NCBI GenBank assembly: GCA_022827345.1 | Contig: JAJDTB010000032.1 | Location: forward strand, 248,001 to 312,000 | Length of the DNA: 64,000 nt | Direction of reading: 5' to 3' | Source of the DNA: Gemmatimonadota bacterium | GTDB lineage: Bacteria > Gemmatimonadota > Gemmatimonadetes > Longimicrobiales > Gaopeijiaceae | Shown: positions 1-64,000 of the stretch, piece after piece | How positions within the stretch are numbered: position 1 is the stretch's first letter | Layout of the letters: every line of letters begins with the position of its first letter | Program-made: the position numbers and the translations under genes | Notes under the pieces: generated by a model | What the model saw: only the letters and a program-made list of their open reading frames with translations | What the model was told of the DNA's origin: nothing | The model's database searches: none

Positions 1-3000
1 GATGATCCTGTCGAAGCGGAGAATCCCGAGTTCGCGGTTCAGCAGCTCGCTCTCCACGGCGAAACTCTCCGGCGTCCAGCGAAAGCGCGCTCCGGCGATC
101 CGGTCTTCCAGGAACCAGGGCAGGATCGCCCGCATCAGCGATGCCACGCGCCCAGGGAAGATGGCGAAGTCGCGTCGCGGAGGACTCAGGCCGTAGCCGA
201 GGAGAGCGTCGAGCCCGTCCCCGTCACTCTCCGTCGTGATCGTCTTCAGGGAAGAACGCACCACCCCCGCCCTCAGATCGAACCCTTCCAGGAAGGTGTC
301 CCAGAAGCCGTCCTGCTCAGGGGTGCGGCGGCGCAGCGACACGTCCACGCGGGTGCGGTCGAAGCCGGGCTCGCGCAGCCCTTCGAGCCGGTCGGCGCGC
401 ACGTCGCTGCGGCCGATGAAGATCGGCGCCTGGCTCTCCCGCTCGTAGCTGACCGAGAGCGGCGCCTCCAGACCCCACTCCTCCGGAGCCAGCCGGTCCA
501 GGCGAAGGGTGGCCTGGACGTCGAGGGTGCGGTCGTTCTGGAAGGTCGGGGCCGCCCGCAACTGCCGGAAGTACCCCCCGCGGCTGCGGAAGGACGCGCG
601 GGACTGCAGGAACTCGCCCCCCCTCACCTCGGCATCGAAGGCCGACACCATGCCCGCGTCGCGGATGCTGCGCGAAAGGCGGAACTCGTCCACCCACACC
701 TCCCCCGAAACCGGCATTCCGGCCTCGTTGGCGACCCCCAGACTGATCTCCCGCACCGACGCCAGGTTGGGCGCCCGGCCCCGGTCCTGCAGCACCACCG
801 AGTAGGTGGAGTCCGCGGACCACAGGACCAGAGGAGGATCCCCCGGCAGCCTCGGCTCCAGGATCAGCTGCTCCTCCGCGCGGCGCCGAAGCTGAAGCCA
901 TTCCTCGAAGCGGATCACGACCTCCGGCAGCCAGTCCTCCTCCGTCACCGAACCGGGCGAACCGGCCCGGTCCAGGCGCGTACGGTACATGTAGAAGTTC
1001 CGGTCGTCGGTCCCGATCTTGACGAAGAAGTACGCGGGGACGTGCAGCCCGAAGTCGCCTCGGGCCGCCACCGCCCACAGTCGCGCCTCGCGGTAGGAAA
1101 GGAAGTCGCGCGGCCGCTGGGGGAACCGGTTGTATACCTCGACGCGGTCGCCGGGCAGCACGTCCTCGAAGCCGATGGAGAGCGAGCGCTCGTTGAACTC
1201 GATCCCCTGCCCGCCGAACGCCGCCGTGGGATCGTCCAGCTGCTCGATGACGCCGGGCGGTGAGACGTAGCTGTCGCCGGCCGTCACGCGAGACACCGGC
1301 CCGACCTCCACCCTGCCCTGTATCGAGGTGGTGTCCCCCCCGAGCCCGGTCAGCACCCCGGTCTGCGAACGCTTGATCCAGGTCGAGCCCACGATGCCCA
1401 TGCGGGTCAGCACGAACGAATCGTTGCGCTTCCCCGTAACCGTCATGCGAAGATGGCGCACGGCGCGCAGCTCCGCCTCGCTGATGGCGCCTCCGACGTC
1501 CACCCCGGAGGGATCGCCCAGCGGCACCCGGTACAGACGGAACGAGGTGCCCGTTTCGTGCTGATCGCGCACCAGATAGCGTGACGCGCCGCCCAGGCGG
1601 ATGACGAAGCGGCGGTAGCGCTCCAGGGTGTCCAGGTTGCCGTCCTCGTCGAGGTCCTCGGTGTCGGGCCTTCCGTTGCCGCGGGTACAGTTCGCATTGG
1701 GATCTCCCAGGGGGTAGACCCGGGCGCGCTCGGCGAAGCAGTCCTCGTCCCACACGCCCCTCCCGTCCGCGTCCGTGCCCCAGACCTCGCCCCGGCGGGG
1801 ATCGGCCTCCTGGTCGAGAACCCCCTGCCCCCACGGCACGTGAACGACCGGCTTGATCCCGGTGGCCGCTCCCGCGGTGTCCACGAAGAAGGCGTCCTCG
1901 CTCACGATCCCCAGGTCCAGCACCAGGGTGAGGAACTCCCCGCCGCGCGCGTAGAACTCGATGAAATCGCTCCTGGTCAGGTCCGACCCGGTCGGGCTGA
2001 GCACGGTCGTGATCGACGACCATTCACCCGGCCCCTCGGTGTCGCCGCTCTCGGGCCGGAACTGCACGAAGAGCCCCGGATCGCGCAGCGCGCTCCCCGT
2101 CACCCGGATCTGCTGGTCGATTTCGGTGCTCGGGTTGAAGCCCTGGAAGACCCCCAGGCTGTCGCCGCTGGCGCTCTGCTGGATCCACGTATGCTGCCAG
2201 GTCAGCCCCGCCACGCTCCTCTCCGAGAGCACCGGCGGGAGGGCGTTCTCGGCCCCGTCCCTGAATGCGGGCCGGCTCCCGCGGCGCCAGTCGTGGCCCT
2301 GCACCGACAGCGGACGCGCGTTCAGCCCGTCGTAGTCGTCGATGTACACGTCGCCCTGCGTATTGGGGTCGGGGAGTGAAACCACGGCCTCGCCCGAGAA
2401 GTGGATCGACGAAGGGCCTCCCGGGTCCAGCCCCGGAATGGCGTTCAGCACGCTCGTCAGCAGGGGCGCGTCCAGATCCAGGTTCGCGTTGACGCCGCCC
2501 AGCCCCACCGCACCCGCCTCCACGCCGAGTTGCGGCCGACGCACCAGCTCGTCCTCGGTCTGGTACAGGCCGATCAGGTTCACGCCCCCGTAGTCCCCCA
2601 TGTCGTAGTGCGCGTTCAGCCCGAACACCGACGACGGCGCCACCTGGAAGAAGCTGCGCTGCTGCCACGAGACCTCGAGAAATCGGCCCGGATTGGTCGC
2701 GAGCAGGGCATCGGTGTCGACGAGGGTCAGCTGTCCCAGGTCGTAGTCGATCAGGTAGTCCGCCCCACGGATCAGCGGCCGGCCCTCGAGGGTCACGCGC
2801 TCGGTCCCTTCCCGGATGCCCACGGTCCCGAGTACGAACGTCGACACCAGCCCCTGCCCGCGCACCTCATACGACAGATTCAGGCGGAAGACGCCGCCGT
2901 TCTCGCGCTCGAATGGATCGGGATCCCGATAGATGCGCTCGTTGCGGTTGGCGCCCAGGATCCGGCGCGCCTCCGCCGAATCGATCGGCAGGCTGCGCAG

Positions 3001-4794
3001 CGGCGCCGGATCCGCGAATGGCTCGAGGGTCGGGAAGACGATGAAGGTGCCCGAGACCGGGGGCTGATCGTCGAAGGAATCCTGCGCGGGCCGATAGATC
3101 TGCGAGGGGTCGACCCGGTCCACGGGCGATTCCTCGTCGAGCCCGAAGAGGCGCAGGTAGGTGAGGTCGTCGCCGTTGGGCCGGCGGGCGAAGGTGCGGC
3201 CGGCGCTCTCTTCGCCGAGCGATACCGTGAGCTCGACCGACCCCGGCTCGACGTCCCCGGAGGAAGAGACCCGGTAGATCTGGTGCATCTCGCTGGACCA
3301 GGTGGGCCGCCCGGGCTGGTGCTGCGCCGACGTCGCCTTCAGGAGCTTCAGGCGCGGACGACCTCCCGCCAGGTAGATCCGCTCGGGGTTGTAGGTCCCG
3401 ATGGTGTCGCCGGCCTCGGTGACGTAGGTGACCGCAAGCGCCTCGCCCGCGCCCAGCGGCACTCGCAGGGCGAGCCACAATCCGCTCGGATGGATCACGT
3501 AGTCCTGCCCCGGCTGCAGATAACGGAACCACGCCGACTCGCTGACGGTGTCGGCCCCGGTCCCGGCCACCGCGTCGGCCTGGATGTATCCTTCCACCTG
3601 CTGCCGCGCGTACAGGTCGATTTCGGAGCGGTAGAGCTGGATCGGCTCGCGTCCGGGAGTCACGCTCGTCGGCGCGTCGGAGCGGGTGAGCGCGAGGGCG
3701 TCGATGTGCGGGTAGTCGTAGAACTCGGCGGGGTCGAAGAGGAAGAAGAACTGCCCCTCGACGTAGTCGGCATCGTCCAGCACCAGCGTGTCGGTCCGGG
3801 CATGGCCGCGCCCGGCTCCCTCCAGCCGGAACCGCCGCGAGTTGACCTCCCCGCTCTGCTGCGCCCAGACCGAGCGGATGTCGACCGGGCCGGCCTGCAA
3901 CGCCGCCTGAAAGCCGAAATTGCCGGCGGGCACCGCCTCGCCGAGGAAGCGCGACGGCGGCAGGGCGAAGTCCACGTCGCCCACGTCGAACCGCTGGAGG
4001 AACTCGCCGGGCTGGCCCTGGTAGCGGATGTTGACCCGGTTGGCGCCCTCGAACTCGCGGGTCTGGTCGTAGTCGACGTCGACCCGGACACGCTCCGCGA
4101 TGGACCCGTCGGCGTTCGCAACGAACTGGATGTCGGGCGAGAGCCGGGGCAGAAGCGACAGCTCGCACCTCACCTGCACCACCTCGTCGCAGGGCCGGTA
4201 CCGGGTCCAGTCGCTCCCCAGCTGCCCCGTCGCCCGGAGGGAGAAGCCCAGGTCGGCATACTCGCTGCGAAAGCGCGTGTCCAGGGCCGCGCGGCGTTCC
4301 GGACTCGCCCTCATGCGCGGATCGGGGAGGTTCCCGTAGTGGATGGTGCGCCCGAGCGTGCCGAAGCGCAGGAGGGGGTTGGCCGCCCAGTCGGGGGGGG
4401 TGGAGGGGGGGAGGGCGAAGGTGGCTGAATCGGCGGCGAGGACCGTCAGGGGCGGCACCGCAGGGGCATCCGGCGGCGTGAGGAGAGGGCCGAGGCGCGA
4501 GACCGGCACGAGAGCCAGCCCCACGCGCACCACCGGAGCCGGCGGCGCGGGAGGCGACAGCAGCGGACGGGGCGGTCCCCGCAACTCCGGCATCACCCAC
4601 AGGGCCGTGTCCAGGAGCGGGGGCGGCACCTGCGCGACCTGGGCCCCCGCTCCGCCCGTCCCGCACAGGATCGCCAGCGCCAGCCCGCAACCGACCGGCA
4701 ACGGCCCTGCGCTCCCCGGCGGCAGGCCGCACCCGGCCCCGCGCGGGCCCCATCCATCCCGGCGGTCGCCCGCCAGGGAACGGTTATACTTCAT
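1..4794 (-). CDS. sprA: SprA/Sov-type outer-membrane translocon protein (partial, 3' end beyond window)
   Basis: Open on the minus strand from an ATG at 4794 to the left edge (about 1,598 codons, C-terminus missing). The N-terminus carries a basic stretch and a hydrophobic signal segment ending in GAGAQ near residue 55. The body is rich in alternating beta-strand sequence with repeated RxxxDY/FxVD patterns, and around residues 760-830 contains the family signature GEAVVSLPDPNTQGDVYIDDY (Asp-rich, like the YIDDFE block of SprA). SprA/Sov is the giant barrel through which type IX secretion cargo crosses the outer membrane in Bacteroidota; Gemmatimonadota carry homologues. Function here is inferred from family resemblance. 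It is divergent from lptF, with 114 bp between the starts. Long Arg-rich open frames in this region on both strands are shadows. Confidence 0.82.
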   Translation of the reverse strand, partial: MKYNRSLAGDRRDGWGPRGAGCGLPPGSAGPLPVGCGLALAILCGTGGAGAQVAQVPPPLLDTALWVMPELRGPPRPLLSPPAPPAPVVRVGLALVPVSRLGPLLTPPDAPAVPPLTVLAADSATFALPPSTPPDWAANPLLRFGTLGRTIHYGNLPDPRMRASPERRAALDTRFRSEYADLGFSLRATGQLGSDWTRYRPCDEVVQVRCELSLLPRLSPDIQFVANADGSIAERVRVDVDYDQTREFEGANRVNIRYQGQPGEFLQRFDVGDVDFALPPSRFLGEAVPAGNFGFQAALQAGPVDIRSVWAQQSGEVNSRRFRLEGAGRGHARTDTLVLDDADYVEGQFFFLFDPAEFYDYPHIDALALTRSDAPTSVTPGREPIQLYRSEIDLYARQQVEGYIQADAVAGTGADTVSESAWFRYLQPGQDYVIHPSGLWLALRVPLGAGEALAVTYVTEAGDTIGTYNPERIYLAGGRPRLKLLKATSAQHQPGRPTWSSEMHQIYRVSSSGDVEPGSVELTVSLGEESAGRTFARRPNGDDLTYLRLFGLDEESPVDRVDPSQIYRPAQDSFDDQPPVSGTFIVFPTLEPFADPAPLRSLPIDSAEARRILGANRNERIYRDPDPFERENGGVFRLNLSYEVRGQGLVSTFVLGTVGIREGTERVTLEGRPLIRGADYLIDYDLGQLTLVDTDALLATNPGRFLEVSWQQRSFFQVAPSSVFGLNAHYDMGDYGGVNLIGLYQTEDELVRRPQLGVEAGAVGLGGVNANLDLDAPLLTSVLNAIPGLDPGGPSSIHFSGEAVVSLPDPNTQGDVYIDDYDGLNARPLSVQGHDWRRGSRPAFRDGAENALPPVLSERSVAGLTWQHTWIQQSASGDSLGVFQGFNPSTEIDQQIRVTGSALRDPGLFVQFRPESGDTEGPGEWSSITTVLSPTGSDLTRSDFIEFYARGGEFLTLVLDLGIVSEDAFFVDTAGAATGIKPVVHVPWGQGVLDQEADPRRGEVWGTDADGRGVWDEDCFAERARVYPLGDPNANCTRGNGRPDTEDLDEDGNLDTLERYRRFVIRLGGASRYLVRDQHETGTSFRLYRVPLGDPSGVDVGGAISEAELRAVRHLRMTVTGKRNDSFVLTRMGIVGSTWIKRSQTGVLTGLGGDTTSIQGRVEVGPVSRVTAGDSYVSPPGVIEQLDDPTAAFGGQGIEFNERSLSIGFEDVLPGDRVEVYNRFPQRPRDFLSYREARLWAVAARGDFGLHVPAYFFVKIGTDDRNFYMYRTRLDRAGSPGSVTEEDWLPEVVIRFEEWLQLRRRAEEQLILEPRLPGDPPLVLWSADSTYSVVLQDRGRAPNLASVREISLGVANEAGMPVSGEVWVDEFRLSRSIRDAGMVSAFDAEVRGGEFLQSRASFRSRGGYFRQLRAAPTFQNDRTLDVQATLRLDRLAPEEWGLEAPLSVSYERESQAPIFIGRSDVRADRLEGLREPGFDRTRVDVSLRRRTPEQDGFWDTFLEGFDLRAGVVRSSLKTITTESDGDGLDALLGYGLSPPRRDFAIFPGRVASLMRAILPWFLEDRIAGARFRWTPESFAVESELLNRELGILRFDRII

Positions 4795-4908
4795 GATCAG
4801 GGTCGCAGGCCCGTCCAGCCCCGCGCGCCGGACAACCGACAGGAGCACACCGGACATCCAAGCGGTGACTTCCAACCCACGGGGACCCGAGTCTCAGCTC
4901 GATCGAAC

Positions 4909-6336
4909 ATGACAATCCTGACCCGCTACCTGCTGCGCTCGCTCACGGGTCCGTTCCTCTTCGCCTTCAGCCTGCTGACCGGACTGCTCTTCGTGAACAC
5001 GGTCGCGCAGCGGCTCGAGGACCTCGTGGGCAAGGGGCTGCCCCGGGAGATCATCCTCGAGGCACTCGTGCTGTCGCTGCCCCACACCATCGCTGTCACT
5101 CTTCCCATGGCTATCCTCCCGGCGGTTCTCTACGCCTTCAGCGAGCTGGCCTCGCACAGCGAGATCGTGGCCATGTCGAGCGGAGGAGTTCGCCCCCGCA
5201 GACTCTTTCTACCCGTATTGGCCTTCGGTGCCCTCCTCACCGTCGTGACGTTCGTCTTCAATGACCAGGTGCTCCCCGAGGCGAACCACCAGCTCAAGAA
5301 CCTGCGCAACTCGATCCGCCAGAAGAGTCCCACCTTTCAACTCCGCGAGCAGGCGGTCAACCAGATCGAAGCCGAAAACGGCATCGGGCCCTATTTCCTG
5401 GTGGCCGACGCCATCGATCAGGACTCGTCGGAGCTGACCGGTGTCACCATCTATGATATGAGCCGACAGGGCGTCCGGCGCACCACCTACGCGGATCGCG
5501 GCGAGATGCAGATGAACAGTTCGTTCACGGATCTGCACCTGCGGCTCTACGACGGCCACGTATACGAGGTGGGCAGCGGCGAGCTGGGGACCTTCCACCA
5601 GGTCGAGTTCCAGCGGCAGCTCTTCGTGCTGCGGGGAGTGGGCGACATCTTCGAGGATTCGGAGACCGACCAGCGCAGCGACCGCGAGATGTCCGTGCTG
5701 ATGCTCATGGACGCCGAGAGCACCAGAGAAGCGGAGCTGGAGGCGGTGCGCAGCGAGTCGCGCCAAGGTGCGTTGAACGCCATCGAGCGGGCGCTCGGAC
5801 GCGGGGCGGCCGCCGATTCCGCGCGCGCCGCGGGGCCGCCGCTGGCCAAGACGCTGGCGATCCCGGGATCCAATCAGCTGCCTTCCGACGACCTGGCCCG
5901 GATGCTGGCCACCACCGCCCGCACCAACAACGCCCGCGCAGAGGCGCTTGGGAGGCAGGTCAACCAGTACCGCGTGGAGATCCACAAGAAGCTCGTGATC
6001 GCGACGGCCTGCATCATCTTCGTTATGGTCGGCGTGCCGGTGGGCATCCGCTTTCCCCAGGGCGGCGTGAGCATGGTCATCGTGGTGTCGGCGCTGGTGA
6101 TCGGGATCTACCAGTGGGGCCTCACCAGCGGAGAGAAGTGGGCGGACCGCAACCTTGCCGATCCGATGTGGAGCATGTGGGCGCCGAGCGTGATCTGGTT
6201 CGTCGCCGGCACCCTGCTGGTGTCGCGGATGGGCCGCTGGATCGCGTCCACCCGGGGAGGCGGCTGGCGCGAGATCTGGCTGGCCCTCAAGAGGGTCGCG
6301 CCGCGCCGGTCCGGGAAGGCGGGGGCGGCCGCATGA
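4909..6336 (+). CDS. lptF: LptF-like lipopolysaccharide export permease
   Basis: 475-residue inner-membrane permease of the YjgP/YjgQ family. Transmembrane segments lie near residues 12-34, 58-82 and 98-120, followed by a periplasmic beta-jellyroll (about 125-250), and three more membrane segments at about 360-445. With LptG and the LptB ATPase it extracts LPS from the inner membrane. Between the jellyroll and the fourth membrane segment is a polar, Ala/Arg-rich insert of about 100 residues that makes it clearly longer than the roughly 360-residue proteobacterial protein. The stop overlaps the next start as ATGA (6333-6336), so LptF and LptG are probably translationally coupled. No strong Shine-Dalgarno is visible upstream of the ATG, so the start is less certain than the family call. 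Confidence 0.88.
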   Translation: MTILTRYLLRSLTGPFLFAFSLLTGLLFVNTVAQRLEDLVGKGLPREIILEALVLSLPHTIAVTLPMAILPAVLYAFSELASHSEIVAMSSGGVRPRRLFLPVLAFGALLTVVTFVFNDQVLPEANHQLKNLRNSIRQKSPTFQLREQAVNQIEAENGIGPYFLVADAIDQDSSELTGVTIYDMSRQGVRRTTYADRGEMQMNSSFTDLHLRLYDGHVYEVGSGELGTFHQVEFQRQLFVLRGVGDIFEDSETDQRSDREMSVLMLMDAESTREAELEAVRSESRQGALNAIERALGRGAAADSARAAGPPLAKTLAIPGSNQLPSDDLARMLATTARTNNARAEALGRQVNQYRVEIHKKLVIATACIIFVMVGVPVGIRFPQGGVSMVIVVSALVIGIYQWGLTSGEKWADRNLADPMWSMWAPSVIWFVAGTLLVSRMGRWIASTRGGGWREIWLALKRVAPRRSGKAGAAA

Positions 6337-7400
6337 TCCGTACTCTGGACCGGATGGTCAGCTTCAGCTTCACCTGGCTCTTCCTTGTCTTCGTCGTCAG
6401 CGTGCCGATCCTCTTCGTGCTGGGCGACCTCTCCGAGCGCACGGGTCAGTTTCTGGACCGCGGTCTGACGGTGGCTGAAATCGCGCTCGGGTACGCCTAC
6501 ATGTACCCGCACTTCATGATTCTGTCGGCGCCCATCGCCGCACTGGTGGCCGCCGTCTTCACCGTCAACTCCATGACCGTCCACAGCGAGATCATGGCGG
6601 CGAAGGCGGGGGGGATCTCCTTCCACCGTCTGGTGGCCCCGCTGTGGCCGGTTGGCGCGGTGCTCACCGCGGCGGTGTTCTTCGTGGGCTCGACGGTCCC
6701 CTCCCTGAACAGGCGGGCGGCCGAGACCTTCGGCGACAGGGAGGTGCGGGGCGACTGGCGCAACAACTTCGTGCACCAGACCGAAAACAGGGAGACGCTG
6801 AGCATCCAGCAGCTCTTCGTTTCGAACCGGACCATCGACCGGGTGCTCGTCGAGAGCCGGGACGAGGACGGCTCGCTGCGGCACGTGTGGGCCAACCAGG
6901 GCCACTACACGGAAGAGGACGGCTGGACCCTCCTCGACGGGTACCTCCGCGTGATCCATCCCAGCGGCAGCGAGACGTCCTACACCTTCGCGCGCTATCG
7001 CCGGCCCGGCCTGGGCGTCCCTCCCGAGGAGCTGAGGAACGACCCGCCCGATGAGGACGAAATGGACTACGACGAACTGGGCAGGCGCGCGGCGGCCGTG
7101 TATCGCTCGGGGGGCGATCCGAATGAGCTGCTCGTGAAGCGCGACCAGAAGCTGTCGATCCCGGCGGCGACGCTCGTGGTGATGCTCTTCGGCGCGCCGC
7201 TTGCCACCACGGTGAAGAAGGGCGGCGCGGCTCTGGGGGTGGGGGTCTCCCTGGGATCGACCATCGTCTACATCATGCTCCTGAGGCTGTTCGGGGCCAT
7301 CGGCGCTTCCGGAGGGATGGAGCCCTTCTGGGCGGCATGGCTCCCCAACTTCATCTTCCTCGCGGTCGGTGTGCTGCTGCTGGCGCGCGTTCGGACGTAG
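6333..7400 (+). CDS. lptG: LptG-like lipopolysaccharide export permease
   Basis: 355 residues, the second YjgP/YjgQ permease of the pair. N-terminal membrane helices at about residues 10-35, 50-80 and 95-120, periplasmic domain about 125-230, then helices near 270-352. The start ATG at 6333 overlaps the lptF stop; an open frame extends upstream to 6114 but that part lies inside lptF and has no family similarity. Because LptF and LptG are alike, which is F and which is G rests on gene order and on the shorter length here. Inner-membrane partner of LptF; the ATPase LptB is not in this window. Confidence 0.86.
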   Translation: MIRTLDRMVSFSFTWLFLVFVVSVPILFVLGDLSERTGQFLDRGLTVAEIALGYAYMYPHFMILSAPIAALVAAVFTVNSMTVHSEIMAAKAGGISFHRLVAPLWPVGAVLTAAVFFVGSTVPSLNRRAAETFGDREVRGDWRNNFVHQTENRETLSIQQLFVSNRTIDRVLVESRDEDGSLRHVWANQGHYTEEDGWTLLDGYLRVIHPSGSETSYTFARYRRPGLGVPPEELRNDPPDEDEMDYDELGRRAAAVYRSGGDPNELLVKRDQKLSIPAATLVVMLFGAPLATTVKKGGAALGVGVSLGSTIVYIMLLRLFGAIGASGGMEPFWAAWLPNFIFLAVGVLLLARVRT

Positions 7401-7427
7401 TGATTCCGATTGAATCGCCTCCGCCCA

Positions 7428-7457
7428 TGTAATGTAGACATTACATAATGTAATGTC
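7428..7457. promoter_or_regulatory. AT-rich nested palindromes, probable protein-binding site
   Basis: In the 75-bp gap between the convergent ends of lptG and the DapF-like gene. Arms GACATTACA and TGTAATGTC flank TAA at 7437-7457 (9-bp perfect arms); a second dyad TGTAATG-TAGA-CATTACA occupies 7428-7445. The core CATTACA-N3-TGTAATG recurs at 15791-15807. There is no convincing terminator T-tract. Seen directly; the role is unknown because no gene starts here. Confidence 0.5.
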
Positions 7458-7475
7458 ATCTTTACACTACCGGTC

Positions 7476-8372
7476 CTAGCGAGCGGAGCCGAACGCGGCG
7501 GTCAGCTCGCCCACGCACACCTCCTCGACCGGCCCCCGCAGCCGGACCGTCCAGTCGGGACGCAGGTCGACCTCCATGTCTCCGCCCTCCATCCTGACGG
7601 TGGCGGGCCCGAAGCGCATGAGTCCGGATTTCACCGCCGCGGCCACCGCTGCACAGGCCGACGTGCCGGACGACGATGTCGGCCCCACGCCGCGCTCCCA
7701 GATCCGGATCGCGATCTCCCGCCCCGTGGGGACCTCCGCGAACTGGACGTTCGTGCCCTGGGGAAAGGCGTCGCTGGTCGCAATCAGCGCCCCGAAGTGC
7801 TCCACCTCGGCCCGGGTCCACCCCTCGCCGAAGAGCACCGCGTGGGGATTCCCCACCGAAACCGGCACGGCCTCCAGCGCGCGCCGTGCACCATCCGGCG
7901 ACGGCAGCGCCAGCGCGACGCGCCCACCCGCACCGACCCGCTCGGCCAGCACGAACGGCGCGCCCCCCGGAAACCCCACCTCCCCCATCTCGACCACCGC
8001 GTCGTAGACCCCGCGTGGGTCCGGGGCGCGGACCCGCATCCGCACCCGGTCTCCGCCCACCGTCACCGAAAACCATTCATCACCCACCCGCCCACGGCGC
8101 CGAAGGCACACTGCCGCCACACGCAGTCCATTGCCGCTGCGCTCGAATTCGCCACCGTCGGGATTGAACATCCGCAGCGAGGGCTCGGCACCCCCGCTCC
8201 CGGCTTCGATCACCACGATTCCGTCGGCTCCCGGCCCGCGGTGGCGGTCGCAGATCCGCCTCACGAGCCCCGGCGTCAGGTTGGGTCCGGCGCCCTCCTC
8301 GAATACCAGGTAGTCGTTGCCGTGACCATGTGCCTTGAAGAACCCGGGCCGTATTCGCAGCGCGGTTCGCAA
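7476..8372 (-). CDS. DapF-family (diaminopimelate epimerase-like) protein lacking both catalytic cysteines
   Basis: 298 residues from a TTG start at 8372, chosen because a perfect AAGGAGG lies 7-8 nt upstream; the frame extends without family similarity to an ATG at 8447. The DapF fold is clear: HGHGNDYLVF near the N-terminus, NPDGGEFERSGNG at 70-82, GNPH at 174-177, ERGVG at 226-230. DapF uses two cysteines, in CGNG and in ACGTG/ACGSG. Here the first is Ser79 (RSGNG) and the second Ser235 (TSSSGTS). A two-base racemisation mechanism is therefore unlikely as such. It may be a related isomerase or dehydratase, or a binding protein; a bona fide DapF should exist elsewhere in the genome. It is divergent from the DUF5916 gene. 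Confidence 0.85.
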   Translation of the reverse strand: MRTALRIRPGFFKAHGHGNDYLVFEEGAGPNLTPGLVRRICDRHRGPGADGIVVIEAGSGGAEPSLRMFNPDGGEFERSGNGLRVAAVCLRRRGRVGDEWFSVTVGGDRVRMRVRAPDPRGVYDAVVEMGEVGFPGGAPFVLAERVGAGGRVALALPSPDGARRALEAVPVSVGNPHAVLFGEGWTRAEVEHFGALIATSDAFPQGTNVQFAEVPTGREIAIRIWERGVGPTSSSGTSACAAVAAAVKSGLMRFGPATVRMEGGDMEVDLRPDWTVRLRGPVEEVCVGELTAAFGSAR

Positions 8373-8497
8373 CTTTCCGCCTCCTTCTCTCGTCGTGTCG
8401 GTGGGCGGCGAGCACGGCAAGTCAGCCGGGACGCTCGCGACGACCATTTCAAAGTCTATCAGATGGGCCCGGGAGGGTTCGAGAACGGGAGCGGACG

Positions 8498-11182
8498 ATG
8501 AGGATGTGGGGAACGTTCTGGACGCGGGTGTGCGTGCACGCGGCGGTGGCGGGGACGGCAGGACTGGCGGGCACGCCCGCGGCCCTCTCGGGCCAGGCCC
8601 CGGAGGCTGATTCCGATGCGGCGCGGGGTGGGAGGCGGGCCGCTCCGCCGTCGCTGCAAGCGCAGCGGGTGACCGGACTCCCGCCCACGATCGACGGGCT
8701 GCTGGACGAAGCCGACTGGACGGCCGCCATGGTCGCCGACGGCTTCATCGTCTTCGAGCCCAACGAGGGCGAGGCGCCAACGCAGCGGACGGAAGCCAGG
8801 GTGCTCTACGGCGACGATGCCCTGTACGTGGGATTCCGGGCCTTCGACACCTCACCCGATTCGATCGTCGCACAGCTTGCGCGCCGCGACGAGCGGCCGC
8901 ATTCGGACTGGGTCGACGTGGTGATCGACAGCTATCACGACCGCCGCACCGCATTCCGTTTCGGCGTCAACCCGGCGGGGGTGAAGTCCGACGGCTACCA
9001 CTACGACGACGTCAACGAGGACGACTCGTGGGACGCCGTCTGGGAGGTGGCCACGCGAACCGACCACGAAGGGTGGACCGCCGAGTTCCGGATTCCGTAC
9101 TCCCAGCTGCGCTTCGACGGGGCGGCCCACCAGATCTGGGGCATCAACTTCGGGCGCTTCATCGCACGTCACCAGGAACGGAGCCTGTGGGCCCCGATTT
9201 CGCGGGGCGACGGCGCGCTGGTGTCCCGCTTCGGCGACCTTGAGGGCCTGCAGGACCTGTCTCCGCCGGCGCGCGTCGAGGCGCTCCCCTATTCGCTCGT
9301 CAGGCTCCAAGCCTCGCCCGGCGCGGCGGCCGATCCCTTTTACGATGCGCGCGACTTTTCGTCCACGGTCGGTGCGGACGTGAAGTACGGGATCACCACC
9401 GACCTGACGCTGGACATCACGATCAATCCGGACTTCGGTCAGGTCGAAGCCGATCCGGCCCAGGTGAACCTGACGGCATTCGAGACATTCTTTCCGGAAC
9501 GGCGGCCCTTCTTCGTGGAAGGCGCGAACATCTTCTCCTTCCGCTTCATGGAGGGCGACGGCGACATGGCCAGCGAGGGCCTGTTCTACTCCCGGCGGAT
9601 CGGCCGAGCCCCCCAGGGTCGCGCGACAGGCGCGCAGTACGCATCGACCCCGGAACGGACTCGCATCCTCGGCGCCGCAAAGCTCTCCGGAAAGACGCGC
9701 TCGGGCTGGTCCCTCGGCTTCCTGCACGCGCTGACCGGAAGCGAGTCCGCGCTGCGCGCCACGCCCGCGGGCCCCCTCGACGACCAGGTGGTGGAACCCG
9801 GAGCGCACTACGGCATGGCGAGGGCCACGCGGGACTTCCGGGACGGCAAGAGCGCGGTCGGCGTGATCTCCACCTGGACCGCCCGCGACGGCGCTGCCGC
9901 CGAACCCCTCGAACTGCACTCCCGGGCCTACACCTTCGGCGCCGACGCGCGCCACCGCTTCGGCGACGACCGCTTCATCGTGTCGGGCTACCTCCTGGGG
10001 TCCGCCGTGCAGGGTTCGGCTGCGGCCATCGCGCGCACGCAACGCTCGCCGGCGCGGTACTTCCAGCGCCCCGACGCCGGCCACACCGAGTTCGATCCCG
10101 CGCTCACCTCGCTCAACGGCTGGGCCGGTTCGGCCACCTTGGCCAAGATCTCGGGCGGGTACTGGCGCTTCGCGACCGGCGCGGTGGCGCGTTCGCCCGG
10201 CTTCGACTCGAACGACCTCGGGTTCATGCGCGAGACCGATTTCGCCGTCCCCTTCGTCTGGGTCGGATACAACCACTATCAGCCCAGCGGGCATCTCCAG
10301 CGCTGGAGCCTCGACTTCAACGCCTGGACCCCGTACAGCTTTGGCGGCGAACCCTACTCGAAGGGCGTGAACGTCAGCGGCAACGCTACGCTGACCAACT
10401 TCTGGCGCGGATACGCCGGCATCATGAGGGAGACGGGCGGGCTCAGCAGCGCCGCCCTGCGCGGCGGGCCAATGCTGCGAAGCGACGCGGTGTGGGCCGG
10501 ATGGATGGGAATCTCCTCCGACTCCCGCAACGCGCTGCAGGTCAGGCTCGGCAGCAACTGGGGGGTAGGCCGCGAAACGGACTCCTGGCGCTACGGCACC
10601 GATGCCTCGGTCCTCTGGAGGCCGTCCACGCAGGCCACAGTGTCCGCGGGGCCGTTCCTGAACCGCCAGAGCGAAGCGGCGCAGTGGGTTGGGCACTTCA
10701 ACCTGGCATCGCCCGCCTACCTCTTCGGGCGCATCGACCAGACCACCGCGGGCGTCACGGTTCGGGCCGACTGGACCTTTTCTCCGACCCTGTCCCTGCA
10801 GATGTACGCCCAGCCCTTCGTGTCGGCCGGCCGCTACGGCGAGTTCAAGCGCGTGGAGGATGCGCGGGCGGAGGAATACGAGCACCGCTTCGCCCCCGTG
10901 CCGGTCCGCGGCGTCGAAGACGGGCGCGTCACGGCGGACATCGACGGGGACGGGGCGGCCGAGTCGTTCCGCGACCCGGACTTCAACTTCAAGCAGTTCA
11001 GGTCCAACGTGGTCCTGCGGTGGGAATACACCCCCGGATCGACGCTCTTTGCCGTGTGGTCGCAGGGCCGCAATCACTTCGAGACGGACGGCACCTTCGC
11101 CTTCGGACGCAATCTGGGCACCCTGCTCGATCAGCAAGGCGACAACGTCTTCATGCTGAAACTCAGCTACTGGATCGGATAG
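8498..11182 (+). CDS. Exported DUF5916 protein with N-terminal CBM9-like domain
   Basis: 894 residues. Signal peptide about 1-30 ending near ALSGQ. A CBM9-type (carbohydrate-binding family 9-like) beta-sandwich follows at about residues 55-240, with the typical opening GLLDEADW and YVGFRAFD. The remainder is DUF5916, a predicted outer-membrane beta-barrel: PERRPFFVEG at about 333-343, repeated aromatic-ended beta strands, and a C-terminal strand ending in LSYWIG. GGGAG with about 6-nt spacing precedes the ATG. Such proteins are common in Gemmatimonadota and Bacteroidota and are usually annotated only as carbohydrate-binding family 9-like; the substrate is unknown. It stands alone, with 155 bp before the next gene. 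Confidence 0.85.
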   Translation: MRMWGTFWTRVCVHAAVAGTAGLAGTPAALSGQAPEADSDAARGGRRAAPPSLQAQRVTGLPPTIDGLLDEADWTAAMVADGFIVFEPNEGEAPTQRTEARVLYGDDALYVGFRAFDTSPDSIVAQLARRDERPHSDWVDVVIDSYHDRRTAFRFGVNPAGVKSDGYHYDDVNEDDSWDAVWEVATRTDHEGWTAEFRIPYSQLRFDGAAHQIWGINFGRFIARHQERSLWAPISRGDGALVSRFGDLEGLQDLSPPARVEALPYSLVRLQASPGAAADPFYDARDFSSTVGADVKYGITTDLTLDITINPDFGQVEADPAQVNLTAFETFFPERRPFFVEGANIFSFRFMEGDGDMASEGLFYSRRIGRAPQGRATGAQYASTPERTRILGAAKLSGKTRSGWSLGFLHALTGSESALRATPAGPLDDQVVEPGAHYGMARATRDFRDGKSAVGVISTWTARDGAAAEPLELHSRAYTFGADARHRFGDDRFIVSGYLLGSAVQGSAAAIARTQRSPARYFQRPDAGHTEFDPALTSLNGWAGSATLAKISGGYWRFATGAVARSPGFDSNDLGFMRETDFAVPFVWVGYNHYQPSGHLQRWSLDFNAWTPYSFGGEPYSKGVNVSGNATLTNFWRGYAGIMRETGGLSSAALRGGPMLRSDAVWAGWMGISSDSRNALQVRLGSNWGVGRETDSWRYGTDASVLWRPSTQATVSAGPFLNRQSEAAQWVGHFNLASPAYLFGRIDQTTAGVTVRADWTFSPTLSLQMYAQPFVSAGRYGEFKRVEDARAEEYEHRFAPVPVRGVEDGRVTADIDGDGAAESFRDPDFNFKQFRSNVVLRWEYTPGSTLFAVWSQGRNHFETDGTFAFGRNLGTLLDQQGDNVFMLKLSYWIG

Positions 11183-11337
11183 GGCACCTGACCCGGCGGC
11201 TGCGCCGCTCAACTGCCGGGCCGCTCCGCCCGCCGGCCCATTGCCGGCACCCGGGCGGCTCGGCAGTTTTGCGCCAGCAACCGATCCATCCCCGGTGACC
11301 ACCGGAATCCCTCACCCCGGGACGCCCCGGAGCCAGC

Positions 11338-12783
11338 ATGAGTCCGACAACCCGCTTCCTCGCCGTCGTCAAGGACGATTGCGAGACCTGCCACCTCGTC
11401 GCCCCCGTTCTCGGGCAGATCGCCCGCGAGGGCCACGACCTCACCGTCTGCTGGCAGGACGACGGCGGGTTCCTCGCTCCGTTTCTCGCGTCCGGCGTGA
11501 TCGATGACAGCCACCTGGAGCGGTCCTTCCGGCTGCGAATCGACACCGTTCCTACCCTCCTCCGCCTCGAGGACGACCGGGAGAGCGGCCGCATCGTCGG
11601 CTGGAACCGGCCCGAATGGCAATCGCTGACGGGGATGCCGGATCTGGGCGGCGGGCTGCCGGCGCATCGGCCCGGCTGCGGCTCCCGCTCCGTCGAGCCC
11701 GGGATCGCCGAAGTGCTGCGGGTGCGTTTCGGCGCATCCGGGATCCAGGCGCGCGCCATCCGGCTCGGTCCCGAAGCCGATCCCGTCGAAGCGTGCTACG
11801 ACCGCGGCTGGACAGACGGCCTCCCCGTGGTGCCCCCCACCCCCGAGCGAATCCTCCGCATGCTCGCCGGCACGCGCCGCGACCCGCGCGAGGTCGTCGG
11901 AGAGATCCCGCCGGAGTTGGCGCCCTGCACCGTCGAGAAGGTCGCCGTCAACGCGGTCATGGCCGGATGCAGGCCCGAGTACATGCCCGTGGTACTCGCC
12001 GCGCTGGAGGCCGCGCTGGACCCCGGCTTCACCCTGCACGGCGTCACCTGCAGCACCTGCTTCTCGAGCCCCGTCATCATCGTCAACGGGCCCGTGGCCA
12101 GGCGCATCGGAATGAACTCGGGGCTCAACGCGCTCGGGCAGGGCAACCGGGCCAACGCCACCATCGGCCGCGCGGTCAACCTCGTGGTGCGCAACGTCGG
12201 CGGCGGGCGCCCCGGCGAGATCGACCGCGCGACGCTGGGGTCGCCGGGCAAGTACACCTTCTGCTTCGCCGAGGACGAGAGCGACCCCGGCTGGGAGCCG
12301 CTCTCGACATCGCGCGGGGTGCCGGCCGGCCGCAGCGCGGTCACGGTGTTCGCGGGCGACGGGGTCCAGGGCGTCACCGACCAGAAGGCCCGCACCCCCG
12401 GCGAGCTCACGCGGTCGCTGGCGATGAGCCTGCAGGCCGTGGGGCACCCCAAGCTGTGCGAGTGGGCGCCAGCCGTTCTGGTTCTCTCGCCCGAGCACTA
12501 CGCGACCTACCGCGAGGCGGCGTGGGACCGGCGGCGGATCACTACCGCGCTGCACCGTGAACTTACGCGCAACGGAACCGAGGTCCGGGCGGGCGCGGGC
12601 GGCGTTGCCGAGGGGATGCCGTCCTCGCGCAGCCACGAGCGCATCGCCAAGTTCCACCCCGGCGCCCTGCTGCTCGTCCGCGCGGGCGGCCCCGCCGGCC
12701 TCTTTTCGGCCATCCTGTCGGGCTGGCCCGGAGGCCGGCTCTTCGAGGAATCGCACCCCGTCACCCGGGAGATCACCGAATGA
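11338..12783 (+). CDS. Thioredoxin-fold protein with large C-terminal domain of unknown function, partner of UGSC selenoprotein
   Basis: 481 residues, no signal peptide, probably cytoplasmic. Residues 1-90 look like a thioredoxin fold: FLAVVKDDCETCHLVAP carries a CxxC at 15-18, and IDTVPTLLRL carries the cis-proline-type segment. Residues about 150-470 form a separate domain I cannot name, with a second CxxC (CSTC, 238-241), VIIVNGPVARRIGMNSG and a Gly-rich NVGGG segment. GGAG 5-6 nt upstream supports the ATG. Its stop overlaps the ATG of the UGSC gene (ATGA, 12780-12783), so the two are probably co-translated. I infer a shared thiol/selenol redox or conjugation role; this is not demonstrated. 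Confidence 0.7.
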   Translation: MSPTTRFLAVVKDDCETCHLVAPVLGQIAREGHDLTVCWQDDGGFLAPFLASGVIDDSHLERSFRLRIDTVPTLLRLEDDRESGRIVGWNRPEWQSLTGMPDLGGGLPAHRPGCGSRSVEPGIAEVLRVRFGASGIQARAIRLGPEADPVEACYDRGWTDGLPVVPPTPERILRMLAGTRRDPREVVGEIPPELAPCTVEKVAVNAVMAGCRPEYMPVVLAALEAALDPGFTLHGVTCSTCFSSPVIIVNGPVARRIGMNSGLNALGQGNRANATIGRAVNLVVRNVGGGRPGEIDRATLGSPGKYTFCFAEDESDPGWEPLSTSRGVPAGRSAVTVFAGDGVQGVTDQKARTPGELTRSLAMSLQAVGHPKLCEWAPAVLVLSPEHYATYREAAWDRRRITTALHRELTRNGTEVRAGAGGVAEGMPSSRSHERIAKFHPGALLLVRAGGPAGLFSAILSGWPGGRLFEESHPVTREITE

Positions 12784-13346
12784 ACACGTCCGCAGTCACC
12801 CTGCACGACCCTACCTCCGAGGCCGCCCCGGCCAACCGCCCCCGCCGCCGCCCCCCGCCCTCCCTCGACGGCAGGACCGTCGCGCTCTTCGACATCGGCA
12901 AGTCGCGCGCCGGCGAGTTCCTCGACCACCTCGAGGCCCGCCTGCATGCCCGGGGCGTCACGACCGCGCGCTTCGCCAAGCCGACCAACGCCAAGCCCGC
13001 CACCGCCGCAATTCTGGGCGACATCGCCGCGGGCGCCGACATCGTCGTCGAGGCGCTCGCCGACTGAGGATCGTGCGTATCATGCGGTCTGCATGACATC
13101 AAGTCACTCGACGACCTTGGCCTTCCCGGCCTCCTCATCGCTACGACGGCCTTCCAGGAGGCGGCCGCCTTTCAGATCCCGTCGCTGGGCCTCGACCCCT
13201 TGATCGTGTGGGTGCCGCACCCCGTCCAGAATCGCACCCCCGAAGAGCTGGAGCGGATGGCCGACGACGCGCTCGATGCTGTCCTGGAGGGGCTGACTAC
13301 CCCGTCGTCGTCGCCACGATCAGGAACACCAGCACCACCACCGTGA
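12780..13346 (+). CDS. UGSC-family selenoprotein, in-frame TGA (13065-13067) read as selenocysteine
   Basis: 188 residues if TGA at codon 96 is decoded as Sec. Before it the frame reads VVEALAD, after it GSCVSCGLHDIK, LPGLLIATTAFQEAAAF and LDPLIVWVPHPVQNRTPEEL, good globular coding sequence that continues for 92 codons to a second TGA. Ala-Asp-Sec-Gly-Ser-Cys is the defining motif of the UGSC family found in selenoproteome surveys. A hairpin with a GGUCU loop follows 12 nt after the TGA. Stopping at the first TGA would cut the protein at its active motif and leave a 230-bp gap before the next gene. ATGA overlap with the upstream gene. The N-terminal 30 residues are Pro/Arg-rich and variable-looking. 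The last 50 bp overlap the convergent SLC13 gene. The reaction is unknown. selA/selB/selC/selD are not in the window. Confidence 0.85.
13065..13100 (+). promoter_or_regulatory. Bacterial SECIS element (UGA plus downstream hairpin)
   Basis: After UGA and 12 nt comes TCATGC-GGTCT-GCATGA (13080-13096): a perfect 6-bp stem with a 5-nt loop. The apical part TGC-GGTCT-GCA is almost the same as the SECIS apex of E. coli fdhF (TGC-AGGTCT-GCA), and the UGA-to-stem distance also matches (11 nt there). SelB recognises the GGUCU-type loop. An optional lower pairing GAU/AUC (13069-13071 with 13098-13100) can be drawn. Seen directly; the function is inferred from the match. Confidence 0.8.
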
Positions 13347-15063
13347 GCGGCGTGCCCAGCCGGGCATAGTCGCCGAAGTGGTAGCCGCCGGGACCGTACA
13401 CCATCAGGTTGGTCTGGTAGGCGATGGGGGTCATGAACGAGGCGGAGGCCGAGAGTGCCACCGCCACCGCCGCCGCACGCGCGCCGATCCCGAAGTCGGC
13501 CGCGGTGGTGATCGCGATCGGCAGCACCAGGGCGGCCGCCGCGTTGTTGGTGATGATGGAGCTGAGCGCGATCGTGCTTACGATGATGCCCGCCATGGCG
13601 CCCTCGGCCCCGAAGCGCCCGAAGACGTCGGCGACCAGGCCGGCCGCGGCGTGCCCCAGGCCCGAGCCCTCCACGGCGGCCGCAAGTCCGAACGCAGCAC
13701 CGATCACGACGATCACGTCGAAGTCGATGGAGTCCTTGGCCTCGTTCGGAGACAGCACGCCCAAGCCGACCAGGGCGAGGGCGCCGAGCAGCGACAGGTG
13801 CAGAATCGGCAGCACCCCCAGCCCCGCCCCCAGCACGATCACCGCGCCGATCCCGATCACGAGCCCCGCCTGCCGCGTGAGCAGCACGGGGGTGGGCGCG
13901 CCGAAGCGCGACACGAGCAGGAAGTCGTTGCGGTCCCGCCAGCGGTCCCCGAACCCGCGGTCGGAGATCACCAGGAGCGTGTCGCCGGGCTTGAGCGGCT
14001 CGTGGGCCATCGAACCGTGCACCGGCTCGCCCGCCCGGTGGATCGCCACCACGGTCGCCTGATACCGCGCGAGAAAGCGGACATCGGCCAGCGAGCGCCC
14101 CACCAGACGCGACTCGTGCGCGATGACGGCCTCGAAGTACGCGTGCCGCGCGCTGCGGAACTCGTACGGCAGGTGCGGCTGCTGCGACGACGCCAGCCCC
14201 GACACCTCGTGAAGGTCCAGCACCGCGTCGGTGTCGCCGACGAGGGTGAGGAAGTCGCCGCCTTCCAGCACCTTGTCCGGGGTGATCTGGCCGGCGCCTT
14301 CCCCATCCCGCTCGAAGTAGACGATCCTCGCCGTGTCGGGGAGCAGCGTCTGGACCTCGGCCACCGCCTTGCCGTCGAGCGGCCCTCCCGGCTCCACGAT
14401 CATGCGCACCGAAAAGCCGCGGCCTCCGGAGCGCGTCTCCAGACGCGGCGGCAGCCGGTCCGGTATGAGGTTGGGCGCCATCAGTACGTTCAGCACCAGC
14501 GCGACGACCGCGATGGGCAGCGCGATGCGGGTCAGCTCGAACATCGAGAAGGGCTCGTAGCCCTCGGCCTGCAGCAGCCCCGACACCACGAGGTTGGTGG
14601 AGGTGCCGATCAGGGTGGTCATCCCGCCGAGGATCGCCGCGAACGAGAGCGGCATCAGGTACCGGGAGGCCGAGTCTCCGCGCTGGTCGGCCCATTCCGC
14701 GACCTGCGGCGCCAGCATCGCGATGATGGGGGTGTTGTTGAGGAAGGCCGACGCCGCAGCGACGGGCACCGTGAGGCGCGCCAGCGCCATGCGCACGCTG
14801 CGGCCGGTGCCGAGGGTCAGCCGCACGATCGGCTGGAGCGCCCCGCTCCGCTCTACCGCGCGAGCCAGAACATAGAGGGCCGCTACCGTGAGGGGGGCGG
14901 GGTTCGAGAATCCCTGGAAGGCCGACTCGGGTGTCAGCACGTCGGCGACCAGGAGGATGACCACCGCCCCCGTAAAGGTGACCGCCGGCGACATCAGGTC
15001 GCGGGTGAGCACCAGGACCGCGAGGGTGATGACCGCCAGCGTCAGCCAGGCTTCCCAGGTCAT
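13297..15063 (-). CDS. SLC13/DASS-type anion permease with central RCK_C (TrkA-C) domains
   Basis: 588 residues, inner membrane. Roughly twelve hydrophobic segments in two blocks (about 1-190 and 390-588) flank a soluble region at about 200-385. Both halves have the SLC13-type hairpin signatures: SAFLNNTPIIAMLAP and GTSTNLVVSG in the first, SSIITNNAAAALVLPIA and TPIAYQTNLMVYGPGGY in the second. The soluble part fits two TrkA-C (RCK_C) domains. Bacterial members carry sulfate, dicarboxylates or related anions with Na+; the substrate cannot be told from sequence. Its 3' end overlaps the 3' end of the UGSC gene by 50 bp in convergent orientation. Confidence 0.88.
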   Translation of the reverse strand: MTWEAWLTLAVITLAVLVLTRDLMSPAVTFTGAVVILLVADVLTPESAFQGFSNPAPLTVAALYVLARAVERSGALQPIVRLTLGTGRSVRMALARLTVPVAAASAFLNNTPIIAMLAPQVAEWADQRGDSASRYLMPLSFAAILGGMTTLIGTSTNLVVSGLLQAEGYEPFSMFELTRIALPIAVVALVLNVLMAPNLIPDRLPPRLETRSGGRGFSVRMIVEPGGPLDGKAVAEVQTLLPDTARIVYFERDGEGAGQITPDKVLEGGDFLTLVGDTDAVLDLHEVSGLASSQQPHLPYEFRSARHAYFEAVIAHESRLVGRSLADVRFLARYQATVVAIHRAGEPVHGSMAHEPLKPGDTLLVISDRGFGDRWRDRNDFLLVSRFGAPTPVLLTRQAGLVIGIGAVIVLGAGLGVLPILHLSLLGALALVGLGVLSPNEAKDSIDFDVIVVIGAAFGLAAAVEGSGLGHAAAGLVADVFGRFGAEGAMAGIIVSTIALSSIITNNAAAALVLPIAITTAADFGIGARAAAVAVALSASASFMTPIAYQTNLMVYGPGGYHFGDYARLGTPLTVVVLVFLIVATTTG

Positions 15064-15118
15064 CGCTCGGCTTGCCCCGTCACTGCCCGCGTTTTCGGAT
15101 CAGGATGGGACAGCGGCT

Positions 15119-15736
15119 TCAGTTCCGGTCGTACGCGAGTACCAGAGGCTCGGCCGCCCCGCCGCCGACCAGGATCGAACGGGTCATGATCATGCGGTCG
15201 CCGATCACCTCGAAGGTCTCCCTGACCCTTCCTCCGGACACCACCTGGTGTTCCAGGGACAGGAGCGATCCGTCCCAGTCGACGTTGGTGCGGACGCGGT
15301 GCTCGCCTTCACGCAGCTCGACTTCGGTCCCGTCCATGGGAATCGTCATGGTGTTTCCCGGGATCGGCGTGTACACCAGTTCCGCCTCGTCGGCCGTCAG
15401 AATCAGCGTTTCGGGGCGCCTGCGGAGCACTTCGATCGTCGTCCTCATGTGCGAGACCGACATGCGGCGCGACTCGTACATCCGGCGCAGGCGGCGCATG
15501 TAGCGCGACTCGTTGCGGGAGATGTCGGCCACGGGCACCTCGTCCTTCACGCCTTCCAGCTCGTTGGGTATCTGCGCCGTACTGCTTGACACGTCGAGTT
15601 CCCAGCGACCGGAATAGCTCGCGAAGAGGGAGGCTGCCGCCTCGCCCGTTACGGGAGGCCCTCCACCGCCGCCGGCGCAGCCCAGCGTGGCGACAAGCCC
15701 GAGAGACAGGGGAAGCCAACAGCGAATACCGGTCAT
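15119..15736 (-). CDS. Predicted lipoprotein of unknown function
   Basis: 205 residues from ATG at 15736. The first 20 residues form a lipoprotein signal with an LVATLGC lipobox and a following Gly run; the frame could start at 15814, but the signal sequence begins at 15736. The mature part is beta-rich (GRWELDVSSST, TLILTADEAELVYTPIPGN, ETFEVIGDRMIMTRSI), like a small lipocalin-style or DUF domain binding protein, with an Arg-rich helical stretch at about 75-105. No named family recognised. A promoter with an overlapping palindrome lies 42-72 bp upstream (15778-15808), so this gene is probably controlled on its own. Confidence 0.65.
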   Translation of the reverse strand: MTGIRCWLPLSLGLVATLGCAGGGGGPPVTGEAAASLFASYSGRWELDVSSSTAQIPNELEGVKDEVPVADISRNESRYMRRLRRMYESRRMSVSHMRTTIEVLRRRPETLILTADEAELVYTPIPGNTMTIPMDGTEVELREGEHRVRTNVDWDGSLLSLEHQVVSGGRVRETFEVIGDRMIMTRSILVGGGAAEPLVLAYDRN

Positions 15737-15777
15737 GACGCGTCCAGTCACCTCAGGACTGCGTGCTGGCCAACCCG

Positions 15778-15808
15778 AATGTAAACCGGACATTACACTT
15801 TGTAATGT
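15778..15808 (-). promoter_or_regulatory. Promoter with overlapping palindromic operator for the 15119-15736 lipoprotein gene
   Basis: On the minus strand TTACAA (plus 15800-15805) and TACATT (plus 15778-15783) are spaced 16 bp and fit -35/-10 elements. The palindrome ACATTACA-CTT-TGTAATGT (15790-15808) covers the -35. Its core matches the site at 7439-7455. The sequence is a marked AT-rich island in GC-rich DNA. The binding protein is unknown. Confidence 0.5.
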
Positions 15809-15968
15809 TATCATGACAGTACAATGTGTGCGAAATACCGAGGCCGGCGCTCGTGCAGCCCGACCGTTCGAATTGCTAGTATAGCAGGCCGATGCGGGCG
15901 CGCAAGACGGCCGGCGGCGGCGTTCGCCGACCGCACCGGCCCCAAGGCGCGTGGGACGCCGGGAGGAC

Positions 15969-16307
15969 TTACAGTCCCGTCAGAACCTTCAGCAGAATGT
16001 TCATCACCGCCAGGACGACGGCGCCCATCAGAGCCGCCCCAAAGGTGCGGACTTCGAATCCCCGGACCACCGCCGCGGTCACCTTGAGGGCGATCGCGTT
16101 CATCACGAACGCAAAGAGGCCGAGGGTAAGGATCAACAGCGGCAGGGCGAGGATGGCCAGCAGCTTCCACATGGCCCAGTTGACGAAGCCGAGCACCAGC
16201 GCGGCCACGATCGCCGCCTTCGCGTCCCGCAGGTTGATGCCGCCGACCAGCCTGCTCATCACGAAGAGCAGCGCCGCGCTGACGAGGGTGTGAATCACGA
16301 ATCCCAC
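15969..16307 (-). CDS. Phage-holin-4-like small membrane protein (PF04020-type)
   Basis: 112 residues with four hydrophobic segments: about 5-22, 30-50, 53-73 and 85-110. The pattern GFVIHTLVSAALLFVMSRLVGGINLRD and LLILTLGLFAFVMNAIALKV is typical of the phage holin family 4 superfamily (DUF of the YvlD type). Despite the name, these are chromosomal proteins spread across bacteria and no phage genes are nearby. Role unknown, possibly envelope related. Confidence 0.8.
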   Translation of the reverse strand: MGFVIHTLVSAALLFVMSRLVGGINLRDAKAAIVAALVLGFVNWAMWKLLAILALPLLILTLGLFAFVMNAIALKVTAAVVRGFEVRTFGAALMGAVVLAVMNILLKVLTGL

Positions 16308-16411
16308 GATACTTCCTCCCGGGTTGCTGGGTTGTCGCCGACAGGAACCCGACGGCGCCGGCGACCTGTTTGTTTCGCTGCGGACGGGCGCCGGTCCACC
16401 CCGGCTCCTCC

Positions 16412-19400
16412 CTATTCCCTACGCAGCAGGCGCTCCATGTCATACACCCGGCCGCCCTGCAAGACCACCTGCACTTCGCGCGTGGCGCGGATGTCGGCCA
16501 GCGGATCGCCGCCCACGACCACCAGATCGGCCAGCGCGCCGGGGGTCACCGTCCCGAGCACACCCTCGTACCCCAGCGCCCGGGCCGACTCCGAGGTGGT
16601 GGAGCGGAGCACGTCGACGGGGCGCATGCCGCCGTAGCGGACGAGGGCCTCCATCTCGGCCTGCAGGCTGAGCCCGGCGGGGTTGATCGGCGCATCGGTG
16701 CCGACCACGACGCGCCCGCCGGCCTCGTGGACCCGGCGCGGCAGCGACGACATGTCCCCGGCGAGGCGGCGGGCAAGCGCCATGTCGGCGGGTGCGCGGG
16801 CCGCGACCGGCGCCCAGGGAAAGAAGGTCTCGACGCGGGGGTCGTCGAAGAGCGTGGGATCCTCGGCGGTGAGCAGGCCGTAGGCGCCGTAGATGCCGAC
16901 GGTGGGAGTGAGCGTCATTCCGGACGCCGCGAGGAGGTCCACGACATCGCCGTAGCTGCGCGACAGCTCCGAGATCTTGGTGGAGTAGCCGCGCCGGCTG
17001 GTGCCGCGCACGTGTTCGACGCCGTCGGCGCCGAAGGCCACCGCCGGGTAGAGTTCGTGGGACGTGACGGGCAGCCCGAGGGCGTGGGCCTCGGCGACCA
17101 CGCGCTTCTGCACGGGATCCGCGAGCCGCACGTAGGTCTTGATCAGGTCGTAGCCCAGTTCGCGGGCGCTGGCCATCTCCAGATCCACCTGCGCCGAGGC
17201 CCCCAGCGCCGGGGCGCCGGGGTAGTAGATGCGGCTGCCGTCGATGGTCCCCCCGGTGCCGAACCAGCGCGGCGCGATCCGTTTCCCCGATTCGCCCGCC
17301 TCCCGCGCCTCGGCGATCTCGTAGGGGTCGCACGCCGGACACCGGACCGCCGTTACGCCGTACGCGAGCCACAGCCGGCCGGTCTGCTCACCCGCCGACA
17401 GGCCGCCGTGTGCGTGCATCTCGATGAGGCCGGGCATGACGACGCTCTCGCCGGCGTCGACGACCCGGTCGGCCGTGCGGGAGGGATCCCGGTCCGCCAC
17501 CTCCACGATCCTGCCCGCGTCGATGACGATGTCGACGTCCCGCCGCAGGGCATCGGCCTGCCCGTCCCAGAGCGCACCGGCCCGGATCAGCACGGATCCC
17601 GGCGGCGGCGCCCGCTCCCAGGCCAGCTCCAGCGGGATCTCCTCGATGGCGCCCCCGTGCAGGTCGACCCGGCGCAGCCGCGCACCGGAGAGGTGGACGA
17701 TCGACCGCGAGTCGCCCGACCAGGTGGGGTCCGCCGCGGCGTCGTTGGTGAGCCGCCGGGCGACGGTCGCGGCCGCGTTCCCGTCGGCGTCCAGCGGCAC
17801 CGTCCATAGCACGCCGTCGGAGACGTACGCCATCCAGGACCCGTCGGGGGAGCGCACCGGACCGTCCGTACCCCTCGTCCCGACGGACAGCCCCGGCAGG
17901 TCGAGGAACCGCTCGCGCACCTGGATTGCCGACTCGTGGCACACAGACCCCCAACCGCTTGCCGCGGGCATTGCCGGAGCCGCCGGCAGGACCAGCGCCC
18001 GGTTCACGCCCTCGCGGAAGCGGTCCGAGTACCGCCAGTGGGCGGAGGTGACGACCGACATGCCGTCCGGGGACCACGAGGGCCGCCCCGCGCCGTTCAG
18101 CCCGGAACGGATCACGCGCACCGCTCCCGTCGCGAGGTCCAGCACGTTGATCCCCGTCTGATAGCCCGTCCCGGAAAATGCGATGCGCCTCCCGTCGGGG
18201 GACCACGATGCGAGGGTGGCGCCGGCGCCGTCGGTCACGCGCTCCACCGCGCCGCTGGCGGTGTCCCACACGTGCAGATCCAGCTGACCGTCGCGGTCCG
18301 ACGAGAAGGCCAGCCGGGAACCGTCGGGCGACCACGCGGGGTCGGTCTCGACCCAGGGATCGTCGGTGATCCTCTCGGAGGCGCCGCCGAGCGTGTGGAT
18401 CCAGAGGTCGCCCAGCGCCGAGAAGGCCACGCGCGCGCCGTCCGGCGACACCGCGGGAGACACGATGCCGCGGACGGGAAACGGTCCCCGAGCCGTGAGG
18501 TCACGGGCCCTGCGCGTGTACGGCTCGCGATCGAGAGCCACCGTGCCGGTGAAGGGGATGTCCACGGGCGGGCCGCCGCCGGCCGCGCGATACCGGATCA
18601 GGCCGTCGCCGGTGTAGTAGAATCCCTCGCCCGTCACGGCGGGCCGGAAGGGGAATACGTCCTCGTCTTCGCCGGTCAGGATTTCGCCTATTGCGTCGTC
18701 CTCCGCCTCCCGGACTGCCCGCGGATCGCCCGCCTGCGGATCGACCCCCCGCATATCGACCACCCGAAGCACCGAGCGTCCCTCGCCGACGGCGTTGTGG
18801 ATCAGCGTCGCTTCATCGTCGGACCAGGCGGGCGCATTCACCTCCCAGCCTGCGGACGCGGCGACCTGCCGCGCATCGCCGCCGCCGTCACCCGGGCTCA
18901 CCACCCAGACCTCCCCCGCCCCCCCCTCGCCCGACGCCGCATAGGCGATGTCGTCGCCGGAGGGCGACCAGGCGGGACCGTACTCGCTCCCGGGAGCGCC
19001 CGTCACCTGCTCGACCGCGCCGTCCGACAGACGGACCGTCCAGATGTCGTAGCTGCCCGCGCGATCGGAGCTGAAGGCGATCCGGCCTCCGCGGGGCGAC
19101 CAGTGCGGCTCGCGGTGGTCGTATGGGCCGCGGGTGTGCTGCCTGAGCTCCGACCCGTCCGCCGCCACGCTCCAGATGTGGTAGTTGCCGTCCCAGTAGG
19201 CCTGGAAGGCGATCCGCTCGCCGTCGGGCGACCATGTCGGCTGCCGCGCGTCGCCCAGGGGGTCGGTCAGCGGCTCCGCCCGTCCACCCCCGGATGGCAT
19301 GACCCAGATGCGTCCCACCAGGTCGAAGGCGAGCGCGGCGCCGTCGGGCGAGAGGGCCACGGCGATGTTGGTGCCCTCGGTCAGCGTCACTTCCCGCGTC

Positions 19401-19501
19401 CCCGCCTGCGCGAATGCGGGCGCTGGAGCGACGGATGTTGCGGCCACACTCGTGACAAACAGTCCCAGCACGCTCGACAGTACTTTATGTGAATACTTCA
19501 A
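16412..19501 (-). CDS. Exported TolB-type beta-propeller fused to amidohydrolase
   Basis: 1,029 residues. TTG at 19501 is the start that gives the full signal peptide (about 1-32, ending PAFAQ); an internal GTG ten codons later is the alternative. Residues about 40-620 hold a long series of WD40/PD40 propeller repeats (WSPDGERIAF, WSPRGGRIAFSSDR, WSPDGSRLAFSSDRDG and more). Residues about 640-1,025 are an amidohydrolase: metal-binding HAH at about 694-696, KTYVR, SHEL, VEHVRG, and GTDAP. Both halves have intact motifs, so this is a real fusion as seen in related bacteria, probably periplasmic and acting on peptides or cyclic amides; substrate unknown. An inverted repeat overlapping a TTGACA -35 sits upstream. 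Confidence 0.88.
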   Translation of the reverse strand: MKYSHKVLSSVLGLFVTSVAATSVAPAPAFAQAGTREVTLTEGTNIAVALSPDGAALAFDLVGRIWVMPSGGGRAEPLTDPLGDARQPTWSPDGERIAFQAYWDGNYHIWSVAADGSELRQHTRGPYDHREPHWSPRGGRIAFSSDRAGSYDIWTVRLSDGAVEQVTGAPGSEYGPAWSPSGDDIAYAASGEGGAGEVWVVSPGDGGGDARQVAASAGWEVNAPAWSDDEATLIHNAVGEGRSVLRVVDMRGVDPQAGDPRAVREAEDDAIGEILTGEDEDVFPFRPAVTGEGFYYTGDGLIRYRAAGGGPPVDIPFTGTVALDREPYTRRARDLTARGPFPVRGIVSPAVSPDGARVAFSALGDLWIHTLGGASERITDDPWVETDPAWSPDGSRLAFSSDRDGQLDLHVWDTASGAVERVTDGAGATLASWSPDGRRIAFSGTGYQTGINVLDLATGAVRVIRSGLNGAGRPSWSPDGMSVVTSAHWRYSDRFREGVNRALVLPAAPAMPAASGWGSVCHESAIQVRERFLDLPGLSVGTRGTDGPVRSPDGSWMAYVSDGVLWTVPLDADGNAAATVARRLTNDAAADPTWSGDSRSIVHLSGARLRRVDLHGGAIEEIPLELAWERAPPPGSVLIRAGALWDGQADALRRDVDIVIDAGRIVEVADRDPSRTADRVVDAGESVVMPGLIEMHAHGGLSAGEQTGRLWLAYGVTAVRCPACDPYEIAEAREAGESGKRIAPRWFGTGGTIDGSRIYYPGAPALGASAQVDLEMASARELGYDLIKTYVRLADPVQKRVVAEAHALGLPVTSHELYPAVAFGADGVEHVRGTSRRGYSTKISELSRSYGDVVDLLAASGMTLTPTVGIYGAYGLLTAEDPTLFDDPRVETFFPWAPVAARAPADMALARRLAGDMSSLPRRVHEAGGRVVVGTDAPINPAGLSLQAEMEALVRYGGMRPVDVLRSTTSESARALGYEGVLGTVTPGALADLVVVGGDPLADIRATREVQVVLQGGRVYDMERLLRRE

Positions 19502-19527
19502 AAGTCACTTGCCCCATGCGTTTACAC

Positions 19528-19549
19528 TGACACATGACATAGTGTCAAC
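19528..19549 (-). promoter_or_regulatory. Inverted repeat overlapping a possible -35 upstream of the propeller/amidohydrolase gene
   Basis: TGACAC-N8-GTGTCA (19528-19547), just before the TTG start at 19501 and overlapping the stop of the preceding gene. On the minus strand it includes TTGACA (19549-19544). The matching -10 is weak (TGTAAA), so promoter assignment is tentative. It is a different sequence from the CATTACA palindromes. Confidence 0.35.
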
Positions 19550-20267
19550 GCTCATTCATCCAGGTGACCAGCGCGTCCTGCGCCACGATGAGGACGTGTC
19601 CCTGACCCGGCACGATGTCCAGGGTCACCTTCGCCCCCGCCTCCTCCAGGCGCCGGGCGGTGGTCTCGGAACCGGTCACCCAACCGGAATCGTCTTCGCC
19701 GACCATCAGCCACACGGGGATGCCGGCCAGCGGGGCCAGCGACTCCTCTTCCGTGTAGCGCCCCGGCATGGCGATGATCCCGTGCACCCGGTCGGGCGTG
19801 GCGAGCGCTGCATGGAACACGCCGATCCCGCCCGCCGACGCGCCCGTCAATACGATGTCGCCGGCCGCCCCCACGAAGTTCGAATCGATCCAGTCGAACA
19901 CGGCGTTCATGACGTTCGCGCCCCCGGTGGCCATGCCGGGTCCGTAGACCTCGACCCCGACCACCGCGTACCCGGCGGCCGGAGCCGCCTCGTCCCAATA
20001 GGAATCGAGCAGGCTCAGGACGAGTTCCGAATCGCCCCGCCCCCACGGGAAGGCTACGACCACCCCCCGGGCCGCCACCGACGGACGCAGCACGGCGATG
20101 TTGACCACGTCGCCCGTCGCCATGGTCAGCGGAATCCACTCCACGACCTCGGGTTCCACGGGCCCGGTCGTGTCGCCGGCGCCGCAGGCAAGCAGCAGGG
20201 CGACGAGAAGCGCCGGGGACAGCCGCCTGCGCGGCGCCCCCGCCGCCCCTCGCACAGCCGTGCTCAC
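19545..20267 (-). CDS. Alpha/beta-hydrolase lipoprotein
   Basis: 240 residues from a GTG at 20267 with GGAG 5-6 nt upstream; an earlier in-frame GTG at 20279 lacks this. Lipoprotein signal with an ALLLAC lipobox, so it is membrane-anchored on the periplasmic side. The fold is a small dienelactone-hydrolase/prolyl-oligopeptidase-like hydrolase: nucleophile in GASAGG (Ser about 144), acid in VGEDDSG, and His in PGQGH close to the C-terminus. Substrate unknown, perhaps an ester or small peptide. It lies 19 bp downstream of the choice-of-anchor B gene, likely one operon. Confidence 0.8.
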   Translation of the reverse strand: MSTAVRGAAGAPRRRLSPALLVALLLACGAGDTTGPVEPEVVEWIPLTMATGDVVNIAVLRPSVAARGVVVAFPWGRGDSELVLSLLDSYWDEAAPAAGYAVVGVEVYGPGMATGGANVMNAVFDWIDSNFVGAAGDIVLTGASAGGIGVFHAALATPDRVHGIIAMPGRYTEEESLAPLAGIPVWLMVGEDDSGWVTGSETTARRLEEAGAKVTLDIVPGQGHVLIVAQDALVTWMNER

Positions 20268-20286
20268 GCCGTCTCCCACGGCGCCG

Positions 20287-22680
20287 TCACGGAATCAGGT
20301 TCCGCCGCGCCGTGTTCCTCACGATGAACAGGCCGTCCCCGGTGCTCGTCATGACCACCACGCCGCTCTCGAAGTAGGGGTAGTTGCTCCACGAGGCGCC
20401 GCCGTAGGGCGAGTTGTCGAAGTAGGCGATCTCGACCGGATCGGTGCGGTTGGTGATGTCCAGGATCCTCAGCCCCGCGCCGTAGTTCGACTGGTACATC
20501 AGGTTGTCGCGGATGTAGAGGTTGTGGTCGGTGTCCGGGGTGCTGGCGATGTACTCGCCGGCCAGGATCGGCTCGTCGAGGTCCTCGACGTCCCAGATCA
20601 GGGTGCGGGTACCTTCGACCAGTCCCTGAGGCTCGTCTCCCTCGTCGTTCATGTAGAAGAAGCGGTGATCCTCGGTCAGCCACCCCTGATGGGCGTAGGC
20701 AACGGCCGGGTAGTCCTGGACCGCGACCGAGACGGGGTTGTCCTTGTCGGTCACGTCGCTGATGCTCAGCGCGGTCTCGTTGGAGCCGAGGCAGATCTCG
20801 CGGCCCTGGTAGTCCTCGTCGGGGCCGTGATAGTTCACGCACTGCGCGTCGTGGGAGTAGCCGGTGCCGCGGCGGCCGGACCGGTTGTCGAAGAAGCACC
20901 CCGCAAAGGTGGGTTCGGAGGGCTCGCTGAGGTCCAGCATGTGCAGTCCGCCGCCGCAGGTCTCGCCGCCGCCGCTGCTGCCCACCACGTATGCGAAGCC
21001 GGTCCCCTCGTTGATCACGATATTGTGGGCGCTGGCGATGCCGTCGTAGTAGAAGTCCGGCTCGAAGGTCTCCGGTTCGCCGTCGAAGTCGCGCAGGCGC
21101 CGCAGATCGAACACCTGCACGCCGTGCTGGTTCGCGCCGTCGGCCACGATGTAGGTGTGGTCCCGGTAGACTTTCATGTCGCGCCAGACGCTGCTGCGCG
21201 AACCCGGCGTCTTGGGAAGGTCGCCGAGCATGACGGGGTTGTAGGGGTCGGTGAGGTCGACGAAGGCGGTCCCGTCGGTGCGCCCCACGATCGCGATCTC
21301 GCGGCCGGTCTCGGGGTCGGTCCAGCCCCAGATGTCGTTGAGCCGGGAGCCGCGTCCGCCGGCCATCTCATTGATCGGCAGGAAGGAGATGATGTTGACG
21401 TTGTCGCACTCGTAGCCCGAAGCATCGCCTTCGACGCAGGGGATCTCGTCGTCCAGGCCCACGATGGCCGGGAGTCCGCGGTGGTCGCCGATCATGAGGT
21501 CGCCCGGCGTCCAGTCTCCCGCCGTGCCGCGCTCCGCGATCACCGCGCCGCCGGCCCGGCTGTCGATCCCGCCGGCCCCGACGACGGCCAGGTCACCCTC
21601 GACCGTCACCGAACTGCCGTAGGATGCGTTGTCGGCGAGGTCGTCGTTGGTCGAAATGGTCGCGCCGCTCCAACCCGACCCGGCGTCGTGCGCGAAGTGA
21701 TGGATCGCGCCCTTGCCGCCGTTCGCGCCCGGAGCGCCGACCCACACGTCGTCGCCGTCGAACCCCAGGGACGACCCGAACCGGTCGCGGCCCTGGGACC
21801 GGAACGGCCGCAGCACGCTGCCGGGTACCCACGCACCCGAGCCGTCCAGGGTGAAGGTCACGGCCGCACCGACCCCCTGCCCCGCGGCGGGCGCTCCGAC
21901 GAGCGCCAGCTGCCCCCGGACCGCGATCGTGCTCCCGAACCCGCTCCGCTCGCCGAGATCCACCGCGGCCTCGAGCCTGCCCCGCGGGCTCGGCCGGCCC
22001 GACATCGGGTCGAGCCGGAATGCGAACACCTCGATCGGCGCGTCGCGGCTCGGGGCCGTCGTCGCGAGCAGGGTCGATCCGTGGAGGGCGACCGATGTGC
22101 CGAAGCCGGGCATGGCGCCGTCGGGCGTCGCCTGCCCGCTCCCGGTCCACGCGTCACCGTCGGAAGCAAAGACGTAGACGGCCCCCGCCCCCTCGTTCTG
22201 TCCGGGAGCGGAGATCACGGCCACACCCTGCCCCAACGCCACGGCCGCGCCGAACGCGGCGTCCTCGTCGAGGCCTGCGGCGGACAGGCGCGCCACCTCG
22301 GTCCACGCGCCCGCCGCGTTCCTGCGATAGACCATTGCGGCGCCGCGGCCGCCGTCCCAGCCCGGAGCGCCGATGACGACCGTGCCGCCGTGGGCGTCGA
22401 GCGCGCGGCCGAACCCGTCGGGCGCGGCGGTCAGGGGGGACACGGTCAGCCTCCCCGCCTCTTCCCAGCCGCTTCCACCGCGGGCGTAGACGTAGACGAT
22501 GCCCGGCAGGGTCTGGTTGCCGGGCTCGCCGACGAGTACCTGGCCGTCCGCCACGGCCGAGGTGCCCCCGAACTGCTGGGCAGCGAGCCCGGGTGCGGCG
22601 GCGAGGATGAACATCAGGGCAAAGGCGGCCGGCAGGGCCGGCGGGCATGCGGGCAGGGCGTTTCGACGGAGGAACTTCAT
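20287..22680 (-). CDS. Exported choice-of-anchor B family protein with FG-GAP-like repeats
   Basis: 797 residues from ATG at 22680, preceded by AAAGGA about 10 nt upstream. Signal peptide about 1-35 (ending LAAQQ). Residues about 40-400 contain repeated FG-GAP-like units (GTVVIGAPGWDGGRGAAMVY, VAVISAPGQNEGAGAVYVF, DVWVGAPGANGGKGAIHHF). Residues about 440-790 match the choice-of-anchor B/LVIVD-type propeller: NDIWGWTDPETGREIAIVG, TAFVDLTDP, HGVQVFDL, SHDAQCVNYHGPD, LYIRDNLMYQSNYGAGLRI. Extracellular or surface, ligand unknown. The open frame continues upstream to 24207, but that part runs antisense to the PLP-enzyme codons and is Arg-rich shadow. Confidence 0.87.
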   Translation of the reverse strand: MKFLRRNALPACPPALPAAFALMFILAAAPGLAAQQFGGTSAVADGQVLVGEPGNQTLPGIVYVYARGGSGWEEAGRLTVSPLTAAPDGFGRALDAHGGTVVIGAPGWDGGRGAAMVYRRNAAGAWTEVARLSAAGLDEDAAFGAAVALGQGVAVISAPGQNEGAGAVYVFASDGDAWTGSGQATPDGAMPGFGTSVALHGSTLLATTAPSRDAPIEVFAFRLDPMSGRPSPRGRLEAAVDLGERSGFGSTIAVRGQLALVGAPAAGQGVGAAVTFTLDGSGAWVPGSVLRPFRSQGRDRFGSSLGFDGDDVWVGAPGANGGKGAIHHFAHDAGSGWSGATISTNDDLADNASYGSSVTVEGDLAVVGAGGIDSRAGGAVIAERGTAGDWTPGDLMIGDHRGLPAIVGLDDEIPCVEGDASGYECDNVNIISFLPINEMAGGRGSRLNDIWGWTDPETGREIAIVGRTDGTAFVDLTDPYNPVMLGDLPKTPGSRSSVWRDMKVYRDHTYIVADGANQHGVQVFDLRRLRDFDGEPETFEPDFYYDGIASAHNIVINEGTGFAYVVGSSGGGETCGGGLHMLDLSEPSEPTFAGCFFDNRSGRRGTGYSHDAQCVNYHGPDEDYQGREICLGSNETALSISDVTDKDNPVSVAVQDYPAVAYAHQGWLTEDHRFFYMNDEGDEPQGLVEGTRTLIWDVEDLDEPILAGEYIASTPDTDHNLYIRDNLMYQSNYGAGLRILDITNRTDPVEIAYFDNSPYGGASWSNYPYFESGVVVMTSTGDGLFIVRNTARRNLIP

Positions 22681-22925
22681 GGCTCGGAGGTCCTTTCTCT
22701 TGCCTGTGCGTTTCGTGCCTGTGCGTCTCCTGCCGGCGCGACCGGGCGCCGGCGGGGACAGGTGACGACACAAGTATGGTGCGGAGTCAGCCGCGCGAAC
22801 AGACCGCGGGAGGTGCCCGCCGGCGGCACCGGCACCGCGGAGCTCTCTCCGCTGGACAGGAGCACCGCAGACCAGCCCGGATGCAACGCCTTGGGAATGC
22901 AGCGGGGACTTATTCCACGGACTGC

Positions 22926-24125
22926 TCAGGCGAGCACGCGGGCGAGATCCTCGCACAGGTCCGCCGGATCCTCCAGGCCGACCGACATCCGGAAGATCCC
23001 GTCCCCGGCGTACGCCCGATAACTCTCCAGCGCATCGCCACGCAGGCGGAAGGAGGTCTCCATCAGCGAGGGCGTGTCCATCCAGAAGATCAGGCTGCGG
23101 TGGTGCCCCAGAGAGACCGCGTAGTGGATGACCCGCAGCCGCCGCGCCATCTCCTCGGCCAGCGCGGGTCCGTCGTCCACCTGGAAGGTCAGCATCGCCG
23201 AGAAGTTGTCCATCTGGCGCCGGGCGAGGTCGTGCTGCGGGTGCGACGCCAGCCCGGGATAGATCACCCGCCCGACGCGCGGATGATCCTCCAGGAAGCT
23301 GGCGACCGCCATGGCGTTCTCCTCGTGCGCCTTCATGCGGATCGGAAGCGTGGCCGCGCCCCGCATGATGAGCCAGGCGTTGAAGGGCGAGAGAATCCCG
23401 CCGTAGTGGATCGCCGCTTCGAGGCGCAGCGCCGCGATGTCCTCCCTGCTTCCGAGCACCGCGCCGCCCACCGCGTCGCCGTGCCCGCCGATGTACTTGG
23501 TGAGCGAGTGCATGACGTAGTGGGCGCCCAGCTCGAGGGGACGGGTCGCAACGGGTGTGGCGAAGGTGGAATCGACCGCCACGCGGATTCGGGGATGCGC
23601 CGCGGCGATCTCCCCGACGGCCTCGAGGTCGGTGAGCCGCACGATGGGGTTGGCGGGGGTCTCCAGCCAGATCAGCCGGGTTTCGGGGCGGATGGCGGCC
23701 TCCACGTTCAGCGGGTCGGAGGCGTCCACGAACGTCGCGTCGATCCCCATGCGGGGGAGCGTGTCGCGGCCCAGCTCCGCCACGCCGGCGTAGTTGGTGT
23801 CGGACATGATGACGTGGTCGCCGGCGCTCAGCAGCGAGAAGAGCACGCCGGCCGCGGCGGCCATACCGGAGCCGAAGCAGAGACAGGCCTCGGCGCCTTC
23901 CAGCGCGCAAAGCTTGGCTTCGAGCTGCGCCACGGTGGGGTTCGACCAGCGCGTGTAGAGATAGCCCGACTCCTCGTCGAGGTCGTGGGCGGAGAAGCCC
24001 CCCGCCTCGCGCGTGACGAAGGTGGAAGACATGACCAGGTTGGGCGCCGAGGCTCCGGTGGCGGGGTCCGGGGACTCGCCGGCGTGGATCGCGGCGGTGC
24101 GGAGGCGGGGGGTGGGCGGCTTCAA
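22926..24125 (-). CDS. Cys/Met-metabolism PLP enzyme (cystathionine gamma-synthase / methionine gamma-lyase family)
   Basis: 399 residues. The start is TTG at 24125, supported by AGGAGGGAA about 9 nt upstream. Fold-type I PLP enzyme of the trans-sulfuration family: YTRWSNPTV (substrate/PLP tyrosine), CFGSGMAA, DSTFATPVATRPLELGA, and the PLP lysine in SLTKYIGG (Lys210). It could be a gamma-synthase in methionine synthesis or a gamma-lyase; sequence alone does not decide. It is separated by 245 bp from the next gene and is divergent from the S9 peptidase. Confidence 0.88.
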   Translation of the reverse strand: MKPPTPRLRTAAIHAGESPDPATGASAPNLVMSSTFVTREAGGFSAHDLDEESGYLYTRWSNPTVAQLEAKLCALEGAEACLCFGSGMAAAAGVLFSLLSAGDHVIMSDTNYAGVAELGRDTLPRMGIDATFVDASDPLNVEAAIRPETRLIWLETPANPIVRLTDLEAVGEIAAAHPRIRVAVDSTFATPVATRPLELGAHYVMHSLTKYIGGHGDAVGGAVLGSREDIAALRLEAAIHYGGILSPFNAWLIMRGAATLPIRMKAHEENAMAVASFLEDHPRVGRVIYPGLASHPQHDLARRQMDNFSAMLTFQVDDGPALAEEMARRLRVIHYAVSLGHHRSLIFWMDTPSLMETSFRLRGDALESYRAYAGDGIFRMSVGLEDPADLCEDLARVLA

Positions 24126-24242
24126 GGCTGGGTTCCCTCCTGGGGGCGACGGCTGGCACGGGCGGACGTGGCTGAGCGACTATGGTAACATTGTGGGGCG
24201 GCAACACCGTCCTGCGCTGAAGTCACAGGGGCCGGCGAGGGA

Positions 24243-24280
24243 CTTTGTCGGCCAAATCCGGTCATTTCTGGCCGACAAAG
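24243..24280 (+). promoter_or_regulatory. Hairpin covering the ribosome-binding site of the S9 peptidase
   Basis: Perfect 12-bp arms CTTTGTCGGCCA (24243-24254) and TGGCCGACAAAG (24269-24280) with a 14-nt loop. The Shine-Dalgarno AAGGG (24278-24282) begins inside the right arm, 7 nt before the ATG at 24290. Folding would hide the site; as DNA it could also be an operator. Seen directly; the regulatory role is inferred. Confidence 0.55.
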
Positions 24281-24289
24281 GGACCGACC

Positions 24290-26638
24290 ATGAGACACCC
24301 CCTCCCCGCTCTCCCGGCACTGGCCCTCACCTGGGCATCACTGCTCGCGCCCGCTCACCTGTACGCCCAGCAGCCCCCCGTCACGGTCACGGCCGAGGAC
24401 TACGCGCGCGCCGAGTCGTTTCTGGGCGACGCGACCAGCGGCCTCGTCTTCGGCGCCAGCGTGCAGCCCAACTGGCTGTCCGGCGACCGCTTCTGGTACC
24501 GCAACGCGATCCCGGAAGGCGCCGAATTCGTCCTGGTCGACGCGGCGGCCGGCACGCGCGCTCGCGCCTTCGACCACGAGCGCCTGGCCGCGGCCATCGG
24601 CGCCGCCACCGGCGAGGACATCGATCCCCTTCTGCTCCCCTTCCGTACCATTGAACTGAGCGCCGCGGCCCAAGTCCTGACGGCGCAGGCCGGCGAGTCG
24701 CGCCTCCGCTGCGACCTCTCCGCCTACCGCTGCGAAGCCGCCGACCCGGCCCCGGAGCGCGACCCCAACGCGATCACCTCACCCGACGGCACCAGGGCCG
24801 CCTTCATCCGCGACCACAACCTCTGGCTGCGCGACCTGGCCACGGGCGCCGAGACCGCGCTCACCACCGACGGGATCGAGGACTTCGGCTATGCAACCAA
24901 CAACGCGGGGTGGGTCAAGCGCGACTCGCCGGTGCTGCTCTGGTCCCCCGGCTCCGACATGATCGCCACCTTCCAGCACGACGCGCGCGGCGTCGGCATG
25001 ATGCACATGGCCACCACCAACGTCGGCCACCCCGAGCTCGAGTCGTGGAAGTACCCGCTGCCGGGCGACAGCCTCATCTTCCGCATCAGCCGGGTGGTGA
25101 TCCACCTGGGCGAGCCCGACGCCGGCCAGCCCCACCGCGTGGTGCGCCTGGCAATGCCGCCGGACCCGCATCGCTCCTCGACCACCGACCACGTGGCGGG
25201 CCGGGGCGGCGCCTTCCTCGACGCGGAGTGGAGCGCCGACGCCTCGCAGCTCGCCTTCCTCTCGAACTCGCGCGACCACAAGCACGCCGAGCTGCGCGTC
25301 GCCGACCCGCACACCGGCCAGGTCCGCGACGTGCTGGCGGAGACCGAGGAGAACTTCTTCGAGTCGGGTTCGGGCGGGGCGAACTGGCGCGTGCTGAAGG
25401 AGTCGAACGAGGTCATCTGGTTCTCGAAGCGGCACAACTGGGGGCACCTGTACCGCTACGACCTGGCCACCGGAGAGCTGCTGGGCCGCATCACCGAGGG
25501 CGACTGGAACGTGCGGCAGCTGCTGCGCGTGGACGAGGAAGCCCGCACCATCTACTTCACCGGGACGGGGCGCGAGCCGGGCGACCCCTACTTCCAGCAC
25601 TTCTACAAGGTCGGGATGGACGGCACCGGCCTGACGCTCCTCACCCCCGACAGCGCGAACCACACCGTGTCGCTGTCGCCGTCCGGCGAGTACTTCGTCG
25701 ACAGCTACTCGACGCCGGTCATCCCTCCGGTGACGGTCGTCCGGGACGCGGACGGAAACGTCGTGGCCGAGCTCGAGCGCGCGGACATCTCCGCCCTCCT
25801 CTCCTCAGGCTGGCAGCCTCCCGAACCGTTCACCGTCAAGGCGCGCGACGGGGTGACGGACCTGCACGGCCTCATGTACAGGCCCACCGGCTTCGATCCG
25901 GCGCGCGCGTATCCGGTGGTGAACTACCTGTATCCGGGGCCGCAGTCGGGGAGCGTGGGCTCGCGTTCGTTCCGGGCCTCGCGCGGCGACAAGCAAGCGA
26001 TCGCGGAGCTGGGGTTCATCGTGGTCGAGGTCGACGCGATGGGCACGCCGGGGCGGTCGAAGGAGTTCCACGACACCTACTATGGCAACATGGGGGACAA
26101 CGGGCTGCCCGATCAGGTGGGGATGGTGCGGCAGCTCGGGGAGCGGCACCCGTGGATGGACCTGGACCGGGTCGGCATCTGGGGGCATTCGGGGGGCGGC
26201 TTCGCGAGTACGGCCGGGATCCTGCGCTACCCGGACTTCTACAAGGTGGCGGTATCGCAGGCCGGCAATCACGACAACCGCAACTACGAGGACGACTGGG
26301 GCGAGAAGTGGCAGGGGCTGCTGGAGACCTACCCCGACGGCACCACCAACTACGACAACCAGGCCAACCAGCTCGTGGCGGAGAACCTCGAGGGCAAGCT
26401 GCTGCTGGCGCACGGGACCATGGACACGAACGTGCCGCTGTACAACACGCTGCTGGTGGTGGACGCCCTGATCGCGGCCGACAAGGATTTCGACCTGATC
26501 ATGATGCCGAACCGCGGTCACGGCTTCGGCAACGAGCCGTACATGATGAGGCGCCGGTGGGATTACTTCGTGCAGCACCTGCTTGGGGTGGAGCCGCCGG
26601 AGTACACGATCGGGGCGGGGCGGCGGCCGGTGAGCTGA
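24290..26638 (+). CDS. Exported S9 family peptidase (DPP IV / prolyl-oligopeptidase type)
   Basis: 782 residues. Signal peptide about 1-23 (ending LYAQQ). Residues about 100-500 form the DPP IV-type N-terminal propeller (TSPDGTRAAFIRDHNLWLRD, DAEWSADASQLAFLSNSRD). The catalytic domain follows: Ser634 in GHSGGG, Asp712 in GTMDTNV, His744 in NRGHGFG. It removes N-terminal dipeptides, usually after proline or alanine, in the periplasm. ATG at 24290 is chosen over the upstream TTG 24245 because of the signal peptide and the AAGGG. A hairpin overlaps that site. Fits with the other exported peptide-handling proteins in the window. Confidence 0.92.
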   Translation: MRHPLPALPALALTWASLLAPAHLYAQQPPVTVTAEDYARAESFLGDATSGLVFGASVQPNWLSGDRFWYRNAIPEGAEFVLVDAAAGTRARAFDHERLAAAIGAATGEDIDPLLLPFRTIELSAAAQVLTAQAGESRLRCDLSAYRCEAADPAPERDPNAITSPDGTRAAFIRDHNLWLRDLATGAETALTTDGIEDFGYATNNAGWVKRDSPVLLWSPGSDMIATFQHDARGVGMMHMATTNVGHPELESWKYPLPGDSLIFRISRVVIHLGEPDAGQPHRVVRLAMPPDPHRSSTTDHVAGRGGAFLDAEWSADASQLAFLSNSRDHKHAELRVADPHTGQVRDVLAETEENFFESGSGGANWRVLKESNEVIWFSKRHNWGHLYRYDLATGELLGRITEGDWNVRQLLRVDEEARTIYFTGTGREPGDPYFQHFYKVGMDGTGLTLLTPDSANHTVSLSPSGEYFVDSYSTPVIPPVTVVRDADGNVVAELERADISALLSSGWQPPEPFTVKARDGVTDLHGLMYRPTGFDPARAYPVVNYLYPGPQSGSVGSRSFRASRGDKQAIAELGFIVVEVDAMGTPGRSKEFHDTYYGNMGDNGLPDQVGMVRQLGERHPWMDLDRVGIWGHSGGGFASTAGILRYPDFYKVAVSQAGNHDNRNYEDDWGEKWQGLLETYPDGTTNYDNQANQLVAENLEGKLLLAHGTMDTNVPLYNTLLVVDALIAADKDFDLIMMPNRGHGFGNEPYMMRRRWDYFVQHLLGVEPPEYTIGAGRRPVS

Positions 26639-26799
26639 GGGCGGCAGCTTGATCGATAGCGGGTTCATTGTTGGTGATCGTAATACGACTTGCAACAGAT
26701 CGCAATACCGTCGACAGCCCGGTCTTCCCCGAACGGGCTCCGGGGGGGAGCCTTGCGTGGGACCGGATGTAGCGTGGGCCCAGGGGCGCTATGGCCCCC

Positions 26800-28803
26800 T
26801 CAGCAGGTCAGGCAGCGATGGCTGTTCGACGAGCCGAGCTTCTCCAGCAGCGCCACGGTGGCCGGGAGCGGCGAGACGCGCTGGACCGGTCCGTTGGCCA
26901 GATCCGCCACGGTCTGCCCGCGGCGGCTGATCGCGCGGATGTCGGCCCCCTGCTCCACCAGGTAGATGATGAGCTGGTGGTCGCCGCGTGCCGCCGCGTG
27001 GTGCAGCGCGTTGTAGCCGTTGTGGTCGCGGGCGTTGATGTCGACGCCGAGTTCTTCGACCAGGTAGCGCACGGCAGGAAGCCAGCCGTCGGGGGCGTGG
27101 CGATGCGCATTGCCGGCGAAGCCCTCGCCGTAGCCGACGCCCGAAGCCGCGTGGATGGGCCACACGCCGGGTCCCCCCGCCGGGACCGGCGGCAGGCCGG
27201 AGGCGTCGGGTGCCAGCGCGCGCAGGGAGTCGGCGACCTCGGAGGCGCGGACCAGGTTCTGCCGCACTTCGTCGTCCAGGCCGGCGAGGAGGTCGTCGGG
27301 GAAGTCGCCCTGGTCGTCGTCGGGCAGATCGTTGCGCACCGATGTCAGGAGGACGACGCGGGCCGAGTCGTTCAGTTCGGCGTAGGTGGAATCGGACGCG
27401 AGTTGGGTCCGGTTCTGCTGGCGCAGGAACTCGTCGGTGGAGAGACGGCGGCGTCTGGGCGGGGCCACCGTCGGGATGCCGGGGTCGGCTCCGTGCGTGA
27501 CGAGCAGTTGCATGGCGGCCACGTCGGTGGCGTAGGCGGCGCGCCAGAAGGCGGTCGCCCCGTCCGTGTCGACGAGGCCGCAGTTGCGGTTGCCGCACCC
27601 GCTGTATTCCATGTACCAGGGGTGGAGCGTGAGGCGGGCGTCGGGATCGGCTCCAGCCTTGAGCAGCGCCTCCATGACGTCGAGGTAGGTGGCCGTCTGC
27701 AACCCCATCTCCTGGGGCTGGGGGTAGCGGGTGCGGGGCTGCCAGCGCGCGTTGACCGCCGCCCAGACCGGGGTGGCGCCGTTCAGCGCCGAGGCGATGT
27801 CCGGGTCGGCCCCCCGTTCGATCAGGGTCAGCGCCAGATCGAACTGGCCGTTGATCGTGGCCATGAGGAGGGGGCTGGTACCGTCGGCGTCCGAGACCCG
27901 GTCGATATCGGCGCCCCCGTCGAGGAGCGCGACGGCGGACTCCGCGTATCCCTGCCGCACGGCGTGCAGGAGGGCGGTCAGGCCGCCCTTGGCCTGGACG
28001 CGCCGGGGGCGGAAGTCGTCCTCCTCCTCTTCCTCTTCTTCTTCGGGGAGCCCTTCCTCGTAGATCTTGCGCGATGCCCGCACCGCCGTCTGGAACTCGG
28101 TGGGAGTCGGGGCCCGGGACCTGCCGGCCGTCAGCGCCTCGACCGCCTCGGTGCGGCGCCGGCCCGCGATCCGGTCGAGCTGGGAGAGTTCCTGAAGGTT
28201 CTCCACCTTGCTGGTGATATCGGGGTCGGCCCCCGCCGCAAGGAGCACGCGGATGGCGTCGGCGCGGTTCATGGAGGCCGCGAAGATGAGCGGGGTCTGG
28301 CCCCACACGTCCTCGCGCGCGTCGGGGTCGGCGCCGTGGTCGAGCAGCGCGGTGACCAACGGCGCGGAGCCGGCGGTGGCGGCCAGGTGGAGGGGCGTGG
28401 TGCCGGTGCCGGGCGCGGGTGCGGCCGCATCCGCGCCGGCGTCGAGAAGCATGAGCGCGACGGCATCGCTGCCGGTGCGCGCGGCGATGTGGAGCGGCGT
28501 GTAGCCGCCGATCCGGGTGACGGGCTCGATCACCGCCCCCGCGTAGAGGAGCATCTCGGCGAGTTCGGCGCTGCCGAGCTCGGCGGCCCAGTGCAGCGCG
28601 GTCATGCCGTCGCCCTGGGCCGCGTTGACGTCCGCGCCGCCGGCAAGCAGCGCGCGCACCGCGGCGACGTCGCCGTCCATCGCCGCGTCGGCCACGGGGG
28701 AGTCGGGGGCACGCGGGGTCGCCGCCGTGAGGGCGCCGATCAGCGCCGCGGCGCCGAGCAGGCCAGCGGTCAGGGGGCGTTGCCGTGTAGCCATGGCGGT
28801 CAT
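26800..28803 (-). CDS. Ankyrin-repeat protein, exported
   Basis: 667 residues. The ATG at 28803 overlaps the stop of the DUF1552 gene as ATGA; a second ATG at 28794 is possible. N-terminal hydrophobic segment (about 12-28) suggests export. Ankyrin repeats run in two blocks: about 40-195 (five units such as DGMTALHWAAELGSAELAEMLL, GYTPLHIAARTG, TTPLHLAATAG) and about 270-360, with a last pair at about 590-640. Between them are a polyacidic run of Glu/Asp (about 245-257) and a polar region (about 440-540). A protein-binding scaffold, probably for the DUF1552/DUF1592 products encoded just upstream in the same operon. Confidence 0.85.
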   Translation of the reverse strand: MTAMATRQRPLTAGLLGAAALIGALTAATPRAPDSPVADAAMDGDVAAVRALLAGGADVNAAQGDGMTALHWAAELGSAELAEMLLYAGAVIEPVTRIGGYTPLHIAARTGSDAVALMLLDAGADAAAPAPGTGTTPLHLAATAGSAPLVTALLDHGADPDAREDVWGQTPLIFAASMNRADAIRVLLAAGADPDITSKVENLQELSQLDRIAGRRRTEAVEALTAGRSRAPTPTEFQTAVRASRKIYEEGLPEEEEEEEEDDFRPRRVQAKGGLTALLHAVRQGYAESAVALLDGGADIDRVSDADGTSPLLMATINGQFDLALTLIERGADPDIASALNGATPVWAAVNARWQPRTRYPQPQEMGLQTATYLDVMEALLKAGADPDARLTLHPWYMEYSGCGNRNCGLVDTDGATAFWRAAYATDVAAMQLLVTHGADPGIPTVAPPRRRRLSTDEFLRQQNRTQLASDSTYAELNDSARVVLLTSVRNDLPDDDQGDFPDDLLAGLDDEVRQNLVRASEVADSLRALAPDASGLPPVPAGGPGVWPIHAASGVGYGEGFAGNAHRHAPDGWLPAVRYLVEELGVDINARDHNGYNALHHAAARGDHQLIIYLVEQGADIRAISRRGQTVADLANGPVQRVSPLPATVALLEKLGSSNSHRCLTC

Positions 28804-30212
28804 CCCTGCGTCGCCGCGGACGATCCGGGGACCAGGGAGAATTCGCCCGTGCTGTCGCCGAAGCTCTCCATCTCCATCCCCATCCCGTTGAGCGCCCACA
28901 GCATGGCATTGGCCATGGGCGTCGCGTCGGGGGCTGCGAGGTGCAGGTTGCCCTCCAGCAGGCCGTCTGCGCCGCCCAGCAGGACGAGCGGGCAGCGGCG
29001 GTGGTTGTGCAGGTTGGCGTCGGCCATCGGCGACCCCCACATGACCATGGTCTTGTCGAGGAGGCTGGCGTCGCCCTCCATGCTGCTTTGCAGCTTCTCG
29101 AGGAAATAGGGCAGCTGCCCAACCCGGAACTGGCAGATCTTGTTGAACTCGAGGATCGCTTCCTCCCGGCCGCCGTGGTGCGACGCCGGGTGGAAGGGGC
29201 GGTCCGAGCCGCTTTCGGGGAAGACGCGGTTGTCGGCGTCCCGGCCGGTCTTGAAGGAGATGATCCGCGTCATGTTGGTCTCGAAGGCGAGCACCTGCAG
29301 GTCGAACATGAGGCGCATGTGCTCGGTGTACGAGTCAGGCACGCCGGCGGGCGCTTCGGGCAGCTCGCGCTCCTCGCCGCTCGTGTTGCGCGATTCGACA
29401 GCCGCGATCCGGCGCTCGATCTCGCGCACGTTGTCGAGGTAACGGTCCATGCGCAGGCGGTCGGTGGCGCCCAGCTCACGCTTCAGCGCCGCGATCTCGC
29501 CGGCCATCCAGTCGAGGATGCTCCTGCGTGACGCCCGCCGCGCGGCCCGTTCCTCGGGCGTGCCACCGGCCCCGAAGAGCATGTCGAAGGCAACGCGCGG
29601 GTCGCGGATCATGGGCAGGGGCTCGTTGGGCGACGCCCAGCTGATCGTATCCGTGTAGGCGCAGGAGTAGTTGTAGGTGCAGCCCCCCGCCTGGTCGAGG
29701 TTCTCGATGCAGAACTGCATGGACGGCAGCGGCGTGTCCTGGCCGAAGCGCTGCGCATACATCTGGTCGAGCGAGGTGCCCACCCAGATGTCCGACCCCT
29801 GGGTCTGCTTGGGATGGGCCTGGGTGAGGAAGACCGCGCTGGAGCGGAAGTGGTCGCCGCCGATCTCGGGCGTGGTGAAGGCCTCGGCCTGGCGGCAGTC
29901 GGTATTGCTGACGATGGTCAGCCGGTCCTGGAAGGGCTGGAGCGGACTGAGCGCGCTCTCCGGCAGGATCTCGAAGTCCTTGCCCGTGGTTGCCGGCGCG
30001 TACAGGTGCTGCGTCGCGCCCCACTCGTTGCAGCCCGCCAGGCCGTGGACCTCCTCGATGCACACGAGGCGCGTCGGGCCCTCGTCGGGGCGGGTGTGAG
30101 CGCGCAACTGTCCAGCCGGGATCATGGCGTCGAGCAGCGGCAGCGCGGCCGTGGCGCCGAGGCCCCTGAGGAAGGTGCGGCGCGGAATGTGGGTACCGGT
30201 GATGAGGTGCAT
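28800..30212 (-). CDS. DUF1552 protein with Tat-type signal
   Basis: 470 residues. The start PRRTFLRGLGATAALPLL has the twin-arginine motif, so it is probably exported folded. The rest fits DUF1552, a family related to DUF1501/sulfatase-like folds, seen in Planctomycetota, Gemmatimonadota, Acidobacteriota and Myxococcota almost always next to a DUF1592-type protein. Here the two are 5 bp apart. Conserved pieces: SNTDCRQAEAF, GGDHFRSSAVFLT, SLDQMYAQRFG, PFHPASHHGG, LLDKTMVMWGSPMAD. No function has been established for the family. The stop overlaps the ankyrin gene start. Confidence 0.88.
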   Translation of the reverse strand: MHLITGTHIPRRTFLRGLGATAALPLLDAMIPAGQLRAHTRPDEGPTRLVCIEEVHGLAGCNEWGATQHLYAPATTGKDFEILPESALSPLQPFQDRLTIVSNTDCRQAEAFTTPEIGGDHFRSSAVFLTQAHPKQTQGSDIWVGTSLDQMYAQRFGQDTPLPSMQFCIENLDQAGGCTYNYSCAYTDTISWASPNEPLPMIRDPRVAFDMLFGAGGTPEERAARRASRRSILDWMAGEIAALKRELGATDRLRMDRYLDNVREIERRIAAVESRNTSGEERELPEAPAGVPDSYTEHMRLMFDLQVLAFETNMTRIISFKTGRDADNRVFPESGSDRPFHPASHHGGREEAILEFNKICQFRVGQLPYFLEKLQSSMEGDASLLDKTMVMWGSPMADANLHNHRRCPLVLLGGADGLLEGNLHLAAPDATPMANAMLWALNGMGMEMESFGDSTGEFSLVPGSSAATQG

Positions 30213-30217
30213 CGTGG

Positions 30218-32713
30218 TCAGTCTCCTTGCCTCGTGTCGCGGGACTCTTCCGTCCCGTCAGCAGGCTGTTCCTCGGCGGCGGCCAGAGGGGCCCGCTTCA
30301 TTCTGAATGCATCGCTCTTCACCACGCCCAGTACGAGGGAAGAGATGCTGTAGTCTTCGCTTTCAGCGCTCTGCACGATCTGCCGGATCGCGGGCTGGTC
30401 GTAGTATTCCACCCGTCGCCCCAGCGCGTACGCCATAAGGTTTTCGGTGAAGGTGCGCACCAGCGGAAGCGGGCGCCTGAGCAGAGCGGTCGAGAGTTCG
30501 GCCGGGGTCTGCACCGGCGTCCCGTCGTAGAAGTCGCCGCGCGTGTCGAGCGGCATCCCGTGCTCGAGCGACCGCCACTTGCCGGTGACGTCGAAGTTGT
30601 CGAGGGCGAGGCCGATCGGGTCCATGAAGCGGTGGCAGGACGCGCACTGCGGGTTCTCGCGGTGGATCTCCATGCGCTCGCGCGTGGTGAGCAAGCGGCC
30701 GTCGCGCGAGGCCTCGGCCTCTTCGAGGTCCGGGATCCCGGGCGGAGGCGGTGGTGGCGGCGTACCCAGCAGCACCTCCATCACCCACTTCCCGCGCAGC
30801 ACGGGAGATGTGCGGTTGGCCAGCGAGGTGAGGACCAGCACGCTCCCGTGGCCCAGCAGACCGACGCGGCGGTTGTCGGGATAGTCGACCTTGCGGAGGT
30901 ACGCTCCGGGAACGGGCGGGAAGCCGTAGTGGGTGGCCAGCCGCTCGTTGACAAAGGTGTAGTCGGCGCGGAACAGGTCGAGGATGCTCCGGTCCTCTTC
31001 GACCAGATGGTTGAAGAAGGTTTCCGTCTCGAGCCGCATCGCGTCGGCCAGCATCTCGTCGAAGTTCGGGAAGAAGTTGGGATCCGGGCGGACCTTGTAG
31101 AGATCCTGCAGCCGCAGCCACTGCCCGGCGAAGCGTGCCCCGAGGGCGTGGGCGCGGGGGCTCTCCAGCATGCGCAGCGCCTGGCGTTCGATTTCGTCGG
31201 CGTCGTGAAGCCCCTCGTCGGCCGCGGCCGCGAGGAGCGCGCCATCGGGCGGAGCCCCCCACAGGAAGAATGACAGCCGCGAGGCCAGATCGACGCTGGA
31301 GATGGGGTAGATCTCGCCCGGCTTCACCCCCTCCGGCTCCCGCTCGGTGCGGAAGACGAAGCGCGGGCTGGCCAGCACCGCCTCGAGCGCCATGCGGATC
31401 CCGGTCTCGAAGCCGCCCAGCGCGGCGCCGTTCTCGTAGAAGACCATGAGTCCGTCAACGTCCGCGGAGTTCGCCGGCCGGCGGTAGGCGCCGCTCGCCA
31501 GCGTCTCGACGATCCTGCGGGCGCACGGCAGCTCTTCCGCCGCCGAGGTGGGACGGCAGACGAAGACGCGCTGGCGGGTGGGATTGTCCGAGACCCCGGT
31601 CGCGTCGTACGGACCGCCTACGATCAGTTCGCGCACGTGAGGCAGGGTGGTGATTCCTCCCCCGCCGGACCCGCCGCCCGCCATCGACCAGTCGTGGGGC
31701 CGGATCAGGTCCTCGTATGGACCGTCGAAACCGCGGATGAAGGCCGCCGAGACCTTGCGCTGGCCGGCGCGCACGAAGATCCGTCCGGTGCTGATCGGCG
31801 CCGCGCCGCGCCCGTCGGCACCCGCCCCGGTGCGGGCGTGATGCAGCAGGGCCACGCTTTCGCCGTCGATCGAGATGTCGATGTCCTCGAAGCGCGTGTT
31901 GGAGCCGGAGGAGAAGCCGAGCTCGAAAACGTACTCGCCGTCGGCCGGGAAAACGTGCTCCACGACCACGCCGCCCCGGGTCCCGTAGGGAGTACCCTCC
32001 ACGCGGTCCCAGGGATGCTGCGAGGTGTACTCGGACACCTTGTAGGAACGGTCGACCGCAGGGGCCGTCCGGTCCCCTACCGCCCAGCGGCTGATGTCGG
32101 CCGCGGCGTTCAGGTACGACTCCACCAGGGTCGGCGACATCGCCTGCACATCGGCGATGTTGTCGAAGTTGGCGCTCATCTGGTCGAGCGGCAGCCAGTC
32201 CCCGGCGTCGACGGTGAGGCCGAGCAGGTCATGGATCGCACGCGCATACTCGGCGCGGTTGAGCCGCTGGAAGGTCCGCTGGCCGGGATCAGGGCGGTCC
32301 GCCGCCGCGCCGTCGAGGATCTCCTCCAGTCGCTCCACCAGCGCGATGAGCGTGTCGCCTGCGGGTTTGCGCGTTCCCGGCGGCGGCATCATCCCGGCGC
32401 GCAGCTTGCGCACCATGCGTTCGGCGATGTCGGCGTTGCGGTCCGCTTCCTCGACCACGAATCCCTCGAGGGAGAGGTTGCCGGTCAGGCGGCGCTCGTT
32501 GTGGCAGCGCACGCACACCCGCTGGACGACTTCCGTTTCGGTCGAGGTCTCCGGGAAGGAGGACAGGAGGGACGACGGATTCGAGGGGGCGCCCGCCGCT
32601 TGCCGCGACGAGGTGACTGCCATGTCCTGAAGAGGATTCGCCGCGTTGTCGCCGGTCGAAAACAGCAAAGCAAACGCGCCCACCGTCAGGAACGGAAAAC
32701 CGAGTGATTTCAT
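30218..32713 (-). CDS. DUF1592/DUF1588/DUF1587/DUF1585 cytochrome-c-like protein
   Basis: 831 residues with an N-terminal export signal (about 1-20). A heme-binding CxxCH (CVRCH, 67-71) lies in a Planctomycete cytochrome C-type N-domain with MPPPG. It is followed by DUF1587 (LNRAEYARAIHDLLGL), a carbohydrate-binding-like insertion (about 235-350), DUF1592 (LASRLSFFLWGAPPDGALL), DUF1588 (with a second CxxCH, CASCH, in HRENPQCASCHRFMDPIGLALDNFD) and DUF1585 (ENLMAYALGRRVEYYDQPAIRQI). It heads a three-gene operon with DUF1552 and ankyrin genes. Probably periplasmic electron transfer linked to polymer breakdown; this is inference. Confidence 0.9.
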   Translation of the reverse strand: MKSLGFPFLTVGAFALLFSTGDNAANPLQDMAVTSSRQAAGAPSNPSSLLSSFPETSTETEVVQRVCVRCHNERRLTGNLSLEGFVVEEADRNADIAERMVRKLRAGMMPPPGTRKPAGDTLIALVERLEEILDGAAADRPDPGQRTFQRLNRAEYARAIHDLLGLTVDAGDWLPLDQMSANFDNIADVQAMSPTLVESYLNAAADISRWAVGDRTAPAVDRSYKVSEYTSQHPWDRVEGTPYGTRGGVVVEHVFPADGEYVFELGFSSGSNTRFEDIDISIDGESVALLHHARTGAGADGRGAAPISTGRIFVRAGQRKVSAAFIRGFDGPYEDLIRPHDWSMAGGGSGGGGITTLPHVRELIVGGPYDATGVSDNPTRQRVFVCRPTSAAEELPCARRIVETLASGAYRRPANSADVDGLMVFYENGAALGGFETGIRMALEAVLASPRFVFRTEREPEGVKPGEIYPISSVDLASRLSFFLWGAPPDGALLAAAADEGLHDADEIERQALRMLESPRAHALGARFAGQWLRLQDLYKVRPDPNFFPNFDEMLADAMRLETETFFNHLVEEDRSILDLFRADYTFVNERLATHYGFPPVPGAYLRKVDYPDNRRVGLLGHGSVLVLTSLANRTSPVLRGKWVMEVLLGTPPPPPPPGIPDLEEAEASRDGRLLTTRERMEIHRENPQCASCHRFMDPIGLALDNFDVTGKWRSLEHGMPLDTRGDFYDGTPVQTPAELSTALLRRPLPLVRTFTENLMAYALGRRVEYYDQPAIRQIVQSAESEDYSISSLVLGVVKSDAFRMKRAPLAAAEEQPADGTEESRDTRQGD

Positions 32714-32763
32714 ACAGATCGGCTCCAGCCAAGGGCATCCACCCTTTCACGCTAGCGAGTACG

Positions 32764-32785
32764 GGAGCCCTCGGGCAAGGGCTCC
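32764..32785. repeat. Hairpin in divergent intergenic region
   Basis: GGAGCCCT-CGGGCA-AGGGCTCC (8-bp arms, 6-nt loop), between the divergent starts at 32713 and 32930. No T-tract, so a terminator is unlikely. It could lie in the leader of the plus-strand gene. Otherwise I see nothing in this 216-bp gap. Confidence 0.3.
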
Positions 32786-32929
32786 GTGCGGATCGAAGCG
32801 GATCCGGCGATGCGGGGTTGTGTCAAGTGGAATCGCCGCAGACTCTTTACCGACCCGATCGGAGGCATCGCGGCCGTCTCTGCTCGGTCTCGTCAACACG
32901 TCCGCAGTGGACCCGTCAGTGGAGTGGGA

Positions 32930-35900
32930 ATGACCGACCGCACTCGTCGCCGGGAGGCACGCCTGATCGCCAGGGAGGTGTTCGGCCTGTCGGGCAGCCT
33001 CACCCCGCTACCCGGTGAGTTCGACCTCAATTTCCACCTCTCGCGGACCGGTGGCGACGCTGTTCTGAAGCTCAGCCCGGCGGCGCGGCGGCCCATCCTG
33101 GAGCTCGTCGCCGCGAGTCTCGAGCACGTGGCCGATGCGCGGCTTTCCGCGCGGGTCCCGAGGCTGGTCCGTCCCATCCGCTCCGCCCGTGGAGGCCCGC
33201 GCTCCGGCACCAGCTCCGCCTCGCACCCGTCGCGGGCACCGACGCGTCGCTCCGCTCCGGTCTCCGGACCCGTCGTTCCCGTGGAGTTCGGCGGCGCGCC
33301 CCACGTGGCAGCCGCGGTCACCTACGTCGAAGGCATCCCCTACGCCGATCTTCGCCCCCGGTCGACGAGGGTCCTGCGGGGCCTCGGCGGCCTCCTGGCC
33401 GAACTCGACCTTGCCCTCGACGGCTTCGATCACCCCGAACTCGACCGCGACTTCGCGTGGAGGATGGAGGGTGCGCCCTCGGTCATCCGTTCCGGCCTGG
33501 CCGACGTCGAACGCGGCGCGGACGGACGCGATCTGGTCTCGGCCACCCTGGACCGCGCGCTCAGGCGGCTCGACCCCGTGCTGAACGCGCTGCCCACCTG
33601 CGTCATCCACAACGACGCCAACGACTACAACGTCATGGTTCATCCGTCGCTGAAGGGTGCGCGCCTCTCCGGCCTCATCGACTTCGGCGACATCGTACGC
33701 GGGTGGCGGGCGACCGAGGTCGCGGTGGCGGCGGCCTACGGCATGATGGAGTTGGCCGATCCGTTCGAGGCGGCCTGCGAGATCGCGGGCGGCTACGCCT
33801 CGGTCACCCCCCTGAGCGAGGCCGAGTGCCGTGCGATCATCCCGCTGGTCGCGCTGCGGCTATGCCTCTCGGTGTGCATCCAGGCGCGCGAAATGCGCCG
33901 GCAGCCGGACAACGCCTACCTGGCGGTCAGCCAGAAGCCGGCCCGGGCCCTGCTGCGCACCCTCGCGCGCTCCGACTGGCGCGTTGCCGAATTCAGGATA
34001 CGGGAAGCCTGCGGCCTGGCTCCGAATCCGGCCGCAGCGGCGATCGCCTCGATGCCCGACTCGGCCGCCGCCGAACCCGTGATGTTCCCCGAGGTGCTTT
34101 CCCTCCCCCACACCATCGACCTCGGTGTGGCCAGCCTCGACCTCCCCCACCCCGATCTCCTGGCAGACGCGCGAACCGGGGCCGGCGACGCCCCCGCCGC
34201 CGCGGCGGCATCCACTGCGCCCGAACCGCCCCCGCGACCCCTCGACCGGTGGGTGGAGGACGAGATCGCCCGGGCCGGCGCAACCGTGGGCGTCGGCCGC
34301 TACGGAGAGGCCCGGCTGCTCTACGACGACCCCGCCTTCCACCAGACCGGCAACAACGGCCCCGAGGCCCGCGCGATCCACCTCGGCCTCGACCTCTTCG
34401 CGCCTCCCGGCACCCCGGTCCGCAGTCCCCTTCCCGGCACCGTCGTCGCCGCGGCCGACAACGCACACCCGCGCGACTACGGACCCACCGTCATCCTTCG
34501 CCACACCGCCGCCGACGGCACCGCCTTCCACACCCTCTTCGGCCACCTCGACCACCCCACCCTGGAACACCTCGCCCCTGGCCGGCAGGTCGGCGCGGGC
34601 GAGGTGATCGGCTGGCTCGGCGACGCTTCCGTCAACGGCGGCTGGCCGCCTCATCTGCACTTCCAGGTCATCGCCCTGGACCCCCTCCACGACGACGGCA
34701 CCCCCGCCTCCGCCCACGGCAACTTCCCCGGCGTGGCCCTGCAGCGCACCCGCACCGTGTGGGAATCCGTCCTGCCGGACCCCTCGGCGCTGGCCGGCCT
34801 CCCCCCCTCCGCGGAGACCTCCGTGCGGCCCGCGGATCGGCCCGTCTTGCGAAAACGCGATCTAACGCAAAAACGCAAGACGTTTCTCGGTTCGTCCCTG
34901 AGTCTGTCTTACGACGACCCGATCCACATGGTGCGCGGCCTGGGCGTCTACCTCTACGACGACGCCGCGCGCCGGTATCTCGATACGGTCAACAACGTTC
35001 CGCACGTGGGTCACGCCAACCTGCGCGTCGCCGAAGCCATTGCACGTCATTCACGCCTCCTCAACACCAACACCCGCTACCTGCACGGGGAGATCGTCGG
35101 GCTCGCCGACGAGCTGCTCGCGCACTTCCCCGCCCCCCTTGAAGTGGTGTTCCTGGTGTGCTCGGGGAGCGAGGCGAACGAGCTCGCGCTCCGCATGGCG
35201 CGCTGCCACACAGGGAGCGAGGGCGTCGTATGCCTCGAGGGGGGGTATCACGGCAACACCGGGGGGCTCGTCGAGGTCAGCCATTACAAGTACGCCGGGC
35301 CGGGCGGGGGCGGACCGGGCGGCCGGGTGGCGGCGGCGGCCATGCCCGACAGCTACCGGGGCCTGTACCGGCGCGGGCAGGGGCACTCCGACGAAGAACT
35401 GGGTGCGCTGTACGCCGGCGAGGTGGCCCGCGCCGTGGCCCGTCTGAACTCCGGGCAGCCAGCCCCGAGCGGGGAAGATGGCCCCGATCCGCGTACTTCC
35501 GGCGACGCCCGTCCCCCCGGCGTTGCGGCGTTCCTCGCCGAACCGATCCTGAGCTGCGGCGGCCAGATCGAGCCGCCTCCGGGCTACCTCGCGGCCGCCT
35601 TCGAGCACGTGCGGGGGGCCGGCGGCGTTTGCATCGCCGACGAGGTGCAGGTGGGGTTCGGCCGAGTCGGCGACGCCTTCTGGGGCTTCGAGCTGCAGGG
35701 CGTGGTGCCGGACATCGTCACGCTGGGCAAGCCCATGGGGAACGGCCATCCGATCGCGGCCGTGGTCACGACGCGCGAAATCGCCGATTCCTTCGCCAAC
35801 GGGATGGAGTACTTCAACACCTTCGGCGGCAATCCGGTGTCGTGTGCCGCGGCGCGCGCGGTTCTGGCCGAAATCCGCGACCGGGGGTTGCAGGAGCAGG

Positions 35901-36235
35901 CCCGGCGGGTCGGCGGGGCGCTGCTCGACGGGCTGAAGCGGCTGGGCGAGCGGCATGCGATCGTGGGCGATGCGCGGGGACGCGGGCTCTTCCTGGGAAT
36001 CGAACTCGTGCGCGACCGCGAGAGCCGTGAACCCTTCCCGGAGGCGTGCGGCTATCTGACCAACCGGGCCCGCGAACTGGGGGTGCTTCTGAGCGTCGAC
36101 GGTCCCGACCACAACGTGATCAAGATCAAGCCCCCGCTTGTCTTTGGTGAAGACGAGGCGGCGCTGCTGCTCGAAACGCTGGACTCGGTACTGGGGGAAA
36201 CGGCGCTGGCAGCCCGCCCCACGCGGCGAAAGTAG
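32930..36235 (+). CDS. Three-domain protein: APH-type kinase + M23 peptidase fold + class III aminotransferase
   Basis: 1,101 residues from ATG at 32930 (GGAG upstream); an open frame reaching 32786 shows no family similarity. Residues about 1-340: aminoglycoside/choline-type phosphotransferase with IHNDANDYNV (about 224-233) and IDFGDI (about 248). Residues about 440-600: LytM/M23 fold with HLGLD (His484, Asp488) and HLHF (576-579), so the zinc ligands are present. Residues about 660-1,095: class III aminotransferase with PLP lysine in LGKPMGNG (Lys934). This domain order is known in other bacteria, where the third domain resembles phosphoethanolamine phospho-lyases, but the pathway is not settled. 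No signal peptide is visible, odd for an M23 domain. A low-complexity Ser/Arg/Pro insert sits at about 85-120. Confidence 0.88.
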   Translation: MTDRTRRREARLIAREVFGLSGSLTPLPGEFDLNFHLSRTGGDAVLKLSPAARRPILELVAASLEHVADARLSARVPRLVRPIRSARGGPRSGTSSASHPSRAPTRRSAPVSGPVVPVEFGGAPHVAAAVTYVEGIPYADLRPRSTRVLRGLGGLLAELDLALDGFDHPELDRDFAWRMEGAPSVIRSGLADVERGADGRDLVSATLDRALRRLDPVLNALPTCVIHNDANDYNVMVHPSLKGARLSGLIDFGDIVRGWRATEVAVAAAYGMMELADPFEAACEIAGGYASVTPLSEAECRAIIPLVALRLCLSVCIQAREMRRQPDNAYLAVSQKPARALLRTLARSDWRVAEFRIREACGLAPNPAAAAIASMPDSAAAEPVMFPEVLSLPHTIDLGVASLDLPHPDLLADARTGAGDAPAAAAASTAPEPPPRPLDRWVEDEIARAGATVGVGRYGEARLLYDDPAFHQTGNNGPEARAIHLGLDLFAPPGTPVRSPLPGTVVAAADNAHPRDYGPTVILRHTAADGTAFHTLFGHLDHPTLEHLAPGRQVGAGEVIGWLGDASVNGGWPPHLHFQVIALDPLHDDGTPASAHGNFPGVALQRTRTVWESVLPDPSALAGLPPSAETSVRPADRPVLRKRDLTQKRKTFLGSSLSLSYDDPIHMVRGLGVYLYDDAARRYLDTVNNVPHVGHANLRVAEAIARHSRLLNTNTRYLHGEIVGLADELLAHFPAPLEVVFLVCSGSEANELALRMARCHTGSEGVVCLEGGYHGNTGGLVEVSHYKYAGPGGGGPGGRVAAAAMPDSYRGLYRRGQGHSDEELGALYAGEVARAVARLNSGQPAPSGEDGPDPRTSGDARPPGVAAFLAEPILSCGGQIEPPPGYLAAAFEHVRGAGGVCIADEVQVGFGRVGDAFWGFELQGVVPDIVTLGKPMGNGHPIAAVVTTREIADSFANGMEYFNTFGGNPVSCAAARAVLAEIRDRGLQEQARRVGGALLDGLKRLGERHAIVGDARGRGLFLGIELVRDRESREPFPEACGYLTNRARELGVLLSVDGPDHNVIKIKPPLVFGEDEAALLLETLDSVLGETALAARPTRRK

Positions 36236-36298
36236 CGGCGTCCGATCGAACGGCCAGCGCCCCGGCGGCCGCCAATCGCAAAGGCCCGCCCCGGGGCT

Positions 36299-36898
36299 TC
36301 AGGGGTGGAGCCGCCGCCTCCGCCAGCCCCCGGACGCGTCGCGCTCGTAGGCGATGCGGTCGTGGAGACGCGCCGCGCCCTCCTGCCAGAACTCCACCGC
36401 TTCCGGCACGATGCGGTAGCCGGACCAGTGGGGCGGCCTCGGGACTTCGCCTCCCGCGAAACGGTCCTCCAGCTCCCGCACCCTGGCCTCGAGCGCAGCG
36501 CGGCTCTCCAGTTCGCGGCTCTGGTCCGACGCCCACGCGCCGATCCGGCTCTGGCGTGGCCGGCTGGCGAAGTACGCGTCGGCCTCCGCCGCCGAAACCG
36601 GCTCGACCGGGCCGCGAATCCGCACCTGCCGCCCGAGGGGCTGCCAGTAGAATGTCATTCCGGCCTTCGGGTGGCCGGCCAGCGCAAGGCCCTTGGCCGA
36701 TTCCGCGTTGGTGTAGAAGACGAACCCGCGCTCATCGAAGTGCTTCAACAGCACCATCCGCCCTTCCGGGGTGTCCGAGGGGCCGAGGGTCGACAGGCAC
36801 ACCGCTTCGGCGAAGACGATCCCCGGCTCCGCTTCCGCGTCGGCGAACCAGCTGCCGAACTGTTCGATGGGATCGGCAGACAGCTCGGACCGCTTCAC
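36299..36898 (-). CDS. pdxH: Pyridoxamine 5'-phosphate oxidase
   Basis: 199 residues, start GTG at 36898, overlapping the stop of the preceding gene as GTGA. FMN-dependent enzyme that turns pyridoxamine or pyridoxine phosphate into pyridoxal phosphate. Family motifs: GRMVLLKHFDERGFVFYTNAESAKG, FYWQPLGRQVRIRGPVE, SRPRQSRIGAWASDQS, and the C-terminal end WQEGAARLHDRIAYERD with RRRLHP, the classic PdxH terminus. Length is normal. It is the last gene of the rpiA-rpe-TIGR01777-pdxH operon and supplies the cofactor used by the many PLP enzymes in this window. Confidence 0.95.
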   Translation of the reverse strand: MKRSELSADPIEQFGSWFADAEAEPGIVFAEAVCLSTLGPSDTPEGRMVLLKHFDERGFVFYTNAESAKGLALAGHPKAGMTFYWQPLGRQVRIRGPVEPVSAAEADAYFASRPRQSRIGAWASDQSRELESRAALEARVRELEDRFAGGEVPRPPHWSGYRIVPEAVEFWQEGAARLHDRIAYERDASGGWRRRRLHP

Positions 36899-38271
36899 GC
36901 CACCGTCCCGAGCTGATGGGCCAGTGACTCGTCGAGGCCCTCGAAATCGAAGCGGAAGCCGCTCCGGACAGCCGCCTCCGGGATCACCCGGGCGCCTTCC
37001 AGCAGCAGAGCCCTTCCCATTTCGCCGAACATGCCCTTCACCGCAAGCGAGGGCACCGGAAGCAGCGTGGGACGCCTGAGGGCGCGGCCCAGGATCGTGG
37101 TGAAGGTGGCGTTGGGAACCGGGTGGGGGGCGGTTGCGTTCACCGGGCCGCGGAGCGAGGGATTGGTGATCGCATGGAAGATGAGCGCCACCAGGTCGTC
37201 ATGGTCGATCCAGCTCACGTACTGCCGTCCCGTGCCGAGACGGCCGCCGATCCCCATCTTGAAGGGCAGCAGCATCGTGCCGAGCGCGCCGCCGGCCGGG
37301 CTGAGGACCAGACCGGTGCGCAGCTGCACCACGCGGACCCCGGGACGGGCCGCCTTCGCGGCCTCGCTCTCCCACTCGCGGGAGAGATCGGCGAGGAAGC
37401 CCTTGCCTGGACGGCTGTCCTCGGTAAGCCGCTCCGTGCCCCGGTTCCCGTAGTAGCCGATCGCCGAAGACGAGACCAGCACCGAGGGCGGCCGGCGCAG
37501 GCGGTTGATCGCGGTCGCGAGCAGCCGGGTTCCCACGATCCGGCTCTGCCAGATCGCCTTCTTCTTCGGCGGATTCCAACGGCCCTTCGACAGGCTCTCG
37601 CCCGCCAGGTGCACGATCGCGTCGAGGCCCTCCAGGCGCGGGCCCTCGATCCGCCCTTCCATCGGGTCCCAGTAGATCTCGCCGCGATCGCGGCGCGGCT
37701 TTCGGCGCACGATCGGCAGCACCTCGTGGCCCCCCGTGGTCAGGAAGTCGCGCAGCGCCGACCCCACGAAGCCGCTGGCGCCCGTGACCGCCACGCGCAG
37801 CGGCGGCCCGTCCCAGGCTGCGTGGCGTGCGAGGTCGCGGGCGATCCGCCTGCCGCTGAATTCGAAGAAGCGACGCAGTTCGGACTCGATGACGCCCCGG
37901 GTGAAGATGCTCGCGGCGGAGCCGAGCGGGGCCTCCCAGTCGATCCGGTTGCGCAGCAGGGTCGCGCCGTCGCCGCGGGACTCGAACTCGTGGTCGTGCA
38001 CCCAGGACTGGAGCGGTCCCGATACCTGTTCGTCGCGGAAGAGGCGGCCCTGCTCAAAGGCCGTGTGGCGGAGTTTCAGATCCGCCTTCAGGGGCCCGCG
38101 TCTGGCCCTGATCGTGACCGTGCCGCGATCCTCGATGCCGCCCTCCCGCGCCACCACCCGCACGTCCTCCCACGGGGGCAGCAGGCGCTCCAGCGCGCCG
38201 GGACGCATGTGCCAGCCGAAGACCGTGTCCACCGGGAAGGGCACCTCGCATTCGTGGACGAAGCCCGGCAT
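36895..38271 (-). CDS. TIGR01777-type epimerase with N-terminal SRPBCC domain
   Basis: 458 residues. Residues about 1-145 are an SRPBCC/polyketide-cyclase-like domain (FVHECEVPFPVDTVFGWHMRPGALERLLPPW). Residues about 155-455 are an NAD-dependent epimerase/dehydratase-like fold of the YfcH/SulA (TIGR01777) type: VAVTGASGFVGSALRDFL (Rossmann Gly motif), IVHLAGESLSKGRW, SSSAIGYYGNRG, and a C-terminal DUF1731-like PVPSLAVKGMFGEMGRALLLEGARVIP. The fused form is common in this and related phyla. Substrate unknown. Three nt after rpe and overlapping pdxH, so clearly in one operon. Confidence 0.9.
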   Translation of the reverse strand: MPGFVHECEVPFPVDTVFGWHMRPGALERLLPPWEDVRVVAREGGIEDRGTVTIRARRGPLKADLKLRHTAFEQGRLFRDEQVSGPLQSWVHDHEFESRGDGATLLRNRIDWEAPLGSAASIFTRGVIESELRRFFEFSGRRIARDLARHAAWDGPPLRVAVTGASGFVGSALRDFLTTGGHEVLPIVRRKPRRDRGEIYWDPMEGRIEGPRLEGLDAIVHLAGESLSKGRWNPPKKKAIWQSRIVGTRLLATAINRLRRPPSVLVSSSAIGYYGNRGTERLTEDSRPGKGFLADLSREWESEAAKAARPGVRVVQLRTGLVLSPAGGALGTMLLPFKMGIGGRLGTGRQYVSWIDHDDLVALIFHAITNPSLRGPVNATAPHPVPNATFTTILGRALRRPTLLPVPSLAVKGMFGEMGRALLLEGARVIPEAAVRSGFRFDFEGLDESLAHQLGTVA

Positions 38272-38274
38272 CGG

Positions 38275-38958
38275 TCAGGCGTCCCCCGACCAGGAAATCC
38301 CGTCGACGGCGCGGCGAATCGCATCCACGCCGGCGCCGGGTCCTCCGGGATGGCCGAACACCGCCGATCCCGCGACCAGCACGGTCGCGCCGGCCGCCGC
38401 CAGCGCGGGCGCGGTCTTCGCACTCACCCCGCCGTCGACCTCGAGTTCGATCGCGCCGGGCCGATGCGACTCGATCATCGCACGGGCCCGCGCCACCTTG
38501 GCCACCGAGCGCGGGATGAACGCTTGCCCGCCGAAGCCCGGATTCACCGACATGATGACCAGCAGGTCGACCTCGTCCAGCACGTCCTCGAGCGCCGACA
38601 GCGGCGTGGACGGGTTGAGCGCCACCCCCGCCCGCTTGCCCAGGCCGCGGATCATCTGCAGGGTGCGGTGCAGGTGAACCGACGCCTCGGCGTGCACGGT
38701 GATGCAATCGGCCCCGGCCTCGGCGAAATCGGCGACGTACCGCTCGGGCCGCTCGATCATGAGGTGCACGTCCACGGTGCGCGAGGTCACGCCCCGGACC
38801 GCATCGGCGATGAGCGGACCGATGGTGATGTTGGGGACGAAGTGCCCGTCCATCACGTCCACGTGGATCCACTCGGCGCCAGCCCGGTCCACCGCTCTGA
38901 CCTCGTCGCCCAGCCGGTCGAAGCGGCAGGCGAGTATCGACGGGGCGATCCTGATCAT
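38275..38958 (-). CDS. rpe: Ribulose-phosphate 3-epimerase
   Basis: 227 residues, a TIM barrel that interconverts ribulose 5-phosphate and xylulose 5-phosphate. Motifs in order: IAPSILACRFDRLGDEV, HVDVMDGHFVPNITIG (metal-site histidine and aspartate), VDVHLMIERPE, LNPSTPLSALED, MSVNPGFGGQ and ELEVDGGVS, with the second catalytic aspartate in VDGG. The ATG lies 1 nt after the rpiA stop. Confidence 0.96.
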   Translation of the reverse strand: MIRIAPSILACRFDRLGDEVRAVDRAGAEWIHVDVMDGHFVPNITIGPLIADAVRGVTSRTVDVHLMIERPERYVADFAEAGADCITVHAEASVHLHRTLQMIRGLGKRAGVALNPSTPLSALEDVLDEVDLLVIMSVNPGFGGQAFIPRSVAKVARARAMIESHRPGAIELEVDGGVSAKTAPALAAAGATVLVAGSAVFGHPGGPGAGVDAIRRAVDGISWSGDA

Positions 38959-38959
38959 G

Positions 38960-39667
38960 TCAACCTCCCCGGCGCGTCATGCGACGCACGCCGCCGGCTC
39001 CGGCGACCACGACCTCGTCGGCCATGTCGAGGAAAAGACCCGACTCGACCACCCCCGCGCGGCCCGACAGCCGGCTCTCCAGCTCCAGCGGATCCGGCAC
39101 CCCCTTGACGAAGTGACAGTCCACGACCAGATGTCCGTTGTCGGTCAGGTATGCATCGCCCGCTTCGTCCCTTCTCACCTTCGGTTCGGCCCCCAGCGCC
39201 TCGAACCACCTCATGTGGCTCTCGCATTCGAAGGTCACGACCTCGACCGGCACCGGTGCGCGCGTACCGAGCCGGCTCACGAGCTTGGCGTCGTCGACGA
39301 TCACCACAAACCGGTCCGACGCCTGTGCGACCATCTTTTCGCGCAGCAGCGCGCCGCCCAGCCCCTTGATCAGGTTCAGCGCCGGATCCACCTCGTCGGC
39401 GCCGTCCACCGTGAGGTCGAGGGAGCCGAGTTCGCCGAGCGTGCCAAGGGGGATTCCCAGCGCACGGGCGGCCTGCTCGGTGCGGATCGAGGTGGGGACG
39501 CCCACGATGTCGACCAGGTCGCCGCACGCGACGCGGGCACCGAGATGCCTCAGGAAGTGAGCAACGGTCGAACCCGTCCCCAACCCCAGACGCATTCCCG
39601 AGGACACGACGCCGGACGCCTCTCGCCCGGCTTCGCCTTTCAGGTCTTCGACTCGGGATCGTCCCAA
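38960..39667 (-). CDS. rpiA: Ribose-5-phosphate isomerase A
   Basis: About 235 residues. Motifs: MRLGLGTGSTVAHFL, VGVPTSIRTEQAARALGIPL, LDLTVDGADEVDPALNLIKGLGGALLREKMVA and the acid/base region. It interconverts ribose 5-phosphate and ribulose 5-phosphate. The start is uncertain: the frame is open to an ATG at 39802, but family length (220-230) fits the TTG at 39667; no good Shine-Dalgarno decides it. First gene of the operon with rpe, the TIGR01777 gene and pdxH. The 269-bp gap to aroF upstream holds no gene or motif that I recognise. Confidence 0.92.
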   Translation of the reverse strand: MGRSRVEDLKGEAGREASGVVSSGMRLGLGTGSTVAHFLRHLGARVACGDLVDIVGVPTSIRTEQAARALGIPLGTLGELGSLDLTVDGADEVDPALNLIKGLGGALLREKMVAQASDRFVVIVDDAKLVSRLGTRAPVPVEVVTFECESHMRWFEALGAEPKVRRDEAGDAYLTDNGHLVVDCHFVKGVPDPLELESRLSGRAGVVESGLFLDMADEVVVAGAGGVRRMTRRGG

Positions 39668-39936
39668 GGGCTCACAGGGGGCTCCGGGTTTCTCTTTCTC
39701 TTCACGAGGTGAAATGTATGCCTTCGCGATTGTCGCTACCAGATGCGCCGCCGCACCCCCGGCCGGCAACCCCGGCCAACGGCGCGAACGAAGCCGAATC
39801 ACGCCACACGGCCGAGTCCTGCAACCCGCACGAACGCTTTACTAACGGTTCGGATTCGCCATCTTCCCTTGTCGCCGACCGGCGCCACGACTCGACCCGC
39901 CCCTGCTGAACGCAGGCCCACAGGACAACGAACGCC

Positions 39937-40953
39937 ATGATCATCGTCGCACGCAGAGGCATCACCGCCGAGCAACTCGACTACATACGCGAACGCGTGG
40001 AGGCCCTCGGGCTGCGCACCCACGTTTCAATCGGGGAAAACCGCACGATCATCGGTTGCATCGGCGACGAGGGCCGGCTGAGCGGCGTGCCGATGCTCTC
40101 GATCCCGGGGGTCGATTCGGTGCACCCCGTCATGCGGCCGTACAAGCTTGCCGCAAGGGATTTCGCGGCCGACAGGACCACCCGGGTGCCCGTCGGAAAC
40201 CGCACCTTCGGGGGCGAGGCGTGCCTGGTCGCAGCCGGTCCCTGCTCGGTGGAGAACGAAGGGATGATGGCTTCGACGGGCCGCTCCGTGGCAGGCAGCG
40301 GCGCCGCGCTGCTGCGAGGGGGCGCCTTCAAGCCCCGCACATCGCCCTATTCCTTCGACGGTCTGAAGGAGAAGGGGCTGGAGATCCTCGCCCGGGTGCG
40401 CGAAGAGACGGGGCTGCCGGTCGTCACCGAGGTGCTGGATCCGCGCGACGCGGAGCTGATCGCCGGGCATGCGGACATGTTGCAGATCGGGACGCGCAAC
40501 ATGCAGAACTTCTCCCTGCTGAGGGAGGTCGGGCAGCTGCAGCGGCCGGTTCTGTTGAAGCGCGGCATGTCGGCGACGCTCAAGGATCTGCTGCTGGCCG
40601 CAGAGTATGTGATGAGCCGCGGCAACATGCAGGTCGTCCTGTGCGAGCGCGGCATCCGCACCTTCGGCGATGAGATGCGCAACACCTTCGACCTCGCCGC
40701 CATCCCGTGGCTGAAGCAGGAGACGCACCTTCCGGTGATCGCGGACCCGTCGCATGCTGGAGGACGCCGCGATCTGGTCGCGCCGCTCAGCTTCGCCGCC
40801 GTGGCCGCGGGGGCCGACGGCCTCATCGTCGAGGTGCATCCCGACCCCGAAACGGCAATGTCCGACGGCGACCAGTCGCTGACCTTCGACGGCTTCGGGG
40901 GCCTGATGCGCGACCTGAAGGTGTTCGCGGAGGCAGCGGGGCGGACGCTGTAG
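39937..40953 (+). CDS. aroF: 3-deoxy-7-phosphoheptulonate (DAHP) synthase, type I-beta with FDL regulatory domain
   Basis: 338 residues. Condenses phosphoenolpyruvate and erythrose 4-phosphate, the first step of the shikimate pathway. An N-terminal ferredoxin-like (FDL) domain of about 70 residues ([14 protein letters not shown]) precedes the barrel, as in Bacillus/Thermotoga-type enzymes. Barrel motifs: [72 protein letters not shown], and [15 protein letters not shown]. It ends 19 bp from the convergent argH. Sugar phosphates from rpe/rpiA on the other strand lead to its erythrose 4-phosphate substrate. Confidence 0.95.
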
Positions 40954-40972
40954 AACTCCCCGCGCGGAAGTC

Positions 40973-42385
40973 CTACGGCCCTTCGGCCACGCGCTCCAGA
41001 GCCTCGGCCAGGGCATCGAGCTGGGCCTCGACGGCGCTGGCCGAGGTTCCGCCCCGAACCGCGCGCGACTCCACGGACGCGGCCGGGTCGAAGACCGCAA
41101 GGACGTCGTCGGTGAAGCCCGGGTGGACCGCCTGCATCTCGTCCAGCGTCAGGGCGCTGAGCTCCCTGCCCGATTCCTCCGCCAGGCGCACCAGGGCACC
41201 CGCGATGTGGTGGCTCTCGCGGAACGGGACGCCCTGGCGCACGAGGTGGTCGGCCAGGTCGGTGGCGAGCATCTCCGCCCGCAGCGACGCCTCGATCCGA
41301 GACCGTACGACGGTCATGCCGAGCACGGCTCCGGTGGTCGCGGGCAGGACCAGCCCCAGCGTGTCCACCGAATCGAACACGGCCTCCTTGTCCTCCTGCA
41401 GATCGCGATTGTAGCCGGTCGGCAGCCCCTTCAGCACGGTCAGCAGCCCGGCGAGATTCCCCACCAGGCGACCGGACTTGCCGCGGGTCAGTTCGGCCAC
41501 GTCCGGGTTGCGCTTCTGCGGCATCAGGGAAGACCCGGTGGTGAAGCCGTCGCCGAGCCGGACGAAGCCGAACTCGCTGGTGGAGAAGAGGACCAGGTCC
41601 TCGGCGAGCTGCGAGAGGTGCACCCCGGCCATCGCGGCGACGAAGACCAGGCGCACGGCCCAGTCCCGGTCGGAGACGGCGTCCATCGAGTTCTCCGACA
41701 CGCGGCTGAAGCCGAGGTCGTCCGCCAGCCGTGCGCGGTCGATGTCGAAGGGGCATCCGGCGATCGCCCCGGCGCCCAGCGGCAGCACGTCGCACTCCCG
41801 GTAGACCGCGTCCAGGTCGTCGATATCGCGCAGCAGGGGCCACGCCCGTGAGAGGAGCCAGTGCGCGACCGGGACCGGCTGGGCCGGCTGCAGGTGGGTG
41901 AAGCCCGGCATCACCACGTCCGTCGTTTCCCGGGCCCGCGCGGCGAGGGCGGCGGCCAGGGAGGCGAGCCCATGGCGCATCGTCCGAATCGCTTCCTTCC
42001 CCCATAGACGGAAGTCGGTCGCCACCTGGTCGTTGCGCGAGCGCCCGGAATGGAGCTTCCCTCCCACCGAGCCGATTCGTTCGGTCAGAAGGCGCTCCAC
42101 CAGGGTGTGGATATCCTCGTCCCTGAACCGGGCCGGGCCCGACTCTCTCTCGAGCTGCGCTGCCACGTCGACCAGACCCCGGTCGATCCTGTCCGCTTCG
42201 GAGTCCGACAGGAGGCCTGCCCTCGCGAGCCCGCGGGCCCAGGCCCGGCTTCCCTCGACATCGTGGGGCCAGAGACGCCAGTCCACATCGAGAGACCGGT
42301 TCAGCGCCTCCATCTCGCCGGACAGACCGCCGTCGAAGCGGCCTCCCCAGAGGGCGTGACCCGATCCGCCGTCGGCAGATCGCAT
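40973..42385 (-). CDS. argH: Argininosuccinate lyase
   Basis: 470 residues. Cleaves argininosuccinate to arginine and fumarate, the last step of arginine synthesis. The fumarase/ASL signature GSSLMPQKRNPD and typical blocks LWGGRFDGGLSGEMEALNRSL, KLHSGRSRNDQVATDFRLW and MPGFTHLQPAQPVPVAHWLL are intact. The start is 21 bp downstream of argG. Its expression is presumably under the ARG boxes in front of argG. Confidence 0.96.
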   Translation of the reverse strand: MRSADGGSGHALWGGRFDGGLSGEMEALNRSLDVDWRLWPHDVEGSRAWARGLARAGLLSDSEADRIDRGLVDVAAQLERESGPARFRDEDIHTLVERLLTERIGSVGGKLHSGRSRNDQVATDFRLWGKEAIRTMRHGLASLAAALAARARETTDVVMPGFTHLQPAQPVPVAHWLLSRAWPLLRDIDDLDAVYRECDVLPLGAGAIAGCPFDIDRARLADDLGFSRVSENSMDAVSDRDWAVRLVFVAAMAGVHLSQLAEDLVLFSTSEFGFVRLGDGFTTGSSLMPQKRNPDVAELTRGKSGRLVGNLAGLLTVLKGLPTGYNRDLQEDKEAVFDSVDTLGLVLPATTGAVLGMTVVRSRIEASLRAEMLATDLADHLVRQGVPFRESHHIAGALVRLAEESGRELSALTLDEMQAVHPGFTDDVLAVFDPAASVESRAVRGGTSASAVEAQLDALAEALERVAEGP

Positions 42386-42406
42386 GGTGCGCGGGACTCT
42401 TCCGGG

Positions 42407-43663
42407 TCAGTCGGCGGAGGCCGCCGTCACCTTGCCGAGCGGCCGCCGCGGCACCGGGGTTCGGCGCGCCATCAGGCCCTGCTGCGCCGCGATGGCCCGC
42501 TGCGGGAGGTTGAAGAGCTTCACGAAGCCCGACGAGTCGGAGTGGGCATAGCCCTCGCTGGCGCCGAACGAGGCCAGGTCGAGGTCGTAGAGGGCCGCCG
42601 GAGCCTTCCTGGAAAGCACCGAGGCCTGCCCCTTGAAGAGCCGCAGCCGCACGGTTCCGGTAACGGGGGCCATCATCGAATCGACCATGGCATCCAGCGC
42701 CTCGCGCTCGGGCGTCCACCAGCGGCCCTCGTAGACCAGATCGGCATAGCGGGGAGCCATCTGGTCCTTCAGGGCCAGGCACGGGCGCGACAGCACCAGC
42801 TGCTCGAGCTCCTGGAGCGCGGTGAGGAGGATCGTGCCCCCGGGGGTCTCGTAGACGCCGCGCGACTTGATTCCCACCACGCGGTCCTCGATCACGTCCG
42901 CCCGGCCCACGCCGTGCGCCGCTCCCAGTTCGTTGAGTTCGGTCAGCAGCGGAAGCGGGGACAGCGGCCGTCCGTCGATCGTGACCGGCACACCCTCCTC
43001 GAAGCCCAGCTCGAGCTCGCAGGGGGTGTCCGGGGCGTCAGCGGGGTCGGTGGTCCACACGTACACATCGGGGCCCGGTGCATTCGCGGGATCCTCCAGC
43101 GGCCCGCCCTCGTGGCTGATGTGCCAGAGGTTCTCGTCGCGCGAGTAGAGTTTGTCGAGGTCGATTCCGTCGAGGGAGATTCCGTTGGCGTGGGCGTAGG
43201 CGACCGCGTCCTCGCGGGATTCGATATTCCATTCCCGCCACGGGGCGATGACACGCAGATCGGGTGCCAGGGCGGCGAAGGAAACCTCGAAGCGGAGTTG
43301 GTCGTTCCCCTTTCCGGTGCAGCCGTGCGCGAGCGCGTCGGCCCCCGTCTGCCGCGCCACCTCGACCATCCTCCGCGAAATCACGGGCCGGGCCATCGCC
43401 GTGCCGAGCAGGTATTTTCTGCTGTAGACGGCGCCCGCGCGCAGCACGGGAAGGGCGTACCCGGTCACGAATTCCTCCCTGAGGTCCTCGCCGAAGAACG
43501 CCGAGGCACCGGTGGCGAAGGCCTTGCTTCCGAGCTTTTCGACGCCGCCGCGCTGCCCCACGTCCGCGGCCATGCAGATCACGTCCGCCCCGTAGTTCTC
43601 ACGCAGCCACGTCACGATGACCGAGGTGTCGAGCCCACCCGAGTAGCCAAGTACGATCTTCAT
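42407..43663 (-). CDS. argG: Argininosuccinate synthase
   Basis: 418 residues from ATG at 43663 (the frame opens further to 43849, without family similarity). Joins citrulline and aspartate using ATP. PP-loop GYSGGLDTSVI at the N-terminus, then CMAADVGQRGG, GCTGKGNDQLRFE, and SRGVYETPGGTIL with the active-site Tyr/Glu pair. Length is close to the family norm. Two ARG boxes 163-201 bp upstream overlap its predicted promoter. Confidence 0.96.
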   Translation of the reverse strand: MKIVLGYSGGLDTSVIVTWLRENYGADVICMAADVGQRGGVEKLGSKAFATGASAFFGEDLREEFVTGYALPVLRAGAVYSRKYLLGTAMARPVISRRMVEVARQTGADALAHGCTGKGNDQLRFEVSFAALAPDLRVIAPWREWNIESREDAVAYAHANGISLDGIDLDKLYSRDENLWHISHEGGPLEDPANAPGPDVYVWTTDPADAPDTPCELELGFEEGVPVTIDGRPLSPLPLLTELNELGAAHGVGRADVIEDRVVGIKSRGVYETPGGTILLTALQELEQLVLSRPCLALKDQMAPRYADLVYEGRWWTPEREALDAMVDSMMAPVTGTVRLRLFKGQASVLSRKAPAALYDLDLASFGASEGYAHSDSSGFVKLFNLPQRAIAAQQGLMARRTPVPRRPLGKVTAASAD

Positions 43664-43824
43664 CTTCCCGTCTTCTCTCTTCAAGTCGCGGCCGGTGACA
43701 GGACGGCGGGTCGAAACACCCGGTTCGTACGTCTCCCGCCAAGGTCGTACGGTGCAACCGGGCGCTCCGAACCCGCCAAAACCTGTCGCCGACCATCCGT
43801 CAGTCGTGTAGAGGTTATCCTTAA

Positions 43825-43864
43825 CTATAACTAATAATGCATGCAGCATGCAAGATTATGCATC
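43825..43864 (-). promoter_or_regulatory. Tandem ARG boxes overlapping the argG promoter
   Basis: On the minus strand, box 1 is GATGCATAATCTTGCATG (plus 43847-43864) and box 2 is CATGCATTATTAGTTATA (plus 43826-43843), each 18 bp, spaced exactly 3 bp, the classic arrangement of ArgR operators. Central parts resemble TGCATAAT..TTGCA. A -35 TTGCAT (43853-43848) and -10 TTATAG (43830-43825), 17 bp apart, overlap the boxes, which fits repression by ArgR. A strong AT-rich island. Confidence 0.75.
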
Positions 43865-43957
43865 GAGGTGATCCGGGTTGCAGGTGTGATCGGGCCCCCG
43901 CGGGCAGCATCGTGGGCCGATCCACCTGTGGGCCGGCGGGGGCGGACTTCGGCGTGT

Positions 43958-44419
43958 CTACCTTCGGCCGGCGAGTTTTTCGAGCTCTCCCGCCACGGAC
44001 CGGGCGGCCGGGTCGCTGCGGAGTATGATGAGGACGGTGTCATCCCCCGCGATCGTCCCGGCCAGTCCGTCATACTCCTCCCAGTCGATTCCCGATGCCA
44101 CCGCCTGCGCTCCTCCGCTGAGCGTTCGCACGACGACGAGGTTGCCGACCGCCTCCGCGGAGACGAAGAGGGTCGGCAGGACCGAATCGAGGGGCGGCAC
44201 GTGGTCCCACTCCTCCGGCAGCGTGTAGTGCGGCTTTCCGCCGGAGCCCGTGACCTTTACCAGCCGCAGATCGCGGATGTCCCTGGACAGCGTGGGCTGC
44301 GTCACCGGGAAACCCGCCGATGCCAGAAGCTCGCGCAGGGCCTCCTGGTGCGGCACCCGGCCCTCCTTGATGATCCTCAGGATGGCCCGCTGCCGTCCTC
44401 GCTTTCCACCCGTGGCCAT
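43958..44419 (-). CDS. argR: Arginine repressor
   Basis: 153 residues. N-terminal winged helix: RGRQRAILRIIKEGRVPHQEALRELLA, then TQPTLSRDIRDLRLVKV with the DNA-recognition helix. C-terminal oligomerisation/arginine-binding domain: GNLVVVRTLSGGAQAVASGIDW, GLAGTIAGDDTVLIIL (GTIAGDDT is a family hallmark). ATG at 44419 with GGGGAG about 8 nt upstream. Encoded just upstream of argG on the same strand, 71 bp after the receptor gene. Confidence 0.96.
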   Translation of the reverse strand: MATGGKRGRQRAILRIIKEGRVPHQEALRELLASAGFPVTQPTLSRDIRDLRLVKVTGSGGKPHYTLPEEWDHVPPLDSVLPTLFVSAEAVGNLVVVRTLSGGAQAVASGIDWEEYDGLAGTIAGDDTVLIILRSDPAARSVAGELEKLAGRR

Positions 44420-44490
44420 GGGCTCAACTCCCCGCCCCGGACAAATCCCATTCCGAGACCCGCCCGATTGCGCGGACGAGCCGCCCGCGG

Positions 44491-47181
44491 TCAGAAATCG
44501 TAGCGGACACGGAAGAGCAACAGCCTCCCGATCTCGGGAGCCCCGACGAACTCGCGGTGCAGGTTGTCGAGGATGTTGTTCGCGGTGAGAGAAATCTGCG
44601 TGCCGGGCTGGAACGGCAGCCGGTATCCGATTGTCGCATCGATCACCGAGTACCCCTCGATGTCGCCGATGTACACGCCCGAATTCATGGGAAAACCATC
44701 GGTGACGCGGAAGCGCCCCTGGGCGGTGAATCCCGAGGCCCGGTCGTCGAAGGTGACGCCCAGCGACCCCTTGTGCTGCGGCGCGTTGAGGGCGATGTCG
44801 TCCGAACTCCGGCAGTCGCCGTCCTCGTTGAAGTCGAAGCACTCGTCGCTCTGGTAGGAGTAGCTGCCCGCGATGCTCACTCGGTCCGACGCCAGGACTT
44901 CAGCGGCCAGGTTGAAGCCCATGTAGTCGACTTCACCGAAGTTGCGATAGGTGACGAGGAGGTCGGGGCTGTCGACCTGGTCGGGCACGACGGTGCCCAG
45001 GGGAAGCTGAGCGACTCCCTCGATGATCGGCCGGATCTGCTCCAGGGTCACCACACCGGCCTGGATGAGCGGCGTCAGGCGGTGGACGACGAAAGCCGTG
45101 ACGCTCTCGGGGTCGAAGAAGACATTGGGGGTCACGACGCGGAGCGGGCCGACGAAGTTCTCCACCCGGCTGAAATACACGTCGGCGGCCAGCAGCACGC
45201 GGTCATTGATCAGGCCCTTGTAGCCGATCTCGAAGGTGTTGTTGATGGTCGACGTGAGGTCGGCGATGCTCTCCACGGGCGATGTGTCCAGCGGGAATGC
45301 GCCCGCCGCCTGGTCCAGCCGGCGGAGCACGGTGCCGATTACGGGATCACCCGGCAGCGCGCCGGGATCCTGCAGAAGACTCTTCAGGACATCGGCGAAG
45401 GGCTGGAAAGCGGGGCTGAGAAGCGCGGGCAGCATCTCGAGGAGTCCTGGCCACAGCGCTGCGGCGTTTGCCGGAAGGGCCCGGCCCGGCGCGAAGGGCG
45501 AGCGCATGCAATACGACATGAGTCCGCCGGGGCACTGGGCGCTGAAGGTGAAGCCGCCGGAAGGCACCCCAAGCGCGCGGACGTTGTAGGCGATGGGCAG
45601 CGGAGAGAGCGGAATCTGCGCCGCGACGATGTCGAGGAAGAGGTTGGTGGACGTCGGCGTACCGAATGCCCGGTTGAAGGTCACCCGGAAGTTCTGGTCC
45701 TCGGCCGGCTTGAGCACCAGCGCGGCTCTGGGCGAGATGTTGGCGTCGACGAGACGGTTGTGGTCGTCCAGACGGATGGCCGTGACCAGGTCCAGCTTGT
45801 CCCCCAGCGCGGTCTCGGAGTGCAGGTAGGCCCCGACTTCGGTGATGAGGTCGTCGTCCTCGTTGCGTCCGAAGATCGTGCCCCCGCTGCGCGGCTCGGT
45901 CCGCTGCCAGTCGACCCCGTAGGTAAAGCTCTGCCACGAGCCGAGGTCGAAGCCGTACTGGAACTGAAGCGCCATCGTGCGCGACTGGTCCACGACGTTC
46001 GCCCCGGTGCGCAGGCCGAAGGTGCCTTCCCTCGGAGCCGTGTTCGCATCGGATCCGGAGTCGGTGAGGTTGAGGAATGCCTGGGCGAAGAGACGGCCCT
46101 TGGAGAAGCGCGACTGGAGGTAGTTGTATCCCCAGTCCTTGACCTGGAAGGCGCCGATGCCGGTCATTTCCACGCCGCTGGCCAGGGTCGAGGTTCCGCC
46201 GTTGAGCACGAGGTCTCCGTCACCTGCGAACCGGAAGTCCATCCGCGCGTCCACACTGTAGCGCTCGGCGAAATTGTCCCTTTCCGCGACCTCGAACGCA
46301 TCCTCGTACGGCCAGTCGTTCCCCCGGGCGTATTGGCCGGAGATCTTGAACCCGAAACTCTCGGAGGCCGCCACGGCGCTTCGGAACTGTCCGTGGAAGT
46401 ACGAGCGCTCTCCTCCGGCCAGGGAAACGGACGTGCCCTGCCGGTCGATCGGCGAGGGGGTGATGAGGTGCATGACCCCGTTCGCCGCGTTGGGGCCGTA
46501 GAGCGCGGCACCCGGTCCCAGCGACACCTCGATGCGGTCGATGTCGAGGTCGTTGGTGGGGAACATGGAGTATGCGTTGAAGCGCAGGGACGGGACTCTG
46601 GCGTACCTGTTGTCGATGATGGTCAGGAGCGAGCCGGAAAAGACGTTGTTGAAGCCGCGGGCGACCAGCGTGCCGGAGCCGAGCCCGGTCTGGGCCGCGT
46701 CGATCCCGGTCACGGTGCGGACGTGGTCGGCCACGGTGGTCGCGGCCGTTCTGGCGACCTCCGCGGCAGAGACGGTGGTGATCGACGCCGGCGCGTCGAG
46801 GGCCTTTTCCTGGCGGCGCGAGGCGGTGACGACGATGGGGTTGAGGAGGAGGGCCTGAGAACGCACGGAGATCGCGACCTCCGTCGTCGCGCCCGACGCC
46901 ACGCTCACGCCGTCCACCCGCGTCGTCTCGTAGCCGATCAGGGTTACCACGACCGAATGGGAACCCGCGCCTACGGAGAGCGTGAAACGCCCCTCGGCGT
47001 TGGTGGGCTGAGGTCCCCCCGCTCCAAGCGCCTCGACGGCTGCGCCTGGAAGGGGTTCCCCGGTCTCGGCATCCGTAACCTGCCCACTAATGGTTCCCTG
47101 TTGTGCCTGCAACGGAGTTGACAGAATAGCTCCGGCAAGCACGAAGGATGAAATGACTGACCACCTTGATCTCACTTCCAT
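44491..47181 (-). CDS. TonB-dependent receptor with N-terminal carboxypeptidase-regulatory-like domain
   Basis: 896 residues. Signal peptide about 1-27 (ending LQAQQ). Residues about 29-112 are a carboxypeptidase-D-regulatory-like beta domain (GTISGQVTDAETGEPLPGAAV), as in SusC-type and many Gemmatimonadota receptors. Plug domain about 120-240 (NPIVVTASRRQEKALDAPASITTV, LVARGFNNVFSGSLLTIIDNR). Barrel to the end, with a terminal strand RLLLFRVRYDF finishing in Phe. A polar/hydrophobic insertion at about 560-610 is Cys-containing. Ligand unknown; absence of a SusD partner nearby argues against a classic glycan system. It lies upstream of argR on the same strand and is divergent from threonine dehydratase. 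Confidence 0.9.
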   Translation of the reverse strand: MEVRSRWSVISSFVLAGAILSTPLQAQQGTISGQVTDAETGEPLPGAAVEALGAGGPQPTNAEGRFTLSVGAGSHSVVVTLIGYETTRVDGVSVASGATTEVAISVRSQALLLNPIVVTASRRQEKALDAPASITTVSAAEVARTAATTVADHVRTVTGIDAAQTGLGSGTLVARGFNNVFSGSLLTIIDNRYARVPSLRFNAYSMFPTNDLDIDRIEVSLGPGAALYGPNAANGVMHLITPSPIDRQGTSVSLAGGERSYFHGQFRSAVAASESFGFKISGQYARGNDWPYEDAFEVAERDNFAERYSVDARMDFRFAGDGDLVLNGGTSTLASGVEMTGIGAFQVKDWGYNYLQSRFSKGRLFAQAFLNLTDSGSDANTAPREGTFGLRTGANVVDQSRTMALQFQYGFDLGSWQSFTYGVDWQRTEPRSGGTIFGRNEDDDLITEVGAYLHSETALGDKLDLVTAIRLDDHNRLVDANISPRAALVLKPAEDQNFRVTFNRAFGTPTSTNLFLDIVAAQIPLSPLPIAYNVRALGVPSGGFTFSAQCPGGLMSYCMRSPFAPGRALPANAAALWPGLLEMLPALLSPAFQPFADVLKSLLQDPGALPGDPVIGTVLRRLDQAAGAFPLDTSPVESIADLTSTINNTFEIGYKGLINDRVLLAADVYFSRVENFVGPLRVVTPNVFFDPESVTAFVVHRLTPLIQAGVVTLEQIRPIIEGVAQLPLGTVVPDQVDSPDLLVTYRNFGEVDYMGFNLAAEVLASDRVSIAGSYSYQSDECFDFNEDGDCRSSDDIALNAPQHKGSLGVTFDDRASGFTAQGRFRVTDGFPMNSGVYIGDIEGYSVIDATIGYRLPFQPGTQISLTANNILDNLHREFVGAPEIGRLLLFRVRYDF

Positions 47182-47356
47182 TGGACACCATCCTCGCCAT
47201 GAAAAAGTGGTCGTCCGGGCGGACCAGGCTCCGACCGGTTACGATGTCGCCTGCCGTAATTGACTCATCCCCCGGCAGATACGCAACACCGGCATCGGAG
47301 CCGCGATGTTCGGTCGGGAAACGGCTTACGGGAGGGGATTTGGAGCGCGAACGACG

Positions 47357-48346
47357 ATGAGACTGCTGGAACGCCGGGATTTTGTGGACGCGAGACGGAA
47401 GGTGGCGCCGCACATCCACCGCACCCCCCTCCTTTCGTTCCGTACCCTGGGCGCCCCCGCGGGCGCGCGCACGTGGTTGAAGTGTGAAAACCTCCAGAAG
47501 ACCGGCTCCTTCAAGGTGCGCGGCGCGCTCAACGCGATCGCCTCGCTGAGTGACTCGGAGCGCGAGAGGGGCGTGATCACCATCTCGGCCGGAAACCATG
47601 CACAGGCGGTTGCCTGGGCGGCCGGACGCGGTGGGGCCAAATCGGTCGTGGTCATGCCTGAACGGGCCTCGCGCACCAAGGTGGACGCCGCACGCACCTA
47701 CGGTGCGGAGGTCATCTTGCACGGAGACGCGGCAGAGGCCTTCGCGGAGGCCCACCGTCGCGCGGCCGCACACGGGCTGGTGTTCCTGCACCCCTTCGAC
47801 GCTCCCGAGGTCATCGCGGGCCACGGATCCACCGGGCTGGAGATCGCGGAAGACGTCGGAGCTGCCGCGACGGTCGTGGTGCCGATCGGGGGAGGGGGAC
47901 AGATCGCGGGGGTCGCGGGCGCCCTGGCCGCGGCGGGGAGACTGACGGGCGAGGACCGGATCAGGGTGTTCGGCGTGGAGCCGGAGGGGGCCCCCGCGAT
48001 GCGGCGCAGCCTGGACGAGGGACGGGCCGCGCACCTCCAACACGTGTCGACGATCGCCGACGGCCTCGCTGCGCCCATGGCCGGAGAACTCAACTATCGA
48101 TACGTGAAGCGGCTGGTCGACGACGTCGTGCTCGTCGGCGACGATGAACTCCTGGCGGCCATGCGCCTCCTCATGACCCGGGCCAAACTGGTGGTGGAGC
48201 CCTCCGGCGCGGCGGCAGTGGCGGCTCTGATGTACGGGCGCGTTCCGGTGGCACCGGGAGAGACCGTGGTCGCGGTCGTAACCGGCGGCAACGTCGATCC
48301 GGAGCTGATGACGCGGGCGCTTCACGAGGGCGCGGCGTGGCCCTGA
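47357..48346 (+). CDS. Threonine/serine dehydratase-type PLP enzyme
   Basis: 329 residues from ATG at 47357; an ATG at 47306 is also in frame. Fold-type II PLP protein: KTGSFKVRGALN holds the PLP lysine (Lys53), then ISAGNHAQAVAWAA, GSTGLEIAEDV, VVPIGGGGQIAGVA, and the C-terminal VEPSGAAAVAAL and VVTGGNVD. Threonine dehydratase makes 2-oxobutanoate for isoleucine, or degrades threonine. There is no C-terminal ACT regulatory domain, which favours the short catabolic or serine-racemase-like type over biosynthetic IlvA. The stop overlaps the ABC ATPase start by about 10 nt, an unusual pairing of functions in one transcript. Confidence 0.88.
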   Translation: MRLLERRDFVDARRKVAPHIHRTPLLSFRTLGAPAGARTWLKCENLQKTGSFKVRGALNAIASLSDSERERGVITISAGNHAQAVAWAAGRGGAKSVVVMPERASRTKVDAARTYGAEVILHGDAAEAFAEAHRRAAAHGLVFLHPFDAPEVIAGHGSTGLEIAEDVGAAATVVVPIGGGGQIAGVAGALAAAGRLTGEDRIRVFGVEPEGAPAMRRSLDEGRAAHLQHVSTIADGLAAPMAGELNYRYVKRLVDDVVLVGDDELLAAMRLLMTRAKLVVEPSGAAAVAALMYGRVPVAPGETVVAVVTGGNVDPELMTRALHEGAAWP

Positions 48347-49080
48347 TCGAGATCGATGGAGCCGGGAAGCGCTACGGTGCGACGGTCGCGCTGGACGGCG
48401 TGTCGCTGCGTGTGGAGACCGGCGAATGCGTGGCGCTGGTGGGCGGAAGCGGATCCGGGAAGACCACGCTGCTGCGCACGATCAACCGGCTCACCGAGCT
48501 CGATCGCGGCACGGTTCTTGTTCGCGGCGAGCCGGTCGATGCCCTGGACCCGGTCGGGCTGCGCCGCTCGATCGGATATGTGCAACAGGACGGCGGCCTC
48601 ATTCCCCACTGGACATGCCTGGCGAATGCATCCCTCGTACCTGCCCTGCTGGGCCGCACCGACGCGCGCGACCGTGGACGGCGGGCCCTTGGCGACGCGG
48701 GTCTGGACGCCGACATCTTCGGCGGCCGTTACCCGCGCGAGCTATCCGGCGGCCAGCGCCAGCGCGTCGCAATTGCGAGAGCCATGGCCGCGCGTCCCGA
48801 CATCCTGCTGATGGACGAGCCCTTCGGCGCTCTGGACGCGATCACCCGCACCGAAGCCCAGCGCGCCTTCGTCGGGTTGCGCGAATCGGCCGGCACGACG
48901 GCGGTGTTCGTCACACACGACGTGGCCGAGGCGCTTCGCGTGGCCACCCACGTCGCGGTCATGCAGTCAGGCAGGATCGTCCTGCACGCACCGGCAGCCG
49001 ACCTGATGGACAGCGCCACCGGCTATGCGGCGGAATTGCTGGAGAAGTCGGGAGTGACGAGCCGGGGATTCTCCGCGTGA
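48337..49080 (+). CDS. ABC transporter ATPase, osmoprotectant/betaine type
   Basis: 247 residues, start GTG at 48337. Walker A GGSGSGKTT, Q-loop in GYVQQDG, signature LSGGQRQR, Walker B ILLMDEPFGALD, and a VTHD switch histidine. This ATPase matches the OpuCA/OsmV/ProV group, but it is short and lacks the C-terminal CBS domains of OpuCA/ProV. It drives import together with the following fused binding-protein/permease gene (GTGA overlap at 49077-49080). Starts inside the threonine-dehydratase 3' end, so it is co-transcribed with it. Confidence 0.9.
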   Translation: MALIEIDGAGKRYGATVALDGVSLRVETGECVALVGGSGSGKTTLLRTINRLTELDRGTVLVRGEPVDALDPVGLRRSIGYVQQDGGLIPHWTCLANASLVPALLGRTDARDRGRRALGDAGLDADIFGGRYPRELSGGQRQRVAIARAMAARPDILLMDEPFGALDAITRTEAQRAFVGLRESAGTTAVFVTHDVAEALRVATHVAVMQSGRIVLHAPAADLMDSATGYAAELLEKSGVTSRGFSA

Positions 49081-50741
49081 TCCCCCATTGCCCGCCCCTG
49101 CTCGCCTTCCTGTGTTCGGCTACAACCCTGGCGGTACCGCATACCCTGTACGCGCAGCAGGATCCCGAGCCCGTCGTGATCGCCTCCAAGCCCTTCGCCG
49201 AGTCGTACCTGCTGGCCGAGACGTTTGCCCGACTGCTGGAGGACCGCGGGTTCCTCGTGGACCGTCGCATGGGGCTCGGGGCGACCGAAATCGCCCTGCA
49301 GGCGCTCGTGCGCGGCGACATCGACGTGTATCCGGAATACACCGGAACCGGCCTCGCGGCGGCCGGAGACCAGCAGCTGCGAGGCGATGCGGCGGAAGTC
49401 TTCACCCGCGTCAGCGGTGTTTTCCTGGAGCGCTGGGGCGCGCGCTGGCTTCCGCCGCTCGGGTTCGAGAACGACTACGCCATCGCAATGCGGCGCGGGC
49501 ATGCCGACTCGCTGGGCGTGACCACGCTGACGGGACTCGCCAGGGCGGCGCCGGCCCTGACGGGAGGCTTCTCCCCCGATTTCATGGGGCGCCCCGACGG
49601 GCTCACCGGCCTCGCCGGCGCGTACGACATTCGCCTTCGCGAGACGCGCAGCCTGCTTCAGGCGGTCAAGTACCAGGCCCTCGCCGAGGGAGCCGTGGAC
49701 GTGATCGACGCGTACTCCACCGACGGGGCCATCGCCCGCTACGACCTCACCGTACTCGCGGACGATCGCGGCTTCTTCCCCCCTTACGACGCGGCCCCCC
49801 TGGTCAGCGGCGACTTCTACGCGACCCGCCCCCGGGCGGTCCTGGTCCTGACCAGTCTCGCGGGACGGATAAGCGTCGATCTCGTGCGCAGAGCGAACGA
49901 GCAGATCGAAGTCGGCGGCCGGCCTGTCTCCGACGTAGCCGCCGAACTCCTTGGCGCGATCGGTCTGGCCGCGGAGGCGCCGGCGTGGGCCGATCCGGCA
50001 CAGCGGGGCCTTCCAGTCGATTCCGAGGATCCAGCCGACCCCGCCACCACCCGTCTCCGGCCCCCGACGACGGACGACCGGACCGGATCCACTCTGGCCG
50101 CCCTGCCACGCCACCTGTGGGCCAACCGCACCGAACTCGCCCGGCAAATCTCGCGGCACCTCCTCCTCGTCTTCGCGTCCCTGACCGCGGCTATCCTGGT
50201 TGCCCTGCCCGCCGGGGTGTCGCTGGAGCGCCGCCGCTCCCTCGCCGGGACCGCCATCCGCGTCGCGGGCCTCCTCCAGACGATCCCCGGCATCGCTCTC
50301 CTCGCCTTCATGATCCCCCTCTTCGGGATCGGGGTCGCACCCGCAATCGTCGCCCTCTTCCTGTACTCGCTCCTGCCGATCCTCCGCAACACCTACACGG
50401 GCATTGTCGAGGCGGCGCCCGAGGCGGTGGCGGCCGGCCGCGCGCTCGGGATGACGGAAGGGCAGCTGCTGCGCCGCGTTCGCCTCCCCCTCGCCGCACC
50501 CGTCATCATGGCGGGCATACGGACCGCCGCGGTGATCAACGTCGGAACCGCGACCCTCGCCGCCTTCGTCGGTGCCGGCGGACTGGGCGATCCCATCGTC
50601 GCGGGTCTCAGTCTGTCGGACCCGGTGATGATCCTTTCCGGCGCAGTTCCGGCCGCGGCCCTGGCGCTCGTGGTGGACTGGGGACTCGGCGGTGCCGAGA
50701 AGGTGGTGGCGCCGAAGGGAGTGGCGGAGGGGCGCCGGTAG
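49077..50741 (+). CDS. Fused substrate-binding protein and permease of osmoprotectant-type ABC importer
   Basis: 554 residues from GTG at 49077 (stop of the ATPase gene overlaps, GTGA). Signal-like segment at 1-25. Residues about 30-295 are an OpuAC/ProX-type binding domain (VVIASKPFAESYLLAETFARLLE, GDIDVYPEYTGTGL, KYQALAEGAVDVIDAYSTDG). Residues about 340-545 are a ProW/OpuCB-type permease with five or six helices and the EAA-like loop EAAPEAVAAGRALGMTEGQLLRRVRLPLA. Fusions of this kind are known (OpuF, GlnPQ), but in those I recall the order differs, so note that here the binding domain comes first. Substrate may be a betaine, choline or a related quaternary amine; not proven by sequence. 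Confidence 0.88.
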   Translation: MIPHCPPLLAFLCSATTLAVPHTLYAQQDPEPVVIASKPFAESYLLAETFARLLEDRGFLVDRRMGLGATEIALQALVRGDIDVYPEYTGTGLAAAGDQQLRGDAAEVFTRVSGVFLERWGARWLPPLGFENDYAIAMRRGHADSLGVTTLTGLARAAPALTGGFSPDFMGRPDGLTGLAGAYDIRLRETRSLLQAVKYQALAEGAVDVIDAYSTDGAIARYDLTVLADDRGFFPPYDAAPLVSGDFYATRPRAVLVLTSLAGRISVDLVRRANEQIEVGGRPVSDVAAELLGAIGLAAEAPAWADPAQRGLPVDSEDPADPATTRLRPPTTDDRTGSTLAALPRHLWANRTELARQISRHLLLVFASLTAAILVALPAGVSLERRRSLAGTAIRVAGLLQTIPGIALLAFMIPLFGIGVAPAIVALFLYSLLPILRNTYTGIVEAAPEAVAAGRALGMTEGQLLRRVRLPLAAPVIMAGIRTAAVINVGTATLAAFVGAGGLGDPIVAGLSLSDPVMILSGAVPAAALALVVDWGLGGAEKVVAPKGVAEGRR

Positions 50742-50790
50742 CGCCAAGTTCACGCCCGGATCGATCCACCTTATTAGCGGAGGCCGTCAG

Positions 50791-51879
50791 GTGAACACAC
50801 TGCGCCGATACCTGTTGCCCGGATTCATCTTTCAATCCGTGGTGATCGCCGGGGGATACGGGACCGGCCGCGAACTGGCCGAGTATTTCCTTTCACGCGG
50901 CCCGCTCGGCGGCCTCCTGGCCATGGCGTTGGCCACCGTGGTATGGAGCGCGGTGTGCATCGTCAGCTACGAGTTCGCGCGGGTCTTCGGCGCATTCGAC
51001 TACCGGAGCTTCTTTCAGCGGCTGCTCGGGCGTTTCTGGATCGCCTTCGAGGTCCTCTACATCGCCCTGATGATGATCGTCATGGCGGTCATCGCGGCGG
51101 CCGCCGGGACCATCCTGCAGGAGACGTTCGGCTTCCCGTACCTGGTCGGCGTGATCGGCATCATGGCCCTGGTGGGGCTCCTCGTCTTTGGCGGCAACAG
51201 GACCATCGAGCGCGCCTTCGCCGGCTGGTCCGGCGTCCTGTACCTGGTCTATGTGATCTTCTTCGTCCTCTGCGTCACCCGTTTCGGCCCGCAGATCCAG
51301 GCCTCTCTCACATCGGGGACCATCGAGGGAAGCTGGGTCGTCGGCGGCCTGGAATACGCAGGCTACAATCTCGCCGTCCTCCCGGCCGTCCTCATCGCGA
51401 TCCGGCACCATCGAAACCGCAGGGACACCTTCATCTCGGGGCTCCTCACGGGTCCGCTGGCGATGCTTCCTGCTCTGCTGTTCTTCGTGGCCATCGCCGG
51501 CGAGTACCCCGGGATCTTGGACGAGGCGGTTCCCGTCAACCACATGCTCGAGCTGCTGGGATCACGCACCTTCCAGATCGTCTTCCAGGTCATGCTGTTC
51601 GGGACGTTGGTCGAGACCGGCGCCGGAATGATCCACTCGGTCAACGAGCGGGTCGCGCACGCATACCGCGACAGGAACCGGGAGTTTCCCGCCCGGACAC
51701 GGGTACTGAGCGCCATTGCCATCCTCGCGCTCGGAGCCCTCATCTCCCAGTTCGGCCTGACCCCTCTGATCGCGCGGGGCTACGGTACCCTGACCTACGG
51801 CTATCTGGCGGTATTCGTTGTTCCGGTGCTCACCTGGGGGATCTACCTCATATCCCGCGAGCGCGCCGGAGGCGGTTGA
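50791..51879 (+). CDS. YkvI-type membrane transporter
   Basis: 362 residues, start GTG at 50791, chosen for AGCGGAGG 7-8 nt upstream over the longer frame from 50692. About ten hydrophobic helices; opening GFIFQSVVIAGGYGTGRELAEYFLSRGPLGG resembles the YkvI family of APC-superfamily-like permeases. No substrate is known. Its last 32 bp overlap the convergent MFS gene (51848-51879). Confidence 0.8.
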   Translation: MNTLRRYLLPGFIFQSVVIAGGYGTGRELAEYFLSRGPLGGLLAMALATVVWSAVCIVSYEFARVFGAFDYRSFFQRLLGRFWIAFEVLYIALMMIVMAVIAAAAGTILQETFGFPYLVGVIGIMALVGLLVFGGNRTIERAFAGWSGVLYLVYVIFFVLCVTRFGPQIQASLTSGTIEGSWVVGGLEYAGYNLAVLPAVLIAIRHHRNRRDTFISGLLTGPLAMLPALLFFVAIAGEYPGILDEAVPVNHMLELLGSRTFQIVFQVMLFGTLVETGAGMIHSVNERVAHAYRDRNREFPARTRVLSAIAILALGALISQFGLTPLIARGYGTLTYGYLAVFVVPVLTWGIYLISRERAGGG

Positions 51880-53050
51880 TCGCGGCGATCCCCGCCGCCG
51901 GCCCCAGCGCCAACACGGGGAAGGCCCACCGCCAGCCGACCGCTTCGGCAATGGCGGGTACGATCTGAATGGTGACCGCCGCCAGCAGGAACCCTGCGCA
52001 GGTCTGCAGCGTCAGCGCCGTCCCGGCCGCTTCCGGAGGCGCGAACTCGGTCACCAGGGCGCTGAACTGCGCCGAGTCCGCGACGACGAAGAAGCCCCAG
52101 ACGAGCGTCAGCGCGACCACCAAGACGAACATCTCGCCGTACAGCAACCCGACCACGAGGCAGCACAGCCCACTGGCCGCCATGGCCCGATTGACCAGCT
52201 TCTCTCGCCCGATCCTGTCCGCCGCCCACCCTCCCCACACGCACCCCAGACCGCCGGCGGCCAGGGCCCCGAAGCTGGCCAGCTCCACGAACCCGCCCCC
52301 CCGCCCCGCCGCCTCGCTCGACGCGGCCAGGAAGACCGGCACCCACGCCCACATGGCGTACAGCTCCCACATGTGGCCCAGGTATCCCGCGGTTGCGAGC
52401 CGGGTCTCGCGGTGGCGCACCACCTTTGCCACCAGGCCCCATGAGAACGGTCCGCGGCGGAACGGGTAGGGCCCGTCCCGGTAGAAGGCCGCCACCAGCA
52501 CCGCCGCCGCCAACGCCCCTGCCGACGCGCCGAGGACCACCTGCTCGGCACCCGCGTCGGGGAGCGCCTTGAGCAGGTACGGGACCGCCTTGCCGACCGT
52601 CAGCGCCCCCACGATGATCCCGATCGCCAGCCCCCGAGCCGAGCGGAACCAGGTGGCGGCCATCTTCATCGCAGGGGGGTATACGCCCGCGAGCAGGAAC
52701 CCCGTGGCAAAGCGAAGAGCCACCGCCTCGCCGAATCCCGGGGCCAGGAGCACGCCCGCGTTCGCCAGCGCGGCCAGCACCGCCGCCGCGGCAAAGTAGA
52801 CCCTCGACCGGATGATGTCGGCGAGGTTCAGGACGGCAGCCACCCCCGTGCCCGCCACGAACCCGAGGTTGACGGCTGTCGCGAGCCACCCCGCGGAGGC
52901 CGCCGAAACACCCCACCGCGCGCCGAGGTCCTCCGAGACCGCCGTTGCGGTGAACCATAGCGACATGCCGAGCAACTCGGCGACCGCGAGCAGCGCGAGG
53001 ATACGCCACCGCGCCGATCCGCCGCCCGCACCGCGGGCCCCCGGGTCCAC
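51848..53050 (-). CDS. Major facilitator superfamily transporter
   Basis: 400 residues, start GTG at 53050 (weak ribosome-binding site, so the exact start is uncertain). Twelve predicted helices in two halves, with the A-type loop RGLAIGIIVGALTVGKAVP in the first half and GCVWGGWAADRIGREKLV at the matching loop of the second. Nitrate/phosphate/proline-type MFS proteins look similar; the substrate cannot be assigned. It overlaps the YkvI-type gene at its 3' end, and 170 bp without recognisable genes separate it from the sigma-like gene. Confidence 0.85.
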   Translation of the reverse strand: MDPGARGAGGGSARWRILALLAVAELLGMSLWFTATAVSEDLGARWGVSAASAGWLATAVNLGFVAGTGVAAVLNLADIIRSRVYFAAAAVLAALANAGVLLAPGFGEAVALRFATGFLLAGVYPPAMKMAATWFRSARGLAIGIIVGALTVGKAVPYLLKALPDAGAEQVVLGASAGALAAAVLVAAFYRDGPYPFRRGPFSWGLVAKVVRHRETRLATAGYLGHMWELYAMWAWVPVFLAASSEAAGRGGGFVELASFGALAAGGLGCVWGGWAADRIGREKLVNRAMAASGLCCLVVGLLYGEMFVLVVALTLVWGFFVVADSAQFSALVTEFAPPEAAGTALTLQTCAGFLLAAVTIQIVPAIAEAVGWRWAFPVLALGPAAGIAAINRLRRARGI

Positions 53051-53220
53051 CGCAGCGCTCAGCAGCCGGCTCCGTCAGAAAGGCTTCCCCATCCGCGCAG
53101 TGGCTCCCTCGGGGGCGGCGGTGCGTGTCCCCGCGCGGCCAACGCGCGCACCGCCGATGCCTGTGTCATGATGGAAAACCCGGATTGAAGGTGAACGCGG
53201 GAGGGCGAGCGCCTCCCTGA

Positions 53221-54717
53221 TCAGACCCGGGGCTTCTCTTCCCTCATCTCCGAACCGTCGGTGATCATCCGCAGGCTGTCCCGGCTCAGTACGACGTATA
53301 CATCGCTGCCGGGTTCGGCTCCGCACTCGATGAGCGCCTCGCGCAGGCGTCCCACCTCCGGTCCGTTGGGATCGTAGGATCTCCATATGACGGACGCGTC
53401 GTCAACTCCGGACGGCTGGGCAAAGGGAATCTTCACCGACTGATCCAGTCCGACACCGAGGTATTGGGCCACTGCTCCGGAGACCTTCTGACTGTTCCCG
53501 CGCAGGTGGTGTTCGCCCACCATGAAACACAGAACGGGGTTTCCGTCGGGGGTCCAAACCACGTCCCGCGCTTCGGACAGCGGCTGTCGAGGCGCGATGG
53601 GTTCGTGCACGATCCGCACGGCGCTCCCTTCGATCGCGAACTTCCGCGTGCTCAGGTAGTTACGCACGGTGGCCGGCAGCACATCGAACCGCTTCGGAAT
53701 CTCGGCAATGAGCTCGTCGATCCTTGCCGTGCCGCCCCCTTGCTCGATCCGCTTGACCAGGGCCTCGACGACGCCCACATACGGCTCGTCGGTCCAGTGC
53801 GAAAGTCCCCATTTGTCCTTGGTGAAGCGCACGAACAGAGGATCGGAGGAAAGGAGGCTGGAGAGTGAAGAGGTGTCCTTCAGCTGCGCCTTTTCGGCGA
53901 TTACATCCCGGCGGCAGGGTTCCCCCTCGACATCCAGGGCGAGAAACACACGCGCGCGCCGCGTGTCGCGGATCATGAGACGGCCCAGGAAGCGCACGAG
54001 TCCGGCGTTTCGGGCCAGCGCCTCCCATTCAGGTGTCGCCTGCGCGCCGATGGCTTCCCGGAGCGCTTCCTCGTCGACGATCCCGGCCACGTTGGTGAGG
54101 CCGGGTGCACGCCTCCGCGCCTCCTCGACCTGCTCGCGGAACGCCTCGTTGCCGACGACGCCGTCCAGGTATTCGTAGCCGCTTTCACGCATCACCGCGA
54201 CTTCGGCCGCCGGCAACCATTGTTCCGGCGCGTCGCCGATCAGGAGATCGAGCACTCTGCGGAACTTCGACGGCGACGCGGCGACGCCGACCGCGCTCTT
54301 CAGCCAGCGGCCCGCCTCCTCGACCACATCGGCACACTCGGTCTCCACGGTCTGTCGGAGCCTGACTTCCAATTGACGCGCCCGCTCCCGGCTCACCCCG
54401 AAATCGTTACCCAGAGCGGCGAGTTTGGCCGGGTTCCACGAGTATGTGCGCTTGCGGGCAATCGCCTGGCGCCGAGGGTCCAGCGACTCCATGACCCTGG
54501 CAAACTCGGACCCCATCTGGATCTCGGTTCGAAGAGCGCCGGCAGCTTCGATGAAGTTGATGTACCGGGCCAACTCGCTGAACCCGCTCTCTTCGACGAG
54601 GGCTCTGAAATCGAGTTTGGATAGATCGGCCAGGTTCTCGGCGCCGTGTATGAGAACGGCACAACCCAGCACGCGGTCCAACGCCTCTTGGTAGGTCGGT
54701 AACGTAATCGGGGCCAT
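53221..54717 (-). CDS. Sigma-70 region 4-like HTH protein of unknown function
   Basis: 498 residues from ATG at 54717 (a GTG directly before it, 54720, is equivalent). A sigma-70 region 4-type helix-turn-helix lies at about 100-130: LAALGNDFGVSRERARQLEVRLRQTVE, close to the RERxRQxE core of sigma factors. The rest is unlike a sigma factor: no region 2, but further HTH/winged-helix-like segments (ELIAEIPKRFDVLPATVRNYLSTRKFAIEG at about 355-385) and an acidic, basic-ended C-terminus (GSDVYVVLSRDSLRMI). It may be a DNA-binding regulator or a transcription-linked defence protein; not decidable here. Codon use looks a little less GC-extreme than its neighbours, a hint of transfer. It is divergent from the aminotransferase gene. 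Confidence 0.7.
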   Translation of the reverse strand: MAPITLPTYQEALDRVLGCAVLIHGAENLADLSKLDFRALVEESGFSELARYINFIEAAGALRTEIQMGSEFARVMESLDPRRQAIARKRTYSWNPAKLAALGNDFGVSRERARQLEVRLRQTVETECADVVEEAGRWLKSAVGVAASPSKFRRVLDLLIGDAPEQWLPAAEVAVMRESGYEYLDGVVGNEAFREQVEEARRRAPGLTNVAGIVDEEALREAIGAQATPEWEALARNAGLVRFLGRLMIRDTRRARVFLALDVEGEPCRRDVIAEKAQLKDTSSLSSLLSSDPLFVRFTKDKWGLSHWTDEPYVGVVEALVKRIEQGGGTARIDELIAEIPKRFDVLPATVRNYLSTRKFAIEGSAVRIVHEPIAPRQPLSEARDVVWTPDGNPVLCFMVGEHHLRGNSQKVSGAVAQYLGVGLDQSVKIPFAQPSGVDDASVIWRSYDPNGPEVGRLREALIECGAEPGSDVYVVLSRDSLRMITDGSEMREEKPRV

Positions 54718-54841
54718 CACCCGGCTCGGCTTTTCAAGTGGTTTGTCTAGGAAACCTCCACATAAACCCGTGTGGCGTCAAGCGATTGCGGCGTTTGGGG
54801 ACAGGTTGCCAGGCGCGCGGATTGTGGGTACGATCCTGCCC

Positions 54842-55999
54842 ATGACGCTACGCACGGCCACCCGTACCCATACTTTCACAGAGTCGGTCATCCGCGAGAT
54901 GACCCGCGTCGCACGTCGATTCGACGCCATCAATCTCGCGCAGGGCTTTCCCGATTTTTCCGCGCCGCAGCTTCTCAAGGATGCCGCGTGCCGGGCCATT
55001 CAGGCCGACGTAAACCAGTACGCGATCACCTGGGGCACAACCGCGATTCGCGACGCACTCGTGCAGAAATACCGTGATTGGTACGGCATGGAGGTCGACC
55101 CCGACGCGGAGATCACCGTGACGTGCGGGGCCACGGAGGCGATGGCGGCGGTGATGCTGGCCTGCGTCGACCCGCGCGACGAGGTCATCGTCATGGAACC
55201 CTTCTACGAGAACTACGGCCCCGATGCGGTCCTGTGCGATGCGGCCCCGGTCTTCCTGCCCCTGCGGCCCCCCCGGTTCCGGCTCGACGCCGACGAATTG
55301 CGCGGCCTGGTCACCCCCCGGACGCGGGCCATCGTCGTCAACACGCCCAACAATCCCTCCGGCCGCGTCTTCGACCACGAGGAGATGACCGCGGTGGCCG
55401 GGATCTGCATGGAGCACGACCTGCTCGCGATCACGGACGAAATCTACGAGCACATCATCTACGAGGGCGAGCACATTCCTATGGCCATGATCCCGGGGAT
55501 GCGCGAGCGGACGGTCGTGATCTCGGGGCTCTCCAAGACCTTCAGCGTCACCGGCTGGCGCATAGGCACCATCATCGCGCCGCCCGACCTGACCTCGGCG
55601 ATCCGCAAGGTCCACGACTTCCTCACCGTCGGGGCACCGGCTCCCCTGCAGGCGGCGTGCGCGGACGGGATGAAGGGCCTCGGGCGCGACTATTACGCCA
55701 CAATGGCCCGGGAGTACCTCGAGCGGCGCGACATCCTCTACGGCGGTCTGCGCGACTCCGGGTTCCGCTGCAGTCCCCCCGAGGGCGCCTACTACATCAT
55801 GGCCGACTTTTCGGAGTTGAGCGATCTCGACGACGTCGCGTTCAGCAAGTTCCTCGCGCGCGAGTGCGGCGTGGCGCCGGTTCCGGGGTCGTCCTTCTAC
55901 AACCGGCCCGCCGATGGCGCCACCCTGGTCCGCTTCGCCTTCTGCAAGCGGGCGGAGACGCTGGAGCGCGCCGTCGACCGGTTGCGGGCCTTTTTCTAG
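54842..55999 (+). CDS. Class I/II aminotransferase (kynurenine/methionine aminotransferase type)
   Basis: 385 residues from ATG at 54842; the frame opens upstream to 54743 without similarity. Fold-type I PLP enzyme: INLAQGFPDFSAPQLL, QYAITWGTTAIRDAL, CGATEAMAAVML, VVNTPNNPSGRVF, and the PLP lysine in SGLSKTFSVTGWRIG (Lys232). This start motif and the GFPDF block are typical of kynurenine-oxoglutarate/methionine-type aminotransferases. It could serve methionine salvage or aromatic amino-acid transamination; the substrate is not settled. PdxH in the same window makes its cofactor. Confidence 0.9.
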   Translation: MTLRTATRTHTFTESVIREMTRVARRFDAINLAQGFPDFSAPQLLKDAACRAIQADVNQYAITWGTTAIRDALVQKYRDWYGMEVDPDAEITVTCGATEAMAAVMLACVDPRDEVIVMEPFYENYGPDAVLCDAAPVFLPLRPPRFRLDADELRGLVTPRTRAIVVNTPNNPSGRVFDHEEMTAVAGICMEHDLLAITDEIYEHIIYEGEHIPMAMIPGMRERTVVISGLSKTFSVTGWRIGTIIAPPDLTSAIRKVHDFLTVGAPAPLQAACADGMKGLGRDYYATMAREYLERRDILYGGLRDSGFRCSPPEGAYYIMADFSELSDLDDVAFSKFLARECGVAPVPGSSFYNRPADGATLVRFAFCKRAETLERAVDRLRAFF

Positions 56000-56209
56000 C
56001 AGTATCCGCGGACAGGATCCGGTCTCGGGCCGAATCTGAAACAGTACCGCGCGGCCGTCGGTCGGGAACCTTGAAACACCCGGACGGAATCAACGTATCC
56101 CAACTCGTGCGGGATCGTTTGGCGCCGATCATTCGCCGGATGGTGTCCTTCGTGGCCCCCGGGGAAGACTGCCTCGAACCGCACGTGACACTCCATATCC
56201 AGCAACAAG

Positions 56210-56223
56210 GGAAGGATCCTTCC
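56210..56223. repeat. 14-bp perfect palindrome over the ribosome-binding site of the TPR-like gene
   Basis: GGAAGGATCCTTCC ends directly before the ATG at 56224; its left half is the Shine-Dalgarno. It has no loop, so DNA recognition or dimeric pairing is more likely than a hairpin. Could be chance. Confidence 0.35.
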
Positions 56224-56733
56224 ATGAGAAACACCCAGAGCATTCCATCCGCCGCCCTGGCCCTTGCCATCGCGCTCGGCGCCGGCAGCGCCGGGGCGCA
56301 GACCACCGCCGAGGTGACCGTCCCGGAGGTTGAGGCCATCGAGGCAGACGCCCACGCCTCGCTCGACGACCTGTCCGCGTGGAAACGCGCGGCAAGACTC
56401 TTTCGCCGCGCCGCGGACCTTCGGCCCGAGGGCGACCCTGGCGCAACGGAAAACCTGATCTACGCTGCCCGACTGTCGTACTACGAGGGCAACGAACGGC
56501 AAGCGGTTCGTGACTTCGAGGCCGCGGGCCGGCGCGCACTCGCCATCGGCGATGTGGTCGTTGCCGCCAACGCGTTCACCGATGCCGCCTGGATCGCGCA
56601 GCAGCGCGGCTCCGGCGAGCGGGCCCTGGCGCTGTTGAGCAGGGCTGAGCTTCTCTCTAGGTCGCCGCTCATTCCGGAGGACGAGCGGACGCACCTGCGA
56701 GCCAGGTGGGGAGCAGCGGGCCCGCAGCAGTAG
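56224..56733 (+). CDS. Exported small TPR-like protein
   Basis: 169 residues. Signal peptide about 1-25 (ending GSAGAQ). The remainder is helical and fits two to three TPR-like repeats (WKRAARLFRRAADLRP, ENLIYAARLSYYEGNERQAVRDFEAAGRRALAIGD, AANAFTDAAWIAQQRGSGERALALLSRAE). Probably a periplasmic interaction module. The frame is open upstream past 56080, but the signal peptide fixes the start. A GC-rich hairpin lies 40 bp after the stop. Confidence 0.78.
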   Translation: MRNTQSIPSAALALAIALGAGSAGAQTTAEVTVPEVEAIEADAHASLDDLSAWKRAARLFRRAADLRPEGDPGATENLIYAARLSYYEGNERQAVRDFEAAGRRALAIGDVVVAANAFTDAAWIAQQRGSGERALALLSRAELLSRSPLIPEDERTHLRARWGAAGPQQ

Positions 56734-56773
56734 GGGCCATCGAGGCTGCTTTTTTCCGGTAGCCGGGACAATC

Positions 56774-56801
56774 GCGGGGCGTCTCTCCGGAGGCGCCCCG
56801 C
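56774..56801. terminator. GC-rich hairpin downstream of the TPR-like gene
   Basis: GCGGGGCG (56774-56781) pairs with CGCCCCGC (56794-56801), with an inner CTCCGGAG. No T-run follows, so it is only terminator-like, as is usual in GC-rich genomes that depend on Rho. Confidence 0.35.
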
Positions 56802-56970
56802 AACTCCCGGCAGCGATCACACGCGGGCGTGCGGTTGACCGGATCAATCGGGAGTGCATCTTCGTAGCAGTCGGCGGACAGACCCGCGCGTCGCACCGAG
56901 AACGGCGAGGGACCCTGCCTTGTTCCACGGACTGCCCGGCGCGAAAACCCAACCCCCGAGGAGGCGCCCG

Positions 56971-57531
56971 GTGTCACAAGGCCGATCCGGCGGGATCACC
57001 TCCGGCGTCGCCCGCAAGGGCGTAATCGCCGCGGGGATTCTGGCCGCGCTGATGGCGTGCTTTCTGATCGCGGGCATCCTCCTTCCGGGAACCGTGGAAG
57101 TCACGCGCTCCCTCGACATCGAGGCCCCGCCCGAAGTCATATTCCCGCTCCTCGAGGCGCCGTCCGCCTGGGACAGCTGGACCCCGTGGGGCGAAGTCGA
57201 ATCGCGCCTTGAAGGCCCCCCCGCGGGCGCCGGTGCACGCCGGGTGTGGGACGACGCGCAGATGGGATCGGGCGCGCTCACGATCGTCGCGGCAACGCCT
57301 CCGTCGAGTGTGGCCTACCTTGTGGAGGTCGAGGACGGGGCGATCCGCTTCGAGGGCTCCTTCACCGTCGAGGGCCGCGGCAGCACGTCGCGCGTCACCT
57401 GGTCCGAGCGCGTGGACCTGGGCTGGAACCCCTTGCTGGGATGGACCGCTCTCGGAATGGAGGAATCCCAGGGGCTGCAGTTGGAGGAAAGCCTGGCCCG
57501 GCTGAAGGAACAGGCCGAGTCGGGGCGCTGA
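56971..57531 (+). CDS. SRPBCC-family membrane-anchored protein
   Basis: 186 residues. Start GTG at 56971, chosen because of GAGGAGG 7 nt upstream; the frame extends to 56854 without support. N-terminal membrane anchor at about 16-38 (VIAAGILAALMACFLIAGILL). Then an SRPBCC/polyketide-cyclase fold (TVEVTRSLDIEAPPEVIFPLLEAPSAWDSWTPWGEVE, VTWSERVDLGWNPLLGWTALG). These proteins usually bind a hydrophobic ligand; function unknown. Convergent with rho. Confidence 0.8.
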   Translation: MSQGRSGGITSGVARKGVIAAGILAALMACFLIAGILLPGTVEVTRSLDIEAPPEVIFPLLEAPSAWDSWTPWGEVESRLEGPPAGAGARRVWDDAQMGSGALTIVAATPPSSVAYLVEVEDGAIRFEGSFTVEGRGSTSRVTWSERVDLGWNPLLGWTALGMEESQGLQLEESLARLKEQAESGR

Positions 57532-57574
57532 CGGCTCGCTGCCGCGACGGTCCCGCTGCTGCGGCCGCGTCCCC

Positions 57575-58957
57575 TTACAGCCTCTCGAGGGCGAGCTTGA
57601 TCAGTTCGTCGTTGGAGCGCGTCTGGCGCATCACCCGCTGCAGCTCGTCCATCGCCTGGGCCGGCATCGAGTCGGACAACTGGCGGCGCATCGCCCGCGA
57701 GAGCCTCAGCGCTTCCGGCGAGAGCAGCAGCTCCTCCTTGCGCGTCGCGGAAGCCTTCAGGTCGATCGCGGGATAGATCCGCCGGTCGGCCAGCTCGCGG
57801 CTGAGGACGAGTTCACTGTTCCCCGTGCCCTTGAACTCCTCGAAGATCACCTGGTCCATGCGGGATCCCGTGTCCACGAGCGCGGTCGCGATGATGGTCA
57901 GCGAGCCCCCGCCCTGGTCCTCCTTGATGAGGCGGGCGCTGCCCAGAAACCGCTTCGGCTTCTCGAGCGAGCTGGCGTCCAGGCCTCCGGACAGCGTGCG
58001 TCCGCTGCCCTCCTCCACCGTGTTGTGCGCGCGCGCAAGGCGCGTAATCGAATCGAGGATAATGACGACGTGGCGGCCGGCCTCCACCCGGCGCCGGCAT
58101 CGCGCCAGCGTCATCTCGGCCACCTGGCAGTGGCGTTCGGCCGTCAGGTCGAAGGTCGACGCGATGACCTCGCCGAAGCCGCACGCCTCCATCTCGGTGA
58201 CCTCCTCCGGGCGCTCGTCGACCAGCAGGACGATCAGTTCGCATTCGGGATGGTTCTTGGCGACCCCCTCGGCGATCGCCTGCAGGACGGTGGTCTTCCC
58301 GGCCTTGGCAGGCGCCACGATCATCGCGCGCTGGCCCTTTCCGAGCGGGCAGAAGAGATCGATCACACGGTTGGTCAGGTCGGGTTCGCCCGCGAACTCC
58401 CTGCCGCACTCCAGCTTGAGCTGGTGGCGCGGATGGAGCGCACTGAGCCGGTTGAAGTCGGGCCGTTGGGCCGCGCTGTCGGGGGGCTGCCCGTTGACCA
58501 GGTCGAGGTACCTGAGCGGCGGGCTCTTGCCGTTGCGCGGACGCCTCCCGACGATCCCCGCCAACTCGTCGCCGGTGCGAAGGCCGAATCGGTGGATGAG
58601 GCGGGATCCCACATAGATGTCGTCCTTGCCGGGCACGTAGCCGGCATCCGGTCTGCGGATGAAACCCGATCCGCTCCCGAGGACCTCCAGTATCCCGAGG
58701 GGCTCGCCCGGCTCGCGATTCCTGTCATTCAGATTCGGTTGAGGCCCTTGCCTGCGCGGTCCGCGGGGGCGACCCCGCCGTCCACGCCTGGGCTTCGTCG
58801 CTGGAGCTGCCCCGGCGGGCGCGTCTTTTTTCGACGCCTCGGACTGCGGCACCGCGGAAGACCCCTGTCCTGCGGACCCCTGGGTTGCAGTCTGGTCGCC
58901 GGCCTGTTGGGCCGTGGTTTCGTTTTCCCCGGATACCGGGGTTTCTTGATCGGTCAC
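57575..58957 (-). CDS. rho: Transcription termination factor Rho
   Basis: About 460 residues from GTG at 58957 (AAGG about 10 nt upstream); an ATG at 59014 or earlier is possible. RNA-dependent hexameric helicase that ends transcription. A Gln/Ala/Ser-rich N-terminal arm and a basic run (KPRRGRRGRPRGPRRQG) precede the OB-fold RNA-binding domain (LGILEVLGSGSGFIRRPDAGYVPGKDDIYVG). ATPase motor: P-loop APAKAGKTT, Walker B/VDERPEEVTEM, SITRLARAHN with the Arg finger region, and R-loop SRELADRRIYPAIDLKASATRKEELLL. The basic arm is of the kind seen in high-GC Gram-positive and Bacteroidota Rho proteins and may add RNA affinity. Confidence 0.96.
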   Translation of the reverse strand: MTDQETPVSGENETTAQQAGDQTATQGSAGQGSSAVPQSEASKKDAPAGAAPATKPRRGRRGRPRGPRRQGPQPNLNDRNREPGEPLGILEVLGSGSGFIRRPDAGYVPGKDDIYVGSRLIHRFGLRTGDELAGIVGRRPRNGKSPPLRYLDLVNGQPPDSAAQRPDFNRLSALHPRHQLKLECGREFAGEPDLTNRVIDLFCPLGKGQRAMIVAPAKAGKTTVLQAIAEGVAKNHPECELIVLLVDERPEEVTEMEACGFGEVIASTFDLTAERHCQVAEMTLARCRRRVEAGRHVVIILDSITRLARAHNTVEEGSGRTLSGGLDASSLEKPKRFLGSARLIKEDQGGGSLTIIATALVDTGSRMDQVIFEEFKGTGNSELVLSRELADRRIYPAIDLKASATRKEELLLSPEALRLSRAMRRQLSDSMPAQAMDELQRVMRQTRSNDELIKLALERL

Positions 58958-59317
58958 GATTGTCACACCTTCCGGAAGCGGTGCCCGGCCCTTCCCGGGC
59001 CTCGTGCTACTCATCCTCGTCGAACAGGAGCACCGGGGATTCCGGGCCACGCCACGGAACACACCCTGGAACAGAACCGAGCCGGAGGAATTCACCCATC
59101 TCGGCATCGGCAGGAAACCTTGCTACGAACCGCCTTCGGTCCGAAAGCGCGCCGCCACGGCAAAACAATGCCTCGATATCAACGCGACGCTGTGCAATGA
59201 AGATCCATAGCGTGACCGTACTTCGCAAGTGCCTCCTTCGGGATCGGGTGTCTCGAGCACCTTGCGCGACGCGGACGCCCGGCAGACCTTCGGGTTCGCC
59301 GAGGCCGGAGGGAATTC
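58958..59317. other. Upstream region of rho, no clear gene
   Basis: 360 bp between the rho start and the small ORF at 59318. The rho frame stays open to 59107, where a leader-like N-terminal extension could be made from ATG 59014. I find no convincing promoter, tRNA or riboswitch. A CTTCCGGAAG dyad sits at the likely rho ribosome-binding site. Confidence 0.5.
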
Positions 59318-59437
59318 GTGGATGAAAGCGGGAATCAAGCTGCCGGACGATGGGCGGTCGCGGCAAAGCTGATCCTCACCATCGGTCCGTTCGTCCTGTT
59401 GCTGGCTTTGTACGCCCTGTTTCGCTGGGCGTCGTGA
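59318..59437 (+). CDS. Small single-pass membrane protein
   Basis: 39 residues: polar N-terminus (MDESGNQAAGRWA, GTG start) and one hydrophobic segment KLILTIGPFVLLLALYALF ending RWAS. A strong GGAGGG at 59307-59312 lies 5 nt before the GTG. Codon use is coding-like and the topology is clear. I do not recognise a family. It lies between the divergent rho and the 59650 gene. Confidence 0.6.
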   Translation: MDESGNQAAGRWAVAAKLILTIGPFVLLLALYALFRWAS

Positions 59438-59649
59438 CTGGTGCGCGTCGGAGGCCGGCCGGGCCGTGCTGTCCCCGCGCGGGGGCAAGTGTGTCACGCG
59501 GCGTGGACACGGGTCGGCGCAGGGCCCGGGCGAGCAGCCCTTCGCGGAACCGCGTTGGCAGGGCCACGGCCCCATTGACCGGCCCCGGAAGAGTTGGCAC
59601 GATGAATGCATGACCCTCCCACTGTGTGCACTCGCATTCGGAGGTTGAT

Positions 59650-60984
59650 ATGAGGAAAACCAGCGCAATCCTGACCATCGCAACGGCTCTGGCCGCACCC
59701 GCGATGGGTACCGCTCAGGTCGCGGACCACATCTCCCTGTACCGGGGAGGCGGCTTTGGGCTCGGCAGCTATTCGTCCTTCGGCGCAGGATTCGGGTTCC
59801 ACGTGGGCGGCTGGGGGGCCTCGCTGGGGTTCTCCCTGGGATTCGGCAGCGGATTCTACGACAACTACCACGGCCTGTACCGGCCCTTCAACACACCGTT
59901 CGTTGATTGCTGGGACGACTACTGGTACGACCCTTATGACGCGTGCCACGGATTCGGCCCCTTCTGGGGACCCGGCTACGGCCACTGGAGCGCGTACAAC
60001 CCGTGGCGGTTCGGCTTCCTCGGCTGGCCGTCGCCCCGCTACGCTCGTTCGCACTGGTACGGGTTTCCCCCCTTCTGGAGCGACTACTGGGGCCCCTCCT
60101 GGGGTGGCTACGATCCCTGGTACGGTCCTCGGTATCGTCGCTACTACGACTATCCGGGCACGCGGGTGGTGCGGCGGACGCCCCTGTACGGGCCACGATT
60201 CAAGGAGTATCCGGCACCCCCGGTCTACGTGACGGACAACGGACCGGAACGTCCGGTGTCTCGGTTGGGCGGGATGAGGGGAGCGGGCGGATACGGTACC
60301 GGCGCCACTCGGCCGGATGACAGGGGTGCCTATTCGATCGGAACGCGCACTGCACGTCCGCGGGACGGCTCCGACGCGAGACCGACACCTCCCCGCGTGC
60401 GCGCCAGACCTCGCGCGGACGGCGGTGCCGCGCCAACCACCCGGGCGCGTCCCCGAAACGGCGCCGGCGGCTCGGACGAGGCGCGGCCACGGGACACGCG
60501 CACGATTCGACCCGGAGTCGCGCAGCGGCCTCCCATCGCGACTTCGCGGCCCGATACCCGGCGGCCGTCGACGAGGAGCGCTCCGGCCCGCGTCCGGCAG
60601 CCCACACCAATCCGTTCCGCGCCTCCGCGCATCAGGAGCCGTCCCCTGCCGCGTGAGCAGATCGAGCCGCCCAGGCGTGAAGCACCGGGGGTACGGTCGA
60701 CCCCCTCGAGGCGACCCTCGCCCACCGTACGGTCGGTTCCGTCGCGGATGCCGACGCCCAGGGCCAGACCCGCGCCATCGCGTGCGCCCACGCCCAAGGC
60801 CCGCTCGGCACCGTCGAGGGGTTCGGCCCCCAAGGCCCGCTCGGCACCGGCGAGGGGCTCGGCGCCCAGAGTGCGCCCGGCTCCGTCTCGCGCCCCCCAG
60901 CCCAAGGCGCGCTCGGCACCGGCGCGCGGTTCCGGAAACAGGAAGTCCCCGCCCCGGCGTCCTGCTCGTCGGCCCGGCGGTTAG
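59650..60984 (+). CDS. Exported protein, Gly/aromatic-rich then Arg/Pro/Ser-rich, low complexity
   Basis: 444 residues from ATG at 59650 (GGAGG upstream). Signal peptide about 1-22 (ending GTAQ). Residues about 30-200 are rich in Gly, Tyr, Trp and Phe (GFGSGFYDNYHGLYRPF, WGPGYGHWSAYNPWRFGF), like DUF-type cell-surface or spore-coat proteins. The remaining half is basic and Pro/Ser/Arg-rich, with nearly no acidic residues, ending in five 12-residue repeats (PKARSAPSRGSA type). Probably disordered, able to bind anionic surfaces or polymers. No family recognised; coding potential is supported by the long frame, signal peptide and Shine-Dalgarno. Confidence 0.68.
   Translation: MRKTSAILTIATALAAPAMGTAQVADHISLYRGGGFGLGSYSSFGAGFGFHVGGWGASLGFSLGFGSGFYDNYHGLYRPFNTPFVDCWDDYWYDPYDACHGFGPFWGPGYGHWSAYNPWRFGFLGWPSPRYARSHWYGFPPFWSDYWGPSWGGYDPWYGPRYRRYYDYPGTRVVRRTPLYGPRFKEYPAPPVYVTDNGPERPVSRLGGMRGAGGYGTGATRPDDRGAYSIGTRTARPRDGSDARPTPPRVRARPRADGGAAPTTRARPRNGAGGSDEARPRDTRTIRPGVAQRPPIATSRPDTRRPSTRSAPARVRQPTPIRSAPPRIRSRPLPREQIEPPRREAPGVRSTPSRRPSPTVRSVPSRMPTPRARPAPSRAPTPKARSAPSRGSAPKARSAPARGSAPRVRPAPSRAPQPKARSAPARGSGNRKSPPRRPARRPGG
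60757..60936 (+). repeat. Five direct 36-bp repeats in the 3' end of the 59650 gene
   Basis: Units begin at 60757, 60793, 60829, 60865 and 60901, each with a variation of CCCAAGGCCCGCTCGGCACC. They keep the frame and code for PKARSAPSRGSA-type blocks; the first and fourth units diverge (PRARPAPSRAPT, PRVRPAPSRAPQ). Likely to vary in copy number. Confidence 0.75.
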
Positions 60985-60996
60985 CGTCGCGGCGGT

Positions 60997-62223
60997 TCAG
61001 GCCGCCGGCACTCCGTCCTTGACCCGTGTCTTGAGCGGACTGCCCCCGATCCAGTAGCACAGCTCCGCCAGGTCGGAGACGCCCCAGAGGGCAAAGTCGG
61101 CGCGTTTCCCCGGTTCGAGCGTGCCCCGGTCGCCCTGCAGTGCAAGCACCTCCGCGGCGGCGCTCGTAAACCCGAGCAGCGCCTCCTCGGGGGTCAGGCC
61201 GAACTGGATGCATCCCAGGTTCAGGATGAGGCCGACGTTGGTGATGGGCGACGACCCCGGGTTTGCGTCGGTGGCGAGGGCCATGTTGACGCCGGCCCGT
61301 CTCAGGGCGCTGACGGGCGGCCTGCGGTCCGCCACCAGGGTGTACGCCGCGCCGGGGAGGAGGACCGCGCTCACCTTGGCGCCGGCCATGGCCTCGACGC
61401 CCTCCGGCGACAGGTACTCCACGTGATCGGCCGAGCGGGCTCCTGCGGCGGCAGCGAGCGCTCCCCCGCCCTGGTCGGAGAGCTGGTCGGCGTGGAGGCG
61501 GCCGTGCAGTCCCGCGGCGATGCCGGCTTCGAGGACTGTCCGGGTCTCGGCGGGGGTGAAGGCGATGTTCTCGCAGAAGGCGTCAACGGCGGTCGCGTGG
61601 CCCTGCCCTACCGCGGCCGGGATGATCTCGTCGACGATCAGGCGTACGTACTCGCTGCGGCGGTGTCGGTATTCGGCAGGAATCGTGTGGGCGGCAAGCA
61701 GTGTGGGCGAGATGTCGACGGGGAGGTGGCCGGGCAGGCTGGCGGCCACTTCGAGCATGCGCAGCTCGGTTTCGAGGTCGAGGCCGTAGCCCGATTTCAC
61801 CTCGATCGTGGTCACGCCCCAGGCGGCCAGCTCCTTCGCGCGGGCGGCCGCGGCCGAGGCGAGCTCGTCGTTCGAGGCCTCGCGGGTGGCCCGCACCGTG
61901 GACATGATGCCGCCGCCGGCCCGGGCGATCTCCTCGTAGGACTCTCCGCGCAGCCGGCGGCGGAAATCGGCGGTGCGGTCTCCGCCGAAGACGATGTGGG
62001 TGTGGCAGTCGATCAATCCGGGCGTGAGCCACGCGCCCCCGCACCTCAGGACCTCGGGCGTGGAGGCTATCCGGTGCGCGGGAAGGTCCGCCATTCTGCC
62101 CACCCACGCGATCCGTCCGCCGGCGCTGGCGATCGCCCCGTCTGCGATAATGCCGAGCGACCGCCCGGTCATCGTCGCGAGATTGACCTCGGTCCAGAGT
62201 CTGTCCCACGGTTTTTCGGGCAT
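60997..62223 (-). CDS. hutI: Imidazolonepropionase
   Basis: 408 residues from ATG at 62223. Third step of histidine degradation: imidazolonepropionate to formiminoglutamate. Amidohydrolase metal site CHTHIVFGG, then KSGYGLD (family hallmark), LAAHTIP, HADQLSDQGGG and ATDANPGSSP. The frame stays open upstream to 63798, but that part is antisense to hutF. Divergent from hutF with 138 bp between starts; a shared regulatory region is likely, though I see no distinct operator. Confidence 0.95.
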   Translation of the reverse strand: MPEKPWDRLWTEVNLATMTGRSLGIIADGAIASAGGRIAWVGRMADLPAHRIASTPEVLRCGGAWLTPGLIDCHTHIVFGGDRTADFRRRLRGESYEEIARAGGGIMSTVRATREASNDELASAAAARAKELAAWGVTTIEVKSGYGLDLETELRMLEVAASLPGHLPVDISPTLLAAHTIPAEYRHRRSEYVRLIVDEIIPAAVGQGHATAVDAFCENIAFTPAETRTVLEAGIAAGLHGRLHADQLSDQGGGALAAAAGARSADHVEYLSPEGVEAMAGAKVSAVLLPGAAYTLVADRRPPVSALRRAGVNMALATDANPGSSPITNVGLILNLGCIQFGLTPEEALLGFTSAAAEVLALQGDRGTLEPGKRADFALWGVSDLAELCYWIGGSPLKTRVKDGVPAA

Positions 62224-62361
62224 CCTGGCTCCTGAGGGGCTGCCGATTTCGCCGTCCCGCCCACCGGATCCCGCGCGGTCAGTCCCTGCACGGCACGCGA
62301 TTCCGGGCCAGATTGATGCATCGTTTCCCGCCGTTCCGCAATCTGTCGCCGAGGAGACTTC

Positions 62362-63813
62362 GTGCCGCCCCGGACACCGGACCGACCCCCACTCCACTTC
62401 GACCGGCTCCTGATCGGGGACCGGTGGGAGCGCGATGTGCGGATGGAAACCGGGGGCGATGGCCGCGTTGCCGCGCTCTCGCCACGGGGTTCGGGCGAGG
62501 GATGCGAACGGGTAGCCGGATGGGCGGTGCCGGGGGTTCCCAACGTGCACAGCCACTCCTTTCAGCGCGCCATGGCGGGACTCGCGGAAGGGTGCGGGCC
62601 GGATTCGTTCTGGCGTTGGCGGGACGTCATGTACGCGTTTGTCGACCGCCTGACCCCCGGCGATGTCGAGGCGATCACGGCGCAGCTGTACGTGGAGATG
62701 CTGAAATCGGGCTTCACCTGCGTCGGCGAGTTCCACTACCTCCACCACGCGCCTGGCGGACGCAGGTACGACGATCCGGCAGAGATGAGCGGGCGGATCG
62801 TCGCGGCGGCCCGAACGGTCGGGATCGGTCTGGTGCACATGCCGGTCGTGTACGAGGCCGGCGGCTTCGGCGGGAACGCGCTGCAGGGTGGGCAACGGCG
62901 GTTTCGCATGGATCTGGAGGGTGCGGCGGGGCTGCTTGAGGCGCTCCGAGGGGAGTCGTTCGAGCCGGGCGTTCAGCTGGGGTGGGCGCTGCACAGCCTC
63001 AGGGCCGTCTCGCGGGAGACGCTGGGACGGCTGGACGAATTCGTTGCCGGCGATGCCCCCGTGCACATCCACATCGCCGAACAGGAGCGGGAAGTGCGCG
63101 ACTGCCTCGCGCACCGCGGCGCACGGCCGGTCGAGTGGCTGCTCGACCATGCCCCGGTGGACTCGCGCTGGTGCCTGGTGCACGCGACCCACGTCGCGGA
63201 TGAGGAGATGGACGGGATCGCGGCGAGGGGTGCCGTGGTCGGGCTCTGTCCGACCACGGAGGCGAATCTGGGGGACGGGTTGTTTCCGCTGGGGGCATTC
63301 GCCGCCGACGGCGGGCGCTTCGGGATCGGGACCGACAGTCACGTGTCTCGAAGCCCCGTGGAAGAGCTGCGGTTGCTGGACTACGGTCAGCGACTCGTGT
63401 CCCGCAGCCGCTCGGTGCTGGGGACCGAGCACGACAGCGCAGGGCGGGAGAAAGGGGCCCGGTCCGCGGTGCGGGACGCCGGGGGGCGGCGCGAAGGAGC
63501 CCTGTCGGGCGCCGGGGGCGCGTTGCTGGCCCACGCCTGGCGCGACGGGTGCGGGGCGCTGGGGTGGAACGCGGGCACCATTGACGCCGGTGCCAGGGCC
63601 GACCTCGTGGTGCTGGATGATGGACATCCCGCCCTGCTGGGTCGCGGCGGGGAAACGGTGCTCGATTCGTGGGTGTTCTCGGGGACGGAGAACCCGGTTC
63701 GGCACGTGATGGTGGGGGGACGCTGGGTTGTACGGGACGGGCGCCACCGCCGGGAGGAAGAAGTGAAGGAGGCGTTTGCGGAGGTCGTCAGGCGTCATTC
63801 ACGGGTTGCGTGA
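62362..63813 (+). CDS. hutF: Formimidoylglutamate deiminase
   Basis: 483 residues from GTG at 62362 (GAGGAG about 6 nt upstream). Converts N-formimidoylglutamate to N-formylglutamate and ammonia, as in the five-step hut route of pseudomonads. Metal site NVHSHSFQRAMAGLAEG, then FTCVGEFHYLHH, ALHSLRAVS, HIHIAEQEREVRDC, HATHVADEEMDGIA and GTDSHVSRSPVEELRLLDYGQRL. HutF predicts that HutG-type N-formylglutamate hydrolase, not arginase-type formiminoglutamase, acts next; it is not in this window. Confidence 0.93.
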   Translation: MPPRTPDRPPLHFDRLLIGDRWERDVRMETGGDGRVAALSPRGSGEGCERVAGWAVPGVPNVHSHSFQRAMAGLAEGCGPDSFWRWRDVMYAFVDRLTPGDVEAITAQLYVEMLKSGFTCVGEFHYLHHAPGGRRYDDPAEMSGRIVAAARTVGIGLVHMPVVYEAGGFGGNALQGGQRRFRMDLEGAAGLLEALRGESFEPGVQLGWALHSLRAVSRETLGRLDEFVAGDAPVHIHIAEQEREVRDCLAHRGARPVEWLLDHAPVDSRWCLVHATHVADEEMDGIAARGAVVGLCPTTEANLGDGLFPLGAFAADGGRFGIGTDSHVSRSPVEELRLLDYGQRLVSRSRSVLGTEHDSAGREKGARSAVRDAGGRREGALSGAGGALLAHAWRDGCGALGWNAGTIDAGARADLVVLDDGHPALLGRGGETVLDSWVFSGTENPVRHVMVGGRWVVRDGRHRREEEVKEAFAEVVRRHSRVA

Positions 63814-63843
63814 CTCCGTCTTCCGGTCACGCCAGCGGCGCCG

Positions 63844-64000
63844 CTACCCCATCGGGATCCGGACGCCCTTCGTCCTGGCCGTCTCCAGCGCCTCCTCGTA
63901 GCCCGCGTCCGCGTGCCGCGCCACCCCCAGCCCGGGGTCGTTGGTCAGGACCCGCTCGATCCGCGTGCGCATCTCCGGGGTCCCGTCGGCGACGAGTACC
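63844..64000 (-). CDS. hutU: Urocanate hydratase, C-terminal end (partial)
   Basis: The last 52 codons of a minus-strand gene, stop TAG at 63846-63844. Reads [21 protein letters not shown] and [20 protein letters not shown], ending RIPMG, which fits the HutU C-terminus (ADGT and VLTNDPG...HADAGY blocks). Second step of histidine degradation. The 5' part lies beyond the right edge. Convergent with hutF. Confidence 0.85.

Follow-up and report, generated by a model that had tools for sequence, protein, structure and literature searches.

By computational evidence, a TGA codon in a Gemmatimonadota genome is decoded as selenocysteine (Sec96) in a protein of the UGSC family, by the genome's own Sec machinery and under the direction of a SECIS hairpin, and the gene that carries it follows and overlaps the gene of an obligate partner protein. 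Both genes lie in the window analyzed here, a stretch of 64,000 nucleotides (Table 1). On balance, the Sec96 selenoprotein and its translationally coupled partner probably constitute a thioredoxin-driven two-protein reductase resembling GrdB/PrdB, which would cleave or reduce a small organic substrate. Taken by itself, the UGSC gene adds a new member to an already known family. UGSC proteins have been known since 2008 with no function assigned and are among the most abundant selenoproteins of ocean and fresh-water metagenomes (PMC2398784), and their function is still listed as uncharacterized in a 2026 review (PMC13188914). An earlier, sequence-only reading of this DNA had assigned the gene to the UGSC family and had seen in it a candidate for an undescribed system; the assignment stands, whereas the second claim does not hold for the gene alone, the family being long described. 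The novelty sits just outside the gene that reading had picked out, in the partner gene at 11338-12783 and in a link to PrdB/GrdB. As far as the sources show, what is new is the coupled partner, with its Sec form, and the tie to PrdB/GrdB.

Table 1. Features of the UGSC gene and its partner gene (window coordinates).
Feature	Position	Strand	Details
Partner protein gene, 481 aa	11338..12783	+	overlaps UGSC start by ATGA, 12780-12783
Thioredoxin-like domain of partner	11338..11637	+	CETC, residues 15-18 (11380-11391)
Cys114 of partner (PGCGS)	11677..11679	+	same codon is Sec (TGA) in eight betaproteobacterial homologues
Unnamed main domain of partner	11782..12780	+	GWxDGLPVxPPT ... MAGCxPEY ... 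GQGNRANATIGRA; invariant Cys197, Cys211
UGSC selenoprotein gene	12780..13346	+	188 codons, Sec at codon 96; PF24696, 117 bits
TGA read as Sec96, UGSC motif	13065..13067	+	in-frame TGA in 80/80 relatives
Cys99, invariant UxxC partner of Sec96	13074-13076	+	
SECIS hairpin	13080..13096	+	stem TCATGC/GCATGA, loop GGTCT 13086-13090

The UGSC frame opens with ATG at 12780, runs for 95 codons to the TGA at 13065-13067 in the context ...VVEALAD-U-GSCVSCGLHD..., and then stays open for 92 codons more, until a second TGA at 13344-13346, exactly as the sequence-only reading had laid out its 188 codons. Translated with the TGA as Sec, the protein matches Pfam PF24696 (UGSC) over its full length (117.2 bits, cut-off 25, E 1e-33). 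Its score against NCBIfam NF041046, 111.5 bits, lies under the equivalog cut-off of 125 and thus marks it as a divergent member of the family. Each half matches PF24696 alone, residues 1-95 with E 5e-13 over profile positions 2-92 and residues 97-188 with E 7e-12 over positions 94-171, and the two profile ranges are consecutive; similarity beyond position 96, on which the earlier reading had staked its claim, is therefore present. Purifying selection acts on both sides of the TGA, with pN/pS values against six relatives of 0.18-0.48 before the codon and 0.20-0.46 after it. Conservation of the domain stops near residue 175 (GLT175); the last 13 or so residues are unconserved, and this tail overlaps the end of an antisense gene. 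The latter, at 13297-15063 on the minus strand, encodes a CitMHS/TrkA_C transporter, and it is its 3' end that overlaps the UGSC tail.

A scan of genome contigs yielded 80 UGSC relatives from Gemmatimonadota and from Alpha-, Beta- and Gammaproteobacteria, all of which carry TGA at the Sec96 codon. Within a phylum sample of 395 genomes, 48 match UGSC above the cut-off, and the UGSC gene has one internal TGA in every one of the 48. Cys replaces Sec96 (CGSC) in more distant homologues, including L143 and those of Natrinema, Roseovarius and Arthrobacter, so that an alignment of homologues, one of the checks proposed earlier, finds Sec or Cys at position 96. A second proposed check, a search for the Sec machinery, found all four components in the genome: selA (508 bits), selB (321 bits), selD (378 bits, with an in-frame TGA of its own) and tRNA-Sec (76.5 bits; ARAGORN SeC, anticodon tca). 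The genome's selD with its in-frame TGA is locus L018 (G000:C61:28808-29728), and the SelD of the source genome is probably also a selenoprotein.

The loop of the SECIS hairpin begins 18 nt after the TGA, on a six-pair stem and with the loop pattern [AG]GTNT; the SECIS of E. coli fdhF shares both the GGTCT loop and this spacing. Single-sequence folding energy after the TGA is no better than that of shuffles (z 0.01), and the SECIS is instead argued from covariation. Five of the six stem pairs are formed in all 78 distinct sequences, pair 18-30 occurring as GC (54), AT (16) or GT (8) and pair 21-27 as CG (74) or GC (4), and the change at 18-30 falls at synonymous third codon positions. Rfam gives no match in the window. 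The alternative that the TGA is a true stop, leaving a 95-aa protein or a pseudogene, has on its side that ordinary ORF calling ends the gene at 13067, which is also why the annotation of a Paracoccus homologue shows two broken hypothetical genes. It is rejected, with next to no probability left to it, because the family match and purifying selection extend to both halves, all 80 relatives keep the TGA, the SECIS covaries, the genome has the Sec machinery and there are homologues with Cys. The sequence-only reading had likewise argued for Sec96 and against a 95-codon protein or pseudogene, and these views are upheld by the 80 of 80 relatives with TGA, the covarying SECIS and the machinery in the one case, and by similarity and selection past the TGA in the other.

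ORF callers cut UGSC genes in two, an example being Paracoccus ferrooxidans (L162:6450-7019, CP038202.1), whose annotation breaks a UGSC selenoprotein at the Sec TGA into two hypothetical proteins; the split gene adjoins the partner and lies near selB. A UGSC homologue at another locus (L142, G677:C6) has CGSC at the usual site and an in-frame TGA later (EKF-TGA-PAG), which may mean that the gene is broken, that there is an error or that the Sec has shifted.

The partner is an obligate partner of UGSC. By tblastn, 75 of the 80 UGSC relatives have a same-strand homologue upstream of UGSC; among the five exceptions, three contigs end less than 450 bases upstream, and two loci (L118, L121) are without a partner in the sequence compared. 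At L100 the partner is about 4.9 kb upstream of UGSC. Across the phylum sample, 47 genomes have both genes, 2 UGSC only, 1 the partner only and 345 neither; one of the two UGSC-only genomes is below the cut-off, and the partner-only case is a fragment at a contig edge. A Rhodospirillales genome encodes five UGSC paralogues, each beside a partner homologue and sometimes in reversed order, and in one of the five (L149) UGSC and partner are fused in one frame. Full UGSC-partner fusions are also found on plasmids of Vibrio (L160) and Sporomusa (L161); tblastn at 1e-5 detected no UGSC on plasmids, while the partner was found there. The 2008 paper reports a fusion of UGSC with a domain named 'Unknown_1' (PMC2398784), which is likely this partner. 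UGSC and the partner show no homology to each other, and among the neighbors of the 80 loci no third gene is conserved beyond the pair. One partner gene (L040/G058:C1:1866679-1868095) lies in three frames, which suggests frameshifts or an assembly error.

The N-terminus of the partner resembles thioredoxins (Trx) by several measures, including a profile search against PDB thioredoxins (E 0.002), Foldseek (2.8e-4) and VIA (Z 10.5, rmsd 2.8, 100 aligned); a fold search with the whole partner model returned a list filled by thioredoxins. The main domain has no match by sequence in Pfam, NCBIfam or PDB. Cysteines 15, 18, 114, 197 and 211 of the partner are invariant. In other lineages the main domain is conserved without the Trx domain, and where this is so, trxB or both trxB and trxA adjoin the pair. 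Examples include trxB beside the pair in Roseovarius and Variovorax, and the gene order trxB-trxA-partner-UGSC in Arthrobacter. Fusion in one lineage and neighboring genes in another classically point to a shared pathway, and the Trx domain, fused here and replaced by trxB/trxA neighbors elsewhere, fits this pattern.

In some betaproteobacteria the partner is a selenoprotein in its own right. Eight betaproteobacterial partner genes (L091, L096, L098, L101, L103, L104, L111, L122) hold one TGA, always at the Cys114 codon, as in L101:4343-5770 (PG[U]GS), and at these loci the frame continues for more than 350 codons past the TGA with about 60% identity. The TGA is followed by a hairpin, CTCGAGCCCGGGGTGGCCGAG, of which the L111 version, CTCATGCC...GGCTGAG, represents a compensated change. 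An NCBIfam scan of the Sec form, with E allowed up to 10, gives a weak thioredoxin match and no more, and none of the 119 families in the 2026 inventory (PMC13188914) fits the PG[U/C]GS partner. Judged by NCBIfam and that inventory, it looks like an uncatalogued selenoprotein family.

An AlphaFold2 model of UGSC (pLDDT 91, pTM 0.83) consists of five strands alternating with helices, and in it Sec96 closes the third strand and precedes a helix. Foldseek and VIA list only generic flavodoxin-like matches, of the flavodoxin, TIR, PurE and CheY types; a chain of the MCR activation complex ranks first (Z 11.3, rmsd 3.8, 138 aligned), a match that is not read functionally. The predicted fold is thus flavodoxin-like, in contrast to the 'likely Trx-like' fold given in the 2008 paper (PMC2398784). 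A Trx fold of UGSC was dropped as a working model on the order of elements in the model, which is unlike that of thioredoxin; the absence of thioredoxins from the list does not by itself exclude it. Neither UGSC nor a PrdB-like set found a relative when searched by sequence against the PDB.

At the level of profiles, a relation to PrdB/GrdB does emerge. A first hhalign comparison of UGSC with PrdB/GrdB, built on few and less diverse sequences, gave E 0.01 and a probability of 4%, with Sec in register. A larger comparison of 59 UGSC with 21 PrdB/GrdB-type sequences, one of the latter being Peptoclostridium PrdB (VFTAGUGTC...LEESGIPTIII), aligned Sec on Sec over 98 columns with a probability of 91%, a score of 50.2 and E 1e-6, each of these E-values referring to a single directed comparison and not to a database search. 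Controls scored far lower, with 60 column shuffles at 21.6 or below, the reversed alignment at 15.3 and 20 unrelated families at 20.8 or below, and three separate subsets of PF07355 each aligned the same residue (E 4e-5 to 8e-4). The PF07355 profile itself matches neither the window UGSC protein, at E up to 10, nor any protein of its genome. On these alignments UGSC is, in our view, distantly homologous to the domain of PrdB/GrdB that bears Sec, and lies outside PF07355. Separate PrdB/GrdB-like selenoproteins (UPxC; L131-L138) occur in all six UGSC-bearing genomes tested, and in these proteins the PF07355 match ends just before the Sec.

The partner shows no homology to PrdA (hhalign E 0.25) or PrdD (0.85), and this comparison with PrdA and PrdD gives no hint of a pyruvoyl subunit. 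The second subunit is thus not the one found in D-proline reductase; the substrate site and its activation must therefore differ from those of D-proline reductase. For the UGSC pair we infer a physical complex, an electron path and a type of reaction as follows. The Sec96 selenolate would attack a small polarized organic substrate held between the subunits, which by analogy would be reductively cleaved or reduced. Cys99 would then release the product through a Se-S bond with Sec96, and electrons from NADPH would pass via thioredoxin reductase (TrxB) to the CxxC and Cys114 (or Sec) of the partner to reduce that bond. The genes near the pair in relatives encode TRAP/TTT uptake systems, CoA-transferases, HMG-CoA lyase and members of the isocitrate lyase/PEP mutase family, which suggests small organic acid catabolism. 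The window does not indicate the substrate, since neighbors are not conserved beyond the pair; from the TRAP/TTT and CoA-transferase genes of relatives, our guess is a small carboxylate or a CoA-linked acid.

The same features could be read as those of a general thiol-disulfide or peroxide-reducing couple serving thiol protection, with no dedicated metabolic substrate. Such a couple would suit the UxxC motif, the Trx domain of the partner, the trxB/trxA neighbors and the Trx-like UGSC fold suggested in PMC2398784. We consider it unlikely, as the predicted fold is flavodoxin-like, homology points to PrdB/GrdB, and both the large conserved domain of the partner and the transporter and CoA-enzyme neighbors of relatives look metabolic.

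The fused homologues of Vibrio and Sporomusa (L160:6323-8008, L161:6281-8005) have Met at the Sec site (MGTS) and lie beside genes for aconitase X and DUF126. Since these fusions carry Met, the UGSC scaffold can serve without Sec/Cys redox chemistry, and the two are possibly a non-redox branch of the family. That part of the superfamily works without Sec or Cys lends some weight to a further alternative, in which UGSC and its partner form a non-reducing lyase, dehydratase or isomerase scaffold with Sec as nucleophile or base, the Trx domain keeping Sec reduced. The invariance of Cys99 of the UxxC in Sec and Cys forms, the linkage to trxB and the Cys/Sec exchange in the partner indicate instead that a Se-S or S-S bond is turned over, and we regard the non-reducing scaffold as quite improbable.

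Under the preferred reading of a thioredoxin-driven reductase, the long-orphaned UGSC family gets a first concrete and testable mechanism. With the identity of the partner, its Trx domain, its Sec and the tie to PrdB/GrdB, an 18-year-old orphan becomes assayable as two proteins whose electron donor is defined. A fuller reading, offered tentatively as something short of an even chance, is that the pair represents an undescribed class of selenoenzyme, with PrdB/GrdB-like Sec chemistry in the absence of a pyruvoyl subunit, a built-in thioredoxin domain and a partner belonging to a second, uncatalogued selenoprotein family (PG[U/C]GS), occurring in aerobic bacteria and, as Cys forms, in haloarchaea, and opening a carbon-heteroatom bond of a small acid.

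GrdB/PrdB-type chemistry is best known from anaerobic amino-acid fermenters. UGSC relatives live in aerobes such as Roseovarius and Arthrobacter, and if the proposal is true this chemistry runs in aerobes too. The window protein resembles the known UGSC family (NF041046/PF24696) in sequence, UGSC motif and bacterial SECIS, and differs as a divergent subfamily with a Trx-fused partner encoded as a separate, coupled gene. With PrdB and GrdB (PF07355) it shares a strand, UG[S/T]C, a helix, and LExxGIP with the following strand, all in register. Both are thioredoxin-linked reductases of small substrates, as proposed for the UGSC pair: Sec of GrdB and PrdB opens C-N bonds of glycine, sarcosine, betaine and D-proline, and thioredoxin is the electron donor of glycine reductase (PMC13188914). 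Unlike them, UGSC comprises only about 170 residues and has a partner unrelated by profile to PrdA/PrdD. A GrdB-like protein has been proposed for C-F cleavage of fluoroacetate (PMC10838667), and this fluoroacetate reductase, FarB/FarE, is similar to the UGSC pair in combining a GrdB-type selenoprotein with proposed cleavage of a carbon-heteroatom bond in a small acid; it differs in its anaerobic Synergistota host, its GrdE-type second subunit and the radical SAM gene in its operon.

Follow-up and report, generated by a model that had tools for sequence, protein, structure and literature searches.

The locus analysed here raises the question of whether a TGA that lies inside a coding frame of the window (the whole 64,000-nt stretch of DNA under analysis) is read as selenocysteine (Sec), and whether the hairpin that follows it is a bacterial SECIS element. 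We conclude that the hairpin at 13080–13096 is almost certainly the SECIS of a UGSC-family selenoprotein gene. As such it would be a true bacterial SECIS, of a kind already described and in an established selenoprotein family, and its support comes mainly from comparison among homologues, not from the stability of the hairpin itself.

The UGSC-family gene and its in-frame TGA

The predicted selenoprotein gene lies on the plus strand at 12780–13346 and has 188 codons; the TGA at 13065–13067 (plus strand, codon 96) would be read as Sec, and the gene ends at an ordinary TGA stop at 13344–13346. Translated from the TGA at 13065, the frame gives U G S C V S C G L H D. The PF24696 (UGSC family) profile matches residues 8–173 at 117.2 bits (cut-off 25), a match that spans the TGA, and it also matches all 38 aligned members of our comparison. 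The window copy shares with the known UGSC family (PF24696, NF041046; available text of the GOS survey, PMC2398784) the UGSC motif, Sec encoded by TGA and a domain of the whole length of the protein. It differs from the known UGSC equivalog in that it scores 111.5–111.6 bits with NF041046 (Cys written for Sec), under the curated cut-off of 125. The window copy is 92% identical to the nearest aligned row and 36–48% identical to the farthest rows, and the predicted protein is a member of a divergent branch that occurs mainly in Gemmatimonadota. In its available text, the GOS survey counts 255 Sec and 21 Cys copies of the family (PMC2398784), and a 2026 review includes UGSC among its selenoprotein families (PMC13188914, available text). 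Our literature search on UGSC returned surveys that name the family, and in the available text of these surveys, PMC2398784 and PMC13188914 included, it is assigned no function.

In a sample of 395 genomes of the phylum, we found UGSC genes in 49 genomes (51 matches), and every one of the 51 has one in-frame TGA. Cys homologues, which would have served as controls, were absent from these 51 matches in 49 of the 395 genomes; a plasmid search and a viral-contig search returned no UGSC match. In the genome from which the window comes (4.79 Mb), we found a tRNA-Sec with anticodon TCA (76.5 bits), SelB (320.9 bits, cut-off 242), SelA (508.4 bits, cut-off 268) and SelD (378.3 bits, cut-off 125), which itself has an in-frame TGA. 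The organism thus has predicted genes for making Sec. Across the phylum sample, SelA is present in 290 of the 395 genomes, namely in 47 of the 49 with UGSC as compared to 243 of the 346 others (Fisher one-sided p 1.9e-5, a value that ignores kinship). The two UGSC genomes in which SelA is undetected are G275 and G377, the latter just 73% complete. G275 carries two diverged UGSC genes (L047 and L071) on short contigs, which, with SelA undetected, suggests contamination or an incomplete assembly.

A plain ORF caller stops the gene at 13067, as it would if the TGA were an ordinary stop; alternatively, the TGA could have arisen by sequencing error or could encode an amino acid other than Sec, with the downstream frame kept for some other reason. 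Four observations argue against these readings: the Pfam domain continues through the TGA, the TGA is common to all 74 sequences compared, TGA also ends the upstream gene and the UGSC gene itself, and the genome has the complete Sec machinery. We regard this whole set of readings as extremely improbable. Under Sec decoding, ordinary annotation would truncate the gene at residue 95, and recognition of the SECIS recovers the full selenoprotein. TGA thus occurs in this gene pair as a stop, as a Sec codon and as a stop again (13344–13346).

The hairpin as a single sequence and its likeness to known SECIS elements

Downstream of the TGA, a 12-nt spacer (13068–13079) is followed by TCATGC (13080–13085), the loop GGTCT (13086–13090) and GCATGA (13091–13096). 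The apical hairpin (13080–13096, plus strand) therefore has a 6-bp stem, TCATGC with GCATGA, and the initial annotation had both its letters and its places right. The apical loop GGUCU (13086–13090, plus strand) has an invariant G-U at positions 23–24 from the UGA.

Compared with the general bacterial SECIS model (PMC13188914, available text), the window hairpin is alike in loop, stem, position of the G, spacing and the N1-G-[G/U]-N-N2 pattern. The model, as given in the available text of that review, has an apical loop of 3–9 nt on an upper stem of 4–16 bp, a G in loop position 1 or 2 (usually as N1-G-[G/U]-N-N2), a distance of 16–37 nt from UGA to apical loop and a minimum free energy of –7.5 kcal/mol or lower (PMC13188914). 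Here the loop has 5 nt and the stem 6 bp, the distance from UGA to apical loop is 18 nt in all 38 aligned rows, and a G at loop position 2 is followed by a U in all 38; N1 and N2 are G and U in 30 rows and A and U in 8. As to energy, the apical hairpin alone has –6.4 to –7.0 kcal/mol, slightly weaker than the limit of –7.5; in a 36-nt context it reaches –7.7, and longer segments fold otherwise.

The apex had been described as near-identical to that of the E. coli fdhF SECIS, a likeness that is borne out by the letters and by how far G23 and U24 lie from the UGA. The 42-nt fdhF stretch that we used is present in 5368 of 5426 E. coli genomes, and the five matches listed are all annotated as fdhF. 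By fdhF numbering the window reads G22 G23 U24 C25 U26 G27 C28 A29, and the letters GGUCUGCA are common to both; G23, U24 and the GCA lie equally far from the UGA, and the hairpin starts about 11–12 nt after it (numbering of PMC8659212, available text). In fdhF, according to the available text of the same paper, U17 is bulged, G23 and U24 are in the loop, and the SelB binding sites are U17 and G23 (PMC8659212). A G23 and a U24 in the loop, as in fdhF, are found in 38 of 38 rows. In contrast, the bulged U17 in the 5' strand of the fdhF upper stem, which E. coli SelB requires, has no counterpart in the window, and all 38 rows have a paired C at position 17. The loop is also one base shorter; the lack of A21 moves the 5' strand by one position, and the stem is otherwise different. 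The predicted element is not an fdhF-type SECIS; it resembles a SECIS and probably works like one.

Taken alone, the hairpin is weak evidence, and a single sequence would not establish a SECIS, because its folding energy is ordinary, comparable hairpins follow other TGA triplets of the window and the peptide itself favours the stem. With RNAfold, the segment 13065–13115 has –12.9 kcal/mol as compared to –13.04 ± 2.87 for shuffles (z 0.05). Counting both strands, the window has 1239 TGA triplets, of which 41 are followed by a comparable hairpin (a perfect stem of at least 6 bp, a G at loop base 1 or 2 and a spacing of 16–37), and 6 of these 41, the TGA at 13065 included, also have GGT near the loop start. 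Four of the six base pairs join codon positions 1–2 of S, C, H and D, which leaves Ser3-His3 and Cys3-Leu3 as the free pairs. For the peptide SC-x-LHD, with codons used as in six nearby ORFs, the chance of a full 6-bp Watson-Crick stem is 0.20, and with GGT it is 0.017. A scan of the whole window with Rfam at gathering scores gave no match. One covariance-model match elsewhere in the window (20416–20471, minus strand) has an E-value of 0.0046 in the window and 0.345 over the genome, and we attribute it to chance.

The functional fold might instead be a longer one that pairs UCGUGCG with UGCAUGA and AUC with GGU, for example to act as a switch, concealing the loop before a ribosome reaches it. 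This rival structure, in which the GGU is paired, is the best fold of the 51-nt segment 13065–13115 and also of 13068–13107, and in the window the middle pair of the SECIS has a probability of only 0.13 when the whole 45 nt after the UGA may fold. However, the longer structure is not general: in the full 45-nt fold, the SECIS middle pair exceeds 0.5 in 30 of 38 rows. The first nine or so nucleotides after a UGA would be inside the ribosome while it is decoded. The longer structure needs nucleotides that are likely to be there at that time, and the hairpin is the best fold of the window sequence once the first 9 nt after the UGA are omitted (middle-pair probability 1.0). We consider the longer fold very unlikely as the functional one. 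As to the apical hairpin, even in the shortened 36-nt context there are 7 of 38 rows in which the best fold differs from the full stem.

Stem, loop and codons among homologues

Two sources supplied the compared loci: a genome-contig scan, with 24 loci, and the phylum search, of which we used 50 of the 51 matches; a partial match in G327 (E 8.7e-4) was left out. A first motif pattern lost 2 of the 74 sequences, and a wider pattern captured all 74. These 74 sequences, the window included, gave 38 distinct gapless rows of 48 nt; some genomes are present twice under two names, which is absorbed by dropping identical rows.

At the same distance from the TGA, 97.8% of the 228 pair cells in the 38 rows hold standard pairs. 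The initial annotation proposed that synonymous changes in homologues be compared, and these changes leave the stem in place with compensation: two pairs are altered on both sides, in 16 cells. The inner pair Ser3-His3 is GC in 22 rows, AU in 15 and GU in 1; the closing pair is CG in 37 and GC in 1; three pairs are invariant, and the outermost pair is absent in 5 of 38 rows. No shuffle out of 500 attains the covariation score of 0.183, and sliding the register lowers the score in every case. On a tree of the 38 proteins built with the hairpin columns excluded, Ser3 changes three times and His3 four times, and the pair changes jointly four times, in three coordinated switches and one step to G-U. 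Covariation events are thus few (about three coordinated switches and one compensatory flip), and with this small number independent-pair tests cannot reach significance. The flip of the closing pair sits in a long-branch row, L038, in which the second Cys has become Trp (TGG) and Leu is CTC, not CTG, which restores the closing pair.

In the loop, the G-T at positions 23–24 is kept in 38 of 38 rows. The initial annotation proposed to see whether the GGUCU loop is kept; the full GGTCT is found in 30 of the 38, with AGTTT in 7 and AGTGT in 1. In the 8 rows in which the loop starts with A in the DNA, the residue is Ser and the codon AGT. Homologues with the same TGA and no stem-loop at this distance, which had been named as the observation that would speak against the hairpin, were absent from the 38 rows, all of which have it at the same distance. 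With a stem that covaries, an invariant GU and the TGA in 74 of 74 sequences, the predicted hairpin supports Sec decoding, as had been claimed.

The strongest line of evidence is synonymous constraint. The frame confirms that the stem lies within coding sequence (SCGLHD), where codons had been said to do double duty, and codons +4 to +10 show the tightest constraint for their amino acid. Because the 17 nt of the hairpin also encode S-C-G-L-H-D, the RNA would restrict the choice of codons. The third position of Gly+7 never changes (always GGT) as compared to 4–12 changes in seven other Gly columns; Leu+8 changes once, as compared to 5–12 times in twelve other Leu columns, and Asp+10 twice, as compared to 5–9 times in five other Asp columns. 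For Ser+5 we counted 3 changes (6 and 8 in other Ser columns), for His+9 4 (8 in the other His column) and for Thr+4 3 (4–16 in six other Thr columns). Closer to the TGA, Gly+1 (12 changes) and Ser+2 (8) are among the freest codons, and Cys codons are uninformative, being TGC nearly everywhere. If columns are exchangeable, the chance that all six are lowest is 1/(7 x 3 x 8 x 13 x 2 x 6), about 4e-5, a figure that is helped slightly by fewer rows at Gly+7 and Thr+4 and that applies to six codons picked as spanning the hairpin.

These counts bear on whether the stem is a by-product of coding S-C-x-L-H-D, whose codons (TCN-TGC-NNN-YTG-CAY-GAY) pair with themselves, with Sec insertion using another feature. 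The coding of the peptide accounts for much of the stem, with four of six pairs fixed by codon positions 1–2 and a full-stem probability of 0.20, and the description of the hairpin as an independent signal therefore has to be narrowed to Ser3-His3, Cys3-Leu3 and the GGT/AGT codons. Coding does not account for GGT in all 26 rows with Gly in the tree set, although GGT makes up 8% of Gly codons in the ORFs of the window, nor for the co-occurrence of rare TCA (1.3%) with rare CAT (9%), nor for the Trp and the Leu CTC in L038 that restore the closing pair. A stem that merely follows from the peptide is, in our judgement, highly improbable. Comparison of sequences establishes the gene family, the presence of the Sec machinery, the conservation of the TGA and of a covarying stem, and the invariant GU, which together make up the case for the predicted SECIS.

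We found a second hairpin of the lineage in SelD, a predicted selenoprotein with an in-frame TGA (L067; own genome contig C61, positions 28808–29728, minus strand). The SelD comparison covers 30 loci, of which L113 and L129 misfit the motif pattern and were left out of the counts. The loop of a 7-bp hairpin starts 33 nt after the SelD TGA; all 28 readable rows keep its GU, its stem pairs are standard in 27 or 28 of 28 rows, and one pair covaries. A hairpin closer to the TGA was at first taken as the SelD SECIS and was set aside, as its loop is not conserved across the 28 rows, whereas the distal one keeps its GU in 28 of 28. Two genes of the lineage, UGSC and SelD, thus have the core N1-G-U-N-N2 in common and differ in its spacing.

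With the UGA at 13065 in the ribosomal A site, the SECIS would hold SelB with Sec-tRNA and GTP; its start, 12 nt downstream of the UGA, would lie at about the mouth of the mRNA channel, and Sec-tRNA would be placed on the UGA instead of termination. SelB most likely recognises, as the core, a perfect stem capped by the loop N1-G-U-N-N2 (here G-G-U-C-U). The switches between A-U and G-C codons, together with the invariant GU, would form a natural record of what SelB may read without the U17 bulge of E. coli.

The upstream partner and a possible role of the UGSC protein

The AlphaFold2 model of the UGSC protein is a confidently predicted alpha/beta domain (pLDDT 91.6), in which position 96 (Cys for Sec) lies between a strand (88–94) and a helix (97–112). 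Searches of solved structures by sequence gave chance-level matches only. With Foldseek and VIA-align, the model matches many Rossmann/flavodoxin-like alpha/beta folds, none of which stands out; the best match is 8s7v_H (Z 11.4, rmsd 3.9 over 138 residues). GrdB-family chains are absent from these match lists, which says nothing either way. By sequence, the GrdB model TIGR01917 matches 37 of 38 UGSC members weakly (best E 6.2e-5), and window residues 82–151, which hold the Sec, fall on positions 333–397 of its 431. The end of glycine reductase component B bears the Sec of GrdB, and the alignment points to a distant kinship of UGSC with this Sec-bearing end. The two differ in that the window protein reaches a partial 11.2 bits against a TIGR01917 cut-off of 602, and the rest of GrdB is missing from UGSC. 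The PF07355 profile has no match in the window's own genome; the five matches that it gave in 121 genomes are other short proteins with no stop inside the match, and we set them aside.

The upstream gene (11338–12783, plus strand) is predicted to encode an N-terminal thioredoxin fold with CxxC, followed by a C-terminal domain that no Pfam family matches. At 12780–12783, the TGA that ends the upstream gene shares bases with the ATG of the UGSC gene. Of 73 loci, 67 have the upstream gene in the same orientation, and in the other six just 237–594 bases precede the TGA; among the 67, the upstream stop reads ATGA, overlapping a start, in 54. The model of the upstream protein (pLDDT 79.3) matches thioredoxins over about 100 residues; a match to fumarate hydratase was of low quality (TM 0.23, rmsd 17.3) and was rejected. 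A Pfam search of the upstream protein up to E 10 gave one weak match and nothing more, and searches of solved structures by sequence gave no match.

Based on gene order and domains, the UGSC and upstream proteins may act together in thiol/selenol redox chemistry, and UGSC is probably a thioredoxin-linked redox enzyme distantly related to GrdB. A more specific proposal, which we find plausible and put forward tentatively, is that two genes encode one redox enzyme, of which UGSC is the selenium half: a GrdB-like Sec domain that stands alone, translationally coupled to a partner that joins a thioredoxin domain to the domain without a Pfam match. The mRNA would carry a compact SECIS class (N1-G-U-N-N2, no bulged U17) that the SelB of the lineage also reads in selD. 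The conserved thioredoxin-domain neighbour is a concrete lead to the role of the abundant, unexplained UGSC proteins.

Some loci come from bins assigned to other phyla. Four bins titled Gammaproteobacteria (L017, L019, L020 and L021) match the window's own family and are probably mislabelled. Three loci from betaproteobacterial bins (L035, L036 and L037) have a UGSC gene and its upstream partner at 56–57% identity with the loop AGUUU, and a transfer between phyla is possible.
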